In this document: positions 1 through 50,329 of the stretch, one piece after another
How the letters are laid out: each line of letters begins with the position of its first letter
Numbering within the stretch: the stretch's first letter is position 1
NCBI GenBank assembly: GCA_026415675.1
Contig: JAOAGQ010000047.1
Coordinates: 1-50,329, forward strand
From: Syntrophorhabdaceae bacterium
GTDB lineage: Bacteria; Desulfobacterota; Syntrophorhabdia; Syntrophorhabdales; Syntrophorhabdaceae
Direction: 5' to 3'
DNA: 50,329 nt
Notes under the pieces: generated by a model
What the model was told of the DNA's origin: nothing
Seen by the model: the letters and a program-made list of their open reading frames with translations, nothing else
Database searches by the model: none
Position numbers and translations under genes: made by a program

Positions 1-459
1 TCTGTTATAGAGAATGACCCTGAAGGGGATGAGCAATATGAACTGGTAAAAAGATTTTTAGAGATAAAAGGCGATAGGAAACCAAATGTAATCTTCAGGT
101 GCTTGGGCAGTGTAGATTTAGAAAGATGGAAAACCTTAAAAGGTATAATTGCCACAAGGGTGCTTCACCATCCCCTTGGCAGTTTCAAATATCAAAAGAA
201 ACCCACAATACCTGAGATAGGTATCTGCCTTGAGATATTAAACCATATGGCCATAAGCAGAACAGGGGAGGTTTCAATCTGTGTCCGCTTTGACCCGAAA
301 AGGCTCGGAGTCATAGGGGACGCCACAAAAACCCCCCTTGTGGATATATGGAATGGCGAAAAAAGAAAAGAATGGCTTAAATTCCATCTAGAAGGAAAAA
401 GAGACAAGGTTCCATTATGCAGCTACTGTGACTTCTGGGGTGTACCTACGGGGATGTAA
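1..459 (+). CDS. Radical SAM/SPASM-type protein, C-terminal part only
   Basis: The frame is open from base 1, so the start and any radical SAM barrel lie upstream; 152 residues are visible. They look like a SPASM-type auxiliary cluster domain. Cysteines stand at visible residues 76 and 94 around the motif SRTGEVSICVRFD, and a terminal pair at 140 and 143 (LCSYCDFWG) closes the protein. SPASM domains bind an extra [4Fe-4S] cluster and accompany many radical SAM enzymes, including ones in sugar loci. The next gene starts 21 bases downstream on the same strand, so it belongs to the same glycan operon. The CX3CX2C motif is outside the window, so the assignment rests on the tail alone. The substrate cannot be inferred. 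Confidence 0.65.
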   Translation, partial: SVIENDPEGDEQYELVKRFLEIKGDRKPNVIFRCLGSVDLERWKTLKGIIATRVLHHPLGSFKYQKKPTIPEIGICLEILNHMAISRTGEVSICVRFDPKRLGVIGDATKTPLVDIWNGEKRKEWLKFHLEGKRDKVPLCSYCDFWGVPTGM

Positions 460-480
460 AATTATATAGACGGGGAAATA

Positions 481-1335
481 ATGAGTGAAAAAAGAAGCTG
501 TTATCTTTGCGAAAATAGAAAATTCAAAAAAAGAGATGGAAAAGTAAGGGATAAACCCGAACTTGAAATTCTTGAGTGTACTGAATGCGGACTCGTTTTT
601 CTATCAAGTTTTGATCATATATCGGATGATTTTTATGAAGACTCGAGTATGCATGAAAATGATATTTCAATAGAAGGATGGTTGAGAGAAACAACATGTG
701 ATGACGAAAGGCGTGTAGAATATCTTGCAAGAACAATAGAAAATAAGCATGTCCTTGATTTTGGATGTGGTAATGGCGGGTTTATAATGCGTGCAAGAGA
801 TTACGCCGCAATTATAGAAGGTGTAGAAGTTGAAAGACGCCTTGATCCACACTTCAAAAAAAATTCTCTTACTGTATATAAAAGCCTTGGTGAAATAAAT
901 AAAAAATTTGATGTTATAACCGCCTTTCACGTAATTGAACACATAAAAGACCCTGCAGGTCTTTTGAAAAACTTAGCCACTTTATTGAGGGAAAATGGCA
1001 TTATTATAATAGAAGTCCCAAATTCGAACGATGCTTTACTTACCCTTTATAAATGTAAAGCTTTTTCTGAATTCACTTACTGGAGCTGCCATCTCTTTTT
1101 ATTCAATAATGAAACCATTAAACTGCTCATTAAAAAGGCTGGATTACGGCTTCTATATATAAAACAAGTACAAAGATATCCTCTTTCTAATCATCTGTAC
1201 TGGTTGTCATGTGGAAAGCCTGGAGGCCATCAGAAATGGAATTTTTTGGATTCAGATACATTAAATGATGAGTATGAAAAACAACTCTCATCTATTGGAT
1301 GTTGTGATACGATAATTGTAGGAATATCAAGATAA
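481..1335 (+). CDS. Class I SAM-dependent methyltransferase with N-terminal zinc ribbon
   Basis: The 284-residue protein starts with a CxxC...CxxC zinc ribbon (Cys7, Cys10, Cys33, Cys36). A Rossmann methyltransferase domain follows, with motif I VLDFGCGNG at about residues 91-99 and a post-motif AFHVIEHIKDP near 140. This arrangement is common in methyltransferases of surface polysaccharide clusters, where they methylate a sugar or a nucleotide sugar. The ATG start is preceded by a weak purine-rich site (ggggaaa). The gene sits 21 bases after the SPASM protein and 14 bases before the LIC12162-type gene, consistent with one operon. The acceptor is unknown. Confidence 0.85.
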   Translation: MSEKRSCYLCENRKFKKRDGKVRDKPELEILECTECGLVFLSSFDHISDDFYEDSSMHENDISIEGWLRETTCDDERRVEYLARTIENKHVLDFGCGNGGFIMRARDYAAIIEGVEVERRLDPHFKKNSLTVYKSLGEINKKFDVITAFHVIEHIKDPAGLLKNLATLLRENGIIIIEVPNSNDALLTLYKCKAFSEFTYWSCHLFLFNNETIKLLIKKAGLRLLYIKQVQRYPLSNHLYWLSCGKPGGHQKWNFLDSDTLNDEYEKQLSSIGCCDTIIVGISR

Positions 1336-1349
1336 AAAAAGGAACTTAT

Positions 1350-3113
1350 TTGTTTTTAGCTACAACAGCCCTCGAAGAATTTTGGGATAAATCTAAAGAA
1401 ATACTATTTCTCGGTGAATGGTGTAAAATCTATTCCCGTAAACATATTTGGGAAAAATTAAAATATAGAGTATTGCCTTATCACTGGGATGACAGAAATA
1501 AGCTCTACAACGATTATCTTTATCTTGATGTTGTTTATGAAAGATATCTTGGTGTTCTTACTGAAATTCTCAATAAAAACCATAGAGAAAAACATAGTGA
1601 ACATTATTGGCGGATAATTATAGGTCCATGGCTTTTTTATTTTATAGAGATACTTTTTGATAGATATGAGTCTATAAAAAACGCAAGCGAATCAGGTATG
1701 GTAACAGATACATGGATTTTAAATTGCGAAGAAGACTTTTTTACACCTTACGATTTTGAAGATTTTTTTATAAATATCATCGATGATAATTACAATAATA
1801 TGTTGTTTAGCTATCTAATAAAAAAATGTGGTTCTATTCCTTACACCGTAAAAGGTTATAAACTGGAAATAAAGAATAATAGATTTTTTATAACTCATGG
1901 AACTTTTAGAAATTCATTGCTAAAATTATTAAGTATATATCATAAATGTTTACCTGATAGTTCAAAAAAATACATTTTTTTCCATTCTCGTTTAAAACTA
2001 AAAGATCTTATAAAACTCCAGGCAAAACTTAATCAGTTCCCAAGTCTATATACCGGTTATTCAATTAAATCCCCTCATTTTCGTGTAGATAAAATGCTGA
2101 GACAAAAAATATTATTAAAGGCTGGCACTAATAAATTTGAGAGTGTTCTTGACGTTTTGATACCCTATCAGATACCTTTTTTGTATATTGAGGGCTATGA
2201 TGAATTCAGAAGAGAAATTTACAAAGAATTGCCTGCAAAAGTAAAAATAATCTTTACTGCAAATGCCTCCATAGGCATTGAATCATTCAAATTCTGGGCA
2301 GCTGACCAGTGGGAGAAAGGTGCAAAGCTTATATTAACTCAACATGGGGGTCATCATGGAATGGCCCTATGGTCTTCGGAGTTAAAACACGAGATAGATA
2401 TTTCTGATGTCTATTTTTCTTGGGGTTGGAGTGATAAAAATAATAATAAGGTACACCCTATGCCATCAGGACAGTTATTTAAATTGAAGAAGAATAAAAT
2501 AAGACCAGATATAAATGGAGTGATTCTATGGGTGATGATGGGAATACCAAGATATTCATACTGGCTATATAGCATCCCCGTAAGCTCACAAATGCTCTCT
2601 TATTTTGATGAACAGAAGAGGTTTTATGAATGTTTAAGGGATGATATAAAGAAGCTATTATTATTAAAACCATATATGAAAGATTTTGGTTGGAACGACA
2701 GAATGAGATTTAGAGATCTAATGCCCGAAGCAATGCAGTATGATGGACGTTTATCTATGTTGGAATTGTTAAAGGATAGTCGTCTGTTTATAGGAACCTA
2801 TAATTCTACAACATACCTTGAAACATTTGTCGTCAATTTTCCTACAATTTTATTCTGGAATCCTAAGCATTGGGAATTGCAGGATGATGTTAAGTCATAC
2901 TTTGAGATGCTACACGATGTGGGAATGCTCCATGATACACCTGAATCCGCGGCAGTGAAAGTAAATGATATTTTTAGTGACCCCAACAAATGGTGGAATT
3001 CAGAAAGCGTACAGAGAGCACGGGTTTCTTTTTGTAATAGATTTGCGTTGACCGATGAAAAATGGATAGATATTTGGTCTGAAAAATTAAAGAGAGTTGA
3101 TGAATTGAAATGA
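1350..3113 (+). CDS. LIC12162-family surface-glycan transferase (putative)
   Basis: The 587-residue protein starts at TTG after an AAAGGA-type site. It resembles the LIC12162 family of putative transferases found in O-antigen regions. Supporting stretches are LATTALEEFWDKSKEILFLGEWC at the N terminus (which includes the TTG-encoded start region), a central TQHGGHHG, and a GT-B-like C-terminal half with a nucleotide-sugar-site-like region SRLFIGTYNSTTYLETF. The stop overlaps the next start by 4 bases (ATGA), so translation of the radical SAM gene is probably coupled. Family membership is by memory of sequence character and the donor and acceptor are unknown. No signal peptide or membrane segment is seen, so it is probably cytoplasmic. 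Confidence 0.65.
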   Translation: MFLATTALEEFWDKSKEILFLGEWCKIYSRKHIWEKLKYRVLPYHWDDRNKLYNDYLYLDVVYERYLGVLTEILNKNHREKHSEHYWRIIIGPWLFYFIEILFDRYESIKNASESGMVTDTWILNCEEDFFTPYDFEDFFINIIDDNYNNMLFSYLIKKCGSIPYTVKGYKLEIKNNRFFITHGTFRNSLLKLLSIYHKCLPDSSKKYIFFHSRLKLKDLIKLQAKLNQFPSLYTGYSIKSPHFRVDKMLRQKILLKAGTNKFESVLDVLIPYQIPFLYIEGYDEFRREIYKELPAKVKIIFTANASIGIESFKFWAADQWEKGAKLILTQHGGHHGMALWSSELKHEIDISDVYFSWGWSDKNNNKVHPMPSGQLFKLKKNKIRPDINGVILWVMMGIPRYSYWLYSIPVSSQMLSYFDEQKRFYECLRDDIKKLLLLKPYMKDFGWNDRMRFRDLMPEAMQYDGRLSMLELLKDSRLFIGTYNSTTYLETFVVNFPTILFWNPKHWELQDDVKSYFEMLHDVGMLHDTPESAAVKVNDIFSDPNKWWNSESVQRARVSFCNRFALTDEKWIDIWSEKLKRVDELK

Positions 3114-4609
3114 AAATTCTTTTAATAAATGCACCCTCAAGGAGATATTCAATTGTTCCACCTCTTGGTCTGCTTCAAGTAGGTTCAATACTTGAAAGTT
3201 TGGGTTATAAAACTATATTGTATGACCCACTTGTGTATGATCCAGGATTAGAAAAAGATGGATTTGATTATATTGAAAATATCGTTAATGAATTTTGCCC
3301 TGATATAATTGGGTATAGCGGAATAGCCACCTCTTATGGTAGCGTAAAAAAGATCTCAAATATTATAAGAAGTAAAAAGCCGCATATCATTCAAATTGCA
3401 GGTGGACCCCTTTCCTCTGTTTATAATCTTCTTTTAAATCAAGCAAAAATAGATATTGTAGTTCATGGTGAAGCAGAGGTGTCTCTCCCAGAGTTAATGA
3501 ACAAAATTGAAAAGGGGTTATCGGTAGAAAATGTGCCCGGAATCTCTTTTATTAATGGTAACGGTGAGATAAAAAGGAATAACTTGGCTGAACAAGTAAA
3601 AGATTTGGATTCTATTCCTTTGCCTGCATACCATTTAATCGATCTGTATAGATATGTTAGACATTTTAAAGATTCGTTAGCTTTATCTGCAAAAAACAAT
3701 AATACGAGTAATGAGTTAAACGAAATTCTAAATAAAATTGGAGATGACGATAGATGGATCGAAATTGTAACAGGGAGAGGATGTACTCACAGATGTCTAT
3801 TCTGTTACCGCCACATGAAAGGGATCCGTTATTATAGTGCAGATTATGTGATAAAGCATATAAAATTTCTAAATGACACTTATGGGATAAGGGGTTTCCA
3901 ATTCGCCGACGAGCTTTTCAATGGCGATAAGGATAGGGTTTATGACATATGTGATGCCATTCAAGCCTCCGGCCTTGACATATTTTTTATAGTTGGCGGT
4001 GCAAGGGTGGATAAGATAGACAAAGATATGATAACAAAACTGAAAGGAGCCGGCTGTATTGAAATTAACTACGGACAGGAGTCCGGTTCCGATAAGATTC
4101 TAAAGGAATACAGAAAAGGCGTAACAGCATCTCAAAACAAAGAGATCACGAAATTAACTATGGACATGGGTATAAACTGTCCTGTTCAGATTGTGATAGG
4201 TTCACCTGGAGAGACTAGGGAAACTATAAACGAAACTATCAACTTTTTAAAAGACGTAAATGCTTATCAATATTCGTTGAATTATCTAATCCCACTACCA
4301 GAGACACCTATATGGAAATATGTGGAGGAAAAAAGATTAATTAATGATGTGGAGCAATATTTGGATAAAGTGGCCGAATATGGGGGACAGCCCCTAATAA
4401 ATTTAACGGCTGTTTCGGATAAAGCGTGGAAAAGATGGAGACTGGAGATCAGAAAAGAATTAAGGCTCGATTACCTTAAAAAGACAAAAAGATACGGAAG
4501 ATATTCAGTTGAACATATTTTATTTTTTGTCTCGATATTGATATACCCATATATTTCGAAGAGGGTATATGACAAGTTTAAAGTTCTATTAAAAAAACTG
4601 ATTTTTTGA
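3110..4609 (+). CDS. B12-binding-domain radical SAM protein
   Basis: The 499-residue protein has an N-terminal cobalamin-binding-like Rossmann domain (MKILLINAPSRRYSIVPPLG, then a GG region near residue 102). The radical SAM barrel carries the [4Fe-4S] motif CTHRCLFC with Cys225, Cys229 and Cys232, followed by Tyr. The extra Glu and GG motifs of the barrel are present downstream (FADELFNGD, GQESGSDKILKEYRKG). No DxHxxG cobalamin motif is evident, as in many of these proteins. B12 radical SAM enzymes include C- and P-methylases and ring-rearranging enzymes. In a glycan locus a sugar or lipid carbon modification is plausible but unproven. The start overlaps the upstream stop (ATGA). Confidence 0.85.
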   Translation: MKILLINAPSRRYSIVPPLGLLQVGSILESLGYKTILYDPLVYDPGLEKDGFDYIENIVNEFCPDIIGYSGIATSYGSVKKISNIIRSKKPHIIQIAGGPLSSVYNLLLNQAKIDIVVHGEAEVSLPELMNKIEKGLSVENVPGISFINGNGEIKRNNLAEQVKDLDSIPLPAYHLIDLYRYVRHFKDSLALSAKNNNTSNELNEILNKIGDDDRWIEIVTGRGCTHRCLFCYRHMKGIRYYSADYVIKHIKFLNDTYGIRGFQFADELFNGDKDRVYDICDAIQASGLDIFFIVGGARVDKIDKDMITKLKGAGCIEINYGQESGSDKILKEYRKGVTASQNKEITKLTMDMGINCPVQIVIGSPGETRETINETINFLKDVNAYQYSLNYLIPLPETPIWKYVEEKRLINDVEQYLDKVAEYGGQPLINLTAVSDKAWKRWRLEIRKELRLDYLKKTKRYGRYSVEHILFFVSILIYPYISKRVYDKFKVLLKKLIF

Positions 4610-4625
4610 AATTATCAAATAATTC

Positions 4626-6146
4626 ATGTCAACAATCAGCAAAATAGGGAAAAATTTAAGGTTTATGATTGTAAACCGTTTAATTGCGCTACTTGTGTCA
4701 TTTCTTATTTTTCCATATATTGTATCCTATACGGGTAAGGAGGTATACGGTGTTTATCTTACGGTCATGACTATCACCGGCTATTTTGGGTTACTTGATT
4801 TTGGTGTTATGTCTGCTCTGACCAAATATGTCTCTGAGTATAATGGAAAGGGTGACTTAAAAAAAGTAAATGAAATTATAAATGCCTCTTTTACTTTTTA
4901 TACTGTTATAGGTATTTTGTCAGGAAGCTCGCTTTTTCTTGTGTTAGAATATTTCCCTTTTTTATTTAACATAAGGTTAGAAAATTTGGAGATTACAAAA
5001 AATTTATTTTTAGTCGCGGGAGTTTCCGCTTTTTTTATGTGGCCTGCAACAACTTTTCGAGGAACCATAGAAGGTTTAAATTTATGGGATATAGAAGCCA
5101 AAGTAAATATTTTTATTCAGGTTTTAAACGGATTATGTGCATTTATAATATTTAAAATTGGATACGGCATTGTCCATTTTTTTATATCATCTCAATTTCT
5201 TACAATAATAGGGAATATCTTTTTTTATATCATTGCAAAGAAAAAAACTGATTTAATTTTTATATTCCCATACATCAAACGGGATACATTTAAACACATA
5301 TTTAACTTCAGCGTGTTTGTTTTTTTGAGTGCCCTCTTAAATCTTTTTCTTTTTCAAATCCATAATATTATCATAGGTTATTTCATATCCATGTCAGCTG
5401 TCACCATTTATGCTGTAGCACACAACATTCAGAATTATTTCAGGTATATAAATTCCACATTGGGCGGTCCGCCCTGGACTGTGGCATCGGAGATGGAAGG
5501 TAAAGGTGATCTGGAGGGTCAAAGAAAGCTGCTTTTTAAAGGCACAAAATATATGAGTGCGATTTTTATTCCGATGGTTTTGATTTTCTTCTTTTTTGTC
5601 GAGCCTTTTATAAAGTATTGGATGGGCCCAGGTTTTGAAGAGAGTGTATCACCAGCAAGAATTGTTATTTTATTCTGGCTTTTTAATGGAACGCTTGAGA
5701 TAGCATCGGGTATGCTTTCTGCCAAAGGGATTGTTAGAAAACCCCTTTTAATTCATTTTTTTATTGCCTTTATAAATATCATTATGTCTATTTTATTTAT
5801 AAAAAAAATTGGTTTAATCGCCGTTGCCCTTGGGTTAACAGTGTCGATGATCTTTGGGTTTCCATTGATATTAAGGTTATCGTTAAATCATCTTCAGGTG
5901 ACCTTTTATGAATATTTTAAGAACACAATAAAAGATAATTTAAAAATATATATCTTTGTTTCGGTATGTTCATTTTTTGTTTCCAGAATATTATACCCTC
6001 AAAATATATACATAACTCTTGCTGAAATGGGATTGGTTTATGTGGCTACTATGTTTTTATATTATTTTTTGCTGCTCAATGATGAAGGAAAGGCTGAAAT
6101 TAAAATAATGTCAGGATTAAGCGGGTTTTTGAAGAAGGCAATTTAA
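4626..6146 (+). CDS. Wzx-type polysaccharide flippase
   Basis: The 506-residue, strongly hydrophobic protein has about 12-14 predicted membrane segments from residue 10 to the C terminus. It has the flippase-typical opening NRLIALLVSFLIFPYIVSYTG and the motif YGVYLTVMTITGYFGLLDFG. It would move undecaprenyl-diphosphate-linked repeat units across the inner membrane. It is the only recognised exporter in the window, and no ABC-type (Wzm/Wzt) genes are visible, so a Wzx-dependent system is favoured. No Wzy polymerase is certain; the membrane protein at 20373-21941 is one alternative candidate. It is spaced 16 bases from both neighbours. Confidence 0.85.
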   Translation: MSTISKIGKNLRFMIVNRLIALLVSFLIFPYIVSYTGKEVYGVYLTVMTITGYFGLLDFGVMSALTKYVSEYNGKGDLKKVNEIINASFTFYTVIGILSGSSLFLVLEYFPFLFNIRLENLEITKNLFLVAGVSAFFMWPATTFRGTIEGLNLWDIEAKVNIFIQVLNGLCAFIIFKIGYGIVHFFISSQFLTIIGNIFFYIIAKKKTDLIFIFPYIKRDTFKHIFNFSVFVFLSALLNLFLFQIHNIIIGYFISMSAVTIYAVAHNIQNYFRYINSTLGGPPWTVASEMEGKGDLEGQRKLLFKGTKYMSAIFIPMVLIFFFFVEPFIKYWMGPGFEESVSPARIVILFWLFNGTLEIASGMLSAKGIVRKPLLIHFFIAFINIIMSILFIKKIGLIAVALGLTVSMIFGFPLILRLSLNHLQVTFYEYFKNTIKDNLKIYIFVSVCSFFVSRILYPQNIYITLAEMGLVYVATMFLYYFLLLNDEGKAEIKIMSGLSGFLKKAI

Positions 6147-6162
6147 ATTATGAGGTTAGACA

Positions 6163-7899
6163 ATGGCAAATGAAATGAAGAAAAAGATAAAAATTCTCGA
6201 CTGTACAATTAGAGATGGTGGTTATTTAAATAACTGGAAATTTGAAAAAAAGATGGTAAAAGAATTGTACAGAGCATTATCACGGGCAGGGGTTGACTAT
6301 ATTGAGATCGGTTTTAGGGGAACAGAAAAATATTTTAATAGAAAAGAGTTCGGCACCTGGAGGTTCACCGACATAGAAGACATAAGAGATGTGGTAGGTG
6401 ATAAAACAGGTGCAAAAATAGCAATAATGGGAGATTTCGAAAAGTTTGATACAGAAGACATATCGGATGAATATATTGGTTATGTTGATCTTGTACGTAT
6501 TGCAGCACATAAGGATGGAATGTTAGGCGCTATTAAACAACTTGAATCTATAAAAGAAAAGGGTTTTACGGTTTCTCTGAATGCTATGGGAATAACAAGC
6601 TATAACGCAAAAGAGATAAAAGAATTAGTAAATACTCTTAAGGATTCAAACATAGATTATCTTTATATAGCAGATAGTTATGGTTCTCTCCTTCCTGATA
6701 TGATGAAAGGGCTCATAGAACCGTTTAAGAAGCTTAATCATGTAAAGATAGGTTTTCATCCCCACAACAGTCTTCAAATGGCATTTGCCAATACCCTTGA
6801 AGCCATAAAGCTCGAGGTGGATATGGTAGATTGTACCATATACGGTATGGGAAGAGGGGCTGGTAATTTACCTACAGAAGTATTACTTTCTTACCTACAG
6901 ATGATAACATCTGATAAATATAATGTTGTGCCGGTTTTACATCTTATTGATAGATACTTCCTTAATATAGAAACAGATGAACCATGGGGTTATCAATTGC
7001 CATATATGCTTTCCGGTATATTTCAATGTCACCCATATTATCCAAAAACATTAGTTGACTATAGAGAATATACCATGGAGGATATATGGAATGCCCTTGA
7101 GATGGTAAAAAAAGCAAACCCAATAGGTTTTTCCAAGGATCTAATAAATAAGATCATAAGGAGTGGTTTAATAGGTACCATAAAAAAAACTAATGAATTT
7201 CCTAGTGAAAAGAAAGGTGGTTTCCAAGAAATTACAAATAAAACCACAAAAAAACATATCCCTTATATGGAGAGACACAAAAATAGGGATTTCCTCATTC
7301 TTGCTAATGGACCTACTTTAAAAGAATATAAGGAAAAAATTAATATATTTATTAAAAAATTTGACCCGGTTGTCCTTGGTGCAAACTTCCTAGACAATCT
7401 TTTTATCCCTCATTATCACGCATTTACCAACAAAAAGCGCTTTATGGATTATGTTGACACGGTCCATAAAGATTCGTTGCTTTTAATTGGCGAAAACATT
7501 TCAGAAAATCTAATTAAAGAATACACTCAACGAGATTATGAAAGGTTGTATTTTGTTGATGAATTAAATGACTTTGATATAAAAAATGGTGTTATACAAA
7601 GTAATTGCAGAACGGTAGCAGTTCTTTTAATCGCAGTTGCGATTGTTATGGGTGCAAAAAGGATTTTCGCGGCTGGCCTTGATGGATATACTGGCATGAC
7701 ATCCATTAACGAATTTCATTTTTATAAAGAGAAAGTAGAGCCTGAGGAAAGAGAGTTGATAATCGAAAGGCATCGTTACAATCAACATTATCTTGAGCAG
7801 ATAGATAGTTATCTTAATAAGATGGATAGAGAAGGAATCCATATAATTACGCCTACAACCTATAAAGCCTTCTATAAAGGAATAGAAAACTATTTATAG
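6163..7899 (+). CDS. DRE-TIM pyruvate-type aldolase fused to a sialyltransferase/DUF115-like domain
   Basis: The 578-residue protein has two domains. Residues 1 to about 330 form an HMG-CoA lyase/4-hydroxy-2-oxovalerate aldolase-type barrel. It has LDCTIRDGGY at 12-21 (Arg17, Asp18), the metal-binding HPHN at 199-202 and GMGRGAGN at 228-235. After a Lys-rich linker, residues about 373-578 begin FLILANGPTLKEY and contain AVAIVMGAKRIFAAGLDGY. That layout resembles CMP-sialic-acid transferases of the GT42 (Cst) type or the DUF115/MptE-like fold. The aldolase domain should cleave or form a 4-hydroxy-2-oxo acid with pyruvate. The second domain may use the CMP-sugar made by the KdsB-like enzyme downstream; this is inference. 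The gene is 2 bases before the LdpA-like gene. Confidence 0.8.
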   Translation: MANEMKKKIKILDCTIRDGGYLNNWKFEKKMVKELYRALSRAGVDYIEIGFRGTEKYFNRKEFGTWRFTDIEDIRDVVGDKTGAKIAIMGDFEKFDTEDISDEYIGYVDLVRIAAHKDGMLGAIKQLESIKEKGFTVSLNAMGITSYNAKEIKELVNTLKDSNIDYLYIADSYGSLLPDMMKGLIEPFKKLNHVKIGFHPHNSLQMAFANTLEAIKLEVDMVDCTIYGMGRGAGNLPTEVLLSYLQMITSDKYNVVPVLHLIDRYFLNIETDEPWGYQLPYMLSGIFQCHPYYPKTLVDYREYTMEDIWNALEMVKKANPIGFSKDLINKIIRSGLIGTIKKTNEFPSEKKGGFQEITNKTTKKHIPYMERHKNRDFLILANGPTLKEYKEKINIFIKKFDPVVLGANFLDNLFIPHYHAFTNKKRFMDYVDTVHKDSLLLIGENISENLIKEYTQRDYERLYFVDELNDFDIKNGVIQSNCRTVAVLLIAVAIVMGAKRIFAAGLDGYTGMTSINEFHFYKEKVEPEERELIIERHRYNQHYLEQIDSYLNKMDREGIHIITPTTYKAFYKGIENYL

Positions 7900-7901
7900 A
7901 T

Positions 7902-8915
7902 ATGAACAGATTTATTTTATTGAAGAATTTGTTTGAAAAACGAAAGGTTTTTAAACTCGTATGCGGGGCAGGCAACGAAGATCCCAAAGAGGTAAGAAGA
8001 CTCTCTATGATTTACACATTGGCAGGAGCAGTTATCCATGATGTATCGGCAAATCCGAACATCGTAAGGGCTGCTGCAGAAGGTATAGATGATGCCTATC
8101 TTTTGGGAATCGAGATGAAAAAAAATATACCTGTAAGGCCTTATATAAATGTCAGTATTGGTATAAAAGGAGACCCACACATAAGGAAGGCTTACATTAT
8201 ATCTGAAAAATGTAGCAATTGTGGAACATGTGTTGACAAATGTAGACAAGAAGCAATTATAAAAAAGGATAATAAATGGTTTGTAGAAGAATACCGTTGT
8301 ATAGGTTGCGGGGAGTGTGAAAGGGTATGTCATAAAGAAGCCATTGGTTTTAATTTTAGGAGGGCAGATTTAAAAAAAATACTTCCAGATTGTATAGATG
8401 CAGGATGTGAGATGATGGAGCTACACGCCGTTTCAGAAAATGAAGAGGAAGTCATGGATGACTGGAGGCTCTTAAATAGTATCTTAAGAGATAATTATAT
8501 AAGTGTCTGTTTAGACAGATCTCTCCTCTCAAATAAACATCTAATCGAACGCATAAAAAATATGTATGCAATAACAGGAGAGAGGATGATTGTTCAGGCC
8601 GATGGTGTACCTATGAGCGGTGAGGGTGACGATTTCAATACAACCCTCCAGGCTATCGCTTGTGCCGATATAGTCATAAAAAGTGGTATACCTGTTGTTG
8701 TTTTAATTTCTGGCGGGACTAATAGTAAAAGTGGAATCCTTGCAAAACAATGCGAGGTAAATGCCCATGGGGTTTCGGTTGGAAGTTACGCCAGAAAAAT
8801 TGTACGTCCTTTTATAAAAGATGATAATTTTGCTAATGATAAAAAACTTATAAAAAAAGCGTTGGATATAGCTGAGAGTCTCGTAAAGTCCAATTTAGAG
8901 GCCTTCAATGGTTAA
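7902..8915 (+). CDS. LdpA-like iron-sulfur protein (two [4Fe-4S] motifs, barrel-like C domain)
   Basis: The 337-residue protein opens with FKLVCGAGNEDPKEVRRL and YTLAGAVIHDVSANPNIVRA, very like the start of cyanobacterial LdpA. Two ferredoxin motifs follow, with Cys104/107/110/114 and Cys133/136/139/143. The C-terminal part (about 160-337) has the repeated strand-helix rhythm of a TIM-type barrel (VCLDRSLL, MIVQADGVPMSGEGDD, PVVVLISGGTNSKSG). LdpA is known as a redox-sensing input to the cyanobacterial clock. That role is not expected here, and the operon position suggests an enzymatic or electron-transfer role in sugar-acid synthesis. Its stop overlaps the HAD start by 8 bases, a sign of translational coupling. 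Confidence 0.75.
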   Translation: MNRFILLKNLFEKRKVFKLVCGAGNEDPKEVRRLSMIYTLAGAVIHDVSANPNIVRAAAEGIDDAYLLGIEMKKNIPVRPYINVSIGIKGDPHIRKAYIISEKCSNCGTCVDKCRQEAIIKKDNKWFVEEYRCIGCGECERVCHKEAIGFNFRRADLKKILPDCIDAGCEMMELHAVSENEEEVMDDWRLLNSILRDNYISVCLDRSLLSNKHLIERIKNMYAITGERMIVQADGVPMSGEGDDFNTTLQAIACADIVIKSGIPVVVLISGGTNSKSGILAKQCEVNAHGVSVGSYARKIVRPFIKDDNFANDKKLIKKALDIAESLVKSNLEAFNG

Positions 8916-9681
8916 TATCCAGGTAGGTGACCATACCATTGAAAATATAGAGCTTGCAATTTTTGACAAGGATGGAACCATTATCGAGCTATATCATTAC
9001 TGGTCAAAGATGGTTTATTTCCGTGCGCTCTTTATCTGTAAGCGACTTGGATTAGATAATTCTCATATAAAAGGCCTTTCTTATGCAATGGGTGTAGATT
9101 TCGATGAAAAAAAACTGAAACCTGAAGGGCCTGTAGGGTTAAAAAAAAGAGAAATAGTGATGAAGGAGGCAATAAACTATCTTAAAGATTTGGGTTTTAA
9201 TGATACGGAGAATCTGTGTATAGAAGTTTTTAATGAAGTTGATGCTTATTCCCAAAATCATCTTGGAGATTTTATCAAACCGATAGATGGTGCCGTAGAA
9301 CTTTTGAGAAATCTTGCATACTATGGATGTAAGGTTGTCATTGCTACAACAGACATTTCGATTAGGGCAAAAATTGCTATGGAATTTCTTGGATTAGAAA
9401 ACTGTGTACATCTAATTGTAGGAGCTGAAATGGTAAAAAGACAAAAACCTTATTCTGATCAAATTGAATTTGCCCTTAATGTTTTTAATTGTAAAAAAGA
9501 TAATGCGATTATGGTAGGGGATGCTTTAATAGATGTAGAAATGGGTATAAATGCAGGACTAAAAGGCTCTATCGGCCTTTTAACGGGATTTGGCACATAC
9601 GATGAGTTTATTCGCATTACGCCTTATGTAGTGAACGATATATCGCAGATTAAAGTAAAAAAGGTATCTTATGAGAAATAA
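8908..9681 (+). CDS. HAD-family hydrolase (probable sugar-phosphate phosphatase)
   Basis: The 257-residue protein has all four HAD motifs. They are the nucleophile FDKDGT with Asp20 and Asp22, motif II VIATTD near 144, the motif III lysine in KRQKP, and motif IV VGDALIDVE near 205-212. A helical cap lies between motifs I and II. This is phosphoglycolate-phosphatase-like rather than the short KdsC type. In this operon it could remove phosphate from a 2-keto-3-deoxy sugar-acid phosphate before CMP activation, as KdsC does in the Kdo pathway; that is inference from context. It overlaps the upstream gene by 8 bases and the downstream gene by 11. Confidence 0.85.
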   Translation: MVNIQVGDHTIENIELAIFDKDGTIIELYHYWSKMVYFRALFICKRLGLDNSHIKGLSYAMGVDFDEKKLKPEGPVGLKKREIVMKEAINYLKDLGFNDTENLCIEVFNEVDAYSQNHLGDFIKPIDGAVELLRNLAYYGCKVVIATTDISIRAKIAMEFLGLENCVHLIVGAEMVKRQKPYSDQIEFALNVFNCKKDNAIMVGDALIDVEMGINAGLKGSIGLLTGFGTYDEFIRITPYVVNDISQIKVKKVSYEK

Positions 9682-10462
9682 ATTGAAAACAAAATTAAGA
9701 AATAAAAAAATCATATACGGGCCTTGGTGTACTATACCATCTCCTTCGGTGATAGAGATTATAGCTTCAACAGGAGTCGATTTTGTGATTATCGATATGG
9801 AACACGGTTGTCACAATTTTGAAACATTGGAGAACATGATAAGGGCTGCAGAGGTCAATGATTGCGGTAGTCTTGTAAGAGTACCTGCAAACGAAGAGAC
9901 TTCAATCCTAAAAGCTCTTGATCTTGGGGCTTCTGGTGTTATTATCCCGCACATTGAATCAAAAAGAGATGCTGAACTTGCCATTCAATATTCAAAGTAT
10001 AGTCCAATTGGTTCTAGGGGTTTTTCGCCTTTTACAAGAGCGGGTAATTATTCTCTCTATGGAATTAAAGAGCATGCGAAAAAGGAAAATGAAAGAACTT
10101 TACTGATACTTCTTTTGGAAGGAAGAGGGGGTGTCAATAATATTGACGATATCCTCTCGATAAAAAAAATTGATAAAAAGATAGACGGTATATATATAGG
10201 TGCCTATGATTTATCCCAATCACTTGGTCTACCAGGTCAGGTAGATCATGTAGATGTAATTAACACGATGAAAGAATTGATTGAAAAGATAAAGAGAAAG
10301 GGTATCGCAGCAGGTGGTTATGTTGCAAAAGATAAAAAGGACGTAGGATGGATGAAAGAAATGGGGATGCAGATAATTACCCTTTTACCTGACTGCACTA
10401 TTTTATACCATGCCTTTGAAGACCGTTATTTTAATTTTCATGATAAGGAGAAAATGCCATGA
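9671..10462 (+). CDS. HpcH/HpaI-family class II pyruvate aldolase
   Basis: The 263-residue protein matches the usual family length. Residues known to be catalytic in the HpaI family are visible: His45 in DMEHG, Arg70 in LVRVP, the metal ligands Glu150 in LLEGRG and Asp180 in GAYDLS, and the IIPHIES and GSRGFSPFTRAG loops. These enzymes reversibly add pyruvate to an aldehyde and give a 4-hydroxy-2-oxo acid. With a CMP-Kdo-synthetase homologue immediately downstream (4-base ATGA overlap), it is a good candidate for making the ulosonic acid skeleton instead of a KdsA/NeuB-type enzyme, none of which is visible here. The aldehyde acceptor is unknown. Confidence 0.88.
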   Translation: MRNKLKTKLRNKKIIYGPWCTIPSPSVIEIIASTGVDFVIIDMEHGCHNFETLENMIRAAEVNDCGSLVRVPANEETSILKALDLGASGVIIPHIESKRDAELAIQYSKYSPIGSRGFSPFTRAGNYSLYGIKEHAKKENERTLLILLLEGRGGVNNIDDILSIKKIDKKIDGIYIGAYDLSQSLGLPGQVDHVDVINTMKELIEKIKRKGIAAGGYVAKDKKDVGWMKEMGMQIITLLPDCTILYHAFEDRYFNFHDKEKMP

Positions 10463-11202
10463 AGGTAGTCGGTATGATTCCTGCGAGACTTCAATCAAGC
10501 AGGCTCCCGGAAAAAGCCTTAGTAGACATATGTGGTTTACCTATGGTTGTTCATACATGTAAAAGAGCACAGTTAGCAAAAAGCTTAAAAGAGGTTTATC
10601 TCGTTACTGATAGTGAACTGATTAAAAAGGTAGGTGAGTCCCATGGCATTAAAGTGATCATGACAGGAACACATCATAAGACCGGTTCTGACCGTCTCGC
10701 AGAAGCCTGCCGTTACATAGATTGTGATATAGTAGTGAATGTTCAGGGAGACGAACCTCTTGTAAATCCGGATCATATAGATGCGATTGTTAAGCCTCTT
10801 ATTGAAAATTCTGACGTAAAAATTTCTGTGGGGATAACACCATACACAAAAAAAAATAGCCCATCAGATATAAAAGCGGTTCTGGATCTTGAAGGTAATA
10901 TTCTTTATTGCTCGAGAAATGATTTACCAAGTGATGCAAGAACCCCTGTAGATATAATGTGGAAAATGTGTTTTATCGTACCTTTTAGAAAAAATTTTTT
11001 ATTAGAATACGCATCATGGCTTCCTACTCCTCTTGAAACTATAGAGTTTAACGAATATTTGAGGGTACTTGAACATGGGGTGAAGATAAGGGCGGTTAGA
11101 ATAGAAGATGCAAAGATTAGTGTTGATACCCCTGAGGACTTAGAAACGGTTAGGAGCTTAATGAAAGACGATAAAATTAGATACTTATATCAAAAAATAT
11201 AA
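10459..11202 (+). CDS. KdsB-like CMP-sugar-acid synthetase (3-deoxy-manno-octulosonate cytidylyltransferase family)
   Basis: The 247-residue protein matches KdsB in length and motifs. It has MIPARLQSSRLPEKAL at the CTP-binding N terminus, HHKTGSDRLAE (KdsB proteins normally have a GTDR form), VNVQGDEPLV, and a C-terminal TPLETIEFNEYLRVLEHG followed by ISVDTPEDLE. It should couple CTP to a 2-keto-3-deoxy acid and release diphosphate. Because it sits in a glycan operon with two pyruvate aldolases and a phosphatase, its substrate is probably a special ulosonic acid rather than the lipid A-core Kdo. A housekeeping kdsB would be expected elsewhere in the genome. The start overlaps the upstream stop by 4 bases. 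Confidence 0.87.
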   Translation: MKVVGMIPARLQSSRLPEKALVDICGLPMVVHTCKRAQLAKSLKEVYLVTDSELIKKVGESHGIKVIMTGTHHKTGSDRLAEACRYIDCDIVVNVQGDEPLVNPDHIDAIVKPLIENSDVKISVGITPYTKKNSPSDIKAVLDLEGNILYCSRNDLPSDARTPVDIMWKMCFIVPFRKNFLLEYASWLPTPLETIEFNEYLRVLEHGVKIRAVRIEDAKISVDTPEDLETVRSLMKDDKIRYLYQKI

Positions 11203-11218
11203 TAAAGACTATCCGATT

Positions 11219-13069
11219 ATGATTCTTGTTTACAATAAATCCTTTACGCCAAAAAAATTAAAAAAAAGATACAAAGGCAATTATACTTTTTTGTGTTTTA
11301 TAGATGATTATTTTGAGAGAAGAAAATGGGAGGATGGCCTTTCTGAAATATATGTAAAAATAGACATCAAGCACTTGTTAGAGGATAAGAAAACGGAGAT
11401 AAGGGAGAGTTATATCGATTTTTTAGATGGAATTGGAAAAGATTATGATGAGCTCTGGAGTTTATCGCCTATATCAGAACAAAATACTTATGTTTCAAAC
11501 TTATTTTTGGATTGTTGCAGACTCAAAATAATAGATGATTTTCTTGGAAAAGAAAAAGAGCAAGAATTAATAGTGATTGTTGATGATGTCTATCTTTTTG
11601 ATGCAATCATTCTTTTGTTAAACAGAAAAAGAAAAGACGTAAAGAGTATAAAAAAATTTATATTTTATATAGAAAAAATCAAACATCACTTTATTCCTTT
11701 ATATCACACACTCAAATTTATATTAATTTTTTTTCACAACAAGTATCTACAGTTTTTTTCCGGTGTTTCAAAATCCCCTGAAAGTGGTCAGGCCGATGAG
11801 AAATTAAATAACATAGTGCTCCACACATGGATAGATGATGGAGCTTTTTCAAATGACGGTACATACAGAGACAGGTACTTTGGAAGGTTGATAGAATGGT
11901 TTGAAAAAAATAAATATAGGATATTTATTGTTCCATATATATATAACATGAATAAACCTTTAAAGGATGTCTTAAAACTATTAAAAAATTCAAAAATAAA
12001 ATTTCTCATTCCTTTTGAATATTACAGTATATTTGATCTGTTTAAGGGTTTTTTTTGTATGATCAAAGTTTTATCTATTCCCAAAGGCCCTGTTTCTTTT
12101 TTACATATGGATATAGAAAAAATTATCAAAAGAGAAAAGCTGAGAAGAACAGGAGGTTTTCTCCCATTTTTTTTGTATTTAGATTTATTCATGCAATTTA
12201 AAAGAAAAGGTTTAACTTTTGACATAGCAATCGATGTATTTGAAGGAATGATACCTGAAAGGGCCTGGATTTTAGGCATAAAAAGGGCTTACAACAAAAC
12301 ATATACCATAGGGTACCAGCATACTATTTTTTCAAAAGACCTGCTCTGTTATTTTGTATATAAGGGCAATTCTTTAAAGGAAGTTTTGCCAGATAAGATT
12401 ATCTGTACCGGGCCTATGTTGAAAAATCTTTTGATAAGAGAGGGTTTACCGGAAAACCATATTGATGTTGGTTGTGCGTTAAGATATGAATATTTATGGA
12501 ATAAATTAAAACAACAATATGTTGATACACGGTTAACACCAGAAAACAGTAAAAAAAAGATATTAATAAGCCTTCCATTACAACATTCGGGGGCCATTGA
12601 ATTGATATATAAAACGGTAAACATAGCAAAAAAGAAGAAAGATATAAAATTTTTTATAAAACCTCACCCAATGATGAACAAAGATATCATCAAAGAAATG
12701 CTGAAAAATATAAATTGGCCGGATTATGATAATTCTATTGCAGATGGGCCTATGGACAACTGGATCTGGAATATTGACCTTCTTATTTCAACAGCTTCTG
12801 CAGCCATTATGGATGCGTTGGTTGTGGGAAAGCCAATTTTAATTATTGGGAGAGAAGGTGTTTTAGATTTAAACCCCCTTGACTGGATTGAATCGGAATA
12901 TACTATGGTCTATTCTGAACAAAGTGAGATAGAGAAGCGGATAGATAAGCTTCTTTATCTTGATCAAACTGAACTTGAAAAATTAAAACAGTTTGGAATA
13001 GAAATCATGAAAGGTTGTTTTAATGAAATAACAGATGACAATCTAAAGGTGTTTGTTTCACAAACTTAA
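11219..13069 (+). CDS. Putative GT-B-type glycan transferase, family not recognised
   Basis: The protein has 616 residues. The N-terminal half (1 to about 300) shows no motif I can name and is rich in aromatic and lysine residues. The C-terminal half has a glycosyltransferase-B character: ISLPLQHSGA, FFIKPHPMM near residue 475, then LLISTASAAIMDALVVGKP and ILIIGREGV near 520-545. This resembles KpsC/LIC12162-like transferases that use CMP- or nucleotide sugars. It directly follows the CMP-sugar synthetase (16 bases), so it is a reasonable candidate for the transferase that uses that product. No signal peptide or clear transmembrane helix is seen. Function is inferred from the C-terminal half only. 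Confidence 0.55.
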   Translation: MILVYNKSFTPKKLKKRYKGNYTFLCFIDDYFERRKWEDGLSEIYVKIDIKHLLEDKKTEIRESYIDFLDGIGKDYDELWSLSPISEQNTYVSNLFLDCCRLKIIDDFLGKEKEQELIVIVDDVYLFDAIILLLNRKRKDVKSIKKFIFYIEKIKHHFIPLYHTLKFILIFFHNKYLQFFSGVSKSPESGQADEKLNNIVLHTWIDDGAFSNDGTYRDRYFGRLIEWFEKNKYRIFIVPYIYNMNKPLKDVLKLLKNSKIKFLIPFEYYSIFDLFKGFFCMIKVLSIPKGPVSFLHMDIEKIIKREKLRRTGGFLPFFLYLDLFMQFKRKGLTFDIAIDVFEGMIPERAWILGIKRAYNKTYTIGYQHTIFSKDLLCYFVYKGNSLKEVLPDKIICTGPMLKNLLIREGLPENHIDVGCALRYEYLWNKLKQQYVDTRLTPENSKKKILISLPLQHSGAIELIYKTVNIAKKKKDIKFFIKPHPMMNKDIIKEMLKNINWPDYDNSIADGPMDNWIWNIDLLISTASAAIMDALVVGKPILIIGREGVLDLNPLDWIESEYTMVYSEQSEIEKRIDKLLYLDQTELEKLKQFGIEIMKGCFNEITDDNLKVFVSQT

Positions 13070-13089
13070 TGTAAATAATTCGATCAAAT

Positions 13090-13956
13090 ATGCTGATTTT
13101 TAACACTATAAAACAAAAATTATTTGGATTGACCATCCGGATTCTAAATTTTTTTTCACCAGAATTTGCCAGAAAAAGCGCTATAAAACGGGTGACAAAA
13201 AATTATGATATGATGTCTGACCCAGATGAAGAATTTTTCTCAAAAATTTATTTATACTATATCAGGAAAAGAATAAAAGACGTCTTCAATGAAAAAAAAA
13301 TAAACATTTTAGACGCTGGGTGTGGACAGGGGAGATTATCCATTCCATTAGCTAAAGATGGAAATAAAATAACAGGGGTTGACTTTACCAGGGAAGCATT
13401 AAAAAAGGCAAAAGAATATGCCTCAGAAAACAATTTAGATATTGAATTCATTTTAGGGGATATTGGAAAAGACATTAATAAGACTATCAATTCTAAATTC
13501 GATTGTGTAATTTGTACAGAAGTTCTATATATGATAAAAGATTACAAAAAAGTTATAGATGATCTTATAAAAATTCTTCATCCAGGAGGGCTTATATTTA
13601 TTTCTATAAGGCCCAGATTATATTATGTAAAACATAAGTTAATAAATGGAAAAATTAATGAATCATATGATATTCTTTTAAACAAAAGGGTTTTCATCAA
13701 TAATGGTTTTTTAAATTGCAATTCGAAGGAAGAAATAGAAGAGATATTAAAAGAAAAGGGAGTTTTTGATATCGTTTTTAATGGAATAGGCGTTGTAACA
13801 GGTATAAAAGGCGATCCTCAGGCATACTATTCAAATCCTTCAATATTCAATTTAAAAGAACAACAATTATTGTTTGAAATGGAACTATTGCTTGGATCAG
13901 AATTAATTGAACATGGAAGGTATATGCTTTTGAGCGGGATTAAAAAAAACGAGTAA
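13090..13956 (+). CDS. Class I SAM-dependent methyltransferase
   Basis: The 288-residue protein has motif I ILDAGCGQGRLSIPLA near residues 73-88, the acidic motif II GVDFTREAL, and CTEVLYMIKDY plus HPGGLIFISIRP as motifs III-IV. It is UbiE/COQ5-like in fold but the glycan context suggests O- or N-methylation of a sugar. The N-terminal 35 residues are basic and hydrophobic (LTIRILNFFSPEFARKSA) and could be a membrane-surface helix. The gene lies 20 bases after the putative GT-B protein and 10 bases before a DegT aminotransferase. Confidence 0.82.
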   Translation: MLIFNTIKQKLFGLTIRILNFFSPEFARKSAIKRVTKNYDMMSDPDEEFFSKIYLYYIRKRIKDVFNEKKINILDAGCGQGRLSIPLAKDGNKITGVDFTREALKKAKEYASENNLDIEFILGDIGKDINKTINSKFDCVICTEVLYMIKDYKKVIDDLIKILHPGGLIFISIRPRLYYVKHKLINGKINESYDILLNKRVFINNGFLNCNSKEEIEEILKEKGVFDIVFNGIGVVTGIKGDPQAYYSNPSIFNLKEQQLLFEMELLLGSELIEHGRYMLLSGIKKNE

Positions 13957-13966
13957 GTTAAAAATT

Positions 13967-15076
13967 ATGATACCTATATCAAGACCATATACAGATCAAG
14001 AGGAATTGCAGGAAATAGAGAAAGTTCTTAAATCAGGATGGCTGGGGCTGGGATCGGTTGTGCAAGAATTTGAAAAGGAAATAGAAAAATATCTTGGTTC
14101 CGGATATGTGATTGCTGTAAACACAGGAACGTCTGCCTTACACATTGCCCTTGATGCGGCAGGAATCGGGAAGGGAGATGAGGTAATCGTACCTTCCCTT
14201 ACATTCTGTGCAGGCATTGAAGCCATACTCGCTACAGGGGCAACCCCTGTATTCTGTGATATTGAGGTGGATACTTTAAATATAGATATAGATGATGTTG
14301 AAACAAAGATAACTTCTAAAACAAAGGCCATAATGCCGGTACATTACTGTGGTAATCCCTGTGAGATGGACAGGCTCCTTAAACTGGGTAGACAAAAAAA
14401 CATCCTTATTGTAGAAGATGCAGCCCATGCCTTTGGCTCTATATACAAAGGGAAGAAGATAGGTAGCTTCGGGGATATAACCTGTTTCAGTTTTGACCCC
14501 ATAAAAAATATAACCTGTGGTGAAGGAGGAGCCGTTGTTGTTCATAACGATGATCTCGCAGACGTAATAAGAAAAAAAAGAAATCTTGGTATAGATAGAG
14601 AGGCATGGAGTAGATATCATGGAAAAAAACCTTGGTACTATGAAGTCACAGTCATGGGTTACAGATACCATATGAGTAACATAAATGCTGCAATAGGGCT
14701 TGTACAGTTAAAGAGGTTAGAGCAATTTATAAAAAGGAAAAGGGAGATAGTGAAAAGATATAACGAGGCTTTTTCAGGCATAAAAGGGATAGCCCTATTA
14801 AAATGGAATCTCAATGAAATTGCCCCTTTTTCTTATATGATGCGCATAACAAATGGCAAAAGGGACGAATTGATAGATTATCTTGGTGAACATGGAATAG
14901 GAAGTGGCGTCCATTATATCCCTAACCACTTGCAGCCGTTATTTAAATCAGACGCACAATCCCTTCCGATAACTGAATATGTTTGGAAAGAAATCATTAC
15001 CCTACCACTATTCTTCGAGATGAAGGATGAAGAAGCAGATTTTGTTATAGATACAATCTTAAATTTCTTAAAATAA
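13967..15076 (+). CDS. DegT/DnrJ/EryC1-family sugar aminotransferase
   Basis: The 369-residue PLP enzyme has the family opening IPISRPYTDQEELQEI, the PLP-binding region VNTGTSALHIALDAAGIG, the Asp motif VEDAAHAFG and the Schiff-base lysine Lys180 in FDPIKNITCGEGG. Such enzymes transfer an amino group from glutamate to a keto sugar nucleotide. No dedicated dehydratase flanks this copy; the only recognised one is the PglF-like enzyme at 21943-23757, which already has a PglE-like partner. This copy may therefore act on another keto sugar or on the ulosonic-acid precursor. It lies between a methyltransferase (10 bases) and a GT2 (12 bases). Confidence 0.9.
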   Translation: MIPISRPYTDQEELQEIEKVLKSGWLGLGSVVQEFEKEIEKYLGSGYVIAVNTGTSALHIALDAAGIGKGDEVIVPSLTFCAGIEAILATGATPVFCDIEVDTLNIDIDDVETKITSKTKAIMPVHYCGNPCEMDRLLKLGRQKNILIVEDAAHAFGSIYKGKKIGSFGDITCFSFDPIKNITCGEGGAVVVHNDDLADVIRKKRNLGIDREAWSRYHGKKPWYYEVTVMGYRYHMSNINAAIGLVQLKRLEQFIKRKREIVKRYNEAFSGIKGIALLKWNLNEIAPFSYMMRITNGKRDELIDYLGEHGIGSGVHYIPNHLQPLFKSDAQSLPITEYVWKEIITLPLFFEMKDEEADFVIDTILNFLK

Positions 15077-15088
15077 TAGACAATACAG

Positions 15089-15994
15089 ATGCCAGAAGTA
15101 AGCGTAATTATTAACTGTTATAATGGAGAAAAGTACTTAAAAGAAACAATAGAAAGCGTGTATAAACAAACATTTAATGATTGGGAGATTATACTATGGG
15201 ATGATGCATCTACTGATAATACTGAACAGATTGCAAAAAGTTTTGACAATAAATTGAAATATTATAAAGGAGAAAAAGGCAGTTCCCTTGGGCAGGTCAG
15301 GAATTGGGCACTAGAAAAAGCCTCTGGAGATTATATTGCTATATTAGATCAAGACGACATATGGATGCCGGAAAAATTAGAACTCCAATTACCGTTATTC
15401 TATAGAAACCCTTCAGTTGGTTTGGTTTTCAGCGATGCCATAGATTTCTACGAGGAAAAAAACTACTCTGTTAACCATTTTGCGAATCTGGGGTTAAATC
15501 CTCCAAGGGGTTATATATTCAGGTATCTTTTTAGAATTGATAGATATCCTATATCTATGCCTACTGCTGTTTTTCGGAGGAAAGCTTTAGATGGGTTGTC
15601 CGAGTGGTTCGATACTCGTTATAACTATGCGGAAGAGTATGATTTGTTTTTGAGGATAGCATATAGTTGGGAATGCGATTATATAGATAAACCGATGGCT
15701 ATCCACAGAATTCATGAATCAAGCAGCACGTTCTTATTTTATAAAAAAATACCCATGGAACTTGAATCTATTTTAGAAAAAATACAAAAAAATTATCCAT
15801 CGGTTATATATAATTACAAAAAAGAAATCAGAATAAATAAAAGAATCATTAATTTTCAATATGGAAAGGCGTTTTTGAAAGAAGGGAAAATAAATGAAGC
15901 GCGGAGAAGATTTTTTAAAAGTATGCCATATTACAAGTCATTTTATATGCTTATTGCATCTTTTTTGATAAATAAGAATAAGCAAAAAAAGTAA
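15089..15994 (+). CDS. Family 2 glycosyltransferase
   Basis: The 301-residue GT-A enzyme starts VSVIINCYNGEKYLKETIES. It has the DDASTDNT motif and the metal-binding LDQDDIW, where the DxD equivalent is DQDD, and a base-region EEYDLFLRIA. The last ~70 residues (from about 230) are a lysine-rich helical extension without a membrane segment. The same layout is shared with the GT2 at 23763-24692, so the two look like paralogues. It probably adds one sugar to the lipid-linked repeat unit at the cytoplasmic face. Donor and linkage are not predictable. Confidence 0.9.
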   Translation: MPEVSVIINCYNGEKYLKETIESVYKQTFNDWEIILWDDASTDNTEQIAKSFDNKLKYYKGEKGSSLGQVRNWALEKASGDYIAILDQDDIWMPEKLELQLPLFYRNPSVGLVFSDAIDFYEEKNYSVNHFANLGLNPPRGYIFRYLFRIDRYPISMPTAVFRRKALDGLSEWFDTRYNYAEEYDLFLRIAYSWECDYIDKPMAIHRIHESSSTFLFYKKIPMELESILEKIQKNYPSVIYNYKKEIRINKRIINFQYGKAFLKEGKINEARRRFFKSMPYYKSFYMLIASFLINKNKQKK

Positions 15995-16003
15995 AAATAT
16001 AAA

Positions 16004-16831
16004 ATGCCAATCGTAAGTATCATTGTTGGTGCATATAACTGCCAGGATTCTATAAAGAGTTCTTTAGAATCCATAAAAGATCAAACATATAACGACTGGG
16101 AATGTATAATTTGTGATGATGGCTCAAAAGACGGAACATGGAATGCTCTGGAAGAAATTGCAGATAATGATGGAAGGTTTATATTATTAAAAAATAAAAA
16201 TAATCTTGGTCTTGCCGCAACTTTAAATAGGTGTATTGAACACGCAAAAGGTGAATATTTAGCTAGACACGATGCGGATGATGTTTCATTGCCGGAAAGG
16301 ATAGAGAAACAGGTTGCCTTTCTCGATAAGCATCCCGATGTTTCCGTTTTGGGAACGTATGCAGAACTTTACAGCGAGAAAGATGGGGTATGGGGGGTAC
16401 TTAAGAGACCTTTACAACCTAGTATAAAAGACTGGATTATAGGTTCAAGCGTTATCCATGCATCAGTTCTTATGAGAAAAGACGATGTATTGTCTATGGG
16501 GGGATATGATCCGACCGCTATCAGGGTGGAAGACTATGATTTATGGCTGAGGATGGTCGCAAAGGGATATAAAATTATAACAATGCCTGATGTTTTATAC
16601 AGGATTTATGCAGATAAACAAAGTTATAAAAGAAAACAATTCAGATACAGATTAAATGAGGCAAAGGTTAAATTTAATGCTTTAAAAAGATTGAATGCAC
16701 CGTTGTATTTTTATTTTTTTGTATTAAAGCCCATTCTGGTTGGACTTATTCCTTCAAATTTGCTCTTTAAATATCATTCTCTAAAATTCAAAAATAATAT
16801 ATATTCTACAAAAAAAACAGAATGCACATGA
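16004..16831 (+). CDS. Family 2 glycosyltransferase
   Basis: The 275-residue GT-A protein starts VSIIVGAYNCQDSIKSSLES. It contains CDDGSKDGT, the DxD-type ARHDADDVSLPERIEKQ and VEDYDLWLRMV. It lacks the long C-terminal extension of the neighbouring GT2 and ends with a short hydrophobic, aromatic helix (YFYFFVLKPILVGLIP) that may dock it to the membrane. It resembles capsule and O-antigen glycosyltransferases. It starts 9 bases after the previous GT2. The sugar is unknown. Confidence 0.9.
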   Translation: MPIVSIIVGAYNCQDSIKSSLESIKDQTYNDWECIICDDGSKDGTWNALEEIADNDGRFILLKNKNNLGLAATLNRCIEHAKGEYLARHDADDVSLPERIEKQVAFLDKHPDVSVLGTYAELYSEKDGVWGVLKRPLQPSIKDWIIGSSVIHASVLMRKDDVLSMGGYDPTAIRVEDYDLWLRMVAKGYKIITMPDVLYRIYADKQSYKRKQFRYRLNEAKVKFNALKRLNAPLYFYFFVLKPILVGLIPSNLLFKYHSLKFKNNIYSTKKTECT

Positions 16832-16868
16832 TGTTATAAAATTAAATTATAGCAGGGAACATATTATA

Positions 16869-18005
16869 TTGAAAAAAATATGTTTTGTAACCGCCATACC
16901 CATGACGGTTGAGGCATTTCTTGTTGATTATATATATGAATTATCTAAAGTTTATGATGTTACGGTAGTTACAAACACATATGATAGGGGTTTTTTAGAG
17001 TGTTACCGCCTTAACTGCAAAGTGATACCAGTCCCTATTGAAAGGAAGATATCTCTTGTAAAAGATATGACCGCTTTTTTAAAACTTTTTTCGATCTTCA
17101 GGACCGAAAGGTTTAATTCAGTCCACTCCGTGACTCCAAAGGCAGGGCTTCTTTCCATGGGGGCATCATTTCTTGCGAGGATACCCATAAGGATTCATAC
17201 ATTTACAGGACAGGTCTGGGCGACAAAAAAAGGTATAAAGAGATTACTCCTCAAAAATATAGACAGGGTTACGGCTTTTTTTGCGACCCATATCCTTGTG
17301 GACAGTTATTCTCAGAGGGAATTCATTATAAAAGAAAAGATAGTGGCCTCTGAAAAGGCAGACATTATAGGTTCTGGTTCCATATGCGGCGTTGATATGA
17401 GACGGTACTCCTTTGACAGTAATATAAGAGAAGAAATGAGAGAAAAACTGGGGATAAAAAGGCATGACTTTGTTTTTATCTTTATCGGAAGATTAAACAG
17501 GGAAAAAGGGGTTTTAGACTTAATAAAGGCTTTTTCTATAATTTCTCAAAAATGTAAAGATGTACATTTAGTCATTGTTGGACCCGATGAAGAGCGAATA
17601 AAGGATAAAATTGTGAAAATGGGACAACATACCGGGAAAAGAATCCATTTCGAAGGCCCAACAAGAGAGCCCGAGAAATATTTATGTGCCTCCGACTGTC
17701 TATGCCTTCCAAGCTACAGGGAAGGATTTGGGCTTGTAATCATTGAGGCGGCCTCAATTGGAATTCCTGCTATAGGAAGTAGAATATATGGAATAACAGA
17801 TGCAATAGAGGAAGGCGTAACAGGACTACTTCACACTCCTGGAAACGTAGAAGAACTTGCCATACAGATGGAATGGATGATAGAAAACAAAAGCGAAAGA
17901 AAACTCATGGGAGAAAGGGCAAGAAAAAGGGCATATGAACTTTTTTCAAAGCAAAGGATGGTAGAGGGCTTTACACGTTTTTATTCTGAGGTGATTGGGG
18001 TATAG
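16869..18005 (+). CDS. Family 4 glycosyltransferase (PglA-like position)
   Basis: The 378-residue GT-B enzyme is read from TTG; no ATG lies close by and the next residues, KKICFVTAIPMTVEAFL, fit the family start. The C-terminal donor domain has FIFIGRLNREKGVLDLI near 200-215 and the E-x7-E motif in REGFGLVIIEAASIGIPA, followed by ITDAIEEGVTGLL. It is directly upstream of a PglC-like initiating transferase, as pglA is in Campylobacter, so it could add the second sugar onto a bacillosamine-type base. That role rests on gene order and family. A 37-base gap before it may mark a sub-operon boundary, but no promoter is seen. Confidence 0.88.
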   Translation: MKKICFVTAIPMTVEAFLVDYIYELSKVYDVTVVTNTYDRGFLECYRLNCKVIPVPIERKISLVKDMTAFLKLFSIFRTERFNSVHSVTPKAGLLSMGASFLARIPIRIHTFTGQVWATKKGIKRLLLKNIDRVTAFFATHILVDSYSQREFIIKEKIVASEKADIIGSGSICGVDMRRYSFDSNIREEMREKLGIKRHDFVFIFIGRLNREKGVLDLIKAFSIISQKCKDVHLVIVGPDEERIKDKIVKMGQHTGKRIHFEGPTREPEKYLCASDCLCLPSYREGFGLVIIEAASIGIPAIGSRIYGITDAIEEGVTGLLHTPGNVEELAIQMEWMIENKSERKLMGERARKRAYELFSKQRMVEGFTRFYSEVIGV

Positions 18006-18010
18006 ACGAA

Positions 18011-18619
18011 TTGGCGAAAAGGATTTTTGACCTATCCTTGGCTATCGTACTTTTTGTTATCCTTTCCCCGGTTATAATTGTCATTGCCATCGTGGTATAC
18101 ATCTCGATGGGAGCCCCGGTGATATTTAAACAATTAAGACCGGGGTTATATGGAAAACCTTTTGAAATTTTTAAGTTCCGCACGATGACCGATGATAGGG
18201 ATGAAAAGGGAAATCTATTATCAGATGGTAAAAGGCTTACCCCCGTTGGTAGGTTTTTAAGAAAAACAAGCCTCGATGAACTGCCTCAATTATTAAATGT
18301 GATAAAGGGAGATCTGAGTTTTGTGGGACCCAGACCCCTTCTAATGGAGTACCTGCCCCGATATACGCCAGAGCAGGCAAGACGCCATGAAGTAAAACCC
18401 GGCATCACAGGCTGGGCGCAGATAAAAGGGAGGAATGCGATCACCTGGGAGGAAAGGTTCAAACTCGATGTTTGGTATGTTGACAATAGATCTTTTTGGC
18501 TTGATATAAAGATTATTTTTTGTACTATAGTGGAAGTTTTTAAAAAACGGGGAATCAACGCGCCTGGGTATGATACCATGCCTGAGTTTATGGGTTCAGA
18601 AAATAAAACAGGTGTTTAA
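18011..18619 (+). CDS. Monotopic phosphoglycosyl transferase (PglC-like)
   Basis: The 202-residue protein matches the small PglC type. It has an N-terminal re-entrant hydrophobic helix (LSLAIVLFVILSPVIIVIAI) and the catalytic Asp-Glu dyad in SLDELPQLLNVIKGDLSFVG, with the following PRPLL and GITGWAQIKGRN motifs. It transfers a phospho-sugar from a UDP-sugar to undecaprenyl phosphate at the inner membrane and starts glycan assembly. Downstream PglD-, PglE- and PglF-like genes indicate UDP-diacetylbacillosamine as the donor. The start is TTG, 5 bases after the GT4 stop. A second phosphoglycosyl transferase lies at 25844-26455. Confidence 0.9.
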   Translation: MAKRIFDLSLAIVLFVILSPVIIVIAIVVYISMGAPVIFKQLRPGLYGKPFEIFKFRTMTDDRDEKGNLLSDGKRLTPVGRFLRKTSLDELPQLLNVIKGDLSFVGPRPLLMEYLPRYTPEQARRHEVKPGITGWAQIKGRNAITWEERFKLDVWYVDNRSFWLDIKIIFCTIVEVFKKRGINAPGYDTMPEFMGSENKTGV

Positions 18620-18621
18620 TT

Positions 18622-19251
18622 ATGGACGATGGAATAGTGGTTGTTGGTGCCGGGGGACATGCGAAGGTTGTAATCGGTACAGCGATAGAATGTGGCTTGA
18701 AGGTCTCTTTTATATTGGATGATAACCCCACGAAATGGGGCAAAGAGATTTTTAGTACAGAAATAAAAGGACCTATATCTAAATTCAGTAAAGAAAAATA
18801 TCCTGCAATTATGGCAATAGGCGATAACAGAACGAGAAAGAGGATTGTGGAAACCCTGGAGCAATTTCAGTGGATTACAATAATTCACCCAAGCTCTTAT
18901 GTCCATCCTTCATCTAAAATAGGCGTAGGGACAGTTGTTTTTGCCGGTTCTATAATACAACCTGATGTTAGGATAGGGGAACACTGTATAATAAACACAG
19001 GTGCAACGGTAGATCATGATTGTGTGATAGGAAATTTTGTCCATATCGCCCCAGGGGTGAATATAGCAGGAGGTGTTACTATTGAGGATGGCGTTTTCAT
19101 GGGCATAGGATCTAAAGTGGTAATCGGTAAGAAAATCGGGGAGTGGAGTATAGTTGGCGCTGGAGGTGTTGTAGTGGAAGACATACCCCCTGAAGTGATA
19201 GCTAAAGGTTTACCGGCAAAGCCAACAAAAAAAACAAAGGAAAAAAGATGA
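18622..19251 (+). CDS. PglD/NeuD-family sugar O/N-acetyltransferase
   Basis: The 209-residue protein has an N-terminal Rossmann-like sugar-nucleotide domain (VVVGAGGHAKVVIGTAIECG). A left-handed beta-helix of hexapeptide repeats runs from about 90 to 200, with the catalytic histidine expected at His132 in ATVDHDCVIG. PglD acetylates the 4-amino group of UDP-4-amino-4,6-dideoxy-GlcNAc using acetyl-CoA and gives UDP-diacetylbacillosamine. The order PglC-PglD-PglE here supports that reading over a NeuD sialic-acid role. It starts 2 bases after the PglC-like gene and overlaps the aminotransferase by 4 bases. Confidence 0.88.
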   Translation: MDDGIVVVGAGGHAKVVIGTAIECGLKVSFILDDNPTKWGKEIFSTEIKGPISKFSKEKYPAIMAIGDNRTRKRIVETLEQFQWITIIHPSSYVHPSSKIGVGTVVFAGSIIQPDVRIGEHCIINTGATVDHDCVIGNFVHIAPGVNIAGGVTIEDGVFMGIGSKVVIGKKIGEWSIVGAGGVVVEDIPPEVIAKGLPAKPTKKTKEKR

Positions 19252-20366
19252 AGATACCCCTTTCGCGACCGGAGCTTAACGAAAAAGATATTGAGGCTGT
19301 ACTGTCTGTCCTTAAAACGCCCAATCTGAGTCTTGGTCCAAAAATAGGGGAATTTGAGGAAAAGGTGGCTCAATATGTTGGTTCGAAATATGCAGTGGCG
19401 GTGAATAGTGGAACTTCCGGACTCCATTTATCTATGATTGTTGCAGGGATTAAAAAAGGGGACGAGGTAATAACTACCCCTTTTAGTTTTGTGGCTTCGG
19501 CCAATTGTATCCTATATGTTGGGGCAAGGCCGGTATTTGTTGATATAGACCCCTTTACACTCAACATGAATCCTGACATGATTGAAGAAAGGATAAATAG
19601 AAAAACAAAGGCTATTCTGCCTGTACATGTATTCGGTGTACCCTGTGAAATGGATAGGATAACCCATATAACCTCTAAACATAAACTCATATTGATCGAA
19701 GATGCCTGCGAAGCCATAGGGGCAGAATATAAAGGGAAAAAATTGGGCACTTTTGGTCTGACAGGGGTATTTGCCTTCTATCCTAATAAACAACTTACAA
19801 CGGGTGAAGGCGGTATTGTTGTGACGAACAGAAAAAAGGTAGCTGAGCTATTGAAAAGCTTAAGAAACCAAGGAAGAAGAGGAAGCGGTCGATGGCTATC
19901 CCACGAGATACTCGGTTATAATTACCGCCTAAGTGACATCCATGCAGCTCTTGGCATATCCCAGATAGAGCGGATCGAAGAAATATTGAAAAGAAGAGAA
20001 AAGGTCGCAGGATATTATCTTAAATACTTAAAAGATATAGATGAGATTGAACTACCTTATATACCTAAAGATTCAAGAGTTTCATGGTTTGTGTTTGTAA
20101 TAAGACTAAGAGAAGGTTATAAAAAGAAGCATAGAGACAGACTGATGAAAATTTTGATGGAAGAAGGTATAGAGTGTGGTAATTATTTTCCCCCCATACA
20201 TCTTCAACCTTTTTACAGAAAACTATTTGAATATAGAAAGGGTGATTTCCCGATTTGCGAATCCATATCTGAAAGAACCATAGCCCTACCTTTTTACAAC
20301 TATTTGAAAAAAGATGATATAGAAAGAATTTCTGATATGTTGAGGGTGTCGATAAAAAAGATTTAA
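19248..20366 (+). CDS. DegT-family UDP-4-keto-sugar aminotransferase (PglE-like)
   Basis: The 372-residue PLP enzyme opens IPLSRPELNEKDIEAVLSVL. It has VNSGTSGLHLSMIVAGI, the Asp motif IEDACEAIGA and Schiff-base Lys181 in FYPNKQLTTGEGG. The YNYRLSDIHAALGISQ region is typical of aminotransferases acting at C4. In the bacillosamine pathway PglE aminates the 4-keto-6-deoxy-GlcNAc nucleotide made by PglF, and PglD then acetylates it. Both partners are within 3 kb, and translation is coupled to the acetyltransferase by an ATGA overlap. It differs clearly from the other DegT enzyme at 13967-15076. Confidence 0.9.
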   Translation: MKIPLSRPELNEKDIEAVLSVLKTPNLSLGPKIGEFEEKVAQYVGSKYAVAVNSGTSGLHLSMIVAGIKKGDEVITTPFSFVASANCILYVGARPVFVDIDPFTLNMNPDMIEERINRKTKAILPVHVFGVPCEMDRITHITSKHKLILIEDACEAIGAEYKGKKLGTFGLTGVFAFYPNKQLTTGEGGIVVTNRKKVAELLKSLRNQGRRGSGRWLSHEILGYNYRLSDIHAALGISQIERIEEILKRREKVAGYYLKYLKDIDEIELPYIPKDSRVSWFVFVIRLREGYKKKHRDRLMKILMEEGIECGNYFPPIHLQPFYRKLFEYRKGDFPICESISERTIALPFYNYLKKDDIERISDMLRVSIKKI

Positions 20367-20372
20367 TAGATT

Positions 20373-21941
20373 ATGTTTGAAAAAAGGCAAAATATTTTAT
20401 TGATATTGGTTTTTTCCATCGCCCTTATCCTAAGGCTTTATCCGGTTTTTGCACCAAACGTCATTACAAACGATGGTGTAAGGTATATCGATACCGCAAA
20501 AATGATACTTTCAGGTGATTTCAAAAAGGTCAAAGATGAGAGCTTTTTTAACCTTTACCCATTTATGGTGCTCATATTTCAAAAGATTTTTAATAATTGG
20601 GAATTATCGGGAAGGATGGTTTCTGTTGTCTTTGGTTCCATAGGGGTTATTCCACTATTTTTTATCACAAAAAGACTTATAGATGTTAAAATTGCGTTTG
20701 TTATTACTTTTTTTTATGCGATCAACCCTCACTTAGTAGAATATTCTTCAGATGTTTTGAGGGACCCACTGTTCTGGTCTTTATTTCTTTTTGCCCTATG
20801 GATGGGGATTGAAGGCCTGCATAATAATGGTAACAGATGGTTTTTCCTTTTTCTATCATCATTTTTTACCGGCCTATCGATGTCTACGAGAATTGAGGGG
20901 GTTATTATAATCTTTATAATCATTTCCTGGGGGTTATGGTTATACTTAAAGGGCATCATAGGCGGTAAAAAACTACTTTACAGTACAACTATCTATTTAG
21001 TTCTGATCCCTTTAATATTTTTTCCCATTCTCTTATATATCAAAGGGAAACTTGGCTGGTGGGAGTTTGGCCTTGTCTGGGATAAAATTTCGTATATGAT
21101 TAAAGCCAAACAAGGCTTAGAAGAGACGATAAAGATGGATTCGCCTTTTATAGAAAAGACGTCTGCACCGTTTAAAGGGTTTATCGATATTTCCTTTAGA
21201 CATAGATATATATCATACCTCTTTGAGGTGGTTTATAAATTTATAAAATCGTTAAATGTTGTTTTCGTAGGCCTTTTTTTTCTCGGCATTATAAAAAGAA
21301 AAAAATATAGGTTCACCTATGGAGAAGTTTTTTATATCATCTGGTTTTTGATGGCGTTTTTATCATCGTACCTATATGTGGCAAAAATACAGTATATTAG
21401 CACTAGGCATGGACTTTTAATGGGCATTCCTGCTTTATTATGGGCAGGTATTGGTTATTTTGAAATAGTTGAGAGGATTAAAGGATTTTCTGATAAATGG
21501 AAATTGAGCCCCCCGTTGCTCTTTCTAATGCCCTATTTCATTATTTTTTTTATTATGGCCATCAATGTTCCTGCAATCCTTGCTTCAGCCCGGGATGATA
21601 AAATAGAACTTAAAAAGGCAGGTATATACCTTAAAGATCTGGGTTTCAGTAATAAAGTAATAGCTACAACCCCATCTCTTTCAAGGGTCCTTTTCTATGC
21701 CGATGCAGATCCAGTTTATATTTCCGATGCAACGACCCATGAGGAATTCAATTATAAGGTATTGGGTGATAAAAGGGTCAAATATGTTCTTCTGGACGAA
21801 AGGAGAGTAGGGCATATTTTTGAAGAAAAGGATGAGGGTGATAGACCATTTATCATGAAAAAAATCGATATCCCCCTTTTTAAAGGGTTTAAAAGATATC
21901 CGATGGCTTTATTCGAAATAATTGAAAAGAAAGGCTATTAA
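20373..21941 (+). CDS. Multi-pass membrane glycosyltransferase, GT39/ArnT-PMT-like
   Basis: The 522-residue integral membrane protein has roughly 10 hydrophobic segments. The N-terminal loop after the first helix contains ITNDGVRYIDTAKMIL, with an acidic residue as in the first periplasmic loop of GT39/PMT-type enzymes, and later SSDVLRDPLFWSLFLFALW. The last ~130 residues are a soluble-looking domain (KVIATTPSLSRVLFYADADP). GT39 enzymes use polyprenyl-phosphate sugars as donors on the periplasmic side. Alternatives are a Wzy-like polymerase or an oligosaccharyl transferase. It sits between the PglE- and PglF-like genes. The family call is moderate and the acceptor is unknown. Confidence 0.65.
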   Translation: MFEKRQNILLILVFSIALILRLYPVFAPNVITNDGVRYIDTAKMILSGDFKKVKDESFFNLYPFMVLIFQKIFNNWELSGRMVSVVFGSIGVIPLFFITKRLIDVKIAFVITFFYAINPHLVEYSSDVLRDPLFWSLFLFALWMGIEGLHNNGNRWFFLFLSSFFTGLSMSTRIEGVIIIFIIISWGLWLYLKGIIGGKKLLYSTTIYLVLIPLIFFPILLYIKGKLGWWEFGLVWDKISYMIKAKQGLEETIKMDSPFIEKTSAPFKGFIDISFRHRYISYLFEVVYKFIKSLNVVFVGLFFLGIIKRKKYRFTYGEVFYIIWFLMAFLSSYLYVAKIQYISTRHGLLMGIPALLWAGIGYFEIVERIKGFSDKWKLSPPLLFLMPYFIIFFIMAINVPAILASARDDKIELKKAGIYLKDLGFSNKVIATTPSLSRVLFYADADPVYISDATTHEEFNYKVLGDKRVKYVLLDERRVGHIFEEKDEGDRPFIMKKIDIPLFKGFKRYPMALFEIIEKKGY

Positions 21942-21942
21942 A

Positions 21943-23757
21943 GTGGCATCCAAAGGGGCTTGGAAGTTTTATGTTGTTGTAATAAGCGATATTATTTTTA
22001 CCGTTATATCATACTGGTTATCATACCTGCTTCGTTTTAATTTTGACGTCCCAAAAATATATGTTTCCACATATTTAGAGTCCCTTTTATTCATTGTGGT
22101 AATCAGGATTATATGTTTCCATATATTCGGTCTTTACAAAGGTGTTTGGCGTTATGCCTCCATGAACGACCTGATAAGGATATTAAAGGCCATCACCCTG
22201 GGAACAATAGCTTTCAGCGCATTTGTTGCGTTTTATTTCAGAACAGGAAGTTTCCCCAGATCAACGATAATTATCGACTGGTTTATTATCATTACTTTTC
22301 TCGGAGGTTCTCGCTTTTTTTATCGTTTCTTTAGGGAATTTAAAGGGGCATCCCCTTCGGAAGGCAAAAAAGTGCTTATTATCGGTGCTTCAGATGAGGG
22401 AGAGATGTTATTAAGAGGGATAAAAAAGAATCCTAAAATCACTTATAATCCCGTTGGATTTCTTGACAGAACAAAAGAAAGGAAGGGTAAAAGGATACAC
22501 GATGTACCGGTTCTTGGAAGTATCGGGGATTTAAAGAGGGTCATTAATAAAAGAAAGATAGAGGAAGTTATTGTTGCCGATTCAACGATTACAGGCAAAG
22601 AACTCCGCGGCATAACAGCGATTTGTGATGAAATGAACGTGAAATGCAAAACAATCCCCGCTTTAGGAGATATACTGAATGACAGAATAAGTGTGACACA
22701 GATTAGAGAGATAAACATAGAGGATTTGCTAGGCAGGGAGCATATAAAGCTCGATATAGAGCGAATAAAGGCCTATTTGTCAGGGAAAAGGGTGATGGTT
22801 ACTGGAGCGGGAGGTTCTATAGGGAGTGAACTCTGTAGACAGATAATGAAGATAGGCCCTGAAAAATTAATCCTTTTTGAAAGGGTGGAAAACGAACTTT
22901 ATAACATTGATATAGAGTTTTCAGGAAAATACAGAAATGGCCTATATGTACCACTCCTCGGAGACATCTTGGACAAAAGGAGACTCGAAGAGGTAATGGT
23001 GAGATATAGACCGCAAGTAATATTCCATGCTGCCGCTTACAAACATGTTCCGATCACAGAGATACATCCATATGAGGCGATTAAGAATAATATAGAGGGT
23101 ACCTTGCGTGTCGTTGAGGCTTCCTTAAAACATAGGGTAGAAAAATTTGTTCTAATATCAACCGACAAGGCTGTCGATCCTGTAAATGTAATGGGGGCGA
23201 CGAAGAGGGTTGCAGAGCTCATATGTCAGGGGATGAACGGTAAAGGCCCAACCAAATTCATTGCCGTTCGTTTTGGAAATGTCCTAAACAGTGCAGGGAG
23301 TGTTATTCCATTGTTTAAAAAACAGATAGAGGCTGGAGGCCCTTTAACTGTTACCCACCCTGAAATGACCCGTTATTTTATGAGCATCCCCGAGGCGGTA
23401 CAACTTGTTATGCAGGCAGGAGCCATAGGAAAAGGGGGGGAAATCTTTGTCCTCGATATGGGGGAACCGGTAAAGATCGTTGACCTTGCAAGAGACATGA
23501 TAAGACTCATGGGCATGAAGCCTGAAGATATCGATATTGTATTTACAGGCCTAAGACCAGGAGAAAGGATTTACGAGACACTTGTGGGAAGAGGGGAGAC
23601 GGTTGACCCAACAATCCATGAGAAGATCATGTTACTTAAATCACCCCCCTTTGACTGGAATATTTTTAAGGATAAAATAGAAGAGTTGATATTGAATATT
23701 TCAGATATTGATGAAACCGAGATAAAGAAAAGGCTTTTCTTGATTTTGAAAGGCTAA
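21943..23757 (+). CDS. Membrane-anchored UDP-GlcNAc 4,6-dehydratase (PglF/WbpM-like)
   Basis: Four N-terminal membrane helices are followed by a CoA-binding-like Rossmann domain (VLIIGASDEGEMLLRGI). Next is a large SDR dehydratase domain with TGAGGSIGSELC near residue 287 and the catalytic region STDKAVDPVNVMGATKR near 406. The length of about 604 residues fits the PglF/WbpM/FlaA1-long group. It makes the 4-keto-6-deoxy sugar nucleotide used by the PglE-like enzyme. I chose GTG at 21943, one base after the upstream stop and with aaagg 8 bases before it. A TTG at 21922 is in frame, but it overlaps the previous gene and lacks a ribosome site. Confidence 0.92.
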   Translation: MASKGAWKFYVVVISDIIFTVISYWLSYLLRFNFDVPKIYVSTYLESLLFIVVIRIICFHIFGLYKGVWRYASMNDLIRILKAITLGTIAFSAFVAFYFRTGSFPRSTIIIDWFIIITFLGGSRFFYRFFREFKGASPSEGKKVLIIGASDEGEMLLRGIKKNPKITYNPVGFLDRTKERKGKRIHDVPVLGSIGDLKRVINKRKIEEVIVADSTITGKELRGITAICDEMNVKCKTIPALGDILNDRISVTQIREINIEDLLGREHIKLDIERIKAYLSGKRVMVTGAGGSIGSELCRQIMKIGPEKLILFERVENELYNIDIEFSGKYRNGLYVPLLGDILDKRRLEEVMVRYRPQVIFHAAAYKHVPITEIHPYEAIKNNIEGTLRVVEASLKHRVEKFVLISTDKAVDPVNVMGATKRVAELICQGMNGKGPTKFIAVRFGNVLNSAGSVIPLFKKQIEAGGPLTVTHPEMTRYFMSIPEAVQLVMQAGAIGKGGEIFVLDMGEPVKIVDLARDMIRLMGMKPEDIDIVFTGLRPGERIYETLVGRGETVDPTIHEKIMLLKSPPFDWNIFKDKIEELILNISDIDETEIKKRLFLILKG

Positions 23758-23762
23758 TCAGC

Positions 23763-24692
23763 ATGCCAAAAATAAGTGTAAATATCCCTTGTTATAATTC
23801 CTCTAAATTTATTCGAGATACAATAGAAAGTGTGCTTACCCAGACTTATGGCGATTTTGAAATTATCATAATTGATGACGGTTCAACGGATAATACAGGT
23901 GATATTATTCAAGGCTATAATGATAGAAGGATCAGGTATTATTTTCAAGAAAACAAAGGATTATCGAAAGCTCGTAATAGAGGACTATCCCTATCAGGTG
24001 GAGAATTTATTGCCTTTATTGATCATGATGACTTATGGATTGGGAATAAACTTGAAAAACAGATTGCTCTGTTTGAATCTAAAAAAGATATAAATTTTAT
24101 CTATACCAATTATTATAAAAAAATAGAAGAAAAAAAAAGAATGTTTTTGGGTTACAGATATAAACAGCCCGAGGGGAATGTCTTCGGTAATTTTCTTGGT
24201 TATTACCCTGTGGTTATGAGTACCTCCATGGTGAGGAGATCCGCAATAGACAATCTAAATGAATATTTTGATGAAAACTTAAATTTGACAGAGGAATACG
24301 ACCTTTTTATGCGGCTACTTTATACTTCTAAAGCTGCATATATAGTTGAGCCTCTTGTGATTTATCGTGTTCATTCGCAGATGAGTAGTTTAAAGTTTAT
24401 AGAAAAATATCCGATTGAACATGAATATATTCTCCATAAATTAAAACAAATAGAACCAAAACTTGAAGAAAAATATAGGAAGGAGATTTCGTTTTTAAAG
24501 GCGAAGATAAACTACTGGTATGCAAGGGCTTACGTTACAAAAGGACAGATGAAAAAAGCAAAAGAGTACTTAGCGCCTTATAGATTTGTTAATTATAAAT
24601 TTTTTATTTTTTATCTCTCCACCTTTTTTTCTCCATCTATATGGAAGATGATTGATTATCTTGGGAATAAAGCAAGCATAAGATTTGATTGA
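23763..24692 (+). CDS. Family 2 glycosyltransferase with C-terminal helical extension
   Basis: The 309-residue GT-A protein opens ISVNIPCYNSSKFIRDTIES. It contains IDDGSTDNTGD and the DxD-type IDHDDLWIGNKLEKQ, then TEEYDLFMRLL. The C-terminal ~80 residues are helical and lysine-rich (YWYARAYVTKGQMKKAKEYL), reminiscent of one TPR-like repeat. The sequence pattern matches the GT2 at 15089-15994 along its whole length, including this extension, which indicates duplication within the locus. It starts 5 bases after the dehydratase. The donor sugar is unknown. Confidence 0.9.
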   Translation: MPKISVNIPCYNSSKFIRDTIESVLTQTYGDFEIIIIDDGSTDNTGDIIQGYNDRRIRYYFQENKGLSKARNRGLSLSGGEFIAFIDHDDLWIGNKLEKQIALFESKKDINFIYTNYYKKIEEKKRMFLGYRYKQPEGNVFGNFLGYYPVVMSTSMVRRSAIDNLNEYFDENLNLTEEYDLFMRLLYTSKAAYIVEPLVIYRVHSQMSSLKFIEKYPIEHEYILHKLKQIEPKLEEKYRKEISFLKAKINYWYARAYVTKGQMKKAKEYLAPYRFVNYKFFIFYLSTFFSPSIWKMIDYLGNKASIRFD

Positions 24693-24699
24693 CGGGAAA

Positions 24700-25842
24700 A
24701 TGAAGATTCTATTTGTGGCAAATACATCTTTTTTTGTGCACAACTTCTATATAAATCTCATAAGAAAGTTAAAAAATTATGGATATGAGGTAAAAATTGT
24801 TTCCCCCGAGGATGATTATACGGTAAAGCTCAAAGAAGAAGGCCTTGAACACATACCGATTAAGAATTTAAACAGAAAAGGTTCAAACCCCGTGGAGGAC
24901 ATTAGACTATTTTTTGAACTCTATAGGGTATTTAGAACAGAAAGGCCTGACCTCGCCCTACTATTTACCATCAAGATTAACACATACGGAGGAATTGCCG
25001 CTGGTCTCGTGAGGGTGAAAACGATATGTACGGTAACAGGTCTTGGCTGGCTTTTCACAGAGAAGAGTTTAAAGACGTTTATAGGCGGGTTTGGTTATAA
25101 GATCCTGTATAAAATCTCTTTTGCTCATACCACTAAGGTTATTTTTCAAAATCGAGACGACAGGGAGTTCTTTATTCGCAATAGGTTACTCAAAGAAGAG
25201 AAGGCCCTCATAACACCTGGAGTAGGTGTAGATACAAACCATTTTAATCCTGAATTCTGTAAGAACATTAATAAAAACAAGGATAGTTTAGTTTTCCTTT
25301 TGATGTCGCGGATGCTCTGGGATAAGGGTATAGGTGAATTTGTAGAGGCTGCAAAAATTGTGAAGGATAAATATCCATCAACAGAGTTTTGGCTGCTTGG
25401 CCCTATGGATTATGAGAACCGCTCAGCCATACCTGAGAGTTTAATCCATCAATGGGAGCATGAAGGATGGATTAAATATAAAGGGGAGACATCAGAAGTT
25501 AGGCCCTTTATATGTCAATGTGACGTTATGGTTCTTCCTTCTTACAGAGAGGCTATAGGTAAAAGTTTGCTTGAAGCTATGTCTATGGGGAAACCAATAA
25601 TTGCAACCGATACTGCAGGTTGTAGAGATACGATAGAGCAAGGGAAAAACGGTTTTCTTGTTAAGGTTAAAGACAATGGCTCGCTTGCTGTGGCAATGTT
25701 AAGTTATATTGAACTTACCTCTGAAGAAAAAATAAAAATGGGTGAGTATAGTCGGAAAAAGGTAATTAATGAATTTAACGAAAAGCTTGTTCATGATACG
25801 TATATTGGTCTAATAAAGGATGTGAGAGGGTATAATATATAA
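24700..25842 (+). CDS. Family 4 glycosyltransferase
   Basis: The GT-B enzyme has about 380 residues. The N-terminal start MKILFVANTSFFVHNFYINL fits the ATG at 24700; a TTG at 24685 is in frame but would overlap the upstream gene. The donor domain has LLMSRMLWDKGIGEFVEAA and the E-x7-E motif in REAIGKSLLEAMSMGKPIIA, then CRDTIEQGKNGFLV. It resembles PglA/WbpT-like N-acetylgalactosaminyl- or galactosyl-type transferases of O-antigen clusters. It lies directly before the second phosphoglycosyl transferase with 1 base between them, so the pair may have moved together. Confidence 0.9.
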   Translation: MKILFVANTSFFVHNFYINLIRKLKNYGYEVKIVSPEDDYTVKLKEEGLEHIPIKNLNRKGSNPVEDIRLFFELYRVFRTERPDLALLFTIKINTYGGIAAGLVRVKTICTVTGLGWLFTEKSLKTFIGGFGYKILYKISFAHTTKVIFQNRDDREFFIRNRLLKEEKALITPGVGVDTNHFNPEFCKNINKNKDSLVFLLMSRMLWDKGIGEFVEAAKIVKDKYPSTEFWLLGPMDYENRSAIPESLIHQWEHEGWIKYKGETSEVRPFICQCDVMVLPSYREAIGKSLLEAMSMGKPIIATDTAGCRDTIEQGKNGFLVKVKDNGSLAVAMLSYIELTSEEKIKMGEYSRKKVINEFNEKLVHDTYIGLIKDVRGYNI

Positions 25843-25843
25843 G

Positions 25844-26455
25844 ATGAGAACCGCAAAAAGACTTTTCGATATTGTGGTCTCAACAATGGGTCTTATATTC
25901 TCTATTCCTATATGGTTTATGATTGCTATTGGAATAAAACTCGAAGATGGGGGACCGATCTTTTATTTTCAAGATAGGGTTGGGAAAAACGGAAGGATTT
26001 TTAAGGTGATAAAATTCCGTTCTATGATTGTAGATGCTGAAAAGGAAGGTGTACCTCTACAGGCAGTCGAAAACGATCCAAGGGTAACAAAAATTGGGAG
26101 AATATTGAGAAAAATGGCCATGGACGAACTGCCCCAGTTGATAAACATTCTAAAGGGGGATATGAGTTTTGTAGGTCCAAGGGCCCTCCGTCCTGAGGAG
26201 AAGGAGGTAAGGGGAGGAAATATATCCGTCCCCATGAAGGAGATACCAGGGTATAGAAAAAGACTTACCGTAACCCCTGGTCTTACCGGTCTTGCCCAGG
26301 TATATCTGCCTGCGGATGCACCAAGACGTAAAAAATTTAGATACGATAACCTGTATATAAAAAAACAGTCCTTTTTTCTTGATATGAAACTTATAGTCCT
26401 TTCTTTTTGGATTACATTTAGAGGTAAATGGGAAGTGCAGGGTAAGAAATTATAA
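25844..26455 (+). CDS. Monotopic phosphoglycosyl transferase (second copy)
   Basis: The 203-residue bacterial sugar transferase has an N-terminal membrane-embedded helix (IVVSTMGLIFSIPIWFMIAI), the Asp-Glu dyad in AMDELPQLINILKGDMSFVG, and PRALRPEE plus TPGLTGLAQVY. It differs from the PglC-like copy at 18011 by a longer loop after PRAL (about 25 residues) and by the C terminus. It would start a lipid-linked glycan from another nucleotide sugar, or the same one in another pathway. It is the last gene of the polysaccharide locus; the next gene starts 39 bases later after a purine-rich stretch, with no terminator seen. Confidence 0.9.
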   Translation: MRTAKRLFDIVVSTMGLIFSIPIWFMIAIGIKLEDGGPIFYFQDRVGKNGRIFKVIKFRSMIVDAEKEGVPLQAVENDPRVTKIGRILRKMAMDELPQLINILKGDMSFVGPRALRPEEKEVRGGNISVPMKEIPGYRKRLTVTPGLTGLAQVYLPADAPRRKKFRYDNLYIKKQSFFLDMKLIVLSFWITFRGKWEVQGKKL

Positions 26456-26494
26456 TTAAACTACAGAAAAAAAGGAGAAAAAGAGCGCAGGGAG

Positions 26495-27613
26495 ATGGAT
26501 ATATATGATGTGATAGTAGTTGGTGCAGGCCCTGCAGGGCTTTACGCCTCCCGTCTTTTGGCAGAAAAGGGTTATTCTGTGATCCTCCTTGATGCAAAAG
26601 AAGAGGTGGGAAAAAATGTAATATGTACAGGCATTGTGGGAAGAGATATCTTCCAGAGATTTGATATACCTGATAAATCCCTCATTCGCTTTATTCAGAA
26701 TATAAAGGTTCTCTCTTCAGGGGGTAAAACAATAACATACAATCATCCTTTCCCATTTGCCTGTGTTGTAGATAGGGAGGGTTTTGATAAATCTCTTTTT
26801 GAATCCGCTATAAAAAAGGGGGTGGTAGGGAAATTCTCTTTTAAGGTGATCGATGTAAAAGTTGAAAGAGACGGTGTAAGGGTTTTTGGAGCTGGATCAT
26901 CTCTAAAGGGAAAAACGTTGCTTATAGCGACGGGGGTTGAGTATGACCTCAATAAACGTGTTGGTTTGGGGTATCCTATTCGTTTTGTAAATGCTGCACA
27001 GGCCTATGTGCCCTACGAAGGGATAGAAGATGTAACTATTGTTATAGGCAACAACATTGCCAAAAAAGGATTTGGATGGATTGTTCCTTTAGAAGGTTGT
27101 ACGGCCAAGGTCGGAGTTATAACTGAAGGAAGACCAAAGGAATACTTTTTAAAGGTTATCGAGCTCTGTCTTCAACATGATCCTGTAGTTGTTCCCATGA
27201 TAAAACCCATCGCCCAGGGCATAGTTTCAAAAACATTTTGTGAAAGGGTACTTGTTGTGGGGGAAGCGGCGGGTCAGGTCAAAACCACAACAGGAGGGGG
27301 TGTTTTTTTTGGACTACTGTGCGCTGAAATTGCCGCTCGTGTTCTTATAGGGTGTTTAAATGACAATGACTTTTCAGAAGAGAGGATGTCTGTCTATGAG
27401 AAAGAGTGGAAATCATTGATCGGCAGAGAGATCTCCTTAGGTATTAAGGTTAGGGATTTATGTGGTAGATTAAGCGATAGACAGATTGAAAAGATATTTA
27501 ATGCGATCAACATGGATGGTTTTTTAGACTTCATAGAAAAAAACGCCAATTTTGATTGGCATGGAAAATTTATTATTGCAATATTAAATAGATTGCTAAA
27601 CTTTATAAAGTAA
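26495..27613 (+). CDS. Geranylgeranyl-reductase-family FAD-dependent oxidoreductase
   Basis: The 372-residue flavoprotein has the N-terminal dinucleotide motif VVGAGPAGLYASRLLAEKGY and the family motif VGEAAGQVKTTTGGGVFFG near 250-270. A short C-terminal helical segment follows. Relatives reduce isoprenoid double bonds (geranylgeranyl, archaeal lipid, polyprenyl or menaquinone side chains) using an electron donor. The isoprenoid acted on here cannot be read from sequence. A purine-rich GCAGGGAG lies very close to the ATG, with aaaggag further upstream as another candidate ribosome site. It may be co-transcribed with engB (7-base gap). Confidence 0.83.
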   Translation: MDIYDVIVVGAGPAGLYASRLLAEKGYSVILLDAKEEVGKNVICTGIVGRDIFQRFDIPDKSLIRFIQNIKVLSSGGKTITYNHPFPFACVVDREGFDKSLFESAIKKGVVGKFSFKVIDVKVERDGVRVFGAGSSLKGKTLLIATGVEYDLNKRVGLGYPIRFVNAAQAYVPYEGIEDVTIVIGNNIAKKGFGWIVPLEGCTAKVGVITEGRPKEYFLKVIELCLQHDPVVVPMIKPIAQGIVSKTFCERVLVVGEAAGQVKTTTGGGVFFGLLCAEIAARVLIGCLNDNDFSEERMSVYEKEWKSLIGREISLGIKVRDLCGRLSDRQIEKIFNAINMDGFLDFIEKNANFDWHGKFIIAILNRLLNFIK

Positions 27614-27620
27614 AATATAA

Positions 27621-28238
27621 ATGAAGCTGGCTAACAATATAAAAATAATAGCCTGTCAGCATATTAAAAGCATCGTTAAACCCGATGAAAGAAGTGACAT
27701 GAGTCTTCCGGAGATCTCTTTTATAGGGAGATCAAATGTTGGCAAATCCTCTTTAATAAACAGATTGTTGATGAAAAGGATTGCGAGGACAGGTTCAACG
27801 CCTGGGGTAACTAAAGTAATAAATTTATATAAAGTCCAATATCAGTACGACAACACCAAAAACTCGGTAGTATTTTCAGATTTCCCTGGATTTGGTTATG
27901 CGAGGGTTTCCAAAAAGACATACGATGAATGGAAAGGGTTGGTAGAAACATATTTCGATTCAAATAGATACATAAAATTGATAGCATGGGTTTTTGATAT
28001 AAGAAGGGAGATGGACCACCTCGATGCAATGTTGCATAACTGGCTTAAAGATAAAGACTACGAACATATCTTTGTATTGACCAAGATAGATAAGATGAGT
28101 AAAAACGATATTACAATAAGAAAGAGAGGTTTTTTAAGCATTTTCAATGAAGAGAGATTATTCTTATTCTCATCGAAAGACGGCACCGGCAGGGAAGAGA
28201 TCTTGTCTTATATTGTCAATACAATGGCATCATGTTAA
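27621..28238 (+). CDS. engB: Ribosome biogenesis GTPase EngB (YsxC/YihA)
   Basis: The 205-residue single-domain GTPase has all the expected G motifs: G1 GRSNVGKSSLINRL, the G2 region TGSTPGVTK, G3 DFPGFGYA and G4 TKID. The length fits the family. EngB assists maturation of the large ribosomal subunit and is usually essential. The last 4 bases overlap the convergent marR stop region. It is a core gene directly downstream of the glycan locus. Confidence 0.95.
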   Translation: MKLANNIKIIACQHIKSIVKPDERSDMSLPEISFIGRSNVGKSSLINRLLMKRIARTGSTPGVTKVINLYKVQYQYDNTKNSVVFSDFPGFGYARVSKKTYDEWKGLVETYFDSNRYIKLIAWVFDIRREMDHLDAMLHNWLKDKDYEHIFVLTKIDKMSKNDITIRKRGFLSIFNEERLFLFSSKDGTGREEILSYIVNTMASC

Positions 28239-28681
28239 GGTAGATTTTTACAGATTGCCCTCAAAACATCCTTGCATATCTTCATATCGTTAGGATCAAT
28301 ACCCTTTTCTGCCCGTTCCAGAACATCAAGAACCATCTTTATGACTCCTGACATCAATTTCTTACCTTTTTCTGTTAAAAATATCCTTTTTTCCCTGGCA
28401 TCATCCTGCCCCGCAACCCTTTTAACAAGACCCATATTTTCAATACCTGTTATAAGTCTTGTAACTGTAGTCTTGTCTCTATATAGCTTCTCCGACAGGG
28501 CACGGTGGGTCTGGCCATCCTCATCCCAGATATAGATAAGGGCGGCAAACTCTTCTGTCTTTATCCCAAAATTTCTCTCCTGGAGTTCCTTTGCGATCTC
28601 CTTCCTGATGGCCCCTGACGCCTGGTATGTAAGATAACCTATGGACTCATGGAGGGAATATTTGTTAGATTTTTTTTGCAT
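28235..28681 (-). CDS. MarR-family transcriptional regulator
   Basis: The protein of about 148 residues has a MarR winged helix: HRALSEKLYRDKTTVTRLITGIENMGLVKRV, then the wing DDAREKRIFLTEKGKKL. The fold is flanked by dimerisation helices (the sequence window quoted is two adjacent parts of the helix-turn-helix and wing). I chose ATG at 28681. A GTG at 28714 would place the palindromic operator inside the coding region, and neither start has a good ribosome site. The gene is divergent from the response regulator, and the shared 60-base region holds a 23-base palindrome. Autoregulation and control of the response-regulator gene are inferred. The ligand is unknown. Confidence 0.9.
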   Translation of the reverse strand: MQKKSNKYSLHESIGYLTYQASGAIRKEIAKELQERNFGIKTEEFAALIYIWDEDGQTHRALSEKLYRDKTTVTRLITGIENMGLVKRVAGQDDAREKRIFLTEKGKKLMSGVIKMVLDVLERAEKGIDPNDMKICKDVLRAICKNLP

Positions 28682-28703
28682 ATAGTTGTAATATACAACC
28701 ATA
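28681..28703. promoter_or_regulatory. Palindromic MarR-type operator
   Basis: TATAGTTGTA, a 3-base centre ATA, then TACAACCATA: 10-base arms with 9 of 10 positions matching. This has the size and AT-rich TTGTA/TACAA character of known MarR-family sites. It lies between the divergent marR and response-regulator genes. On the minus strand a TTGACA (28721-28716) is placed so that the -10 region would fall inside the palindrome, so a bound dimer would block marR transcription. Binding by this MarR protein is inferred. Confidence 0.65.
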
Positions 28704-28739
28704 GAATTATTCACCTGTCAATAGAGAAGGAGGAAAAAT

Positions 28740-29261
28740 ATGAGCAAATCTGTATTGAATGGGAAAAGGATACTGGCGGTCGACGATGAGCCCGATGTTT
28801 TAAATATACTGAAAGAAGAGATCTCCTCCGTGGCTCCGGGATGTATATTTGAGACTGCCAGGTCCTATGAAGAGGCAAGGGAATTGATTATATCGTGGAC
28901 ATATGACCTTTTGATCCTCGATATCATGGGGGTTAGAGGGTTTGATCTTCTAAGGATGGCAACGGCCAGGGAAATACCCATCCCGGTCGTTATGCTTACC
29001 GGTCATGCCCTATCCCCTGAAGCCCTAAAAAAATCAATCGAACTGGGGGCAAGGGCATATCTACCAAAGGAGCACTTAGGTGCGTTAGTCCCTTTTCTTG
29101 AGGATGTTCTGACGTATGAATACGGTGTTGCATGGAAGAGGGTTTTGAAACAGGTGGAAGGATATTTTAATAAAAGCTGGGGTCCTTACTGGCGTAAACC
29201 TGACGAGGCATTCTGGAAAGAGTTTGAAGAAAAAATTAGTCAGAAAAAGGACTCAAGGTGA
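28740..29261 (+). CDS. Response regulator receiver-domain protein
   Basis: The 173-residue protein has a receiver domain (about 8-125): acidic pair Asp15/Asp16, phosphoacceptor Asp61 in LLILDIMGVRGFD, Thr in VVMLTGHA, and Lys in AYLPKE. The last ~50 residues (WKRVLKQVEGYFNKSWGPYW and onward) are helical and aromatic and match no output domain I know. It may act through protein contacts. No histidine kinase is nearby. A strong ribosome site (aggagga) precedes ATG. The divergent MarR and the shared palindrome suggest MarR control. Confidence 0.88.
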   Translation: MSKSVLNGKRILAVDDEPDVLNILKEEISSVAPGCIFETARSYEEARELIISWTYDLLILDIMGVRGFDLLRMATAREIPIPVVMLTGHALSPEALKKSIELGARAYLPKEHLGALVPFLEDVLTYEYGVAWKRVLKQVEGYFNKSWGPYWRKPDEAFWKEFEEKISQKKDSR

Positions 29262-29283
29262 TCGGGGTAAGAAATTGAAAAGG

Positions 29284-30651
29284 TCATTTTCCTATACAGA
29301 ATCTGTTGAATATCTCCTCGAGGATATCATTAGGACATCCTTCCCCTGTAATCTCTGACAGCCGTGAGAGTCCTTCCTGTATTTCAAAAGCTGTAAATTC
29401 AAGAGGTTCTCTATTTTCTATAGAGATTAGGGCCCTGTCAAGGGCCTTTTTTGTTTCATCGAGACCCTTTTTGTGTCTTAAATTTGTAATGAGAGCCCCT
29501 TCTCTTTTAGCCTTTTTACCTATCATCGCTTCATAGATGGATTTTTTTAAGCCATCGAGTCCTTCTCCCTTTAAGGCTGATACCTCTATTCTATTTTTGC
29601 ATCTTTTTTCAATCCATTCTTCCGGGAGCCTTCTTTGTAAATCGATCTTGTTTATCACCATAATGTATAGATAATTCTTTATCTCTTCGTATATTTCATC
29701 ATCTTCGAATGTGGGTCTTTCGGAACTATCCACAACCCAAAGGATGATGTCTACATAGGGAATCTTCTCCTTTACACGTTCGATCCCCTTCTGTTCTATT
29801 TCATCTTTTGGTCTTCTAATACCAGCCGAATCAATGATCTTTACCTTTATACCTCTTATGATTATGGTATCTTCAATGATATCCCTTGTGGTACCTGGAA
29901 TCGGTGTAACGATAGCCCTTTCTCGGGAAAGAAGTGCATTTAAAAGGCTTGACTTTCCAACATTTGGCTTACCGATTATGAGGGCTTCAATACCCTGTTT
30001 AATGGCCCTGCCTTCAAAATATGTATCTATAAGTGCCCCAATCTCATTTCTGGATGTATTTAAATTATCCAATATCCCCTTTAATTCAACCTCAATATCC
30101 TCCTCGGGAAAGTCTAATAAAGCCTCTATGTTTACAAGGCTATCCCTTAACCTATCTTTTATATTGTTTATCGTATTTGAAAGTGTACCCTTAAGCTGAC
30201 AGGTGGCGTTTTTCAACTCTTCTTCGGTTTCGCTCTGTACAATATCGAGAACCGATTCTGCCTGAAGTAAATCTATCCTTCCGTTAAGATAGGCCCTTTT
30301 AGTAAATTCCCCCGGTTCGGCGAGCCTTGCCCCATGCTTAAGCATGAGTTTTAAGATCGTCGCCTGTGAGGCATAACCACCGTGGCAGTATACCTCTGCC
30401 ATCTTTTCTCTTGTATAAGTTTTTGGACTATCAAAAAATACTGCATAGACTTCATCTATATATGCCCCATTCTCCGGGTCTACTATATGCCCTAAATGGA
30501 GAAGGCGAGACTGGTATCTCGCCCGCATTTTTTTTGGTCTGAATATGTTTTTTAATATGTGGTGGGACTTTTCACCACTTAATCTTATGATGCCAATCCC
30601 ACCTTCGCCATAGGGCGTTGAGATGGCACATATGGTATCATCTCTTTCCAT
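29284..30651 (-). CDS. mnmE: tRNA-modifying GTPase MnmE (TrmE)
   Basis: The 455-residue protein starts DTICAISTPYGEGGIGIIRL with the formyl-THF-binding N domain. A helical domain follows, and an inserted G domain at about 215-375 with G1 GKPNVGKSSLLNALL, a G2 loop TPIPGTTRD and G3 DSAGIR. It ends with the conserved FCIGK tail carrying the functional cysteine. With MnmG it makes the (carboxymethyl)aminomethyl group on U34 of certain tRNAs. It overlaps jag by 14 bases at the end of the rpmH operon. MnmG is not in the window. Confidence 0.97.
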   Translation of the reverse strand: MERDDTICAISTPYGEGGIGIIRLSGEKSHHILKNIFRPKKMRARYQSRLLHLGHIVDPENGAYIDEVYAVFFDSPKTYTREKMAEVYCHGGYASQATILKLMLKHGARLAEPGEFTKRAYLNGRIDLLQAESVLDIVQSETEEELKNATCQLKGTLSNTINNIKDRLRDSLVNIEALLDFPEEDIEVELKGILDNLNTSRNEIGALIDTYFEGRAIKQGIEALIIGKPNVGKSSLLNALLSRERAIVTPIPGTTRDIIEDTIIIRGIKVKIIDSAGIRRPKDEIEQKGIERVKEKIPYVDIILWVVDSSERPTFEDDEIYEEIKNYLYIMVINKIDLQRRLPEEWIEKRCKNRIEVSALKGEGLDGLKKSIYEAMIGKKAKREGALITNLRHKKGLDETKKALDRALISIENREPLEFTAFEIQEGLSRLSEITGEGCPNDILEEIFNRFCIGK

Positions 30652-31345
30652 TCATCGACATCTTTTGCGAAATCACTACCCTTTTTGTGTGACCCTGCCC
30701 CTCGCTCTTTGTGGTTATGAATTTGTTGTGTTTAAAAAAAGTATGTATGATCCTTCTCTCATAGGGGTTCAAAAAGTCCGTCTTCTGTGGTTTTCCCGTT
30801 CTCCTCACCTTATTTGCGAGTTGTTTTGCCATCGCCGCAAGGGCTTTTTTTCTTTTTTCTCTGTAGCCGTTGATCTCGATCAAGAGTTTCAGGCCCTGTT
30901 TGAATCTTTTGGCTATGGCAAGCCTTAGGATAAATTGAAGGGCCTCGAGGGTCTCCCCATTTTTCCCTATCATTACGTCCCCGTGGTCACACTGGATCAT
31001 ATAGACTATTCGACCCGAGGTGTTTTCCACCTTGATATTGAAATCAAGGTCTATGAATTTGCCCACATCCTGTAAGAATTTTTTTCCATAATCTTCAGGG
31101 TTTTCGTTTAGGTTTTCTCTTTGTTCCCCATTTTCAATATAGTCAAGGGTGCTTGGATTATAATTCTCATTTTTCTTTATTCTTGCTGTAATCCTTACTT
31201 TTTTGCTGCCTAAGAGACCGAGTATTCCTTTTGTGTCAACCTCTTTAACATCGATCTCCAGATCTTTTTCGTCAACCTTTAATTCTAAAGAAGCCTTTTT
31301 TACCGCTTCTTCGTATGTTTTTCCTTCAACCTCAATAAAATCCAT
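30638..31345 (-). CDS. jag: Jag (SpoIIIJ-associated) RNA-binding protein
   Basis: The 235-residue protein has the Jag_N domain (MDFIEVEGKTYEEAVKKA, then DTKGILGLLGSKKVRI). A charged linker follows, then a KH domain with MIGKNGETLEALQFIL and a C-terminal R3H domain (YREKRKKALAAMAKQLA to the YERRIIHTFFK region). Jag/KhpB proteins bind RNA and commonly follow yidC, as here with a 9-base gap. They affect translation and cell-envelope functions in other bacteria. Confidence 0.95.
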   Translation of the reverse strand: MDFIEVEGKTYEEAVKKASLELKVDEKDLEIDVKEVDTKGILGLLGSKKVRITARIKKNENYNPSTLDYIENGEQRENLNENPEDYGKKFLQDVGKFIDLDFNIKVENTSGRIVYMIQCDHGDVMIGKNGETLEALQFILRLAIAKRFKQGLKLLIEINGYREKRKKALAAMAKQLANKVRRTGKPQKTDFLNPYERRIIHTFFKHNKFITTKSEGQGHTKRVVISQKMSMNGKR

Positions 31346-31354
31346 TTTACCACC

Positions 31355-32968
31355 TCACGAAGCTTTTTTGTTGATATAATACTGTTGTCCAATTGAAATC
31401 ACATTGTTTACAAGCCAGTACAAGACAAGGCCCGAGGGAAATCCCCAGAACAGGAAAGTAAATACGATGGGCATAAGGAGCATCATCTTTTCCTGCATAG
31501 GATCCATACTCGTTGGTGTCATCTTCTGCTGTATAACCTGGGTTATACCCATTATAAGGGGGAGGATCCTGATAGGAAAAGAGTAGCCCATAACAGTGAT
31601 GGAAAACAGGTCCTCTGGTGATGATAGATCATCGATCCATAGAAAGAAATGGGCATGGCGAAGCTCTATGGCTCCGGATAAGGCTTTATAAAGGGCAAAG
31701 AAGACCGGAATCTGAATGATCATGGGGAGACATCCCCCCATAGGGTTTACCCCCTGCCTTCTGTAAAGGTCCATCATCTCCTGGTTCAATTTCTGTCTAT
31801 CGTCTTTATACTTCTCCCTTAGTTTTTGAATCTGGGGCTGGAGCTTCTGCATCTTTTTCATGGATTGCGAACTCTTAACCGTTAGAGGATAGAATATGAT
31901 TTTTATGAGGATAGTCAGGAGGATGATGTCGATACCATAGTTTTTGGTTACCTTGTTCGAGTAGTTAAGACCCATGACAAGAGGCTTTGCTATTATGTCA
32001 AACCAGCCAAAATCTATAATCCTTTCGGCCTTAATATTCAGACTTTTCAGTACATCCGTCTGTTTTGGACCGAAAAACAGTTTTGCCTTTACAGAAGATG
32101 ATGACTCGATGTTTATTCTTAAGAGGGGAGCGCCTGTTTCAGACTTAAGAAAGGTTGCGGGAAATTTTGAATCCTCAGAAGGTATGTATATGAAGGCAAA
32201 ATACCCCTCATCCATACCCAAGTAAGCCAAATCTTTACCAACCTCGACGGGCTTATCTATATTTTCAATCTGCTCCAATTTTTTACCGTTAAAATAGAAT
32301 GGGCCTTTGAAGTTATAGCCCGAATCTTTTTTGTTCGATAACGTTGTAAAATATAGATACCCCTTTCCAGAATCGATAGCCTCCATCTCTACCTTCATTT
32401 CAACTACATAGGTGTCCGGGAAAAAAGTATAGGTCTTTACCAATCTTTTTCCATCAGACATATGACCTGTAAATGTGATGGTCTCCGGTTTATCCTTAAC
32501 GATCAAACTTTCCCTGTCTGCCTTTAGGGTTATTCTGTCTTCTACCGTTCCCTCTCCTGATTTGACAACCAGTTTAGGCAAATATCCATAAGGTGCCGTA
32601 TCTTCTATGACCTCTTTCCCTTTATCCTCCTTTACAGTTTCTTTATATTTTTTTAGCTTAACACTTTTTATACCCCCGCCTAAATCACTCAAAACAGTCT
32701 TAAATAGGGGTGTTTCAACGACGATATCCTTAGGGGGTTTGATCTCAACCTGTTTTTTTGTTCCTCCTTTGTCAGTTCCAAGGGGTTTTGTAACCTTTGT
32801 TATATCTTTTCTACCCTGAACATCTTGTCCCTTAGGCTCATCCTTTGGTTTTTGTTGTTCTATTTGGGTCTGCCCATTCTGCTTTTGGGGTTGGGGGGCA
32901 AAATATGTCTGAAATATGAACAGTATAATGAATGTTAGTATTAAGGCAATTATTGTCCTTTTGTCCAT
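31355..32968 (-). CDS. yidC: Membrane protein insertase YidC
   Basis: The 537-residue protein has an N-terminal signal-anchor helix (TIIALILTFIILFIFQTYF) and a Pro/Gln/Lys-rich linker. A large periplasmic beta domain runs to about residue 330, then the conserved insertase core with PLTVKSSQSMKKMQKLQPQI and GGCLPMIIQIPVFFALYKAL. This Gram-negative architecture supports a diderm host. I chose ATG at 32968 with GGAGG 6 bases upstream; a TTG one codon earlier is also in frame. It inserts proteins into the inner membrane with or without SecYEG. Confidence 0.97.
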   Translation of the reverse strand: MDKRTIIALILTFIILFIFQTYFAPQPQKQNGQTQIEQQKPKDEPKGQDVQGRKDITKVTKPLGTDKGGTKKQVEIKPPKDIVVETPLFKTVLSDLGGGIKSVKLKKYKETVKEDKGKEVIEDTAPYGYLPKLVVKSGEGTVEDRITLKADRESLIVKDKPETITFTGHMSDGKRLVKTYTFFPDTYVVEMKVEMEAIDSGKGYLYFTTLSNKKDSGYNFKGPFYFNGKKLEQIENIDKPVEVGKDLAYLGMDEGYFAFIYIPSEDSKFPATFLKSETGAPLLRINIESSSSVKAKLFFGPKQTDVLKSLNIKAERIIDFGWFDIIAKPLVMGLNYSNKVTKNYGIDIILLTILIKIIFYPLTVKSSQSMKKMQKLQPQIQKLREKYKDDRQKLNQEMMDLYRRQGVNPMGGCLPMIIQIPVFFALYKALSGAIELRHAHFFLWIDDLSSPEDLFSITVMGYSFPIRILPLIMGITQVIQQKMTPTSMDPMQEKMMLLMPIVFTFLFWGFPSGLVLYWLVNNVISIGQQYYINKKAS

Positions 32969-32980
32969 CAAAATCCTCCG

Positions 32981-33244
32981 TTATCTGACCGGATCATAGC
33001 CTCCGGGGAAAAATGGGTTACATTTTAATATCCGCTTCAAGCCGTATAACATACCTATAAGGATACCCTTCTTTTCTATCGCCTCTTTCATATAACAGGA
33101 GCAGGTTGGGTGGAATCTACATTCCCCCGGGATATAAGGGGATAAGAGTAACCTGTAAGCATCTATAAGAAGGATTATACAGGTTTTTAAAGCGTTCCTG
33201 ACTAAATCAGCAAATTTTCTAATTCTGTTTTTATATCTTTCCAT
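32981..33244 (-). CDS. yidD: Membrane protein insertion efficiency factor YidD
   Basis: The 87-residue protein has the YidD signature: LLIDAYRLLLSPYIPGECRF with HPTCSCYMKEAIEKKG, then GLKRILKCNPFFPGGYDPV. It is a small amphipathic protein at the inner membrane that helps YidC-dependent insertion. The first ~20 codons overlap rnpA by 43 bases. An internal start is possible, but the upstream ATG keeps the basic amphipathic N terminus typical of the family. It lies 12 bases before yidC. Confidence 0.93.
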   Translation of the reverse strand: MERYKNRIRKFADLVRNALKTCIILLIDAYRLLLSPYIPGECRFHPTCSCYMKEAIEKKGILIGMLYGLKRILKCNPFFPGGYDPVR

Positions 33245-33540
33245 GTCTTTTTTTGGGGTAGCCTCTTAACCTTAACCAGATGGTCATGGGATTCATAAAA
33301 AAGCTGTCTGTTTAAACGGAAGAACTCTTTCACCATTCTCCTGATCCTGTTTCTATCAACCGCTCCCCCAATCTTCTTTCGGGTAGTTACAGCTATTCTC
33401 TTTCTATCGGTATCTGTTCGGTTACACAGCAGAATAAAGTGTTCTGTTTCCCTTACCTTTCTCCACCTTATAGACCTGAAATCGCCTTTTTTTAACCTTT
33501 CACTTTTTGTGAACGAAAATCTCCTGTTACAGGTTTCCAT
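33202..33540 (-). CDS. rnpA: Ribonuclease P protein component RnpA
   Basis: The 112-residue basic protein starts METCNRRFSFTKSERLKKG and carries the RNR motif in GGAVDRNRIRRMVKEFFR, which contacts the catalytic RNA. Length is normal. It follows rpmH after a 49-base gap and overlaps yidD by 43 bases, the usual gene order. Confidence 0.96.
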   Translation of the reverse strand: METCNRRFSFTKSERLKKGDFRSIRWRKVRETEHFILLCNRTDTDRKRIAVTTRKKIGGAVDRNRIRRMVKEFFRLNRQLFYESHDHLVKVKRLPQKKTWKDIKTELENLLI

Positions 33541-33589
33541 TTAATTATCGTCTGCTGTCTATCCCCAAAAACACCCATTATTTTTTATT

Positions 33590-33724
33590 TTATACGGCAA
33601 GTTGTTTTCTTCCCTTAGCCCTTCTTCTCCTTATAACTTCTCTTCCCGATGCTGTCCTCATTCTCACAAGAAAGCCGTGTGTTCTTTTACGTCTTTTGTT
33701 GTGAGGTTGGTACGTTCTCTTCAT
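33590..33724 (-). CDS. rpmH: 50S ribosomal protein L34
   Basis: A 44-residue basic protein with the L34 sequence: [18 protein letters not shown], then [18 protein letters not shown] and KGRKQLAV. The ATG is preceded by GAGGTGA with 6 bases between. It is the first gene of the operon rpmH-rnpA-yidD-yidC-jag-mnmE, with a promoter 34-62 bases upstream. In many bacteria dnaA lies divergent to rpmH; here an fmdB-type gene takes that place. Confidence 0.98.
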
Positions 33725-33757
33725 CTTCTGTCACCTCGTTTCGTTATGAAGTAATTA

Positions 33758-33786
33758 CTTAAACACAAAATAATGGGGGTTGTCAA
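33758..33786 (-). promoter_or_regulatory. Sigma-70-type promoter for the rpmH operon
   Basis: On the minus strand, TTGACA (33786-33781), a 17-base spacer and TTTAAG (33763-33758) form a -35/-10 pair. The -35 is perfect and the -10 matches 4 of 6. The predicted start lies about 25-30 bases upstream of the rpmH ATG, which suits a short leader with its ribosome site. Confidence 0.7.
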
Positions 33787-33857
33787 TAACTGGAAAACAC
33801 CGTGGGAGAGGGAAGTCTAAAAAATAACAAGACTTTTATCTTCTTCGCCATTTAGAT

Positions 33858-33886
33858 TTGAAAAATATTGAAAAAGAGTTTAAAAA
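33858..33886 (+). promoter_or_regulatory. Possible promoter for the fmdB-pgpA-recA group
   Basis: TTGAAA (33858-33863), 17 bases, TAAAAA (33881-33886): -35 matches 5 of 6 and -10 matches 4 of 6. It ends 24 bases before the ATG at 33911. The whole region is AT-rich, so chance matches are likely; the placement is the main support. Confidence 0.4.
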
Positions 33887-33910
33887 TATAAGAAAAGAAG
33901 GGGAGGATCG

Positions 33911-34081
33911 ATGCCTACGTATGAATATATTTGTGAAAAATGTGGCAAGGAGTTTTCTGTCATCTTAAGTATCAGGGAATACGAAAAAGAGAAAGAGAGG
34001 ATGAGGTGTCCTGGCTGTAAGAGCAGAAAGGTTAAGCAGTTACTCTCTTCTTTTATCGCAAAGACCAGTAAAAAGACCTGA
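33911..34081 (+). CDS. FmdB-family zinc-ribbon protein
   Basis: A 56-residue protein starts MPTYEYICEKCGKEFSVILS and has a second pair CPGCKSRKVKQLLSS, a zinc ribbon with two CxxC knuckles at Cys8/Cys11 and around residue 33-36. This is the FmdB/regulatory zinc-ribbon family; the molecular role is not established. A good ribosome site (ggggagga) lies just before ATG. It is divergent from rpmH and starts the run leading to recA. Confidence 0.93.
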   Translation: MPTYEYICEKCGKEFSVILSIREYEKEKERMRCPGCKSRKVKQLLSSFIAKTSKKT

Positions 34082-34102
34082 AAATATTATAGGTATTCCC
34101 CT

Positions 34103-34555
34103 TTGTCTTTTTTCAAGATAGCAGAGATAACAGCATCTCTATTTTATATTGGATTTATCCCGGGGGCCCCAGGTACATACGCCTCGGTAGCTGGTTGTAT
34201 CATATTATATTTTTTATCATTTTCATCCATCCCTTCCCAGATCTGTCTTGGAGGATTCTCAATCTTAGTCTCTATGTTTTCTATTAAAAAACTAAAAGTG
34301 GGAGAAAAGGATCCCCCTTTTGTTGTAATAGACGAAGTCGCCGGTATGTTTGTGACCATGATAGGTCATAGGACAGACGTCTTAAGGCTATTTATAGGTT
34401 TCATACTCTTTAGGTTTTTTGATATAATAAAACCCTGGCCGATTAAACGCATTGAAAAAATAGGGGGTCCATTCGGGGTAGTAGCAGATGATGTACTCGC
34501 AGGGATATATGCAAATTTGATTTTGTCCCTAATGTTTATGATAGTAAGTTTTTGA
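34103..34555 (+). CDS. pgpA: Phosphatidylglycerophosphatase A
   Basis: The 150-residue membrane protein is read from TTG and has about four hydrophobic segments. Family motifs are IPGAPGTYASVAG near residues 19-31, VVIDEVAGMFVTM near 73-85, FRFFDIIKPWPIKRIE and GVVADDVLAGIYANLIL. PgpA removes phosphate from phosphatidylglycerophosphate to give phosphatidylglycerol at the inner membrane. The TTG start is the only nearby one in frame that keeps the N-terminal helix. It runs directly into pncC. Confidence 0.93.
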   Translation: MSFFKIAEITASLFYIGFIPGAPGTYASVAGCIILYFLSFSSIPSQICLGGFSILVSMFSIKKLKVGEKDPPFVVIDEVAGMFVTMIGHRTDVLRLFIGFILFRFFDIIKPWPIKRIEKIGGPFGVVADDVLAGIYANLILSLMFMIVSF

Positions 34556-34587
34556 ATATAAAAAAAATAAATAGAATTGAGTATGTT

Positions 34588-35067
34588 ATGGTAGCAGAAG
34601 AAAGATTGGGAAATATCCTAAAAGAAAAGGGGCTTAAAATATCTATCGCTGAATCCTGTACCGGAGGATTGATCTCAAGCAGGATTACAGATATAAGCGG
34701 CTCGTCAGAATATTTTGAGGCAGGGTTTGTCACATACAGCAATCGGTCAAAGACAGCCTTTATCGGGGTTCCTGAACATATAATAGACACAAAAGGTGCG
34801 GTCAGTGAGGATACGGCCCGTTTTATGGCGGAAGGGGTAAGGAGTGTAACAGGTGTTGATATAGGTCTCTCTGTAACGGGTATCGCAGGGCCTTCGGGTG
34901 GTTCTGTTGAAAAACCGGTGGGAACAGTTTTTATGGCGTTGTCGGCGGATGAGGGAACCTTTGTCCGTCGTTTTAGATTCGATGGGGAAAGAAAAGAGAT
35001 AAAAAGACAATCCTCCGATGCGGCTATTCAATTTTTAATAGATTATTTAGAGGGAAGAGTTTCATGA
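34588..35067 (+). CDS. pncC: CinA C-terminal-domain protein (nicotinamide-nucleotide amidase)
   Basis: The protein of about 159 residues covers the amidase domain only: ISIAESCTGGLISSRITDIS, EAGFVTYSNRSKTAFIGV, then TGIAGPSGGSVEKPVGTVF. PncC hydrolyses nicotinamide mononucleotide to nicotinate mononucleotide plus ammonia in pyridine nucleotide salvage. I chose ATG at 34588, which gives the standard ~160-residue length; a TTG at 34552 is in frame but overlaps pgpA and adds an unusual tail. It overlaps thpR by 4 bases. nadE, another NAD gene, lies 6 kb downstream. Confidence 0.92.
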   Translation: MVAEERLGNILKEKGLKISIAESCTGGLISSRITDISGSSEYFEAGFVTYSNRSKTAFIGVPEHIIDTKGAVSEDTARFMAEGVRSVTGVDIGLSVTGIAGPSGGSVEKPVGTVFMALSADEGTFVRRFRFDGERKEIKRQSSDAAIQFLIDYLEGRVS

Positions 35068-35615
35068 GGGCCTTTCTCGCAATAGGGTTACCCGATGAGA
35101 TAAAGGTTTATCTTGGGAAGATCTCGGGCCATATAGGGAAATATGTAGAAGGAGTAAAATGGGTGAACAGAGAGGGGCAACATATTACCCTTAAATTTCT
35201 GGGGGAGATCGAGGAGAAAGCCGTATGGGGTATAAAAGAGGCCCTCTCTTTTATCGGGATGAAGTATAGACCTTTTAAAGCTTCCCTCGGGTCAATAGAC
35301 GGTTTCCCCGATAAGAAGAGGACAAGGGTAATAGTCATTCGTCTTGAAAATGGGGTTGACAAAATCTGTGACATATACAATGATATTGAAAATAGTGTCG
35401 GTACTTTAGGTTTTGAAAAAGAGGATAGGCCTTTTACACCCCATATAACGCTCGGAAGAAGAAAGACACCCGCTCCTTTACTTGAAAAGGCCTGTATAGA
35501 AACGGAGAGATTGTTCTTTGATGTCGATTCCATTGTGCTTTTTAAAAGCACATTAAGGCCTGATGGGGCGGTATATACCCCTTTATGGAAGATGGAGTTT
35601 AAGGGGGGATTATAA
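35064..35615 (+). CDS. thpR: RNA 2',3'-cyclic phosphodiesterase ThpR (LigT family)
   Basis: The 183-residue protein starts [18 protein letters not shown]. It contains the two H-x-T motifs of the 2H phosphoesterases: [10 protein letters not shown] near residue 43 and HITLGRRKT near 128. It opens 2',3'-cyclic phosphates. The start overlaps the pncC stop (ATGA), and thpR-recA adjacency is common in deltaproteobacteria-like genomes. Confidence 0.94.
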
Positions 35616-35652
35616 GTTATTTGAAATTAGAAACATAAGAGGAGGGGCAGAA

Positions 35653-36660
35653 GTGAAAGAAGAGGATAATAGAGCAAAGGCCGTAGATATGGCGGTAACT
35701 CAGATAGAGAAGCTCTTTGGAAAGGGCTCGATCATGAGGCTTGGAGAGAAGCCTATCGAATCGGTTCCTGTTGTATCAACAGGCTCCCTTGCCCTCGATG
35801 TTGCCCTTGGAATAGGGGGGTTACCCAGGGGTAGGGTAGTGGAGATCTTTGGTCCTGAGGCATCGGGAAAGACCACCCTTGCCTTACAGGTCGTGAGCGA
35901 GATACAGAAGAAGGGGGGTACTGCGGCTTTTATCGACGCAGAGCATGCCCTTGATGTTGCCTATGCGAAAAAGATCGGGGTCAAAACGGATGAGCTTCTC
36001 ATATCACAGCCCGACACAGGTGAGCAGGCCTTAGAGATTGCAGAGATCCTTGTCAGAAGCGGAGGGGTCGATGTGGTTGTGGTCGACTCTGTGGCTGCCC
36101 TTGTTCCTAAAGCAGAGATAGAAGGGGATATGGGGGATGCCCATATGGGTCTTCAGGCAAGGCTCATGTCACAGGCCTTGAGAAAATTGACCGCCACGAT
36201 CAGTAAATCGATGACAACGGTGATATTTATAAACCAGATCAGACAGAAGATAGGGGTAATGTTCGGCAATCCCGAAACCACAACAGGGGGTAATGCCCTT
36301 AAATTCTATTCTTCCGTTAGGCTTGATATAAGGCGTATCGCCTCCATCAAAGAAGGACAGGATGTGATTGGGAGCAGAACAAGGGTAAAGGTGGTGAAGA
36401 ACAAACTTGCCCCACCCTTTAAAGAAGTAGAATTCGATATCATCTTTGGAGAGGGCATCTCGAAAGAGGGCGACCTCGTCGACCTCGGGGTTGAGACAGG
36501 CATCATAGAAAAAACGGGAACATGGTATTCCTATGGTGACATAAGGATCGGTCAGGGAAGGGAAAACGCAAAAGACTATTTCAAAAAGCACCCTGAGGTG
36601 GCCTCTGAGGTTGAGGGCAAGATTTTATCTTATTATGGACTTCAAAAGGGTGGAACGTGA
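35653..36660 (+). CDS. recA: Recombinase RecA
   Basis: The 335-residue protein starts at GTG 35653 with a strong GGAGG site (35641-35645) 7 bases before it. The next residues, [20 protein letters not shown], fit the RecA N terminus. An in-frame start at 35563 would overlap thpR and is rejected. Walker [10 protein letters not shown] lies at about 67-75, with Walker [16 protein letters not shown], the loop 1/loop 2 regions ([19 protein letters not shown] and [20 protein letters not shown]) and a normal length. It catalyses strand exchange and activates the SOS response. The stop overlaps the alaS GTG by 4 bases. No LexA-like box was recognised in the few bases upstream. Confidence 0.98.
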
Positions 36661-39290
36661 CTTCAAAGGAGATAAGAAAAAAATTTTTGGATTTTTTTTC
36701 ATCAAAGGGGCACACAATAGTACCCAGTTCTTCCCTTGTACCCGATAAGGATCCATCCCTTTTATTTGTAAATGCCGGTATGGTCCAGTTTAAGAATGTC
36801 TTTCTCGGTATTGAGAAAAGACCTTATGAGAGGGCTACATCTTCACAGAAATGTGTGAGGGCAGGGGGTAAGCATAACGACCTCGAGAATGTAGGTAAGA
36901 CCCTGAGGCATCATACTTTTTTTGAGATGCTCGGAAACTTTTCTTTCGGTAACTATTTTAAAAAAGAGGCTATAGGGTATGCGTGGGAGTTTTTAAGAGA
37001 TGTCCTGAATTTAGATCCAGGGCGTCTATGGGTTACGGTATATAAAGACGATGATGATGCGGTAGAATTCTGGAAGAAGGTGGGTTTCAAGGGGGAGAGG
37101 ATAGTAAGACTCGGGGAAAAGGACAATTTCTGGTCTATGGGTGATGAGGGTCCCTGTGGACCCTGCTCCGAAATCATATACGATTTAGGGGATGAAATAG
37201 GATGTAGAAGACCGGAATGCAAAGTTGGGTGTGATTGCGACAGGTTTCTTGAAATTTGGAACCTCGTTTTCATGGAATACGAAAGGTCAAGAGATGGGGA
37301 GATGAAGAGACTCCCGAGGCCTTCCATAGATACAGGGATGGGTCTCGAAAGGATTACCTCTGTCCTACAGGGAAAGATTGGTAATTACGAGACAGACCTT
37401 TTCCAGCCGATTATTTCAAAGATAGGCGAGATTTCCGGTTGTGCCTATGGAGAGAACGAGAGATTCGATATAGCGATAAGGGTCATAGCGGATCATATAA
37501 GAGGGGCCGTTTTTATCATAAACGATGGGGTATTGCCCTCGAAAGAGGGTAGGGGATATGTGTTGAGGAGGATTATAAGGAGGGCCCTCCGTTATGGAAA
37601 AAAGATAGGTATAGAAAAGGAATTTCTATACAACCTATCCTCGGTCCTCGTGGACATCATGGAAGATGTATATCCCGAGATAAAACACAACCATCCCTAT
37701 ATAGTACGCGTCCTCAAAGGGGAGGAAGAAAGATTTGTCGAGACCTTGAGTATGGGTATGAAGATTTATGAGGATATATCCGATGAGGTAAGGTCAAAAG
37801 GTATGAAGATCCTTCCCGGGGAACTCGTCTATAAACTATACGATACCTATGGCTTTCCCGTTGATATAACACGGGAGATGGCCGAAGAGGACGGCCTCAC
37901 CATAGACATGGAAGGGTTTCAAACTTTCCTGGAAGAACAGAAAGAGAGATCGAGGGTAATGTCGAGAATCGCAGGGGAGACGTTAAATGAAGGTCACGCC
38001 ATTGCCCTTAAAAAAGGGTTAAGAAACGATTTTGTTGGGTACGACACCCCAACCTCCTCGGGGATTATCCTTATGATTTTAAAAGAGGGGGAACCTGTTG
38101 ATATGATAGGAGAAGGGGAAACCGGCGAGTTTATTTTTGATAATACCCCTTTCTATGCGGAGAGTGGGGGTCAGGTTGCCGATGGAGGAGCAGTGTACGG
38201 AACCGAGGGCGGTGAAGGTGAGGTCAAAGGGGTAACAAAGATAAAGGAAGACCTTTTTGCCCATTCCATTTATGTCAAAAAATCCCGCTTTCGTGTTCAT
38301 GAGAATTGCGTATTGAAGATAGATGAGAAAAAAAGGAGATCTATCGCAAGAAACCATACTGCCACCCATCTCCTCCAGTATGCCTTAAGAGAGGTTTTGG
38401 GTCCCCATGTAAGACAATCGGGTTCCCTTGTAGAATCGGACAGGTTGAGGTTTGATTTTACCCATTTTCAGGCCATGGATGAAAGGGAGATAGCCTCTGT
38501 GGAGGATATCGTGAACAGGAAGATTATGGAGTGTCTTGATGTTGTTACTGTGGTAAAATCGAGGGAAGAGGCCATAAGAGAAGGGGCCACCGCCCTTTTT
38601 GAAGAGAAGTACGGGGATTTTGTGAGGGTAGTTAAGATTTCCGATATTAGCTCGGAGTTGTGCGGGGGCACCCACGTGGGAAGAACCGGGGAAATTGGGA
38701 GTTTTTCAATAATATCAGAATCTTCCCTTGCCTCAGGCGTGAGAAGGATAGAGGCCGTTACAGGAGAGGCAGCGGTATTATACAACAGGACTCGAAGGAA
38801 CATATTGAACCGTATCGCTCGCATAACGAATACGGAGCCGGGAAAGGTTTTGGAGCGTATAGAGTCTATACTTGAGCAACTGAAGGAAAAGGAAAAAGAG
38901 ATCGAGAAGCTAAAGGGTGAGGCCCTTACTTTCAGAATTGATGAGGCGATAAGTAAGGCGCAGAAGAAGAATGGTATTTCCGTTGTAAAAGTTTTTACCC
39001 CCGATGCAAGGGTGGAGGACTTAAGGAAAGTCGCTGACATTATCAGAAGCAAAGTGAAAAGTTTTATCGCATTGGTCGGAACCACGGACGAAGAGAAGGG
39101 TACCCTCATTGTAGCTACAAGTAAAGACATCCAGAATATATATAAGGCAGGGGATATTGTTAGGAGGTTGACAGAAAAATACGGAGGTAAGGGAGGGGGT
39201 AGTCCCCATATTGCCCAGGGGGGTATCCCTGCCCATATGTTAATGGATGCGATGAACGATATTGAGACTGTTTTAGGGGAGAAGATATGA
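36657..39290 (+). CDS. alaS: Alanyl-tRNA synthetase
   Basis: The 877-residue class II synthetase has a start [19 protein letters not shown] and the catalytic motifs [13 protein letters not shown] and [11 protein letters not shown]. The editing domain has zinc ligands in [16 protein letters not shown] and CGGTHVG, and a C-terminal dimerisation/C-Ala region reaches the end. It is read from GTG, overlapping the recA stop by 4 bases. The length is normal. A Cys-rich insertion ([15 protein letters not shown]) near residue 183 is typical of many AlaRS. Confidence 0.98.
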
Positions 39291-39958
39291 ATAGATACAT
39301 CGATTGTATAAAAACGGTAGGCCTTTTTTCCTCTCTAAAGGATAGTGAGATAGAATCTATAGCCGAGATTGCCGCTTTAAAGAGTTATCCAAAGGGGGCG
39401 ACGGTTTTCCAGGAGGGGGAAAGCGGGGACGCCCTCTTCATTATTTTAAAAGGTAAGGTTAAGGTGTCCCTCCTCGATGAAGATGGGAGGGAATATATCC
39501 TCGATACCCTCGGCAAGGAGGGCTTTTTTGGGGAGCTTTCCCTTATCGATGAACTACCTCGGTCTGCCAATGTATTCACCCTTGAGGATTCAGAGTTTCT
39601 CATAATAAGAAGGGCAAACTTTATCAAGTTACTCCTTGAAAAACCTTCTATCACAATTAAAATCATGCAGACCCTTTCCAAAAGATTGAGATCTGCCGAT
39701 GAGCGGATAAAGGGACTCGCCTTTTTAAGTGTGGAAAACAGGGTCCTAAAATATCTTATGGAAGTGGGAGAAAAAATAGGGGTCAAGATGAAAAACTATC
39801 TGATTATCGAAAACGGCCCCACCCAGATAGAGATTGCAAACTCATGTGGTTGTTCAAGGGAGACGGTCTCGAGGGTGATAAAAAACCTTGTTGAAAAGGG
39901 CATGATCAAGGCAAGAAAGAGACAGTATGCGATCCCCCTTACATTTACGGCCGTTTAA
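39287..39958 (+). CDS. Crp/Fnr-family transcriptional regulator
   Basis: The 223-residue protein has a cyclic-nucleotide-binding fold at about 10-125 (FQEGESGDALFIILKGKVKV, then FFGELSLIDELPRSANVF). A dimer helix and the C-terminal winged helix follow (TQIEIANSCGCSRETVSRVI). The N terminus lacks the cysteine set of oxygen-sensing Fnr, so it is CRP-like, possibly heme- or cNMP-responsive. It overlaps the alaS stop by 4 bases and lies 26 bases before the ANTAR gene. Targets are unknown. Confidence 0.92.
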   Translation: MNRYIDCIKTVGLFSSLKDSEIESIAEIAALKSYPKGATVFQEGESGDALFIILKGKVKVSLLDEDGREYILDTLGKEGFFGELSLIDELPRSANVFTLEDSEFLIIRRANFIKLLLEKPSITIKIMQTLSKRLRSADERIKGLAFLSVENRVLKYLMEVGEKIGVKMKNYLIIENGPTQIEIANSCGCSRETVSRVIKNLVEKGMIKARKRQYAIPLTFTAV

Positions 39959-39984
39959 TGAGTTAATAATAAAGGTAGAGGATA

Positions 39985-41226
39985 ATGATGGTTAATGAAA
40001 TCGATGAATTGAAGGCAAAACTTTTAGAAAAAGAGGAGGAACTGAAAATACTCCATGAGGTTGCAGACTATATAAGTAGTAATGTAGAACTCGACGAGCT
40101 TCTCCAGCATATCGTTGATATGATTATGGAGTTTGTAGTTGCAGATTCTTGCCTTATTTATCTGTACAACGTAGGAACCGATGAACTTATACTCAAGGCA
40201 TCGAATGAAAAAAAGTACCTTGAGACCGGCAGGGTCAAAATAAAAATGGGAGAGGGGGTCACGGGATGGGTTGCAAAGGAGAAGAAGCCTGTTGCATTGG
40301 CGGAGAAGGCGTATAAAGACCCCCGTTTCAAGACGTTTGCTTTTCTTGACGATGAGAAGTATGAAGCCTTTCTCTCCGTGCCCATTCTATCCAAAGAAGA
40401 GATAATCGGTGTGATGAATATTAGAAACAAAAAGGCCCATGTATATCCGGAACCCCAGATAAAACTGCTCTTTACAATCTCAAGATATTTAGGAAGTGCG
40501 ATAAAGCATGCGATTGTAAACGAAGAGATAGTAAAAAAAGCGAAAAGGTTGAACCTCCTTTCAGAGGTATCCCGGACGATAGTTTCCGATTATTACTTAA
40601 AAGAGATACTTCAACTGATAGTAACGATGACAGCAAAGGTGATGGATTCCCAGATATGCTCTATTATGCTCCTCGATGGGAAGAAAGAGGAGCTTGTTAT
40701 CTCCGCAACACAGAGCTTAAGTGAGGCTTATAGAAATAAACCCAACCTGAAAATTGGACAGTCGATTAGCGGAAGGGCTGTAAAGGAGAAGAGGCCGATC
40801 GTTGTCCTTGACGTCACAAAGGAACCGGGTTATATGTTTCCCGATGTAGCAAAAAAGGAAGGCCTTGTCTCTTTACTCTCCGTACCCATGATGATCAAGG
40901 ACAGGGTAATAGGGGTGATAAATAGCTACACGAGAACAGAACACCGATTTACAGAGGAAGAGGTAGACATATTACAGACCGTTGCAAACCAAGCCGCGGT
41001 AGCTATTGAAAATACCCGCCTTGACCAGGAAATCCTTGCCGCTAAAGAAGCCCTTGAGGCACGGAAGATGATTGAAAAGGCTAAAGGTATTTTGATGAAA
41101 GAACTGGGAATTTCAGAGGATGAGGCGTATAAAAAGATAAACAGAAAGAGTATGGACTTAAGAAAATCCATGAAGGATGTGGCGGAGGCTATTATCCTCG
41201 CCTCGGAATTACGGAAAATAACTTGA
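39985..41226 (+). CDS. GAF-GAF-ANTAR RNA-binding antiterminator protein
   Basis: The 413-residue protein has an N-terminal coiled-coil-like helix (DELKAKLLEKEEELKILHEV) and two GAF sensor domains at about 20-165 and 190-345. The C-terminal ANTAR domain spans about 350-410 (EARKMIEKAKGILMKELGIS, then SMDLRKSMKDVAEAIILA). ANTAR domains bind paired hairpins in nascent RNA and prevent termination (AmiR, NasR, EutV). There is no receiver domain, so the GAF domains probably sense a small ligand directly. The stop codon overlaps a promoter (41223) whose leader ends in a terminator before nadE, a natural target. Either of two adjacent ATGs (39985, 39988) may start it. Confidence 0.93.
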   Translation: MMVNEIDELKAKLLEKEEELKILHEVADYISSNVELDELLQHIVDMIMEFVVADSCLIYLYNVGTDELILKASNEKKYLETGRVKIKMGEGVTGWVAKEKKPVALAEKAYKDPRFKTFAFLDDEKYEAFLSVPILSKEEIIGVMNIRNKKAHVYPEPQIKLLFTISRYLGSAIKHAIVNEEIVKKAKRLNLLSEVSRTIVSDYYLKEILQLIVTMTAKVMDSQICSIMLLDGKKEELVISATQSLSEAYRNKPNLKIGQSISGRAVKEKRPIVVLDVTKEPGYMFPDVAKKEGLVSLLSVPMMIKDRVIGVINSYTRTEHRFTEEEVDILQTVANQAAVAIENTRLDQEILAAKEALEARKMIEKAKGILMKELGISEDEAYKKINRKSMDLRKSMKDVAEAIILASELRKIT

Positions 41227-41251
41227 CAGTGTCTAATTTTATGGATATAAT
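41223..41251 (+). promoter_or_regulatory. Consensus sigma-70 promoter for the nadE leader
   Basis: TTGACA (41223-41228), a 17-base spacer and TATAAT (41246-41251): both boxes and the spacing match the consensus exactly. The -35 overlaps the stop codon of the ANTAR gene. Transcription would start near 41258, about 100 bases before nadE, and run into the terminator at 41305. A very strong promoter gated by a terminator is typical of attenuation. Confidence 0.85.
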
Positions 41252-41267
41252 CATATTATAAATGACC

Positions 41268-41311
41268 TTGGCAAAGATTGCTAAAGGTTTAAAAAGAGGA
41301 CTTGGGCGTCC
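41268..41311 (+). promoter_or_regulatory. Leader hairpins: candidate ANTAR site and antiterminator
   Basis: Two elements precede the terminator. Hairpin 1 (41268-41284) pairs TTGGCA with TGCTAA around the loop AAGAT, or a 7-base loop AAAGATT if the last A-U opens, which carries A at position 1 and G at position 4. Hairpin 2 (41298-41311) pairs GGAC with GTCC around a six-base loop TTGGGC, with G at position 4. Hairpin 2 uses the 5' arm of the terminator stem, so the two are mutually exclusive. ANTAR targets are paired hairpins with hexaloops having A1 and G4. The match here is partial. Confidence 0.5.
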
Positions 41312-41343
41312 AAATCACGATGATGGTTTGGACGCCTTTTTTT
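41305..41343 (+). terminator. Intrinsic terminator in the nadE leader (attenuator)
   Basis: A perfect 10-base stem, GGCGTCCAAA (41305-41314) with TTTGGACGCC (41327-41336), encloses a 12-base loop and is followed directly by seven T residues (41337-41343). It lies between a consensus promoter and the nadE ribosome site, so it should stop most transcripts unless antitermination occurs. It could also serve as the end of the upstream alaS-crp-ANTAR transcript. Confidence 0.9.
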
Positions 41344-41359
41344 GTTTAAAGGAGAGATC

Positions 41360-42985
41360 ATGGAGGGAGTAATAAGGATAGCGATAGGTCAGATCAACTG
41401 TACCGTTGGCGATCTTGAAGGAAATGGGAAAAAAATAGTGGAGTATATAGAGATCGCTAAAGAGAAGGGCGCCGATATCGTAACATTCCCCGAGCTTACC
41501 ATAACAGGTTATCCCCCGGAGGACCTGATCTTTAAACAGAGATTCGTTGAGGAAAATATAGATATTCTGAATAGACTTTCTCGCCACACAGAAGGAATAA
41601 CGGCGGTAATAGGTTTTGTCGATCGAAGAGGGGGTGATCTCTTCAACGCCGCATCGGTTATACAGAACGGAAAAATAGTGGGGATACACCATAAACATCT
41701 CTTACCCAACTATAGTGTATTCGATGAGGAAAGATATTTTAAAAGGGGTAAAGACTCCCCTATATTCGAGATAAAAGGGGTTCCTTTTGGGGTGAACATC
41801 TGTGAGGACATATGGCAGATAGAAGGACCAACCAGGATACAGGTGGGTCAGGGCGCACGCTTTATATGCAATATAAGCGCATCACCCTTTTATGCGGGGA
41901 AGAGAAAATTAAGGGAAGAGACAATCCAGGACCAGGCAAAAAGATATGGAGTGCCAATCATATATACAAATCTCGTCGGGGGGCAGGATGAACTTGTCTT
42001 TGATGGACAGAGTGTGGCCGTTGATAGAAACGGGAATATAGTTACAAGGGCCAACGCTTTCAGAGAGGATCTTCTGTTTGTCGACCTTTCAGTAGAGAAG
42101 ACCGTTGAGTTACAAGGTGTCACTGGAGTTACAAGGGAGCTTGATGGCATTGAAGAGGTCTATGAGGCATTGAAATTGGGTCTTTCTGATTATGTGAGAA
42201 AAAATGGTTTCAATAAGGTGATTCTCGGTTTAAGTGGAGGGATCGACTCCTCTCTCGTTGCCACAATAGCTGCCGATGCCCTGGGCAGGGAGAATGTGAT
42301 AGGGGTATCCATGCCATCGATGTATACCTCCCAGACATCGATAGATGATGGGAGGGAACTTGCCGAGCGACTCGGTATTACTATCTTTGAGATACCGATA
42401 GAACCTGTGTATCACGCCTATCTAAGCATCCTCAGACCTTTTTTTGCAGGCAGAGAGGAAGATATAACAGAGGAGAACATCCAGGCGAGGATAAGAGGAA
42501 ACATCCTTATGGCCATCTCAAATAAGTTTGGCTATCTTGTTTTGATTACAGGCAACAAATCGGAGATGAGTGTTGGATATGCAACACTGTACGGTGATAT
42601 GGCAGGGGGTTTGGGGGTTATAAAAGATGTACCCAAAACGATGGTTTACGAACTTGCAAGATATAGAAATAGAATTGGATATGTGATACCGGAGAGGGTT
42701 CTCGTTAAAGCACCAACGGCAGAGTTGAGATACAACCAGAAGGATAGCGATTCATTACCACCATATGAGATACTCGACCCCATTCTCAAGGCCTACATAG
42801 AAGAAGACAAGGACAAAAACGAGATCATCTCCTCTGGTTTTGAAGAGGCAACTGTGGAGAAGACCATACACCTTGTAGACAGAAGCGAATATAAGAGGAG
42901 ACAATCTCCTCCGGGGATAAAGATAACGCCAAAATCCTTCGGAAAGGATAGGAGGATGCCCATAACAAACAAATATAGGGGATAG
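41360..42985 (+). CDS. nadE: Glutamine-dependent NAD+ synthetase
   Basis: The 541-residue two-domain enzyme has an N-terminal nitrilase/glutaminase domain (about 1-260) with the catalytic triad Glu45 (FPELTITGY), Lys112 (HHKHLLPNY) and Cys148 (NICEDIW). The C-terminal synthetase has the ATP motif LGLSGGIDSSLVATIA with SGG at 292. It converts deamido-NAD to NAD using glutamine nitrogen, ATP and a tunnel for ammonia. I chose ATG at 41360 with aaaggagag just upstream. A TTG at 41342 overlaps the terminator T-tract and is rejected. The leader attenuator and the upstream ANTAR protein link it to nitrogen or NAD status. Confidence 0.96.
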   Translation: MEGVIRIAIGQINCTVGDLEGNGKKIVEYIEIAKEKGADIVTFPELTITGYPPEDLIFKQRFVEENIDILNRLSRHTEGITAVIGFVDRRGGDLFNAASVIQNGKIVGIHHKHLLPNYSVFDEERYFKRGKDSPIFEIKGVPFGVNICEDIWQIEGPTRIQVGQGARFICNISASPFYAGKRKLREETIQDQAKRYGVPIIYTNLVGGQDELVFDGQSVAVDRNGNIVTRANAFREDLLFVDLSVEKTVELQGVTGVTRELDGIEEVYEALKLGLSDYVRKNGFNKVILGLSGGIDSSLVATIAADALGRENVIGVSMPSMYTSQTSIDDGRELAERLGITIFEIPIEPVYHAYLSILRPFFAGREEDITEENIQARIRGNILMAISNKFGYLVLITGNKSEMSVGYATLYGDMAGGLGVIKDVPKTMVYELARYRNRIGYVIPERVLVKAPTAELRYNQKDSDSLPPYEILDPILKAYIEEDKDKNEIISSGFEEATVEKTIHLVDRSEYKRRQSPPGIKITPKSFGKDRRMPITNKYRG

Positions 42986-43003
42986 AAAGGAGCTGATATA
43001 GTT

Positions 43004-43528
43004 ATGTCTTTTGAGACAATTGTCAAGAGAATCTCACCGAAACTGAAACTCATAGCCCACAGATTAAACGGGCACCACACCTTCTTCAACGATGAAGACT
43101 TGTATCAGGAGGCCCTGTTACAGTTATGGGTGAATTTTAAAGAGGGTAATTTGGATGATAAGAACGATAGCTATATCTTGAAGGGATGCTATTTTCATCT
43201 TAAAAACTACCTGAGAAAGAATTTGGATGAAGTGGGTTATGTTAGCATAGAGAACCCCATTGGTAACGATGAATATAAGATAGAGGATATGTTATGTAGC
43301 GAAGAGGTGGATATTTACAGGTGTTTGGAAGAAAAGATCGATTTTGATAGGATAGAGGAGGCCTACCTTGACGAAAGGGAAAGAAACGTACTCTCCATGC
43401 TCATAGAAGGTAATAGCATGAGAGAGATAGGGAAGAGACTCAACATATCCCACGTAATGGTAATAAAGATAAAAAACAGGATAAAGGAAAAGTGTAAGCC
43501 ATTATTTTTAACTTACGCAGCGAATTGA
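43004..43528 (+). CDS. Small sigma-70-family-like RNA polymerase factor
   Basis: The 174-residue protein has a region-2-like N-terminal half (FFNDEDLYQEALLQLWVNFK) and a C-terminal region-4-like helix-turn-helix (ERERNVLSMLIEGNSMREIG, then KRLNISHVMVIKIKNRIKEK). An acidic linker lies between. It resembles small ECF-like or phage-type sigma factors rather than a housekeeping one. No anti-sigma gene is adjacent. It starts 18 bases after nadE with an AAAGGAG site, so it is probably co-transcribed and under the same attenuator. Its promoters and signal are unknown. Confidence 0.82.
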   Translation: MSFETIVKRISPKLKLIAHRLNGHHTFFNDEDLYQEALLQLWVNFKEGNLDDKNDSYILKGCYFHLKNYLRKNLDEVGYVSIENPIGNDEYKIEDMLCSEEVDIYRCLEEKIDFDRIEEAYLDERERNVLSMLIEGNSMREIGKRLNISHVMVIKIKNRIKEKCKPLFLTYAAN

Positions 43529-43569
43529 CCATACAAGATTTAAGGGTTCATCCCGGAAGGGGCAGAGTT

Positions 43570-45516
43570 TTAAACCTTTTTCAGTATCTCCTTTAACCTT
43601 TTCTTTTCTTCACCGGTAAAGGGTTTATCCTGATAGAATATTTTTTCAAATTCTTTAACGAAAAGAAGGGCATTATCGTTTAATTTGTCCTCCCCAATGG
43701 ATAGAACAAATTCTTCGAGGCCTTGTGATTTTTCCTTTTTGTAACCCTTTTTTTCCATTTTCTGAAGGAATTGGGTAAGGAGGCTTTTTTCCACGTAATC
43801 ATTTTTAGATGCCCTTATTAAAAAAAATGCCAAAATTGATAATACCACCCCTCCGAGGATTAACATAACCCCGTAAGTGACGCCTTTTTTCATACCTTTT
43901 AGAGATTTTATCCCCGGTATTTTAAGGTTCATCTTAAGGGTGTGTATAATATTCAACTGTTTTTCGAGGTTATAGTTTATTACAGAGACAAGCCAGTAAT
44001 AGTTAAGGGTATCTAAAAAAAGGCCCATCCTGAATAGATACCCTGCCTTAATCGGTGATGAGAATGCCTCTATGCTGCCCGGAGTAGGGTCTACTCTTAC
44101 CCATCCCTTCCCTCTTACATATGCCTCAACCCATACATGGGCGTTTTTTTGAGGAACAAGGTAGTACCGACCTACCTCGTTATAGTATCCTCCTTTATAG
44201 CCGCCGATTAGACGGGTTGGTATGCCCGCTACCCTCAACATGATGGCACAGGCAGAGGCAAAATATTCACAGTTTCCGTACTTGAATTTGAAGAGGAAGT
44301 CCTCGATGGGTGTCTTTGTAATAGGGAGGTTTTCGAGGGAGTACCTGTAACTCCCACTATTTAAAAAACCTATTATAGCATGGATCCCTTCTTCTATACC
44401 CTTACCCTTTATGAGTTGTCCGACGAGGTCTTTTATCTTCGGGGATAGGCCTTCAGGCAACTTGAGGTATCTCTCCTCGTCGATTCTCTCTTCCATTATC
44501 GTATCTGAAAGGATCGAGATGGCCTCATATCTTATCCTTTTCTCGATGAAACCGAAGGAGGTGAAAGTAAGATTTGTGTATCTCCTCGCTCGGTTTAAGG
44601 AGACATAGATTGGCTTATCGAGGGCAAAAAGATAAATGTTTTCGTACGGTTCAAGATATATTGTCTGGTGTACCCTTATCCCTTTCACAGGGATGGGTTT
44701 TGTCGTTGAAATCGGTTCTTTAGTACCACTTTTCCAGGAGATGCCATCGAAATGGTCAAGGGCAACCCCCCTCCAGTAGAGATGTTCCGGGTCTATTCTA
44801 TCCATATTGACTCTTAAAATCGCGCTCGAATCCTCCTGTATCCCCGAAACACCACCGAGTCTAACATTATCTGTAAAGCCTATCTTTGCCTTCTCTGCCC
44901 TGTTTAAAAAACTGAAGATGGGGTATTGTGTCCTGGGTAGTATCACAAACATTAAAACGGTCAAAGGTATGGCAAGCATCGGGATGTACATCGACTTTAA
45001 AATGATTTTTAAGGCGATGTCCCTTTTGATCACAAGCTCCGGACTCTCAGAGTAGTATGTGAGTAAGACTGTGGCAACGGTTAGTAGTGTCACAAGAACG
45101 AGGAGATACACGGAGAAGATGATGTCAAGGGAAAGGAGGCCCAGGCCGGTTAGGAGTAATAGATTAATAGCATATATCTGCATGTAATCCCTGAACTTTT
45201 TTTCTTCGAGGAGTTTAATCCCCAGCAGAATGAGGAGGGTTTCTATGATCTGTACCACAAGTTCCGATAGCTCGAGTCTGTATACCGTAAATCCAATGAC
45301 GGAAAGAGATAGCCCGTTCAAGACCCATCGGGGAAGATAGAACCTCCTTTTATACTCGAAAAAAAGGGATAAAAGAAACAGGCATAAAAAAGAGAGGGAG
45401 TAGGAGAGGCCTATCTCACCGGAAATCGATGAGAAACCTATCAGACTCACCGTATATGTTATAGCCTTTACCCCTTGTTCGATATTTATAGAAGAGGGCA
45501 GGTTAACTCTAATCAT
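43570..45516 (-). CDS. TgpA-like transglutaminase-domain membrane protein
   Basis: The 648-residue protein has about six N-terminal membrane helices (residues ~10-205, DUF3488-like). A periplasmic region carries a transglutaminase-like core with Cys416 in KYGNCEYFASACAIMLR, His in NAHVWVEAYV and Asp in WVRVDPTPG. Another membrane helix follows near 555-575 and a cytoplasmic tail (DUF4129-like). The triad suggests activity. Such proteins follow MoxR and DUF58 genes in many bacteria, as here; the trio's cellular role is poorly defined but touches the envelope. It ends 41 bases from the convergent sigma-like gene. Confidence 0.93.
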   Translation of the reverse strand: MIRVNLPSSINIEQGVKAITYTVSLIGFSSISGEIGLSYSLSFLCLFLLSLFFEYKRRFYLPRWVLNGLSLSVIGFTVYRLELSELVVQIIETLLILLGIKLLEEKKFRDYMQIYAINLLLLTGLGLLSLDIIFSVYLLVLVTLLTVATVLLTYYSESPELVIKRDIALKIILKSMYIPMLAIPLTVLMFVILPRTQYPIFSFLNRAEKAKIGFTDNVRLGGVSGIQEDSSAILRVNMDRIDPEHLYWRGVALDHFDGISWKSGTKEPISTTKPIPVKGIRVHQTIYLEPYENIYLFALDKPIYVSLNRARRYTNLTFTSFGFIEKRIRYEAISILSDTIMEERIDEERYLKLPEGLSPKIKDLVGQLIKGKGIEEGIHAIIGFLNSGSYRYSLENLPITKTPIEDFLFKFKYGNCEYFASACAIMLRVAGIPTRLIGGYKGGYYNEVGRYYLVPQKNAHVWVEAYVRGKGWVRVDPTPGSIEAFSSPIKAGYLFRMGLFLDTLNYYWLVSVINYNLEKQLNIIHTLKMNLKIPGIKSLKGMKKGVTYGVMLILGGVVLSILAFFLIRASKNDYVEKSLLTQFLQKMEKKGYKKEKSQGLEEFVLSIGEDKLNDNALLFVKEFEKIFYQDKPFTGEEKKRLKEILKKV

Positions 45517-45554
45517 GGGTATAATCTTATGGTATCGATTTTTTCATCCAAGCC

Positions 45555-46433
45555 CTATCGTTCAACGTTATTGTATAAGGCCAACTCTCTCATCATGTTT
45601 ATTTTGTGTTTCTGGGAACAATCCGGTTCATAAAAGCGATCCTTTAGTTTAAGTCCTACGGGTAAATTTTTCTTTATACACTGTAGAATTGTATAGGCGA
45701 TGCAGGATATCTTTGTCTCTACATCCTTAATCGATATGCTATCGAAATCGATTATACGGGGCTTATCCATAAGGGATGAGAACTCCTTCGTCTTTAATTT
45801 TCCTGTCTTTGCTGTAGCCTTCCAGTTTATATACTTTATGGGGTCGCCGATCGTGTATTCCCGGATGGAGACGATATCCGAATCGAACCCTATTCTGTTA
45901 TCCGCTTGTTCCCCCTTCGTCCTTCTTTCCCTTCTTTGGATGGTAAATACATCGGATTTGATCAATTGGGGAAAGACGACCACCGTAAAACCCTTTTTTA
46001 CCTTTTTAAATCTCGTAAAAAAATTAAAGGGAAAAACAGAACTTATATAGATGTCCTCTATCTTATATTCTCCCCTTTTTTTCCAGAGGGTTGTTATATA
46101 TTGGGTTAATCCCCCTTTTGTCTCAACATAAGGAAAGAGTATCTTCTTTTCTCCGATGTGTAGATTTATGAGAAAGGCAGGGAGGAGTTTTTTTTCATTT
46201 TTTAGTGTCACTTTAATCAATGACGGGGCGTTTGCGTAGATTTCCCCTGGGAATTCGATATCGATTGAGATTTTTGACAGGTTATTTTTACCGAAAAAAC
46301 CGGATATGCCCATAAAGCTCAACAGGGCAGCAACTATGAGATACATGAGGTTATTGCCGGTATTAACGGCAGATACACCGAGGAAGATGGTAAGACCTAT
46401 ATAGAGAAAACCGGCCTTTGTGATCTTTATCAC
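45555..46433 (-). CDS. DUF58-domain membrane protein
   Basis: The 292-residue protein has two hydrophobic helices at the N terminus (about 7-45). A beta-rich region follows, then the DUF58 signature REYTIGDPIKYINWKATAKTG with KTKEFSSL. DUF58 has a vWA-like fold in which divalent-metal-binding residues are often degenerate. The gene overlaps moxR by 4 bases and leads into the transglutaminase gene, completing the standard MoxR-DUF58-transglutaminase set. Function is inferred from the set only. Confidence 0.9.
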   Translation of the reverse strand: MIKITKAGFLYIGLTIFLGVSAVNTGNNLMYLIVAALLSFMGISGFFGKNNLSKISIDIEFPGEIYANAPSLIKVTLKNEKKLLPAFLINLHIGEKKILFPYVETKGGLTQYITTLWKKRGEYKIEDIYISSVFPFNFFTRFKKVKKGFTVVVFPQLIKSDVFTIQRRERRTKGEQADNRIGFDSDIVSIREYTIGDPIKYINWKATAKTGKLKTKEFSSLMDKPRIIDFDSISIKDVETKISCIAYTILQCIKKNLPVGLKLKDRFYEPDCSQKHKINMMRELALYNNVER

Positions 46434-47371
46434 GCCGGGGTAGGTATCTTTTCTATCAAAGATCTTATAACCTCCTTTCTATCTAAGGATTCATACTCTT
46501 CCTTGAATATTACCCTATGAGGTATCACATACTCAAACAGTTCTTTGATGTCTTCAGGTATCACAAAGTTTCGTCCATTGAAGTAGGCATTGGTCTTTGC
46601 CGTACTGACGATGGTGAGGGCGCCCCTTGTAGATAGGCCTGCGGTGAGAAAACCATTGGCCCTTGTCGCCTCTATGATGGCGAGTATATAATTGAGTATT
46701 TTATCGGAGACATAGATGTTCTTCTCTATGTCTTTCTGGATTGCGATTGCCTCTTCGTGGTCCATGACAGGTTCTATGGAATAAAGCTCCTCCCTTTTAC
46801 TGCCCACCTTTAATATCTCCTTCTCTGCGTCGTGAGAGGGATAACCGATACTTATCTTCATCATGAATCTGTCGAGCTGGGATTCCGGTAAAGGGAAAGT
46901 GCCAAACTGTTCCACAGGATTTTGTGTTGCAATTACAAAGAAGAGTCTCGGGAGCTTGTAGGTCTTTCCTTCGATAGTGACCTGCTTTTCCCCCATGGCC
47001 TCAAGGAGGGCACTCTGAGTTTTTGGGGTCGCCCTATTGATCTCGTCGCAGAGCACAATGTTATTAAAGATAGGGCCGGGGTGAAATTCAAACTCCCCTG
47101 ATGTCTTGTTGTATATGGAGAGACCTGTAATATCCGTGGGGAGTAAATCGCTCGTACATTGAACCCTGCCGAATGTTAACCCTAAGGTCTTTGCAATGCC
47201 TATTGCGAGGGTTGTCTTACCGGTCCCCGGGAGATCCTCTATTAAAAGATGCCCCCTTGAGAAAAAGCAGATTAAAGCAAGGCGTAAGGGTCTATCCTTT
47301 CCCTGGAGGTATTTCGATAGTGATTCTGTGATTTCTTCAATTTTTTTGTAGCTTTTCTCCATATTAACCAT
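46430..47371 (-). CDS. MoxR-family AAA+ ATPase
   Basis: The ATPase of about 313 residues has Walker A LPGTGKTTLAIGIAKTLG, Walker B NNIVLCDEINRATPKTQSAL and sensor 1 in FFVIATQNPVEQFGTFPLPE, followed by QLDRFMMKI. MoxR ATPases act as chaperones for partner proteins with vWA-like domains such as DUF58. I chose ATG at 47371, 5 bases after the LUD stop; a longer reading frame exists upstream within the LUD gene but has no family sequence. ATG at 47362 is an alternative. Confidence 0.92.
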   Translation of the reverse strand: MVNMEKSYKKIEEITESLSKYLQGKDRPLRLALICFFSRGHLLIEDLPGTGKTTLAIGIAKTLGLTFGRVQCTSDLLPTDITGLSIYNKTSGEFEFHPGPIFNNIVLCDEINRATPKTQSALLEAMGEKQVTIEGKTYKLPRLFFVIATQNPVEQFGTFPLPESQLDRFMMKISIGYPSHDAEKEILKVGSKREELYSIEPVMDHEEAIAIQKDIEKNIYVSDKILNYILAIIEATRANGFLTAGLSTRGALTIVSTAKTNAYFNGRNFVIPEDIKELFEYVIPHRVIFKEEYESLDRKEVIRSLIEKIPTPA

Positions 47372-47376
47372 CAAAT

Positions 47377-48015
47377 CTAACCAAGACCGAGATGTTCCCC
47401 AACGATGATTACTTTCATATCGGTCCGTGAGGGTTTTTTGACCATTACCGTATATATGTTGCATATCCTCTGGGGAGATGAACAATCGGCACATTCCCCT
47501 GTCTCCACACATGGCGTTTTCGTCTCAAGCCTCTTTGCGTTCATGGGCGCTATCTCTTCCTTCACCTTTTTTTGAGCATCGTCCAAGTCTTTCACGATCT
47601 TGTTGATCCCGCATACAATAATCACCTTTTTCGGACCAAAGGCCATGGCGCCCACCCTGTTTCCAGTTCCATCTATGTTATACAGCATCCCATCCTCTGT
47701 AATCGCATTTGTGCTACATACAAACACATCGGAGAGCAGGGCCTCTTTCCTTGCCCTCAAAGCCTCTTCGGGGGGCAAATCAGGAGGGTTTATGATAGTG
47801 AGAGATCTTTTCTTTATCTCTTCAAAAAAACCAAGCTGTCTTAATGTCACCGAACCTCCGACCCCGATCCTCGAACCTTCTTCTATCATAGCGAAGATCG
47901 CATCCACCGCTTCCTTTGCCGTAGGGGCGTATATTGCATCAAAGTTGTTCTTTTTTAGTGCTTTTATCGTCCTTTCTATCTGTTTCTCCTTGTACCATCT
48001 CTCAAATTCCGTCAT
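47377..48015 (-). CDS. LUD-domain protein (DUF162, LutC/YkgG type)
   Basis: The protein of about 212 residues has the LUD core: GSRIGVGGSVTLRQLGFFEE, LLSDVFVCSTNAITEDGML and FGPKKVIIVCGINKIV. A Cys-rich C-terminal segment follows, CVETGECADCSSPQRICN. LUD proteins include lactate-utilisation subunits, but many stand alone in anaerobes with unknown substrates. I chose ATG at 48015 with a strong ribosome site (ggaggga) 7 bases upstream; a longer frame to 48105 lacks support. It is divergent from the molybdopterin enzyme and followed by moxR. Confidence 0.88.
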   Translation of the reverse strand: MTEFERWYKEKQIERTIKALKKNNFDAIYAPTAKEAVDAIFAMIEEGSRIGVGGSVTLRQLGFFEEIKKRSLTIINPPDLPPEEALRARKEALLSDVFVCSTNAITEDGMLYNIDGTGNRVGAMAFGPKKVIIVCGINKIVKDLDDAQKKVKEEIAPMNAKRLETKTPCVETGECADCSSPQRICNIYTVMVKKPSRTDMKVIIVGEHLGLG

Positions 48016-48099
48016 CTTAAGTCCCTCCTTTTTTTGTATGCACATTAAATTATCATGAATCGGGGAGTATAAAAAGGTTTTTTTAAAGACGAAAACCGA

Positions 48100-48128
48100 T
48101 TGCATATGGGCAATTCTACTGGTAAAAT
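48100..48128 (+). promoter_or_regulatory. Possible promoter for the molybdopterin oxidoreductase
   Basis: TTGCAT (48100-48105), 17 bases, TAAAAT (48123-48128). The -10 matches 5 of 6 and the -35 only 3 of 6. It ends 28 bases before ATG with a ggaggga ribosome site in between. It may need an activator. Confidence 0.35.
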
Positions 48129-48156
48129 GGATTTAAGAAAAAAGGAGGGAAGGGCT

Positions 48157-50329
48157 ATGAAAGAGGTAAGGCGTTCATACTGCGGTTTGTGTCATCCCCG
48201 ATGTGGTCTACTCCTTGAGATAGAAGGAGGAAAAATCGAAAGCGTTAAAGGAGATCCCGAACACCCCATCACCAGAGGAAGGATATGTCAGAGGGGAGCA
48301 TTAATTGCAGACCATGTCCATCACCCAGGAAGGATCAATTTTCCTATGAGAAGAAAAGGGGAGAGGGGTTCCGGTCAGTGGGAGAGGATCTCATGGGATA
48401 AGGCCCTCGATGAAGTGGCGGAGAAACTTTCAGATTTGAAAGAGAGATATGGGGCGGAGACCCTTGCCTTCACACACGGCACAAAGAGGACATACCACTG
48501 GGATGAGAGGAGATTTTTTAACCTCTTCGGTTCACCAAATGTTTGCGGTGCAAACAACATCTGTATGTGTCCGAGTCAGGCGGTGGAGTATGCGACATTC
48601 GGGGGGTTTACCTTTGGGGATGTGATGCGCACTAAGTGTATCGTCCTCTGGGGACACGGGCCATCAAAGTCTGACCCTATCGGGCTTTATCAGATGATAA
48701 AGAAGGCAAAAAACGATGGGGCTAAACTCATCGTTATTGATCCGAGACGCATCGATGAGGTAGAAATCGCCGATATGTGGCTTCAGATCAGACCTGGTAC
48801 CGATGTAGCCCTCATGCTCGGATGGATAAGGATTATTATCAACGAAGGGCTATACGACAGGGAATTTGTGGAAAACTGGACGGTAGGCTTTGAAGACTTG
48901 AAGGCTGCGGCAGAGCCATATAGTCCCGAGAGGGTTTCCGAGATCACATGGCTTAAAAAGGATGAGATAGTCAATTCCGCCCGTCTCTATGCAAAAACAA
49001 AACCTGCAACAATTTCGTGGGGCTTTGGGATCGACAAACAGGGGATAAATGCAACCCAGGCGGCGAGGGCCCGATGTTGTTTAAAGGCCTTGACGGGAAA
49101 TATAGATGTACCAGGGGGTGAAACCCTTGGCATGTATGAGCCTATCGGTATGATCATAGGTGATACGGAAATGCAGTTAAACGATGCGATCCCGGATGCC
49201 CAGAGGGCAAAGCAACTCGGGGCAGACCTGTACCCTTTTTTTGGTTTTCCCGGATGGTCGAGAAATGAAAAGGCAAACAGGCGTCTTCCAAAGGGATACA
49301 TCCATCCCCCAAATGCCGATATGATGTGTGTAGCCCATATAAGAAGCGTCTTCGATGCGATGATCACAGGTAAACCCTATCCCGTAAGGGCAGCGATATC
49401 CGTTGCGAGTAACCCTATGCTTTCCCTACCCAATGTCTACCATACGTATAACGCATTGAAAAGTTTAGACCTTTATGTGGTCGGGGAGTTTTACATGACA
49501 CCTTCCGCAGCCCTTGCCGATTATGTATTCCCCATATGCTCAACCGTTGAGACGACTGAACTTTGGCTTACAGGTAGTTTCTGTGTTGCCTGTCCGAGGG
49601 GTATTGAACCCCTTTTTGAGAGGAGGAATACATACGATTTTTGGAGAGGTCTTGGGATCAGGCTCGGTCAGAAGGATTACTGGCCCTGGGAGACGGTGGA
49701 TGAGGTATGGGATTATAGGCTTCAACCTGTAGGGTTGACATTCAATAAACTCATTGAAATGAACGGTCTTTTCGGAAAGCCCGAGTTTGAACGTTATAAA
49801 AAATACGGCTTTGGAACACCTTCAGGGAAGGTGGAACTCCGTTCAAGCATTTTTGAAGAATTCGGATATGAACCTCTGCCTGTCTATAGAGAGATGGTGT
49901 ATAGCCCTGTAAGTGAAATGAAGGTTGCCGAAGAGTTTCCCCTCATCCTTATAACAGGAAGCAGATTCATGCCCATGTACCATTCAGAGCAGAGGCAGAT
50001 TGAAAAGGCAAGGAAGTTAAGACCGGACCCTGTGGTCACCATACATCCTGAAACCGCAGACAGACTCGATTTAAAGCAAGGGGAATGGGTATGGGTTGAA
50101 GGCCCAACAGGTAGGGTCCGCATGAGATTAAATGTCTCTGACGCAATCCATCCGGATATGGCAGATGCAGAGCATGGATGGTGGTTTCCCGAAAGAAATG
50201 GGGCAGAACCGGATTTATTCGGTGTATTTGAATCGAATGTAAATATCCTATGTCCCGATGGACAGGAGTTTGTAAGCCCCGAGATAGGGAGTTGGCCCCA
50301 TTCGGCACTGCTATGCAGGATTAGAAAGT
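48157..50329 (+). CDS. Molybdopterin-dependent oxidoreductase, DMSO reductase family (3' end outside window)
   Basis: About 724 residues are visible, nearly a full catalytic subunit; no stop occurs before the window ends. The N-terminal [4Fe-4S] motif has Cys9, Cys12, Cys16 and Cys44 (YCGLCHPRC, GRICQRG). The usual Mo-ligand position falls in GANNICMCPSQAVEYATFGG (Cys136 or Cys138). Molybdopterin-binding motifs follow (LWGHGPSKSDP, DPRRIDEV, ISWGFGIDKQG), and the C-terminal molydop domain near 640-700 has ILITGSRFMPMYHSEQRQI. There is no twin-arginine signal, so it is probably cytoplasmic. The substrate cannot be named. The start is ATG with ggaggga 8 bases upstream. Confidence 0.9.
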   Translation, partial: MKEVRRSYCGLCHPRCGLLLEIEGGKIESVKGDPEHPITRGRICQRGALIADHVHHPGRINFPMRRKGERGSGQWERISWDKALDEVAEKLSDLKERYGAETLAFTHGTKRTYHWDERRFFNLFGSPNVCGANNICMCPSQAVEYATFGGFTFGDVMRTKCIVLWGHGPSKSDPIGLYQMIKKAKNDGAKLIVIDPRRIDEVEIADMWLQIRPGTDVALMLGWIRIIINEGLYDREFVENWTVGFEDLKAAAEPYSPERVSEITWLKKDEIVNSARLYAKTKPATISWGFGIDKQGINATQAARARCCLKALTGNIDVPGGETLGMYEPIGMIIGDTEMQLNDAIPDAQRAKQLGADLYPFFGFPGWSRNEKANRRLPKGYIHPPNADMMCVAHIRSVFDAMITGKPYPVRAAISVASNPMLSLPNVYHTYNALKSLDLYVVGEFYMTPSAALADYVFPICSTVETTELWLTGSFCVACPRGIEPLFERRNTYDFWRGLGIRLGQKDYWPWETVDEVWDYRLQPVGLTFNKLIEMNGLFGKPEFERYKKYGFGTPSGKVELRSSIFEEFGYEPLPVYREMVYSPVSEMKVAEEFPLILITGSRFMPMYHSEQRQIEKARKLRPDPVVTIHPETADRLDLKQGEWVWVEGPTGRVRMRLNVSDAIHPDMADAEHGWWFPERNGAEPDLFGVFESNVNILCPDGQEFVSPEIGSWPHSALLCRIRK

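Follow-up and report, generated by a model that had tools for sequence, protein, structure and literature searches.

A Syntrophorhabdaceae operon that probably encodes an extra route, independent of PEP, to a CMP-activated 2-keto-3-deoxy acid

The textbook biosynthesis of Kdo, of sialic, pseudaminic and legionaminic acids and of Kdn begins with a PEP-dependent synthase. In the Kdo pathway (KdsA-KdsC-KdsB), carbon-carbon bond formation is followed by dephosphorylation and by CMP activation through a KdsB-family cytidylyltransferase. The NeuB-NeuA pathways to sialic and other nonulosonic acids, together with GT29, GT42 or Maf enzymes, likewise involve a CMP-activated 2-keto-3-deoxy acid and its transfer. 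The five-gene operon described here lies in a 50,329-nucleotide stretch of DNA from a Syntrophorhabdaceae bacterium (contig JAOAGQ010000047.1, assembly GCA_026415675.1; hereafter the window) and would share the three steps and the cytidylyltransferase family with the former, and the activated acid and sialyltransferase-like transfer with the latter. It differs from the Kdo pathway in having a pyruvate aldolase for the PEP-dependent KdsA, which is absent from the cassette, as well as an altered KdsB pocket, a HAD enzyme of another subfamily, and LdpA and HpcH as extra proteins. Compared to the NeuB-NeuA systems, NeuB is missing, the cytidylyltransferase is of the KdsB and not the NeuA type, and a transferase-like domain is fused to the aldolase.

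With DmpG/MhpE 4-hydroxy-2-oxovalerate aldolase and PDB entry 3dxi, the first gene product (ORF1) shares the DRE-TIM fold, the metal ligands and the expected pyruvate donor. It departs from them in its biosynthetic setting and in having Tyr for His21, and its aldolase domain is joined to an MptE-like domain, or in viral relatives to KdsB. In the YerE/ErwE branched-sugar clusters, an enzyme of surface-sugar synthesis would receive a 4-hydroxy-2-oxo acid from this same aldolase family, with a ThDP carboligase and RfbH where the operon has KdsB. The second gene product is homologous over its full length to the cyanobacterial circadian input protein LdpA, including the two-cluster ferredoxin and the LdpA C-terminal domain, but it belongs to a sugar operon of a non-cyanobacterium, has relatives on viral contigs and scores far below the equivalog cut-off. 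A previous survey covering 11,264 genomes considered LdpA to be confined to cyanobacteria (PMC5520375). Taken together, the operon probably adds a PEP-independent pathway by which a non-Kdo, CMP-activated 2-keto-3-deoxy (ulosonic) acid is made for the surrounding surface polysaccharide. No precedent for this aldolase-cytidylyltransferase pairing was found in the openly accessible literature.

The operon comprises five plus-strand ORFs (6163-11202; Table 1) with a 2-base gap followed by overlaps of 8, 11 and 4 bases, exactly as the original prediction had it. Its family calls (HMGL-like, LdpA, HAD, HpcH_HpaI and CTP_transf_3) hold as well based on profile matches, although the fusion partner of the ORF1 aldolase, an MptE/Maf/GT42-like domain indicated by weak PF01973 and GT42 profile matches, had been overlooked. 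A surface-polysaccharide gene cluster surrounds the operon. Further glycosyltransferases are present in this cluster.

Table 1. Features of the operon and its surroundings (positions in the window)
Feature	Position	Strand	Size and evidence
ORF1	6163-7899	+	578 aa
HMGL-like (DRE-TIM) pyruvate aldolase domain of ORF1	6163..7152	+	PF00682 3e-29; PDB profile 3dxi
MptE/Maf (DUF115)-like C-terminal domain of ORF1	7255..7899	+	PF01973 1.2e-6, sub-cut-off
LdpA-like protein, predicted TIM barrel + inserted 2[4Fe-4S] domain	7902..8915	+	337 aa; NF045992 7.5e-44
Ferredoxin insert of LdpA-like protein, eight cluster cysteines	8187..8366	+	invariant in alignments
HAD-family phosphatase	8908..9681	+	257 aa; PF13419 1.2e-21
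HpcH/HpaI-type pyruvate aldolase	9671..10462	+	263 aa; PF03328 2.1e-31
KdsB-like CMP-ulosonate synthetase (putative)	10459..11202	+	247 aa; CTP_transf_3 1.5e-42; TIGR00466
Altered substrate-pocket motif KMCFIVPF in KdsB-like enzyme	10963..10986	+	alignment vs 11 canonical KdsBs
Putative glycosyltransferase, TIGR04326/LIC13510-like	11219..13069	+	TIGR04326 8e-19
Flippase in surrounding polysaccharide cluster	4626-6146		
LIC12162-type transferase in surrounding polysaccharide cluster	1350-3113		
Initiating sugar-phosphate transferases in surrounding cluster	18011-18619 and 25844-26455		

Full-length LdpA-like proteins, 60-78% identical, were found in 10 of the 39 sampled genomes of the window's family, and a profile search of 395 genomes of the phylum retrieved no further one. 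The ten cassette-bearing genomes represent at least five genera. In the nine neighbourhoods that were fetched, the cassette genes are clustered in unchanged order over all that the contigs cover, with a radical SAM gene interposed between HpcH and KdsB in one of them (L039). Therefore, the cassette is not a chance arrangement, and the five genes are conserved together elsewhere, in line with the original prediction. The genes upstream vary among the related genomes. Downstream, relatives of the LIC13510-like glycosyltransferase trail the cassette in every related genome with a contig long enough, followed by an aminotransferase gene, with a methyltransferase in between in the window and in L038.

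The bacterial survey covered the window's phylum, while other phyla were sampled through plasmids and phages. An ORF1 profile also detected the full-length fusion protein in G083 and G214, members of two further families of this phylum, where a KdsB-like gene is nearby and a full-length LdpA is absent. On the Leisingera plasmid NZ_CP081095 (L048), ORF1-like, KdsB-like and HAD genes adjoin in a row; separate aldolase/KdsB pairs occur here and in two genomes of other families (loci L092 and L093). In L092 and L106, the aldolase and a CMP-transferase have KDG-kinase-like genes as neighbours, and in G390 an ORF1-like protein is accompanied by a PseF-like cytidylyltransferase as well as a KDG-kinase-like gene. 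A genome-contig scan with one sequence gave the G013 contig as its sole match.

The ORF1 aldolase domain has 3dxi ('putative aldolase', E 2e-67) as its best PDB profile match, followed by 4-hydroxy-2-oxovalerate aldolases, and scores under the cut-off for all named aldolase models matched, such as TIGR03217 (4-hydroxy-2-oxovalerate aldolase; 107 versus 286 bits for the equivalog cut-off). The claim that both aldolases retain their catalytic residues holds in part: the metal ligands D18, H199 and H201 are invariant in the alignment, but position 21, a catalytic His in HOA aldolases, is Tyr. A 4-hydroxy-2-oxo acid would be the product class expected of this domain. The same family is also paired with YerE-like/IlvB-like ThDP enzymes in other clusters, and these relatives are informative because ErwE, which is related to YerE, favours 4-hydroxy-2-oxo acids as donors (PMC12247030). 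The KdsB and ThDP carboligase partners would then have in common a 4-hydroxylated 2-oxo acid as substrate, a product to be expected of an HOA-type pyruvate aldolase.

Scanning IMG/VR with diverse aldolase domains gave 67 loci (duplicates included), 46 with a KdsB-like domain, 9 with a ThDP enzyme and 12 with neither. When the aldolase and KdsB scans were pooled, 59 viral ORFs (duplicates included) were found in which an aldolase domain (approximately residues 1-325) is fused to a KdsB domain (approximately 330-570). Clustering at 90, 70 and 50% identity leaves 23, 17 and 9 groups, respectively; two of the 23 (L165 and L180) are weak on the KdsB side, and about 20 are clear non-redundant fusions. 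Examples are L142 (4998-6692) and L152 (4953-6722). Because the fusion recurs at such divergence, it is strong evidence that aldolase and KdsB serve one pathway. The proposed partnership of a pyruvate aldolase with the KdsB-like enzyme is thus supported by these fusions and by the pairs in L048, L092 and L093. Among the viral loci, KdsB and a ThDP enzyme never occur together, and no KdsA gene was found near the aldolase.

The KdsB-like enzyme exceeds the kdsB cut-off of TIGR00466 (162.5 versus 155.2 bits) and just misses the subfamily model PRK13368 (252.8 versus 255). The catalytic R10, R15, K19, Q98 and D100 (E. coli numbering for all KdsB residues) are identical across 24 aligned KdsB sequences. 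In the window enzyme, R164 is replaced by Ala, His181 by Met, Tyr185 by Val and Gln211 by Tyr, giving KMCFIVPF where canonical enzymes have K/R-H-x-G-x-Y-x-F/Y. His181, Tyr185 and Gln211, which presumably line the Kdo site, are invariant in the 11 canonical KdsBs compared (E. coli included), and R164 is present in all but one. His181 and Gln211 are both lost in 12/12 bacterial aldolase-linked KdsBs and both kept in 11/11 canonical ones. Gln-Val-Cys-(Ile/Val)-Tyr, with Ile or Leu at 211, is the pattern of almost all viral fusions and of the enzymes from Leisingera, G083 and G214. Within the viral KdsBs, a set biased by one scan pattern that picks the altered motif, KdsA neighbours occur only beside His181-containing enzymes (2 clusters) and an aldolase is never found beside these. 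The pocket change is not confined to enzymes with an aldolase partner: for 21 non-redundant viral KdsBs lacking His181, the surrounding 5 kb or so contain no HMGL gene.

Elsewhere in the window's genome (G000; the window is contig C52), contig C20 encodes KdsA (L002) and, after it, a SIS-CBS protein of the KdsD type, and contig C50 encodes a second KdsB (L003), which is canonical. The cassette enzyme is a paralogue of this KdsB and not the only CMP-Kdo synthetase candidate of the genome. All 13 genomes checked have a KdsA relative and a KdsB match outside the cassette that outscores the cassette copy. Therefore, the pathway is additional to Kdo synthesis. The absence of KdsA and NeuB, as originally noted, holds for the window only, as the genome has KdsA, and the aldolase route does not replace the normal Kdo pathway, which is retained. 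Given the pocket changes, simple redundancy with the latter is unlikely.

The LdpA-like protein matches PF12617 (LdpA_C, 1e-14) above the cut-off and has two 4Fe-4S motifs; with NF045992 it reaches 150.3 bits, far short of the equivalog cut-off of 450. Its eight cluster cysteines (C104, C107, C110, C114, C133, C136, C139 and C143) show no variation across alignments A2 and A3, where a 42% identical viral homologue is included. AlphaFold, run on alignments that excluded the loci fetched from related genomes, predicts an eight-stranded TIM barrel (pLDDT 75, pTM 0.77) with low confidence in the ferredoxin insert. The best VIA-align matches of the model are aldolases (Z ~17). Foldseek and VIA-align returned numerous TIM barrels, making the predicted fold class clear, and singled out no particular aldolase kinship. 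Many residues common to the window protein and the viral homologue map to the C-terminal ends of the eight modelled strands or to positions immediately beyond them, which suggests that the protein is an enzyme.

A tblastn search of plasmids and phages with the LdpA-like protein gave no match. Two viral contigs (L214 and L219) carry LdpA-HAD-HpcH-KdsB in the window's gene order without a ThDP enzyme, a distant second HpcH-like protein occupying the place of the HMGL aldolase. Therefore, the Fe-S protein, for which the original prediction had found no place in any known version of such a pathway, belongs to the cassette. In L054, LdpA, HAD, HMGL and HpcH are accompanied by RfbH and a ThDP enzyme, with no KdsB within the contig. 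LdpA and HpcH thus travel together, as they are joint in L214, L219 and L054. The HpcH of the operon (TIGR02311, 4e-43) scores 147.5 bits, under the HpaI/GarL equivalog cut-off of 368.8, and is 34-40% identical to HpcH in the viral cassettes. Many aldolase-KdsB systems have neither HpcH nor LdpA. Of the two aldolases present, the HMGL type is tied consistently to KdsB in independent systems, whereas HpcH goes with LdpA. HAD genes are also found in the L054, L214 and Leisingera cassettes, and a recognised HAD gene is absent at most viral fusion loci.

For ORF1 residues 365-578, beyond the PF01973 match under Pfam's cut-off, the top six PDB profile matches are GT42 sialyltransferases, all weak (E 0.05-0.3). 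The AlphaFold model of the fusion is poor past residue 265, with a pLDDT mostly below 40 in the C-terminal domain. This domain is a candidate transferase; the role is not proven, since in L094 an ORF1-like protein whose C-terminal domain looks the same by eye adjoins a ThDP enzyme. Of 21 non-redundant viral aldolase-KdsB fusion loci, 16 have a separate MptE-like or GT29 sialyltransferase gene at a distance of up to about 5 kb, compared to 0/24 other KdsB loci and 0/8 aldolase-ThDP loci, which fits a CMP-ulosonate product. The downstream LIC13510-like glycosyltransferase, which in L092 and L093 has relatives close to the aldolase and KdsB, is a candidate for the acceptor-side transferase; its Pfam matches are weak and no solved-structure relative was found.

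From these data, we infer the following chemistry and order of steps. The HMGL-type aldolase would join pyruvate to a sugar-derived, probably phosphorylated aldehyde, giving a 4-hydroxy-2-oxo (2-keto-3-deoxy) acid, from which the HAD enzyme would then strip the phosphate. The KdsB-like enzyme, with its changed pocket, would convert this acid to a CMP-sugar, to be used by the MptE/Maf/GT42-like domain of ORF1 or by the LIC13510-like glycosyltransferase, both being candidates. HpcH and the LdpA-like Fe-S protein, a predicted TIM barrel, may form an accessory module preparing or modifying the chain.

Having passed the kdsB cut-off of TIGR00466 in a genome with KdsA, the KdsB-like enzyme could instead be a second CMP-Kdo synthetase making polysaccharide Kdo, the aldolases acting in unrelated or catabolic steps. 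This is unlikely, as His181, Tyr185, Arg164 and Gln211 are all changed, whereas the canonical KdsBs of those genomes retain these residues with hardly an exception, and as viral contigs encode aldolase-KdsB fusions without KdsA near the aldolase. It is also improbable that the aldolase-made 2-oxo acid is joined to another sugar, as in a yersiniose- or erwiniose-like branched-chain or chain-extended nucleotide sugar, and that the KdsB-like enzyme serves a separate residue. Neither a ThDP enzyme nor RfbH was seen among the window's listed ORFs, viral loci never combine KdsB with ThDP, and L214 and L219 have the LdpA-HAD-HpcH-KdsB order without it, even though in other clusters this aldolase family adjoins RfbH and IlvB/YerE-like ThDP enzymes, and in L054 both accompany the other four cassette genes in the absence of KdsB.

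A CMP-activated non-sugar acid, e.g., a modified 2-oxo acid or a phosphonate-like group, seems very improbable as the product given the KdsB-type family and catalytic residues, the sialyltransferase-type genes beside aldolase-KdsB fusions and the KDG-kinase-like genes beside related cassettes. In its favour, HpcH presumably resembles PEP mutase in fold. Moreover, related nucleotidyltransferases activate phosphonates in cell-surface tailoring (PMC6697681).

Beyond the PEP-independent ulosonic acid route preferred for this operon, the locus may represent an unrecognised class of CMP-ulosonic acid routes in bacteria and viruses, in which a DRE-TIM pyruvate aldolase takes the place of KdsA/NeuB and an LdpA-type Fe-S enzyme with a TIM barrel and a second aldolase build a new, modified or extended ulosonic acid, a tentative view that we place somewhat below even. 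If it is true, the cyanobacterial clock protein LdpA derives from, or shares its fold with, a sugar-metabolism enzyme. An LdpA homologue tied to sugar synthesis makes LdpA biochemistry testable outside cyanobacteria. Entry through a pyruvate aldolase, if true, is a second chemical logic for CMP-activated 2-keto-3-deoxy sugars. The combination of an HMGL aldolase with a His181-less KdsB would serve as a sequence signature for new surface sugars, and the aldolase-KdsB fusion would equip phages with a compact two-step CMP-sugar enzyme.

In other genomes of the phylum, HMGL aldolases occur as stand-alone proteins of 316–321 aa that are about 35% identical (loci L096, L097 and L099), and their neighbours are gap-pgk-tpi-like genes, a short gene resembling KDPG aldolase, or both. 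In the viral loci L214 and L219, the place of the HMGL aldolase is taken by a distant second HpcH-like protein. A separate viral KdsB-like group (L234, L250, L263 and similar viral loci) is marked by the pocket sequence QLGLY, with Met as residue 211 (E. coli numbering); a HAD gene adjoins these enzymes, while both KdsA and the HMGL aldolase are absent nearby. The LIC12162 transferase family, matched by a gene in the window, is known from Leptospira O-antigen clusters.

Features in the window and in other loci
Feature	Location	Remark
LIC12162-type transferase	window 1350-3113	very strong family match (524 bits)
Distant second HpcH-like protein	L214 1978-2727	head of viral LdpA-HAD-HpcH-KdsB operon
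Distant second HpcH-like protein	L219 1989-2771	head of viral LdpA-HAD-HpcH-KdsB operon
KDG-kinase-like gene	L092 3161-4189	adjoins aldolase; cytidylyltransferase nearby
KDG-kinase-like gene	L106 8119-9165	adjoins aldolase; cytidylyltransferase nearby
KDG-kinase-like gene	L179 3193	adjoins aldolase

IlvB/YerE-like ThDP enzymes partner the window-type HMGL aldolase family in L187, L188, L193, L195, L196, L199-L201 and L094, several of these loci also containing RfbH. Within the viral set, no ThDP-paired HMGL aldolase was found together with KdsB. In L051, the aldolase family occurs with transketolase halves and RfbH. Both pairings suggest a role of the HMGL aldolase in branched-sugar synthesis.
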